From an uncultured Erysipelotrichaceae bacterium (lineage in GTDB: Bacteria; Bacillota_I; Bacilli_A; Erysipelotrichales; Erysipelotrichaceae), in NCBI GenBank assembly GCA_902796465.1, contig CADBPK010000075.1, positions 1 to 16,003 of the forward strand: a DNA stretch of 16,003 bases. Direction: 5' to 3'. The position numbers and the translations under genes were made by a program. The notes under the pieces were generated by a model, which was given only the letters and a program-made list of their open reading frames with translations, was not told the DNA's origin and made no database searches. Shown here piece by piece: positions 1 to 16,003 of this stretch (within the stretch, counting starts at the first letter, position 1; the number at the start of each line of letters is the position of its first letter).

Positions 1-51
1 GAGCGATGCCTGCATCTGCTGTGCCTGTTCCATTAATTTACCAAAATCCAT
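1..51 (-). CDS. ybaB: YbaB/EbfC nucleoid-associated protein, 5' part only
   Basis: Only the first 17 codons are inside the window; they read MDFGKLMEQAQQMQASL, a typical start of the YbaB/EbfC family. These are small dimeric proteins that bind DNA non-specifically and are usually encoded between dnaX and recR. The ATG lies two bases after the dnaX stop, and a strong AGGAGG at 58-63 sits inside the last dnaX codons, so the two genes are probably translated from one mRNA. The gene runs off the left edge; recR is expected beyond it by analogy with other Bacillota, but this cannot be seen. Confidence 0.88.
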   Translation of the reverse strand, partial: MDFGKLMEQAQQMQASL

Positions 52-53
52 AA

Positions 54-1745
54 TCAGCCTCCTATGATTTCAACATTTTCCTTACCGAAAAGGTCCATTA
101 CTTTATCTTCTGTACTTTTTACCTTAACTTCATTTTCAGCATACCGGGTGATCTGTTTCTTTTCCGGCAGTTCTCCTGCCTTCATTTTCTTCATAAACTC
201 CCTGGAAGCACTGCGGAATGCGCTCTCAGTGATTGCGAAGATCATTTTGTCGATACCAAGCCTCTTTTTAATAAAGAAGTACAGCTCTTCATTCATTTTC
301 TGATCGTTGATCCTGTTCGCAGCGGAAGATTCAGCCGTTACCAGAAGCAGAACATCTTCTCCGCTCGCGCCGAGTCTTGCCTGTTTCAGAAGCGTGGTAT
401 ATTTCATATCTTCCGCACTGGCGATCATATTTACAGTACCGTACAGCGGCTCATCGACCTGCTTGCATGTTTTGTTGCATTGAACCAGTATCGAAAGGAT
501 CTCGTCTTCAGGCAGTTCCCTTTGCTGTACAACAGGAATGACCGGTTCAGGCTCCGGTTCCGGATCTTCGAATTCGGTCTGAACTGCCGGTTCAGGGATC
601 GTTTCTTTCTTTTCTGCCGGTTTCTCCTGCACAACCGCAGCTGGTTTTGCCGGAATTACTGTTTTGTTTGTACTTTCCACCGCGGCAGAAAGACAGGTTA
701 CTTCGAATGCGTTGGTCAGTGAAGATGCATTCTTATAGAATTCTTTTGCCGCAATGAATTTTTCTGCCAGACGCATGCAGTTTTCCGCGTCTGTTATGCC
801 AAGCAGGTATTCTGCCTGCTCAGCAGTCAGGAGTTTCAGTATTTTTGCGTTTTTTGTATACGAATAGATCACGCCATCCTTAAATATGTCAATGAGACCG
901 TCCGTATACCGTGCAAGATCGATTCCTTTTTCATCATATTCAGAAATCCGTGCCAGCATATCCTCTAAATTACATGCAAGCATGCTCTCCGCCAGCTTCA
1001 GTTTTCCATCTGTTGTAGAAAGACCGTATATATTTTCTATATCCTCGATCGTAATATGATCAGAAGTATATGCCGCGCACTGATCCATAATACTTAAAGC
1101 ATCACGCATGCCGCCTTCTGACAATACAGCTATCATTTCTGCCGCTTTTCGGTCCATCTGAATTTTTTCTTTTTCCGCAATATTCAGGAGATGATCTGTG
1201 ATCTGTACTTTATTTACCCTCGAAAAATCATATCTCTGGCATCTTGATATGATTGTCGGCAGAAGTTTCTGCGGATCTGTTGTTGCCAGGACAAAAATCA
1301 CATGTTCCGGCGGTTCTTCCAGCGTTTTCAGCAGCGCGCTTGACGCCGCAGACGAAAGCTGGTGAACCTCGTCAATAATATAGATTTTATGATGCCCCTG
1401 CATCGGAGACAGTTTTGCGCGTTCGATCAGATCACGGATATCTTCCACGTGTGTTTCGTTTGCGGCATTAATTTCAATAATATCCGGATGTGTTCCGTTA
1501 TTTGCAGCAATACAGTCCGGACACTTTTCACATGGTGCGTTCGCTGTATCCTGACAGTTGACGGATTTTGCGAGAATACGTGCCATTGTGGTTTTTCCTG
1601 TACCCCTGGGGCCGCAGAAAAGATATGCATGTCCGATTTTTCCTGTTCTGACCGCATTTTTGATTGAACGTACGATATATTCCTGACCTACTACTTCTTC
1701 GAAAGTGGAAGATCTGTACTTTTGATATAAAGCGAGTTTGCTCAT
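54..1745 (-). CDS. dnaX: DNA polymerase III subunit gamma/tau
   Basis: Clamp-loader ATPase subunit that opens the beta clamp and couples it to polymerase III. The 563-residue protein has an AAA+ core with Walker A GPRGTGKT at residues 45-52, a four-cysteine zinc module (C64, C72, C75, C78), Walker B IYIIDEVH near 121-128, sensor ATTDP near 154-158 and the SRC arginine-finger motif at 168-170. After the core comes a Pro/Glu-rich linker (PEPEPEP, near residue 400) and a tau-type C-terminal domain. The segment after Walker A reads EINAANETHVEDIR, whereas most DnaX proteins have a form like DAASNNGVDDIR; this is a mild divergence. The start is supported by AGGAG at 1751-1755. The gene is adjacent to ybaB and downstream of tadA but separated from it by a terminator and a new promoter. 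No convincing slippery sequence for making a short gamma form was seen. Confidence 0.97.
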   Translation of the reverse strand: MSKLALYQKYRSSTFEEVVGQEYIVRSIKNAVRTGKIGHAYLFCGPRGTGKTTMARILAKSVNCQDTANAPCEKCPDCIAANNGTHPDIIEINAANETHVEDIRDLIERAKLSPMQGHHKIYIIDEVHQLSSAASSALLKTLEEPPEHVIFVLATTDPQKLLPTIISRCQRYDFSRVNKVQITDHLLNIAEKEKIQMDRKAAEMIAVLSEGGMRDALSIMDQCAAYTSDHITIEDIENIYGLSTTDGKLKLAESMLACNLEDMLARISEYDEKGIDLARYTDGLIDIFKDGVIYSYTKNAKILKLLTAEQAEYLLGITDAENCMRLAEKFIAAKEFYKNASSLTNAFEVTCLSAAVESTNKTVIPAKPAAVVQEKPAEKKETIPEPAVQTEFEDPEPEPEPVIPVVQQRELPEDEILSILVQCNKTCKQVDEPLYGTVNMIASAEDMKYTTLLKQARLGASGEDVLLLVTAESSAANRINDQKMNEELYFFIKKRLGIDKMIFAITESAFRSASREFMKKMKAGELPEKKQITRYAENEVKVKSTEDKVMDLFGKENVEIIGG

Positions 1746-1764
1746 AAAATCTCCTGATTAAATC

Positions 1765-1773
1765 ATTATAACA
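1765..1773 (-). promoter_or_regulatory. Extended -10 promoter for dnaX
   Basis: On the minus strand TGT-TATAAT (TATAAT at 1770-1765) forms a perfect extended -10 box. The expected start of transcription is near 1758, only a few bases before the AGGAG ribosome binding site, so the leader would be very short. No good -35 is visible; its place is occupied by the tadA terminator stem. Inferred from sequence only. Confidence 0.55.
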
Positions 1774-1798
1774 AAAAAACCTGCTGTACTGCAGGTTT
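1773..1798 (-). terminator. Intrinsic terminator after tadA
   Basis: An 8-bp stem (AAACCTGC / GCAGGTTT, 1777-1784 with 1791-1798) with a six-base loop is followed on the minus strand by a run of seven T (1779-1773). It lies nine bases beyond the tadA stop codon. Confidence 0.85.
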
Positions 1799-1806
1799 CT
1801 GTCATT

Positions 1807-2289
1807 TTATCGGAACTCTGATTTCTTCCTTTTTGCACGTTTTCTCTTTTCTTTAAAGAAATCTTTCAGTATCTGGGCGCATTCATCTTTCAGATAACCG
1901 CCGGACGCATTCGGATGACTTCCTATATGACGGATGCTTTTCACATCAATTAATGATTCTACACATCCGGCCTTTTCATCTGACGCCCCGTAATACAGAT
2001 TTCTGATCTGTGAATGATATATCGCGCCATAACACATCATGCACGGTTCCAGTGTTACATACAGATCACATTCATCCAGACACCATGTGCCCAGTTTCCT
2101 GCTTGCCTTCTGGATTGCGAGGATTTCCGCATGCGAAACGACTGTCTGGCTCTTTTCTCTCAGATTATGTGCGCGTGCAATAACCTTTCCGTCTTTAACG
2201 ATCACACAACCAACAGGCACTTCATCCTTTTCTTTTGCCTTTTCCGCTTCTTTGAGCGCTTTTTTCATATATTCTTCGTGCATATTCAT
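1807..2289 (-). CDS. tadA: tRNA-specific adenosine deaminase (A34 to I34)
   Basis: Zinc deaminase that converts the wobble adenosine of tRNA-Arg(ACG) to inosine. With the start chosen here the protein has 160 residues, normal for TadA. It shows the zinc and proton-shuttle motif HAE at 53-55 and the second zinc motif PCMMC at 82-86, preceded by VTLE. The C-terminus is strongly basic (KEKRKRAKRKK), as in Bacillus TadA. The reading frame continues upstream to 2364, but that part overlaps the SRP RNA gene and has no homology to TadA, so the start is placed at ATG 2289-2287 (MNMHEEYMKKAL); a second ATG at 2283 is equally possible. Neither has an obvious Shine-Dalgarno sequence. The gene begins about a dozen bases after the SRP RNA and may depend on read-through from its promoter. 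Confidence 0.93.
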   Translation of the reverse strand: MNMHEEYMKKALKEAEKAKEKDEVPVGCVIVKDGKVIARAHNLREKSQTVVSHAEILAIQKASRKLGTWCLDECDLYVTLEPCMMCYGAIYHSQIRNLYYGASDEKAGCVESLIDVKSIRHIGSHPNASGGYLKDECAQILKDFFKEKRKRAKRKKSEFR

Positions 2290-2300
2290 AATTAAATAAA

Positions 2301-2377
2301 ATGGTACACCCAAACAGAGGTCATTATGGCTGCTTCCTTCCGGATCTGACCAGGTTCTGAACATGTTTGTTGTACCA
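2301..2377 (-). ncRNA. ffs: Small signal recognition particle RNA (4.5S type)
   Basis: RNA component of the SRP, which binds Ffh and targets nascent membrane proteins. The diagnostic apical domain is present on the minus strand at 2351-2328, containing GGTCAG then GGAAGGAAGCAGCC, almost identical to E. coli 4.5S RNA. The ends close with a perfect helix ATGGTACA / TGTACCAT (2378-2371 with 2308-2301), with inner pairs AAACA/TGTTT and GGTCA/TGACC. Length is about 77 nt, so it is the short form without the Alu domain. The predicted start of transcription (2376) coincides with the 5' end of the helix. The 3' helix runs directly into TTTTATTT, which may act as a terminator. An scr/ffs gene next to tadA and dnaX is usual in Bacillota. 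Confidence 0.93.
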
Positions 2378-2382
2378 TGCGT

Positions 2383-2411
2383 ATTATATATGAAAATTTT
2401 CTATAAAACAA
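2383..2411 (-). promoter_or_regulatory. Promoter of the SRP RNA gene
   Basis: The -10 box TATAAT is at 2388-2383, with a 17-base spacer to a TTGTTT -35 box at 2411-2406 (TTG conserved). The -10 box ends seven bases before position 2376, where the SRP RNA helix starts, which supports the assignment. Confidence 0.75.
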
Positions 2412-2421
2412 CCGTCATTAT

Positions 2422-2437
2422 TGTTTCACGTGAAACA
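2422..2437. other. parS chromosome partition site, copy 1
   Basis: TGTTTCACGTGAAACA is an exact match to the ParB/Spo0J parS consensus (TGTTNCACGTGAAACA) and extends to a perfect 20-bp palindrome at 2420-2439. It sits five bases after the serS stop codon and about ten bases upstream of the SRP RNA -35 box. parS sites cluster near the origin in Bacillota, which fits dnaA being about 12 kb away. Assignment rests on consensus identity; no parB gene is inside the window. Confidence 0.93.
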
Positions 2438-2444
2438 ATACGCA

Positions 2445-3731
2445 TTACTTTTTCGGTTCCAGTTTCTTCTGTCCTCCCATATATGGCTGCAGAGCCTCAG
2501 GAATATTGACGCTGCCGTCTTCGTTCAGGTTATTTTCAAGGAATGCGATCAGCATACGCGGCGGTGCAACTACAGTGTTATTCAGTGTATGCGGATAATA
2601 GTTTCCTTTTTCTCCCTTTACACGGATGCTCAGTCTTCTTGCTTGTGCTTCTCCAAGATTTGAGCAGCTTCCTACTTCAAAATACTTTTTCTGACGCGGA
2701 GACCAAGCTTCCACATCGCAGCTCTTAACTTTCAGGTCTGCAAGGTCGCCTGAGCAGCATTCAAGCGTTCTTACAGGAATATCAAGTGTACGGAAGAAAT
2801 CTACAGTATTCTGCCAGAGTTTGTCATACCATTCCTTGGAGTCTTCAGGCTTGCAGACAACGACCATTTCCTGTTTTTCAAACTGATGGACACGGTATAG
2901 GCCTCTTTCTTCGATACCATGTGCACCGACTTCTTTACGGAAACACGGACTATAGCTGGTCAATGCCTGAGGAAGCTGATCTTCTTTCAGAATCTGGTTG
3001 ATAAATCTGCCTACCATAGAATGTTCCGATGTACCGATCAGATACAGATCTTCTCCTTCGATCTTGTACATCATATTTTCCATTTCCTTAAAGCTCATAA
3101 CGCCTTTTACTACATCACCGTGGATCATGAACGGAGGAATAAAGTAAGTAAATCCTCTGTTGATCATAAAATCACGTGCATAGGAAAGAATAGAAGAATG
3201 CAGTCGTGCAGCGTCACCCTTTAAATAATAGAATCCATTTCCGGATGTACGTCCGGCAGCTTCCAGATCAAGGCCATCAAGATTTTCAAGAATGTCTGTA
3301 TGATATGGAATTGGGAATTTCGGAACAAACGGATCTCCGAACTTTTCGATTTCAACGTTTTCCGAATCATCTTTACCGATCGGAACGGTAGGGTCGATGA
3401 TATTTGGAATTACCATCATTCTCTTATTAATTTCTTCAGCTAATTCAGCTTCTTTTTCTTCCAGTACATCAATCTCGTTTCCGATTTCTTTTACCTGGGC
3501 TTTTACTTTTTCCGCTTCTTCCTTCTGACCGGTCTTCATCAATCCGCCAATTGTCTTAGAAATACGGTTTCTTTCTGCGCGAAGCGAATCACCTTTTGTT
3601 TTTGATGCACGGTATTCTTTATCCATTTCGAATACTTCATCAACAAGCACCAGTTTTTCGTCCTGAAACTTCTTCTTAATGTTTTCTTTTACAAGTTCTG
3701 CGTTGTCCCTGATAAGATTAATATCGATCAT
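2445..3731 (-). CDS. serS: Seryl-tRNA synthetase
   Basis: Class II aminoacyl-tRNA synthetase that charges tRNA-Ser. The 428-residue protein has the usual N-terminal antiparallel coiled-coil arm (roughly residues 30-105, rich in Lys/Glu) that grips the long variable arm of tRNA-Ser. The catalytic domain shows the TSE motif at 234-236, motif 2 around FRKEVGAHGIEERGLYRVHQ (264-283), and motif 3 at 382-401. Motif 3 reads LNNTVVAPPR instead of the more common LNGSGLAVGR; I recall similar forms in anaerobic Bacillota SerRS, and the motif 3 arginine (R392) is kept. The C-terminus is PEALQPYMGG plus a lysine-rich tail. The start is fixed by AGGAGG at 3735-3740. Expression is predicted to be controlled by the T-box leader upstream. 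Two parS sites bracket the gene. Confidence 0.97.
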   Translation of the reverse strand: MIDINLIRDNAELVKENIKKKFQDEKLVLVDEVFEMDKEYRASKTKGDSLRAERNRISKTIGGLMKTGQKEEAEKVKAQVKEIGNEIDVLEEKEAELAEEINKRMMVIPNIIDPTVPIGKDDSENVEIEKFGDPFVPKFPIPYHTDILENLDGLDLEAAGRTSGNGFYYLKGDAARLHSSILSYARDFMINRGFTYFIPPFMIHGDVVKGVMSFKEMENMMYKIEGEDLYLIGTSEHSMVGRFINQILKEDQLPQALTSYSPCFRKEVGAHGIEERGLYRVHQFEKQEMVVVCKPEDSKEWYDKLWQNTVDFFRTLDIPVRTLECCSGDLADLKVKSCDVEAWSPRQKKYFEVGSCSNLGEAQARRLSIRVKGEKGNYYPHTLNNTVVAPPRMLIAFLENNLNEDGSVNIPEALQPYMGGQKKLEPKK

Positions 3732-3748
3732 ATATCCTCCTTATAATG

Positions 3749-3777
3749 AAAAAACACCATCCGTAAGGGACGATGTT
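3749..3777 (-). terminator. Regulatory terminator of the serS T-box
   Basis: Stem AACATCGTCC / GGATGGTGTT (3777-3768 with 3762-3753, two G-U pairs) with a five-base loop, followed by a T tract to 3749. Its 5' arm contains CGTCCC, which can instead pair with the T-box AGGG to form the antiterminator, the standard switch in this class. Confidence 0.9.
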
Positions 3778-3805
3778 ATCGCGGTACCACCCTAATTATC
3801 ATAAT

Positions 3806-3821
3806 TGTTTCACGTGAAACA
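3806..3821. other. parS chromosome partition site, copy 2, inside the T-box leader
   Basis: TGTTTCACGTGAAACA, identical to the copy at 2422-2437 and again extended to a perfect 20-bp palindrome (3804-3823). It lies between the F-box/Stem II region and the T-box core of the serS leader, so it is also transcribed and can fold as an RNA hairpin in the Stem III position. Confidence 0.92.
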
Positions 3822-3975
3822 ATGTGTGATCTCTCTGCGGCATAACGGACCGGACCGGGAATGATTGGTTCCACTCCGGGATGGATTTCCTGATATATAT
3901 TGATTAACTCACATCACCCGTTAACTTTCTGAACAATATATAAAAGTACTTGTTCCCTTCATCGTATTTAGAAAT

Positions 3976-4005
3976 ATTTTAATCAGTCCTTATAATATTT
4001 GTCAA
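3976..4005 (-). promoter_or_regulatory. Promoter of serS
   Basis: A perfect -35 TTGACA (4005-4000), an 18-base spacer and a -10 TAAAAT (3981-3976) are found on the minus strand. The predicted transcript start near 3969 lies just upstream of Stem I of the T-box. The -35 overlaps that of the divergent promoter. Confidence 0.75.
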
Positions 4006-4028
4006 GGAATATATGAGTGTGCTAATAT
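3999..4028 (+). promoter_or_regulatory. Promoter of the small RHH-like gene
   Basis: On the plus strand there is a -35 TTGTCA (3999-4004), an 18-base spacer and an extended -10 TGC-TAATAT (TAATAT at 4023-4028). Predicted start near 4035 gives a leader of about 85 bases to the ATG at 4121. This leader is AT-rich, and no other signal was recognised in it. The seven bases TTGTCAA (3999-4005) serve as -35 for both this promoter and that of serS. Confidence 0.6.
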
Positions 4029-4120
4029 AATAAAAACTACAAGCTTCAAACATAAATTAATATATTTTACACGGCAATTAATACAAATAAATCATTTTTC
4101 AATGAAGTAAGGAGATTTTT

Positions 4121-4342
4121 ATGGACGCTGCTGAGCAGTACAAAAAGAAGCTTGAGTACAACAATACTTATAACAAGAATACATATCGTTCATTTTCTGT
4201 TCGTTTCAACAAAAAAACTGAAGCCGATATCATTGAATGGCTTGAATCAAAAGAAGGGGTAAAAAACTATATTATTTCCCTGATCGAGTCTGATATCAAA
4301 AAAGAAAAGAAAAAGGCAGAAAGAAAAGCTAAAAAGAAGTAA
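4121..4342 (+). CDS. Small basic protein, probable ribbon-helix-helix DNA-binding protein
   Basis: The only plus-strand gene in the window. It has a good AAGGAG ribosome binding site at 4108-4113 and a terminator after it. The 73-residue product has a charged N-terminus, a strand-like segment SFSVRF (24-29), two predicted helices (about 33-43, TEADIIEWLES, and 46-58, GVKNYIISLIESD), and a very basic tail (KKEKKKAERKAKKK). A strand followed by two helices, with the second in the form VKxYIxxLIxxDI, is the pattern of Arc/MetJ-type ribbon-helix-helix proteins; such proteins bind operators as dimers. I infer this from pattern only; I do not recognise a named family, and the target is unknown. No toxin partner is next to it. 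A role in repressing its own promoter, which overlaps that of serS, is plausible but untested. Confidence 0.8.
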   Translation: MDAAEQYKKKLEYNNTYNKNTYRSFSVRFNKKTEADIIEWLESKEGVKNYIISLIESDIKKEKKKAERKAKKK

Positions 4343-4365
4343 CTTCAATAATCATGCGTGAATGT

Positions 4366-4397
4366 AAAAGATCAGGAGTAATTACTCCTGATCTTTT
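4366..4397. terminator. Bidirectional terminator between the small gene and gyrA
   Basis: A perfect 32-base inverted repeat, 16 bases per arm, starting AAAAGATCAGGAGTAA. Read on plus it ends in TTTT after the small gene; read on minus it ends in TTTT after gyrA. The gyrA stop codon (4384-4382) and its last four codons (Lys-Asp-Gln-Glu) lie inside the repeat, so part of the hairpin is coding sequence. Confidence 0.88.
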
Positions 4398-6871
4398 CTT
4401 TCTTCTTCCTCTTTTTCTTCCGGATCCAGAATAGTAACAGTAGATACTTTCTGTTCACCTTTTACTTTGATGACATATACACCCTGGGTATTTCTTCCCT
4501 GTTTCGGTACCTGTGTCAGCGAGATGCGGATGATAATTCCTTCATTGGTCATGATCATGCAGTCTTCATCGCCGTTTACAGCCTTCATGCATACAAGATT
4601 ACCGGTTTTTTCAGATACATTCAGTGCCTTGACACCTTTAGCACCCCGGCTGGTAATACGGAACTGTTCAATATCCGTAATCTTGCCAAATCCGTTTTCA
4701 GTAAAGGTCATTACGGAACTGCCTTCCTGGTTGGTGATCATGCCTATAACATAACCGCCGTCAGTATTAAATCCCTTAACACCTCTTGCAATCCTGCTCA
4801 TCGGACGGACAGCTTTTTCCGTGAATCTTACAGCTTTGCCGTTGCTGCCGGCAATCAGGATCTCATCACTGCCGGATGTACCCTTAACATCAACGAGTTC
4901 ATCATCTTCATTCAGCTTGATCGCGATCTTGCCGTTTCTGTTGATACTCGCGAACTCTGCGACCTGTGTCCTCTTGACGATACCCTGTTTTGTTACGAAG
5001 AACAGATATTTAGCCTCATCGTCTTTGGAGTAGGGGACAAATGCCTTGATCTTTTCATTCCTGTCGATCTGCAGCAGATTTACTACCGGAATTCCTTTGC
5101 TTGTACGGCTGTATTCCGGAATATTGAAGCCTCTGACCCTGTAAACTTTACCGCTGTCAGTGAAGATCAGCAGGTTATCGTGTGTGGACATGCTGATGAA
5201 CTGTTCGATGACATCATCTTCATGCAGTTCCATTCCCTTGATGCCTTTGCCGCCTCTGTTCTGTACTCGGTATGTATCAGTTGTCATACGCTTGATATAA
5301 CCGTTTTTCGAGAGGGTAATGACAATATTCTCTACCGGGATCAGATCTTCATCTTCCATATCGATATCCGCATCGATGATTTCACTTCTTCTCGGTGTCG
5401 CATATTTGTTCTTAATTTCTGTCAATTCCGTAATCAGAATTTCATCAATACGTTCCTGATGTGCAAGAATATCTTCAAAATCCTGAATTTTCAGAAGCAG
5501 ATCCTGATATTCATTCTCGATCTTTTCGCGTTCCAGACCGGTAAGTCTTCTGAACTGCATATCCAGGATCGCTTTTGCCTGGATCTCATCGAGGGCGAAG
5601 CCCTCCATAAGTCTTCTCATAGCTTCATTCGGATCTTTGGAACTGCGGATCGTATGAATAATTTCATCCAGATTGTCTACCGCAATGCGCAGACCTTCCA
5701 AGATGTGGGCTCTGTCTTTTGCTTTCTGCAGGTCATACTGTGTTCTGCGGACAATGACATTCTTCTGATGATCGATATATCCTTTGATCATTTCGATCAT
5801 TGTCGCCTGATGCGGTGTCTGTCCGAACAGAACGACATTGTTGACACCGAAATTGGACTGGAGAGGGGAGAGCTTATACAGCTGGTTCAGCAATACTTCC
5901 GGCTGTGTATCCTTCTTCAGGTCCATTACAATACGGACACCGTCCATATTGGATTCGTCACGCAGATCAGTGATACCTTCGATCATTTTGTCACGCGCAA
6001 GTGCCGCAATACGTTCCACCATGGATGCTTTATTTACCATGTACGGAATTTCCGTGACAATGATCCTGGATTTTCCGTTCGGCATGGATTCGATCCTGGT
6101 CTTTGCACGCATGATCACGCTGCCGCGGCCGGTCTCAAAGCCTTTTTTGATGCCTGATCTGCCGAGTATATAACATCCTGTCGGGAAATCCGGTCCTTTG
6201 ATATACTGCATCAGTTCCGTCACGGTAATATCCGGATTGCGCAGTACGGCAATGACACCGTCGATCGTTTCACCGAGATTGTGCGGTGCGACATTCGTAG
6301 CCATACCGACAGCGATTCCCATGGAACCGTTGACGATCAGGTTCGGAAAGCGGGCAGGGAGGACAGTCGGTTCTTCATCTTCGCCGTCATAGTTCGGCAT
6401 CATATCGACTGTTTCCTTATCCAGATCCCTTAACATTTCCACAGCGATCTTGGACATACGGGCTTCCGTATAACGCATCGCCGCTGGTCCGTCACCATCC
6501 ATGGAACCGAAGTTTCCGTGTCCATCTACGAGGACTTCACTCATATTCCACGGCTGTGCCATATATACCATTGCGCCGTAAATGGAAGAGTCACCATGCG
6601 GATGATATTTACCCATGGTATCACCGACGATACGCGCGCATTTGCGGTACGGCTTATCCGGTCCGTTATTCATCTGGTCCATGGAGAACAGGATCCTTCT
6701 CTGAACAGGTTTCAGTCCGTCCCTGACATCGGGAAGTGCTCTCGCAACGATAACAGACATTGCGTAGTCTATGAAATCCCGCTTCATCTCACGGGTCATA
6801 TTTGTTTCGGTTATTTTGCCGGGATCAAAATTATCGCTGTCAAAATCCATAAAATCATCTTCATATGCCAT
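4382..6871 (-). CDS. gyrA: DNA gyrase subunit A
   Basis: Breakage-reunion subunit of the ATP-dependent enzyme that introduces negative supercoils. The 829-residue protein has the active-site pair Arg133-Tyr134 in AAMRYTE, and a six-bladed C-terminal DNA-wrapping domain with a GyrA box QNRGGKG at 537-543, which separates it from ParC. The quinolone region reads HPHGDSSIYGAMV: the position equal to E. coli Ser83 is Ser95, but that equal to Asp87 is Gly99 (codon 6577-6575). The C-terminus is acidic (EEKEEEERKDQE). The start is supported by GGGAGG at 6878-6883; the gene follows gyrB after 12 bases, so the subunits should be co-translated. Transcription ends in the hairpin overlapping the stop codon. 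Confidence 0.97.
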   Translation of the reverse strand: MAYEDDFMDFDSDNFDPGKITETNMTREMKRDFIDYAMSVIVARALPDVRDGLKPVQRRILFSMDQMNNGPDKPYRKCARIVGDTMGKYHPHGDSSIYGAMVYMAQPWNMSEVLVDGHGNFGSMDGDGPAAMRYTEARMSKIAVEMLRDLDKETVDMMPNYDGEDEEPTVLPARFPNLIVNGSMGIAVGMATNVAPHNLGETIDGVIAVLRNPDITVTELMQYIKGPDFPTGCYILGRSGIKKGFETGRGSVIMRAKTRIESMPNGKSRIIVTEIPYMVNKASMVERIAALARDKMIEGITDLRDESNMDGVRIVMDLKKDTQPEVLLNQLYKLSPLQSNFGVNNVVLFGQTPHQATMIEMIKGYIDHQKNVIVRRTQYDLQKAKDRAHILEGLRIAVDNLDEIIHTIRSSKDPNEAMRRLMEGFALDEIQAKAILDMQFRRLTGLEREKIENEYQDLLLKIQDFEDILAHQERIDEILITELTEIKNKYATPRRSEIIDADIDMEDEDLIPVENIVITLSKNGYIKRMTTDTYRVQNRGGKGIKGMELHEDDVIEQFISMSTHDNLLIFTDSGKVYRVRGFNIPEYSRTSKGIPVVNLLQIDRNEKIKAFVPYSKDDEAKYLFFVTKQGIVKRTQVAEFASINRNGKIAIKLNEDDELVDVKGTSGSDEILIAGSNGKAVRFTEKAVRPMSRIARGVKGFNTDGGYVIGMITNQEGSSVMTFTENGFGKITDIEQFRITSRGAKGVKALNVSEKTGNLVCMKAVNGDEDCMIMTNEGIIIRISLTQVPKQGRNTQGVYVIKVKGEQKVSTVTILDPEEKEEEERKDQE

Positions 6872-6883
6872 AATCTGCCTCCC

Positions 6884-8839
6884 TTAAATATCCAGAGTCG
6901 CGAACCGTCCGTTTTCAATAATGAAATTCTTACGCGGTTCTACTTCTTCACCCATCATGATGCTGAAATACTGGTCTGCCAGTTCCGCATCATCCACATT
7001 CACACGGATCAGTGTACGATTTTTCGGATCCATTGTAGTTTCCCACAGCTGTTCCGCATCCATTTCACCGAGACCTTTATATCTCTGTATGCTGAGCCTG
7101 TCGCCCATTTCAGCACGGATCTGGTTCATCTGTTCTTCCGTATATGCGTAGCGCACTGTATTGCCTTTCTGTGCTTTGTACAGAGGCGGTTGTGCAATAT
7201 AAACGTATCCCTGTTCGATTACCGGTCTCAGATAGCGATAGAAGAACGTTAACAGAAGGATACGGATATGGGAACCATCTACGTCCGCATCGGTCATGAT
7301 GACGATCTTGTGATATCTCAGCTTGGATGTATCGATCTCATCCAGTACACCGCATCCGAATGCAGTGATCATGGATCGGATCTCCGCATTTTCAAATACA
7401 CGGTGCTGTCTTGCTTTCTCCACATTCAGGATCTTTCCCCTGAGCGGCAGGATCGCCTGATAATGCGAATCTCTCCCGTTCTTTGCGGATCCCGCAGCGG
7501 AGTTACCCTCTACGATATAGATCTCGCAGACGGACGCGTCTTTTGAGGAACAATCCATCAGTTTACCCGGAAGGGAACTGATTGAACTTAACGCTGATTT
7601 TCTGGTCGCTTCCCTTGCTTTCTTCGCAGCCATTCTGGCCTGGGACGCAAGTGTTGCCTTTTCCATGATCAGTTTTGCCTGATCCGGATTTTCCATCAGA
7701 AAACGTTCCAGCTGCTTACCAAATATACTGGAAACGACTCTGCGTACTTCCGTATTACCTAATTTGGTTTTCGTCTGTCCTTCATACTGCGGGTCCGGAT
7801 GCTTGACGCTGATGACAGCTGTGATGCCTTCCTTGCAGTCATCAGAAGTCAGATTGTCATCCTTTTCCTTCAGGAACTTGTTTTCCCTTGCGTACGCGTT
7901 GATCACACGGTTCAGGGCAAGACGGAATCCTTCTTCATGTGTGCCGCCTTCAACTGTATTGATGTTGTTGCAGAAAGTATATACATTCGGATTATAGCCG
8001 TCGTTATACTGTACAGCGACTTCCACTTCGATATTATCCGCAGCACCTTCGCTGTAAATAATATCCGGATGGATCTTTGTCCTGTTCTTGTTCAGGAATT
8101 CCACATACTGCTTCAGTCCGCCTTCAAACAGGAATTCATAATGCTGTTTCTTTTCTTCTTCTGCACGCTCATCGTTGAAAATCAGTCTGATTCCCTTATT
8201 TAGGAATGCCAGCTGGCGGATACGGTCACGAAGCGTATCGTGATCATATACCGTTGTTTCCGTAAAGATCGCAGGATCAGCTTTAAAACGTACTTCAGAA
8301 CCATGCTCCGAAGGATCGCATTCACCGATGACCTCAAGCGGTTTTACAGCATGTCCGCCGTTCTCAAAACGAACATAGTAGATCTTGCCGTCATGAAATA
8401 CGCGAACTTCCAGCCATTCGCTCAATGCGTTTACAACAGACGCGCCGACACCGTGCAGACCGCCGGATACCTTATAGGCACCGCCGCCGAATTTGCCGCC
8501 TGCGTGCAGTACCGTAAAAATCGTTTCAATCGTGGATTTTCCTGTTTTTTCGTTTACGCCGACCGGCATGCCGCGGCCGTCATCACGTACTGTTATGACA
8601 TTATCCTTATCAACCGTGATCGTGATCGTGCTGGCATATCCAGCCATGGCTTCATCGATACCGTTATCGACGATTTCCCACACGAGGTGATGCAGACCTT
8701 TTTCCGACGTAGAGGCAATATACATACCAGGACGTTTTCTGACTGCTTCCAGACCGTCCAGTACCTGTATATCAGAATCATCATATGTGGCTTTCGCCCG
8801 CATATCATATTCCGTATTGAATTCCATTTCTTCACTCAT
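6884..8839 (-). CDS. gyrB: DNA gyrase subunit B
   Basis: ATPase subunit of gyrase. The 651-residue length is that of the compact Gram-positive form, without the insert of proteobacterial GyrB. The GHKL ATPase shows EIVDN (55-59), DDGRGMP (86-92) and [14 protein letters not shown] (126-139). The TOPRIM domain has the catalytic glutamate E444 in [14 protein letters not shown] and the metal-binding DADVDG at 517-522. The C-terminal [15 protein letters not shown] is typical. EGNSAAG differs from the usual EGDSAGG: Asn446 (codon 7504-7502) is at the site of E. coli Asp426, and Ala449 replaces a conserved Gly. The start follows the recF stop by one base, and its ribosome binding site GGAGG is at the end of recF, showing translational coupling. 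Confidence 0.97.
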
Positions 8840-8840
8840 A

Positions 8841-9929
8841 TCAGATGCCTCCTGTTATTTCCGTAATACTGCCGTTTTCCACACGGAACTGCTTCATAGG
8901 TATATGCCTGATAAATTCCGGCAGCTCCGTAGCGGTGATCAGACACTGGTATGGCTCACTGACCAGTTTCAGCAGCCGTTTCTGCTTTTCCGTGTCCAGT
9001 TCACTCAATACATCATCCAGCAATAATACCGGCTTTTTCCGTGTCTTTGCTTCAATATATTTCATCAGTGACAGTTTGAATGCCAGCAATGCCATTCTCT
9101 TCTGTCCCTGGCTTGCCGTCTGTACAAGATTTCTGTCATTCATCATGAACAGGATATCTTCATGATGAATACCGAAATTTGTAACCCGGTATTCCAGATC
9201 CTTTTTTCTGGATTCTTCATGTTTCCGGATCAGATTCTCTTTTGTGATATCTTCTTCCAGTGCACACTTATAAACAACTTTCAGATCTGTGTTATCAGAA
9301 GAAAGCGCATAATAGAATTTTCCGATATGAAGATTGATCATATCGACGAATTTCTTTCTTTCACGGATGATATATTCTTCCGCTTCCGACATCTGCTCAT
9401 CCAGGATGCGCAGATATAGATCATCGATCCTCTGCTGCTTCAGAAGCAGGTTTCTTTCCTTCAGGAAGTTCTGAAATCTGTTCAGGGAAAGCAGGTATTC
9501 CACAGATACTTTTGTGATCTCCTGATTCATCATCCTTCTTCTGTCACGCGGCTGATCATTGAATATCCTGAGATCATCCGGCGCAAACAGGATCACATTC
9601 AGAAGACCGATAAATTCACTGCTTTTTTTAACAGGCTGGTGATAAACAAAAAGTGTTTTCCCTTTAGGATGGATAACAGCTTCGATTTTCCTGTCTCTAT
9701 CATCCGTAAATACGCATTTAATATCCGCAAAAGGCGCATCATGACGGATCAGTTTCCTGTCATCCGAGATCCTGTGGCTTCTTGTGAGGGAAAGATAAAC
9801 GAGACTTTCAAGAATATTTGTTTTGCCCTGCGCATTTCTTCCGGTAAGAACATTCATGCCCGGATCAAAATGTACTTCAGCGTTTTCGTAATTCCTGAAA
9901 TTCCTCAGACGAAGTGATCTGACGATCAT
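8841..9929 (-). CDS. recF: DNA replication and repair protein RecF
   Basis: SMC-like ATPase that helps load RecA at gaps through RecO and RecR. The 362-residue protein starts [19 protein letters not shown], the family signature, with Walker A GRNAQGKT at 30-37, an ABC-type signature SQGQKR at 273-278 and Walker [12 protein letters not shown] at 302-312. The long middle part (about 150-250) is the charged arm. The start codon overlaps the rlbA stop by four bases (ATGA), and its stop is one base from the gyrB start, so it is the second gene of a tightly coupled unit. The recR gene expected beyond the left edge would supply a partner, but it is not in the window. Confidence 0.97.
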
Positions 9930-10123
9930 TCGATCACATACCTCTTTCCGTTAACCGTGATGAGATCGCCGGGGTATAATTTCTTTCCCCGTCTGTTTTC
10001 AGATTCACCGTTTACATAGATTTCAAGTTCCTTGACAAGGTGTTTTGCCTCACCGCCGGACATGGCGATTCCGCTGATTTTCAGGAACTGCTGCAATGTA
10101 ATGAAATCTGTCTCAATCTTCAT
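9926..10123 (-). CDS. rlbA: S4-domain RNA-binding protein (YaaA/RlbA type)
   Basis: A 65-residue protein consisting of one S4 RNA-binding fold: ITLQQFLKISGIAMSGGEAKHLV, then EIYVNGESENRRGKKLYPGD and an ending [11 protein letters not shown]. The same small gene sits directly before recF in Bacillus subtilis (yaaA, renamed rlbA) and has been linked to ribosome assembly; this role is taken from the family and position, not visible here. It has an AGAGGAG ribosome binding site at about 10131-10137 and its own promoter, and begins the rlbA-recF-gyrB-gyrA unit. In most Bacillota the gene upstream is dnaN; here two unrelated genes stand between them. Confidence 0.93.
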   Translation of the reverse strand: MKIETDFITLQQFLKISGIAMSGGEAKHLVKELEIYVNGESENRRGKKLYPGDLITVNGKRYVIE

Positions 10124-10162
10124 CCGAATACTCCTCTTTCAAGCCCGCAAAAAAGCAATATA

Positions 10163-10171
10163 ATTATACCA
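10163..10171 (-). promoter_or_regulatory. Extended -10 promoter of rlbA-recF-gyrB-gyrA
   Basis: TGG-TATAAT on the minus strand (TATAAT 10168-10163) is a perfect extended -10 with no recognisable -35. The predicted start is near 10156, leaving a leader of about 33 bases. The remaining gap to 10320 is AT-rich and holds one DnaA-box-like 9-mer and the terminators of the upstream unit. Confidence 0.65.
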
Positions 10172-10214
10172 TAAAAAGCGCTGTTTTTCCTTTATTTATC
10201 GTACTTTTCGGGAC

Positions 10215-10223
10215 TTTTCCACA
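10215..10223 (+). promoter_or_regulatory. Isolated DnaA-box-like 9-mer
   Basis: TTTTCCACA differs by one base from TTATCCACA and fits the relaxed TTWTNCACA form. It is about 47 bases upstream of the -10 box of the rlbA-gyrA unit. A single relaxed match in AT-rich DNA is weak evidence. Confidence 0.3.
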
Positions 10224-10285
10224 TAGAAAAACAAGAATAAAAATCAATGAAAAATATGTTCTGTTTTAAATGGCTGATCATGGGC

Positions 10286-10317
10286 AAAAATGATGAATTT
10301 TTTATTCATTTTCATCA
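10286..10317 (-). terminator. Possible second terminator after the peptidase gene
   Basis: TGATGAA / TTCATCA (10317-10311 with 10297-10291) around a 13-base AT-rich loop, followed on the minus strand by TTTTT. It is weaker than the hairpin just upstream and may be a back-up terminator. Confidence 0.4.
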
Positions 10318-10346
10318 AAAAAAGAACGTCATTTCCGACGTTCTTT
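10317..10346 (-). terminator. Intrinsic terminator after the M13 peptidase gene
   Basis: Perfect 10-bp stem AAAGAACGTC / GACGTTCTTT (10321-10330 with 10337-10346), six-base loop, then a run of seven T on the minus strand. It lies 15 bases after the peptidase stop codon. Confidence 0.9.
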
Positions 10347-10361
10347 CATGCATGCATTAAT

Positions 10362-12260
10362 TTACCAGATAATGATTCTCTTATCTTCCGGAATATACAT
10401 CTGATCCGTATCTTTTACACCGAATGTTTCATACCATTCCGGGAAATTTCTGACCTGGATATTGGCTCTCAGCTTATTCGGTGAATGCACATCATTCTTC
10501 AGAAGGAACTGTGTATATTCGTCCCTGCATTTCAGACACCAGACTTTTCCCCAGTTACGGAAATATTCTCCATAGTCAGCGCCTTCTGTCTGATGCATGA
10601 TCTCCAGCGTAACAGCCATACCGCCGTTATCCGCGATATTTTCACTGACTACCAGTTCGCCGTTGACTTTTCCGCCGCAGAATTCAATGCCGTCCCACTG
10701 TTCGATCATATCCTGTGTCAGTTTTTTGAAGGATTCCTGATCAGTATCGCTCCACCAGTTGTTCAGATTTCCGTTTTCATCAAAATGTGAACCGTTGTTG
10801 TCAAATGCATGAGATATTTCATGCGCAATAACTGCTCCGATTCCGCCGAGGTTCTCACTCGGTGTCTGACTCAGGGAATAGAATGGTTTCTGCAGTATCG
10901 CTGCCGGGAATGTAATATCATTGCGGCTCGGATCATAACATGCATTTACCATATGTCCGGGCATCAGCCATTCATCACGGTCTACCGGGATATTCAGACG
11001 GTTGAGATTTTCAAGCATTGCAATGCGGCATAAGTTTTCCATTGTCTGATAATAGGAATCTTCTTCATTGACTTTAAGCTGTTTGAAATAATCCCTTACT
11101 TTATCCGGATAACCCATTTTGATGGTAATTGTGGAAAGTTTGGCAATTGCCTTTTCCTTTGTCTTTTCTTCCAGGAAAGTATTCTTTCTCATACGGCTTT
11201 TATAGGTCTCAATGATCTTTTTAACCATGGAAGTGACATCTTTTCTGGCTTCATCACCGAAATATGTCTGTGCATAGTACACGCCTACCGGTTCGCTGAA
11301 TACTTCCCCGACGGTCTGATATGCCTGTTTTTCCATCACAGGATCTTCCGTAACACCCATCAGCGCACGGCGGAACATTGTGGAATTGGATCTCAGCTCT
11401 TCTGAAAGATATGCACTCTTTTTCAGCAGCGTGCGTACATAAGCCCAGTGAATATATTTACTGTAGTTTTCTTCACAGAAATAACCGTTCATTTCACGGA
11501 TCGCCTTCGGATCATAGACGATCGTATTTTCCGGAATCTGATCGCCGTAAAGCTTCTTCAGCAGGCCTTTCAGATCAAACGGTGCTGTATAGCCGCATAC
11601 TTCCTCCAGGGGCATCGGATTGTAGTTATTGACATAATCTGCCCATTCCAGAGCGCTTTTTACTTTTCCTGCGATCAGTGCGTCATACGCAAGTGTATCA
11701 TCAACATATGTTTTCTGATCTTCCTCATTCAGATCTGTGTATTTCAGCGCATTTTCAGCCATATTCCTGAATACACTGAGAAGCTGGTCACCTTCCGGTG
11801 TCCCGTAATATGTTGTATCCGGAAGAATGATATCCGGTCCGTTCAGAACAAGGGCGTTGGCAGATGTATTTTTCATATCTGCTTCAACAAAGATCTGAAA
11901 CGGCATATATACACCTTTCAGCATCAGATCATATGCTTTTTCATTCAGTTCCTTTACTGATCCTGTACTTCTGATCTCTTCCAGAAGACCTTTGACCGGT
12001 TCAATACCTTCTCTATTTCTTCTTTCGGTATCAAGTATTTTACGGTACAGCTTCACTGCATCTTCCATACCTGTAATATCACTGTGTTTTTTTCCTTCCG
12101 CAAAATCTGCCAGATCACTCATCATGATCTTTTCGACACCTTCCGCAAGTACTTCAAAACCGCCGGTCCTGGGTTTGTCATCCGGAATAACAGCTGTTGC
12201 CAGCCATTCCCCGTTTACATTTTCAAAAAGATCATCCTGTATTCTTACTTTGTTTTCCAT
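10362..12260 (-). CDS. pepO: M13-family zinc endopeptidase (PepO/neprilysin type)
   Basis: Metallo-endopeptidase that cuts short peptides. The 632-residue length is normal for bacterial PepO. The zinc site is complete: HEISH at 480-484 (ligands His480 and His484, catalytic Glu481) and the third ligand Glu540 in ENIADNGG, with Asp544. The substrate-binding stretch NACYDPSRNDITFPA (439-453) and the ending YIPEDKRIIIW also match the family. No signal peptide or membrane segment is visible at the N-terminus (MENKVRIQDDLFENVNGEWL), so it should be cytoplasmic, unlike animal neprilysin. The start has GAGG eight bases upstream. The gene follows the oxidase-like gene by 26 bases with no terminator between, so they are probably one transcript. 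Its place between dnaN and rlbA is unusual. The symbol is by family, not by proven orthology. Confidence 0.93.
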   Translation of the reverse strand: MENKVRIQDDLFENVNGEWLATAVIPDDKPRTGGFEVLAEGVEKIMMSDLADFAEGKKHSDITGMEDAVKLYRKILDTERRNREGIEPVKGLLEEIRSTGSVKELNEKAYDLMLKGVYMPFQIFVEADMKNTSANALVLNGPDIILPDTTYYGTPEGDQLLSVFRNMAENALKYTDLNEEDQKTYVDDTLAYDALIAGKVKSALEWADYVNNYNPMPLEEVCGYTAPFDLKGLLKKLYGDQIPENTIVYDPKAIREMNGYFCEENYSKYIHWAYVRTLLKKSAYLSEELRSNSTMFRRALMGVTEDPVMEKQAYQTVGEVFSEPVGVYYAQTYFGDEARKDVTSMVKKIIETYKSRMRKNTFLEEKTKEKAIAKLSTITIKMGYPDKVRDYFKQLKVNEEDSYYQTMENLCRIAMLENLNRLNIPVDRDEWLMPGHMVNACYDPSRNDITFPAAILQKPFYSLSQTPSENLGGIGAVIAHEISHAFDNNGSHFDENGNLNNWWSDTDQESFKKLTQDMIEQWDGIEFCGGKVNGELVVSENIADNGGMAVTLEIMHQTEGADYGEYFRNWGKVWCLKCRDEYTQFLLKNDVHSPNKLRANIQVRNFPEWYETFGVKDTDQMYIPEDKRIIIW

Positions 12261-12286
12261 TTTGTTACCTCACTTACAATAAAATA

Positions 12287-13231
12287 TCACAGAATATGAA
12301 GGACAGAAGAGTCCATTTCCTTAAGACTCCGGATTCCGGTATATCCCATCATTTCGGAAAGTTCCTCATTCATGCGTGTTACTTTCCTGATTACACCGTC
12401 CTTTCCGTCTTTCAGCAGTCCGGGAAGTATGCCTCTTCCTACAGATACCGCGTCAGCGCCGTTTGCGAGCGCTTTGAACGCGTCATAGCCGGTATCGATT
12501 CCGCAGTCGACGAACAGCTTCATTTTCGTGTCAGGCATTGCTTTCCTGATCTCCTGAAGGGCCAGGACAGGCGGAATGCCGAACGGCAGTCTGCCGTGAT
12601 GATGTGAAATGAAGATACCGGCACATCCGGCTTTCTCACATTTCTCAGCATCAGATACGGAAAGCACGCCTTTTGCAATAAACGGTGTACTGCCGGCTGC
12701 TTTGACATATTCACACAGATCTTCATACATGACCGGGCCAAGATCGATTCCGTCAACGATATCATACTTGCCGTTTTTGCCGAAAACATGATCGATATCA
12801 ACACCGACAGCAATGGCACCATGTGCTTTTGCAAAAGCGATCTGTTTCAGGATCTCGTTATGATCCTTGAAAGGCTTTATTATCCTTACCGTATCTGCAC
12901 CGATATCTGCAATGGATGCATATTCATCATCCGGTTCCATGCCTACCCAGTTGACAAGATTCATTTCCTTCGCCGCAAGCGCGTATTCCTGCATCGGCGT
13001 TCTCCCAGTAATACCGACTTTATTCAGATGTGAAAAAGCAGGCATCATGATCGGGGAAGAATACTTTCTTCCGAACAGTTCCAGTGTCAGATCCGCTTCC
13101 AGCGCGTCAACGACCCGCATTTCTACGAGCATGCTGTCAAGATATTTCCGGTTGTGCATATTGGCATCAGCCGCGTTTCTTTCCGGTTCCGGGATCATTC
13201 CCTTTGGTCCGGGCCATTTTCTTTCTTCCAT
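12287..13231 (-). CDS. FMN-dependent alpha-hydroxy-acid oxidase/dehydrogenase-like protein
   Basis: A TIM-barrel flavoenzyme related to lactate and glycolate oxidases; these oxidise an alpha-hydroxy acid to a keto acid. At 314 residues it is shorter than typical members (about 350-370). Recognisable parts are KYSSPIMMPAFSH (about 56-68), AKGV with the FMN-contacting Lys187, the active-site motif SHHHGR (209-214), and the phosphate-binding end VDCGIDTGYDAFKALANGADAV...GRG (241-267). The usual active-site motif is SNHGGR: the catalytic His211 and Arg214 are kept, but Asn and Gly next to them are both His. The tyrosines that contact substrate in lactate oxidase were not clearly identified, so the substrate is unknown and lactate should not be assumed. 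A peroxide-forming oxidase would be notable if the host is an anaerobe; a dehydrogenase role is possible. It is first of a two-gene unit with the peptidase, after AAGGAAG as ribosome binding site. Confidence 0.88.
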   Translation of the reverse strand: MEERKWPGPKGMIPEPERNAADANMHNRKYLDSMLVEMRVVDALEADLTLELFGRKYSSPIMMPAFSHLNKVGITGRTPMQEYALAAKEMNLVNWVGMEPDDEYASIADIGADTVRIIKPFKDHNEILKQIAFAKAHGAIAVGVDIDHVFGKNGKYDIVDGIDLGPVMYEDLCEYVKAAGSTPFIAKGVLSVSDAEKCEKAGCAGIFISHHHGRLPFGIPPVLALQEIRKAMPDTKMKLFVDCGIDTGYDAFKALANGADAVSVGRGILPGLLKDGKDGVIRKVTRMNEELSEMMGYTGIRSLKEMDSSVLHIL

Positions 13232-13252
13232 ATTTTCACTTCCTTTCTGACT

Positions 13253-13258
13253 ATTATA
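13253..13258 (-). promoter_or_regulatory. -10 box for the oxidase-peptidase unit
   Basis: TATAAT on the minus strand, 21 bases before the start codon and four bases after the T tract of the dnaN terminator. No -35 was recognised; its expected place falls inside the terminator stem. Confidence 0.5.
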
Positions 13259-13262
13259 CCGT

Positions 13263-13293
13263 AAAAAAGCTGCATCCTTCCCGAATGCAGCTT
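13263..13293 (-). terminator. Intrinsic terminator after dnaN
   Basis: Perfect 9-bp stem AAGCTGCAT / ATGCAGCTT (13267-13275 with 13285-13293), nine-base loop and a run of six T on the minus strand. It starts seven bases after the dnaN stop codon. Confidence 0.9.
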
Positions 13294-13300
13294 CTGTTCA

Positions 13301-14425
13301 TTAATTGTATGTTCTTACAGGCAGTACCAGCTGCATGATGCTGTCATCATTCGGGTCCGCCAGAATGAAGGGACGCATCTCACCGGTAAACTGGATGAGG
13401 ACTTCGTTTCCTCTCAATGCTTTTGCGGCACTCATCAGATACGGTCCGGAGAAGCTGATATCCAGCGGTTCACCTGTGAATTCACCGATCAGTACTTCAC
13501 GGGATTCACCGATTTCCTGGTTTCTGTTTGTCAGAACCAGTTCATCCTGTGAACATTCCAGACGGTCAACTGTCATATTGTCATTCTTGATAAATGTTGT
13601 ACGGTCGATCGCGGAGATCAGGTCATGACGGCTGATCTTCAGAACTCTTGTGAATTCACGCGGGATCAGGTTGTTTGTATCCGGATATACACCGTCCAGG
13701 AGTTTTGACTGGAACAGGATATCATCGGTAATAAACAGGACTTTTCTGTCATTCAGATATATGGAGATATCTTTTGTCTCATCTGTCAGGATGATGGAAT
13801 TGATCTCATTCAGCGTTCTGGAAGGAATCGTGATATTGCATTCGATCTCGCTGCTGTAAGGAAGTACCTTCTTGGCCAGTCTGTAGGAATCGGTAGCGGT
13901 GCATTCCAGCTTTCCGTCACGGATGATGAAGTTGACGCCTGTCAGGACCGGCTTGGCTTCCTTCTGGCTTGTTGCGAAGTTTGTCTGCGCAATGATTTCC
14001 TTAAAGAGACCCTGGTTTAATACGAATTCTTTATTTGGTTTGGAAAAATCAATATTCGGATAGTTCTCCGGCTTCATGCCGTTGATCTTGAATTCCGCAT
14101 GGTTTCCGGACAGCTTTGTCAGTGTTCCGTCGATGATCTCAATACGGATCTCTTCGGAATCGATCTTCCGGACGATATCCAGAAGATATTTTGTTTCTAT
14201 AAGAGCTGCGCCGTCTTCAATAATATTCAATACCGGTTTTTCAGGATCATTTCTGAGTTCTTTGCGGATCGATATATCTGAATCACTTCCGGTCAGGATC
14301 AGGATGCCGTCTTTCGCTTCGATCTTGATTCCTCTCAGAGGTGCCTGCGGGGAATTCTGTGAAACGGCATGACTGACTGTCTGGAGCGCGTTGTTCAGTT
14401 CTGTTTTTGATACGGTGAAATTCAT
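13301..14425 (-). CDS. dnaN: DNA polymerase III beta subunit (sliding clamp)
   Basis: Ring-shaped processivity clamp. The 374-residue protein starts MNFTVSKTELNNALQTVSHAVSQ, contains the expected three clamp repeats (for example KPVLTGVNFIIRDGKLECTATDSYRLA in domain 2), and ends MQLVLPVRTYN, the conserved clamp C-terminus. The frame is open to 14458, but the added eleven residues (MLIFILLQEAE) are translated across the ribosome binding site AGGAGG at 14431-14436, so the start is placed at ATG 14425-14423. It follows dnaA after a 144-base gap holding DnaA boxes and a possible promoter, and is closed by its own terminator. Confidence 0.97.
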   Translation of the reverse strand: MNFTVSKTELNNALQTVSHAVSQNSPQAPLRGIKIEAKDGILILTGSDSDISIRKELRNDPEKPVLNIIEDGAALIETKYLLDIVRKIDSEEIRIEIIDGTLTKLSGNHAEFKINGMKPENYPNIDFSKPNKEFVLNQGLFKEIIAQTNFATSQKEAKPVLTGVNFIIRDGKLECTATDSYRLAKKVLPYSSEIECNITIPSRTLNEINSIILTDETKDISIYLNDRKVLFITDDILFQSKLLDGVYPDTNNLIPREFTRVLKISRHDLISAIDRTTFIKNDNMTVDRLECSQDELVLTNRNQEIGESREVLIGEFTGEPLDISFSGPYLMSAAKALRGNEVLIQFTGEMRPFILADPNDDSIMQLVLPVRTYN

Positions 14426-14474
14426 TTCTGCCTCCTGTAATAATATGAATATAAGCAACTATAGTTATTAAGAC

Positions 14475-14569
14475 TGTGGATATTGTGGAAAACTCTTGAA
14501 TATCCCTTAATACAGGCGATATTTTAGCATTTTTGCATGTGAATTAACAGTGAATAAAAATGTGGATAA
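14475..14569. other. Cluster of DnaA boxes between dnaA and dnaN, part of a likely oriC
   Basis: On the minus strand there is a perfect TTATCCACA at 14569-14561, directly touching the dnaA stop codon, and two abutting one-mismatch boxes, TTTTCCACA (14492-14484) and ATATCCACA (14483-14475). Two weaker 9-mers with two mismatches each, TTATTCACT (14557-14549) and TAATTCACA (14546-14538), lie between them. All five point the same way. AT-rich DNA between and beyond the boxes (14437-14474 and 14493-14560) could be the unwinding element. In Bacillus the unwinding site is in the same gap. More boxes would be expected upstream of dnaA, beyond the window. Confidence 0.75.
14521..14529 (-). promoter_or_regulatory. 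Possible extended -10 promoter for dnaN
   Basis: TGC-TAAAAT on the minus strand (TAAAAT 14526-14521) lies about 95 bases upstream of the dnaN start, among the DnaA boxes. No clear -35. dnaN may equally be read through from dnaA, since no terminator was found between them. Confidence 0.4.
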
Positions 14570-15943
14570 TCAGACGCCGATCAGTTTTTCGATATCGGAA
14601 ACGGCTGTTTTGAATACCGGATCTGTCTTCAGCTGCTTTTCCACTTTCAGACATGCGCTGATAATTGTGGAATGATCACGCCCGCCGAATTCCTCGCCGA
14701 TCTTGATATAAGGCATATCCAGCATTTTCCGGCACAGATAGATGGAAATATGCCGGGCATTAGCAATATTCTTTGTCCTGGTCTTGGATGTGATCTGCTG
14801 TTTTGTAAGACCGTAGTAATCCGCGACCGCCTTGATGATGGATCGCGGTGACATACCGTTCTTATCCGATACAACGACCTGGTTCTTCAATGCATTCATA
14901 ACGGTTTCAAAACGGATGATACCGCCGTCCGGCTGGAATTCAATGGCATAGAACAGGACACGGTTCCAGGCACCTTCCAGTTCCCTGACATTTCCTGAGA
15001 AATTGGAAGCGATATAGGCAAGTCCCTGTTCATCGATATCGTCAATGCCGTAACCGTTGGATTCGATCTTTTTCTGCAGGATCGCCAGGCTGGTTTCAAA
15101 TTCCGGGGAATCGATGCCGACGGATAATCCGCTGGAGAACCGGCTGATCAGCCTTTCTTCCAGTCCTTTGATCTCCCGCGGCTGCCTGTCAGAGGCAATG
15201 CATACCTGTTTGCCGTTGTTGACAAGTTCGTTATAGATCGTAAAGAAGATCTCATGTGATTTTTCCTTGCCTGCAAGGAACTGGATATCATCCACCAGAA
15301 GCAGGTCAAGACTGTACATATAATGTTTGAAATCTTCTATTTTTCCTTCCTGGATCGCTTTGACAACGGTCTCTACGAATTTCAGTGATTCAGTGTAATA
15401 TATTTTTTTGTTGGGATCAGTCCGTTTTACTTCATTGGCAATTGCCATCAGAAGATGTGTTTTTCCGAGTCCTGAATTTCCATAGATAAATAAAGGATTA
15501 AAGAATCCGCCCGGATTCAGGGCACAGGCCAAAGCAGCAGCCTGGCTTTCCTTGTTGCAGTCCCCTACAACAAAATTTTCAAATGTCCTGTCCTTCTGTA
15601 CAGGCATGGACATGAAGTCGTTTTCTGTATATTTTTTAACAACATTATCGATTTCCGATAATTTGGGAAGCTCGGAAGATAAACATATTTCCACAATCAG
15701 CGGGTGATCCAGATTCAGCACATCTATGAATGCGTTGCTGATAATATCATGCTGGCTGCGCAGCACTTCCTTCGTGATAATGCTTCCTACCACAATGATC
15801 ACCTTTTCCTGGTTCAGCTCATAGATACTGCTGGGCTCATAAAAAGTATCGATCATAGGTGAAGTTACATATGTGCTGCTGCGTAAATATTGAAGAATAT
15901 CATTCCACACTTCGATATAAAACTGATCTCTTGTGCGCGTCAT
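14570..15943 (-). CDS. dnaA: Chromosomal replication initiator DnaA
   Basis: AAA+ protein that binds DnaA boxes and melts the origin. The 457-residue protein has the usual parts: an N-terminal interaction domain (about 1-85), a short linker, the AAA+ core starting near TFENFVVGDCNKESQAAA (120-137) with Walker A GNSGLGKT at 155-162 and Walker B LLLVDD at 214-219, and the DNA-binding domain IV with the family signature GRDHSTIISACLKVEK at 421-436. The start is supported by CGGAG at 15950-15954. It is the first gene of the block; the 60 bases upstream run to the window edge. The stop codon touches a perfect DnaA box, so initiator and its binding sites are side by side, consistent with autoregulation. 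Confidence 0.98.
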   Translation of the reverse strand: MTRTRDQFYIEVWNDILQYLRSSTYVTSPMIDTFYEPSSIYELNQEKVIIVVGSIITKEVLRSQHDIISNAFIDVLNLDHPLIVEICLSSELPKLSEIDNVVKKYTENDFMSMPVQKDRTFENFVVGDCNKESQAAALACALNPGGFFNPLFIYGNSGLGKTHLLMAIANEVKRTDPNKKIYYTESLKFVETVVKAIQEGKIEDFKHYMYSLDLLLVDDIQFLAGKEKSHEIFFTIYNELVNNGKQVCIASDRQPREIKGLEERLISRFSSGLSVGIDSPEFETSLAILQKKIESNGYGIDDIDEQGLAYIASNFSGNVRELEGAWNRVLFYAIEFQPDGGIIRFETVMNALKNQVVVSDKNGMSPRSIIKAVADYYGLTKQQITSKTRTKNIANARHISIYLCRKMLDMPYIKIGEEFGGRDHSTIISACLKVEKQLKTDPVFKTAVSDIEKLIGV

Positions 15944-15974
15944 AAAAAACTCCGTAATATTAACTTGTATCGTT

Positions 15975-16003
15975 ATTCTACGACTATATTTTTATGATTT
16001 CCA
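15975..16003 (-). promoter_or_regulatory. Candidate promoter of dnaA
   Basis: TGGAAA (16003-15998), a 17-base spacer and TAGAAT (15980-15975) on the minus strand fit a sigma-A promoter moderately (four of six and five of six bases). The -35 is at the window edge, so upstream context is missing. Confidence 0.4.

What the first reader, a model, noticed from the sequence alone, without database searches (positions are those of the whole stretch)
3733..3969. A parS partition site is embedded in a T-box riboswitch
The serS leader carries a complete T-box (specifier UCC, F-box, T-box core, terminator). Between the F-box and the T-box core, where Stem III is expected, lies a perfect parS palindrome (3806-3821). 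One sequence would thus serve ParB as DNA and form a riboswitch hairpin as RNA. ParB loading and spreading from this site could affect serS transcription, and conversely serS transcription could affect ParB loading. The T-box and parS matches are direct; the Stem III role and the cross-talk are inference.
Basis: partly seen in the sequence, partly recalled or inferred. Interest (0 to 1): 0.78.

Follow-up and report, generated by a model that had tools for sequence, protein, structure and literature searches.

The report
Centromere site inside a serS riboswitch
In many relatives of Erysipelothrix and Solobacterium, a DNA site of the kind that starts chromosome segregation also appears to form one stem of the RNA switch in front of the seryl-tRNA synthetase gene, so one short sequence seems to serve two unrelated machines.

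Summary
The serS leader (minus strand) is an Rfam T-box (118.4 bits). A perfect 16-bp parS (3806-3821) is the upper part of its Stem III. It is one of two exact parS sites in this 2-Mb assembly; the other (2422-2437) lies just after serS.

Of 110 serS leaders taken from the order without selecting on parS, 35 (17 genera) have a T-box with parS in Stem III, 48 a T-box without it, and in 27 no T-box core was recognised. In the 35, the 16-mer has three near-identical forms, while the arms below it vary in sequence and length but tend to stay paired. The hairpins found in the T-boxes without parS are all different. A scan of one genome for each of 84,980 species gave 72 such leaders, 71 of them with parS at Stem III. 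Six families outside the order, with SerS only 33-37% identical, have it too.

Most likely parS is a real ParB loading site held in an RNA helix that tolerates a fixed palindrome. ParB binding, T-box switching and any cross-talk are untested. My searches of open-licence papers found no description of this.

The parts
3976..4005 (-). promoter-like site TTGACA-18-TAAAAT just before the T-box (candidate)
   Evidence: consensus scan, 11 of 12 positions; 12 sites found against 6.0 in shuffles of the region; function inferred
3763..3971 (-). serS T-box leader (RF00230)
   Evidence: cmscan 118.4 bits, model positions 1-219 of 219
3883..3885 (-). specifier UCC (Ser)
   Evidence: sequence; UCC or UCU before A/G at the like place in relatives printed
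3842..3848 (-). CCGUUAU (F-box region)
   Evidence: sequence; Rfam alignment
3831..3835 (-). GAGAG, fits the RRRxG motif 5' of Stem III
   Evidence: sequence; motif from PMC7583486 (passages)
3798..3830 (-). Stem III: AUCA / internal loop / parS hairpin / UGAU
   Evidence: fold; alignment and pair counts in relatives
3806..3821 (.). parS site 1, TGTTTCACGTGAAACA, apical part of Stem III
   Evidence: exact match; conserved in relatives
3796..3797 (-). AA 3' of Stem III
   Evidence: sequence; motif from PMC7583486 (passages)
3780..3793 (-). T-box core AGGGUGGUACCGCG
   Evidence: sequence; Rfam alignment
3753..3777 (-). terminator-like hairpin followed by a U run
   Evidence: terminator scan; fold
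2445..3731 (-). serS, seryl-tRNA synthetase, 428 aa
   Evidence: ORF; TIGR00414 400.6 bits, cut-off 301.65
2422..2437 (.). parS site 2, between serS and the SRP RNA; no T-box there
   Evidence: exact match; second sites as a class lack the Stem III architecture

Best explanation
The 16-mer is a working chromosomal parS: ParB (Spo0J) loads there as on other parS sites near oriC. Because a perfect DNA palindrome that is transcribed folds into an RNA hairpin, evolution has kept it in a place of the serS leader that tolerates a fixed hairpin: the upper part of T-box Stem III, whose stem and loop are otherwise free to vary. In the RNA it supplies most of the Stem III helix, which lies between the RRRxG and AA flanks of the tRNA-aminoacylation sensor. 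Shown here: the sequence, its position, its conservation as DNA, RNA pairing by covariation, T-box parts in place, and ParB-family genes in relatives. Inferred: ParB binding, T-box switching with this stem, and that RNA polymerase crosses the site at every initiation, terminated or not. Mutual effects are probably small.
For:: full T-box, exact parS, only two exact parS in the assembly; parS then a strict T-box core in 75 stretches among one genome for each of 84,980 species; a SerS N-terminus follows, by eye, in 70, two run off the stretch (L018, L033), three Actinomycetota are not serS; one of the 72 (L067) has parS in the Stem II region instead; 110 leaders not selected on parS, 35 with parS in Stem III (17 genera): 29 TGTTTCACGTGAAACA, 4 TGTTCCACGTGGAACA, 2 TGTTTCACGTGAAACG; over 107 of these leaders the best match to either symmetric form has 0-1 mismatch (37) or 4-7 (70), nothing between; 46 of 46 hairpins found in T-boxes without parS differ; the 37 long enough to compare have at least 7 mismatches to parS; 95.6% of cells paired, 37 double-change cells against 12.2 shuffled, covariation score 0.329 against 0.110 (0 of 500 each). 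RRRxG-arm-parS-arm-AA at 23 of 32 T-box sites against 1 of 53 second sites; seven single-contig genomes with the feature each have exactly two parS; in three of them the T-box copy is symmetric and the other asymmetric; parS at the same place upstream of SerS only 33-37% identical, six families. L233 has no T-box above Rfam's cut-off but keeps parS between gyrA and serS. ParB-family genes in the own genome and in 38 of 38 genomes tested.
Against: No binding or expression data. 48 of 110 leaders have a T-box without parS, so it is not needed for a T-box. On the SerS tree the trait needs 9 changes. The first pair outside parS is also paired at 80% of second sites, so it is weak RNA evidence; 13 of the 37 double-change cells lie there. 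Two of the five measures are not extreme (pairs with a double change 5 against 3.6, 49 of 500; further pair types 14 against 11.6, 34 of 500), and the shuffles ignore relatedness. 9 of 32 sites fail the strict flank test, six in genus g34. L225 and L226 can fold another way and L229's form costs one RNA pair (by eye). L141 and L158 fall below Rfam's T-box cut-off. The window's ParB has Ser where the paper calls Gly201 absolutely conserved.
Confidence: 0.87

Rival explanations
1. The 16-mer is only an RNA hairpin: Stem III happens to look like parS, and nothing binds the DNA.
For: It folds and pairs as Stem III.
Against: An RNA-only helix would drift: hairpins found in T-boxes without parS are all different, while the 16-mer including its unpaired ACGT loop is fixed. 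The same 16-mer is kept outside the T-box: after serS, in L233 without a T-box match, and in seven single-contig genomes as one of only two such sites.
Confidence: 0.03
2. parS is only a DNA element that sits in a spacer; Stem III and T-box function do not involve it, or the T-box is decaying.
For: Stem III stem and loop vary in T-boxes (passage) and 48 of 110 leaders have a T-box without parS.
Against: Arms below parS covary; flanking RRRxG and AA sit at the helix ends in 23 of 32; the core is present in all 35 by definition and a T run follows in 35 of 35, as in 46 of 46 without parS (weak in AT-rich DNA); 14 of 16 sampled leaders pass Rfam's cut-off.
Confidence: 0.09
3. Active cross-talk: ParB at the T-box copy regulates serS (roadblock or repression), or serS transcription tunes ParB loading, tying charging of tRNA-Ser to segregation.
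For: The site lies inside the leader, between a promoter-like site and the terminator-like hairpin. In P. aeruginosa ParB represses genes next to parS3 and parS4 (PMC5521831 abstract). The same placement recurs in several families.
Against: Genes next to parS in B. subtilis did not change without Spo0J (PMC7022226 passage). ParB is reported to get past roadblocks (PMC9242446, passages). L233 and L234 keep parS near serS but not in Stem III, so the fusion is not needed.
Confidence: 0.25
4. Chance placement inherited within a clade, with no selection on the overlap.
For: The label clusters on the tree. serS is near dnaA here, as parS sites usually are near oriC.
Against: At least four changes are forced by well-supported branches of a quick tree. 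Distant SerS types in other families have it too. The 16-mer and much of the pairing are kept.
Confidence: 0.1

Closest known systems
Transcriptional T-box riboswitch (RF00230), serS class
   Same: Stem I with Ser specifier, CCGUUAU, core and terminator-like hairpin, upstream of serS
   Different: Apical Stem III is a fixed 16-bp sequence shared by many genera, where Stem III stem and loop are otherwise described as variable (PMC7583486 passages)
Chromosomal parS / ParB (Spo0J)
   Same: Exact canonical palindrome, in the dnaA-gyrA region; host has a Spo0J-type ParB beside a ParA-like gene
   Different: Sits inside a structured regulatory RNA; only two exact copies in the assembly and two per genome in seven single-contig relatives
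parS3 and parS4 of Pseudomonas aeruginosa (PMC5521831 abstract; PMC7022226 passages)
   Same: parS upstream of a gene, with effects on its transcription
   Different: No riboswitch mentioned in what I read; repression was measured there, nothing is measured here
parS inside a protein-coding gene (B. subtilis spo0J; recalled, no call)
   Same: One sequence under two codes, and transcribed
   Different: The second code here is RNA folding, not codons

Membership tests
T-box riboswitch (RF00230) | covariance-model match above the gathering score | tested here: met
   118.4 against 93 bits; 14 of 16 sampled relatives with parS in Stem III pass, L141 and L158 do not
T-box riboswitch (RF00230) | Ser specifier, core and terminator-like hairpin upstream of serS | tested here: met
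   UCC, AGGGUGGUACCGCG, hairpin 3777-3753; TIGR00414 SerS
T-box riboswitch (RF00230) | RRRxG-Stem III-AA discriminator motif | tested here: met
   GAGAG...AA in the window; strict test passed by 23 of 32 distinct sites, the window among them
T-box riboswitch (RF00230) | tRNA-dependent antitermination | not testable with these tools
   needs in vitro transcription
chromosomal parS | 16-bp palindrome TGTTTCACGTGAAACA or a close variant | tested here: met
   0 mismatches
chromosomal parS | origin-proximal | tested here: met
   dnaA, dnaN, recF, gyrB, gyrA in the same window (ORFs; names by recognition, no family search)
chromosomal parS | host encodes a ParB | tested here: met
   TIGR00180 193.7 bits, cut-off 58.45; PF17762 and PF02195
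chromosomal parS | ParB has parS-type contact residues R173 and G201 | tested here: inconclusive
   R173 present, Ser at 201 in the window's ParB. Of 31 loci read, 24 give a protein with R173: 21 with G201, 3 with Ser; 1 Noc-type, 1 spurious, 5 without the motif as searched. Residues from PMC7383237 passages
chromosomal parS | ParB binds in vivo | not testable with these tools
   needs ChIP-seq

The most novel reading that the evidence does not exclude
Chromosome partition and aminoacyl-tRNA sensing are physically coupled through one sequence: RNA polymerase crossing the T-box parS resets or tunes ParB loading according to serS promoter firing and serine status, or ParB clamps loaded there shape serS transcription, making a nutrient-responsive centromere.
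Probability: 0.2. Interest if true: 0.93.

Novelty: new variant of a known kind. Interest (0 to 1): 0.74.

Why it matters
A DNA centromere site and a riboswitch helix share the same bases in many genera and beside two distant SerS types. That gives a natural test of how transcription and ParB loading interact, since in seven single-contig genomes with the feature one of only two parS sites lies inside the leader. It also suggests a simple rule (inference): a transcribed palindrome must be housed where RNA tolerates a hairpin. Other lineages may follow it differently, with parS in a terminator-like hairpin upstream of the serS leader (L050/L232) or beside the F-box (L235). The Rfam model aligned parS as a mere insertion, so such overlaps could go unnoticed.

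Tried and rejected
The three Actinomycetota matches (L001, L020, L036) were set aside as chance: no serS follows, and L020 leads into a ParA-like start. A first T-box core pattern missed cores of the GGTGGCAACACG type and was widened; the strict pattern gave 70 of 315 genomes and 8 of 79 genera, the relaxed one 110 of 315 and 21 of 79; these were not checked one by one. One of the 110, G213 (L235), has parS beside the F-box, in the Stem II region, and is not a Stem III case; L067 has the same leader. Class C holds at least one T-box with a variant core (L130). Of 111 genomes with a SerS hit I first read 107; of the four left out, G094 was an oversight and G027 and G124 had split genes. I fetched these three later: two T-boxes without parS and one leader without a recognised core. 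G061 lacks the N-terminus. The parS pattern used to define class A fixes CACGTG, so I checked with mismatches allowed that no near-parS was missed. The phylum-wide draw (28 of 392) returned only genomes of the same class and says nothing about other classes; the widest negative evidence is, with a strict core, and that tool may leave out records near the window's genome. Hairpins listed for class B come from a rough search and some are clearly not Stem III; 9 of 46 were too short to compare with parS. The specifier pattern picks wrong places in some leaders, the window among them, so its counts are not used. The fold of the whole leader shows the parS hairpin and the terminator but not a canonical T-box in its other parts. 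No structure prediction or PDB search was run.

Papers: searches (open-licence PMC only) listed nothing on parS in a T-box or riboswitch; searches were seen as listings apart from the five papers cited (passages or abstract).

Full report
WHAT IS THERE. By recognition of the translated ORFs, dnaA, dnaN, recF, gyrB, gyrA, serS, tadA and dnaX lie on the minus strand of the window. Upstream of serS is a full-length Rfam T-box, 3971-3763, 118.4 bits. A promoter-like TTGACA-18-TAAAAT ends at 3976 and a terminator-like hairpin with a U run lies at 3777-3753; both are consensus matches. The specifier reads UCC (3885-3883), a serine codon. The protein is SerS (TIGR00414, 400.6 bits). A perfect parS lies at 3806-3821 and another at 2422-2437, seven bases after the serS stop; shuffles give a mean of 0.10 matches even with three mismatches allowed. 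The whole assembly (2.0 Mb, 333 contigs) holds exactly these two exact copies.

parS IS THE UPPER PART OF STEM III. The Rfam alignment places it in the Stem III loop. The RNA folds as AUCA, a small internal loop, eight base pairs closed by ACGU, and UGAU. GAGAG stands directly before and AA directly after, as in the RRRxG-Stem III-AA motif of the T-box discriminator. That motif, the statement that Stem III is part of the sensor, and the variability of its stem and loop are from passages of PMC7583486.

HOW WIDESPREAD. A scan of genome contigs (one genome for each of 84,980 species) for parS followed within 30 bases by a strict T-box core gave 75 stretches. By eye a SerS N-terminus follows in 70, two end before it, and three from Actinomycetota are unrelated. 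The other 72 records are titled Erysipelotrichaceae, Erysipelotrichia, Solobacterium, Erysipelothrix, Bulleidia, Lactimicrobium, or unplaced Bacilli, Bacillales, Clostridiales or Firmicutes; one of them, L067, has parS in the Stem II region, the other 71 at the Stem III position. To avoid selecting on parS I took SerS hits from 118 genomes drawn evenly from the order (111 with SerS) and read 110 leaders. Thirty-five have a T-box with parS in Stem III (17 genera), 48 a T-box without it, and in 27 no T-box core was recognised (at least one, L130, has a variant core). With a relaxed core 110 of 315 genomes and 21 of 79 genera of the order match, G213 among them not at Stem III. In a draw from the class 25 of 395 genomes match, ten of them in six families outside the order. 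Nine of those ten were fetched and lead into SerS 33-37% identical to the window's.

TWO CONSTRAINTS AT ONCE. DNA: among the 35 the 16-mer has three forms only (29, 4 and 2 copies). The central CACGTG, with the unpaired RNA loop, is the same in 32 distinct rows. My pattern demanded it, but with mismatches allowed the 107 leaders have a best match of 0-1 mismatch (37 leaders) or 4-7 (70), with nothing between. By contrast the 46 hairpins found in T-boxes without parS are all different; the 37 long enough to compare have at least seven mismatches to parS; the hairpin search was rough. RNA: in 32 distinct rows 95.6% of cells pair, with 37 double changes against 12.2 in shuffles (0 of 500); 13 of the 37 are at the first pair outside parS, and two other measures of that call are not extreme. 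The first pair needs caution, because it also pairs at 80% of 50 second sites. The strict architecture RRRxG-arm-parS-arm-AA is present at 23 of 32 T-box sites and 1 of 53 second sites. In three single-contig genomes of genus g34 the T-box copy is the symmetric GTTCCACGTGGAAC while the other copy is asymmetric, as expected if pairing matters only in the T-box. Against this, L229 carries an asymmetric form that costs a pair, and L225 and L226 can fold another way (by eye).

parS WITHOUT STEM III. L233 (no T-box above Rfam's cut-off) keeps an exact parS between gyrA and serS. L106/L234 has a T-box core by pattern, below Rfam's cut-off, and a parS 212 bases upstream of the core. In L050 and L232 a second parS, 233 bases upstream of the T-box copy, is extended by 15 further pairs into a long hairpin followed by T's; gyrA is not adjacent in L050. 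In L235 parS lies beside the F-box. Thirteen single-contig genomes have two to four 14-mer parS each; the seven with a T-box copy have exactly two. In one search, 30 of 40 genomes have exactly two.

THE BINDING PROTEIN. The own genome has two ParB-family genes over the TIGR00180 cut-off, next to genes that read as Soj and GidB (by recognition). One is Spo0J-like with R173; the other is Noc-like in its residues and scores 312.8 against the Noc model's cut-off of 315. All 38 genomes tested have a ParB-family gene above cut-off. Among 31 loci read, 24 proteins have Arg173; 21 of these have Gly201 and three, the window's among them, have Ser. PMC7383237 calls both residues absolutely conserved in ParB (passages), so this point is open.

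HISTORY. On a quick SerS tree of 115 rows (107 of the order, 8 from other families) the trait needs nine changes, at least four forced by well-supported branches, and is strongly clustered. An old arrangement lost many times, or repeated gain in the same tolerant stem, both fit; the tree cannot tell gain from loss.

READING. The best account is a true ParB loading site housed in an RNA helix that tolerates a fixed hairpin. Transcription must cross the site whether or not the T-box terminates (inferred from the order of the parts). ParB can repress next to parS in Pseudomonas (PMC5521831 abstract; PMC7022226 passages), but loss of Spo0J did not change genes at parS in B. subtilis (PMC7022226 passage), and ParB is reported to get past roadblocks (PMC9242446 passages). 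Cross-talk is therefore open and testable. Searches of open-licence papers listed no description of parS in a T-box.

Noticed in passing
L224, L225, L226, L227 (serS coding region); also L041, L047: A parS-like TGTTCCACGTGAAACA lies inside serS itself (codons for NVPRET) in lineages that also carry parS in the T-box.
   Followed up: partly
L232:886-901; L050:3885-3900; L234:2199-2214: parS upstream of the serS leader forms a long perfect hairpin; in L050/L232 a T run follows, so parS may double as a terminator stem.
   Followed up: partly
L235 (G213), same leader as L067: parS sits beside the F-box, in the Stem II region, of a serS T-box that lacks a clear Stem III; a different module was used.
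   Followed up: partly
L183:1252-2151 (own genome C137): The window's Spo0J has Ser at the position of Gly201, called absolutely conserved in ParB; L203 and L213 share it.
   Followed up: partly
window:4121-4342: A 73-aa plus-strand ORF between gyrA and the serS promoter region, no Pfam match; a terminator-like site lies at 4366-4397.
   Followed up: no
window:2295-2381: Small SRP RNA between the second parS and tadA.
   Followed up: no
window:10362-13231: An M13 peptidase and an FMN-dependent dehydrogenase lie between dnaN and recF, which seems unusual to me (recalled).
   Followed up: no
genus g34 genomes G091, G096, G111: The T-box copy of parS is symmetric GTTCCACGTGGAAC while the second copy is asymmetric GTTCCACGTGAAAC.
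   Followed up: partly
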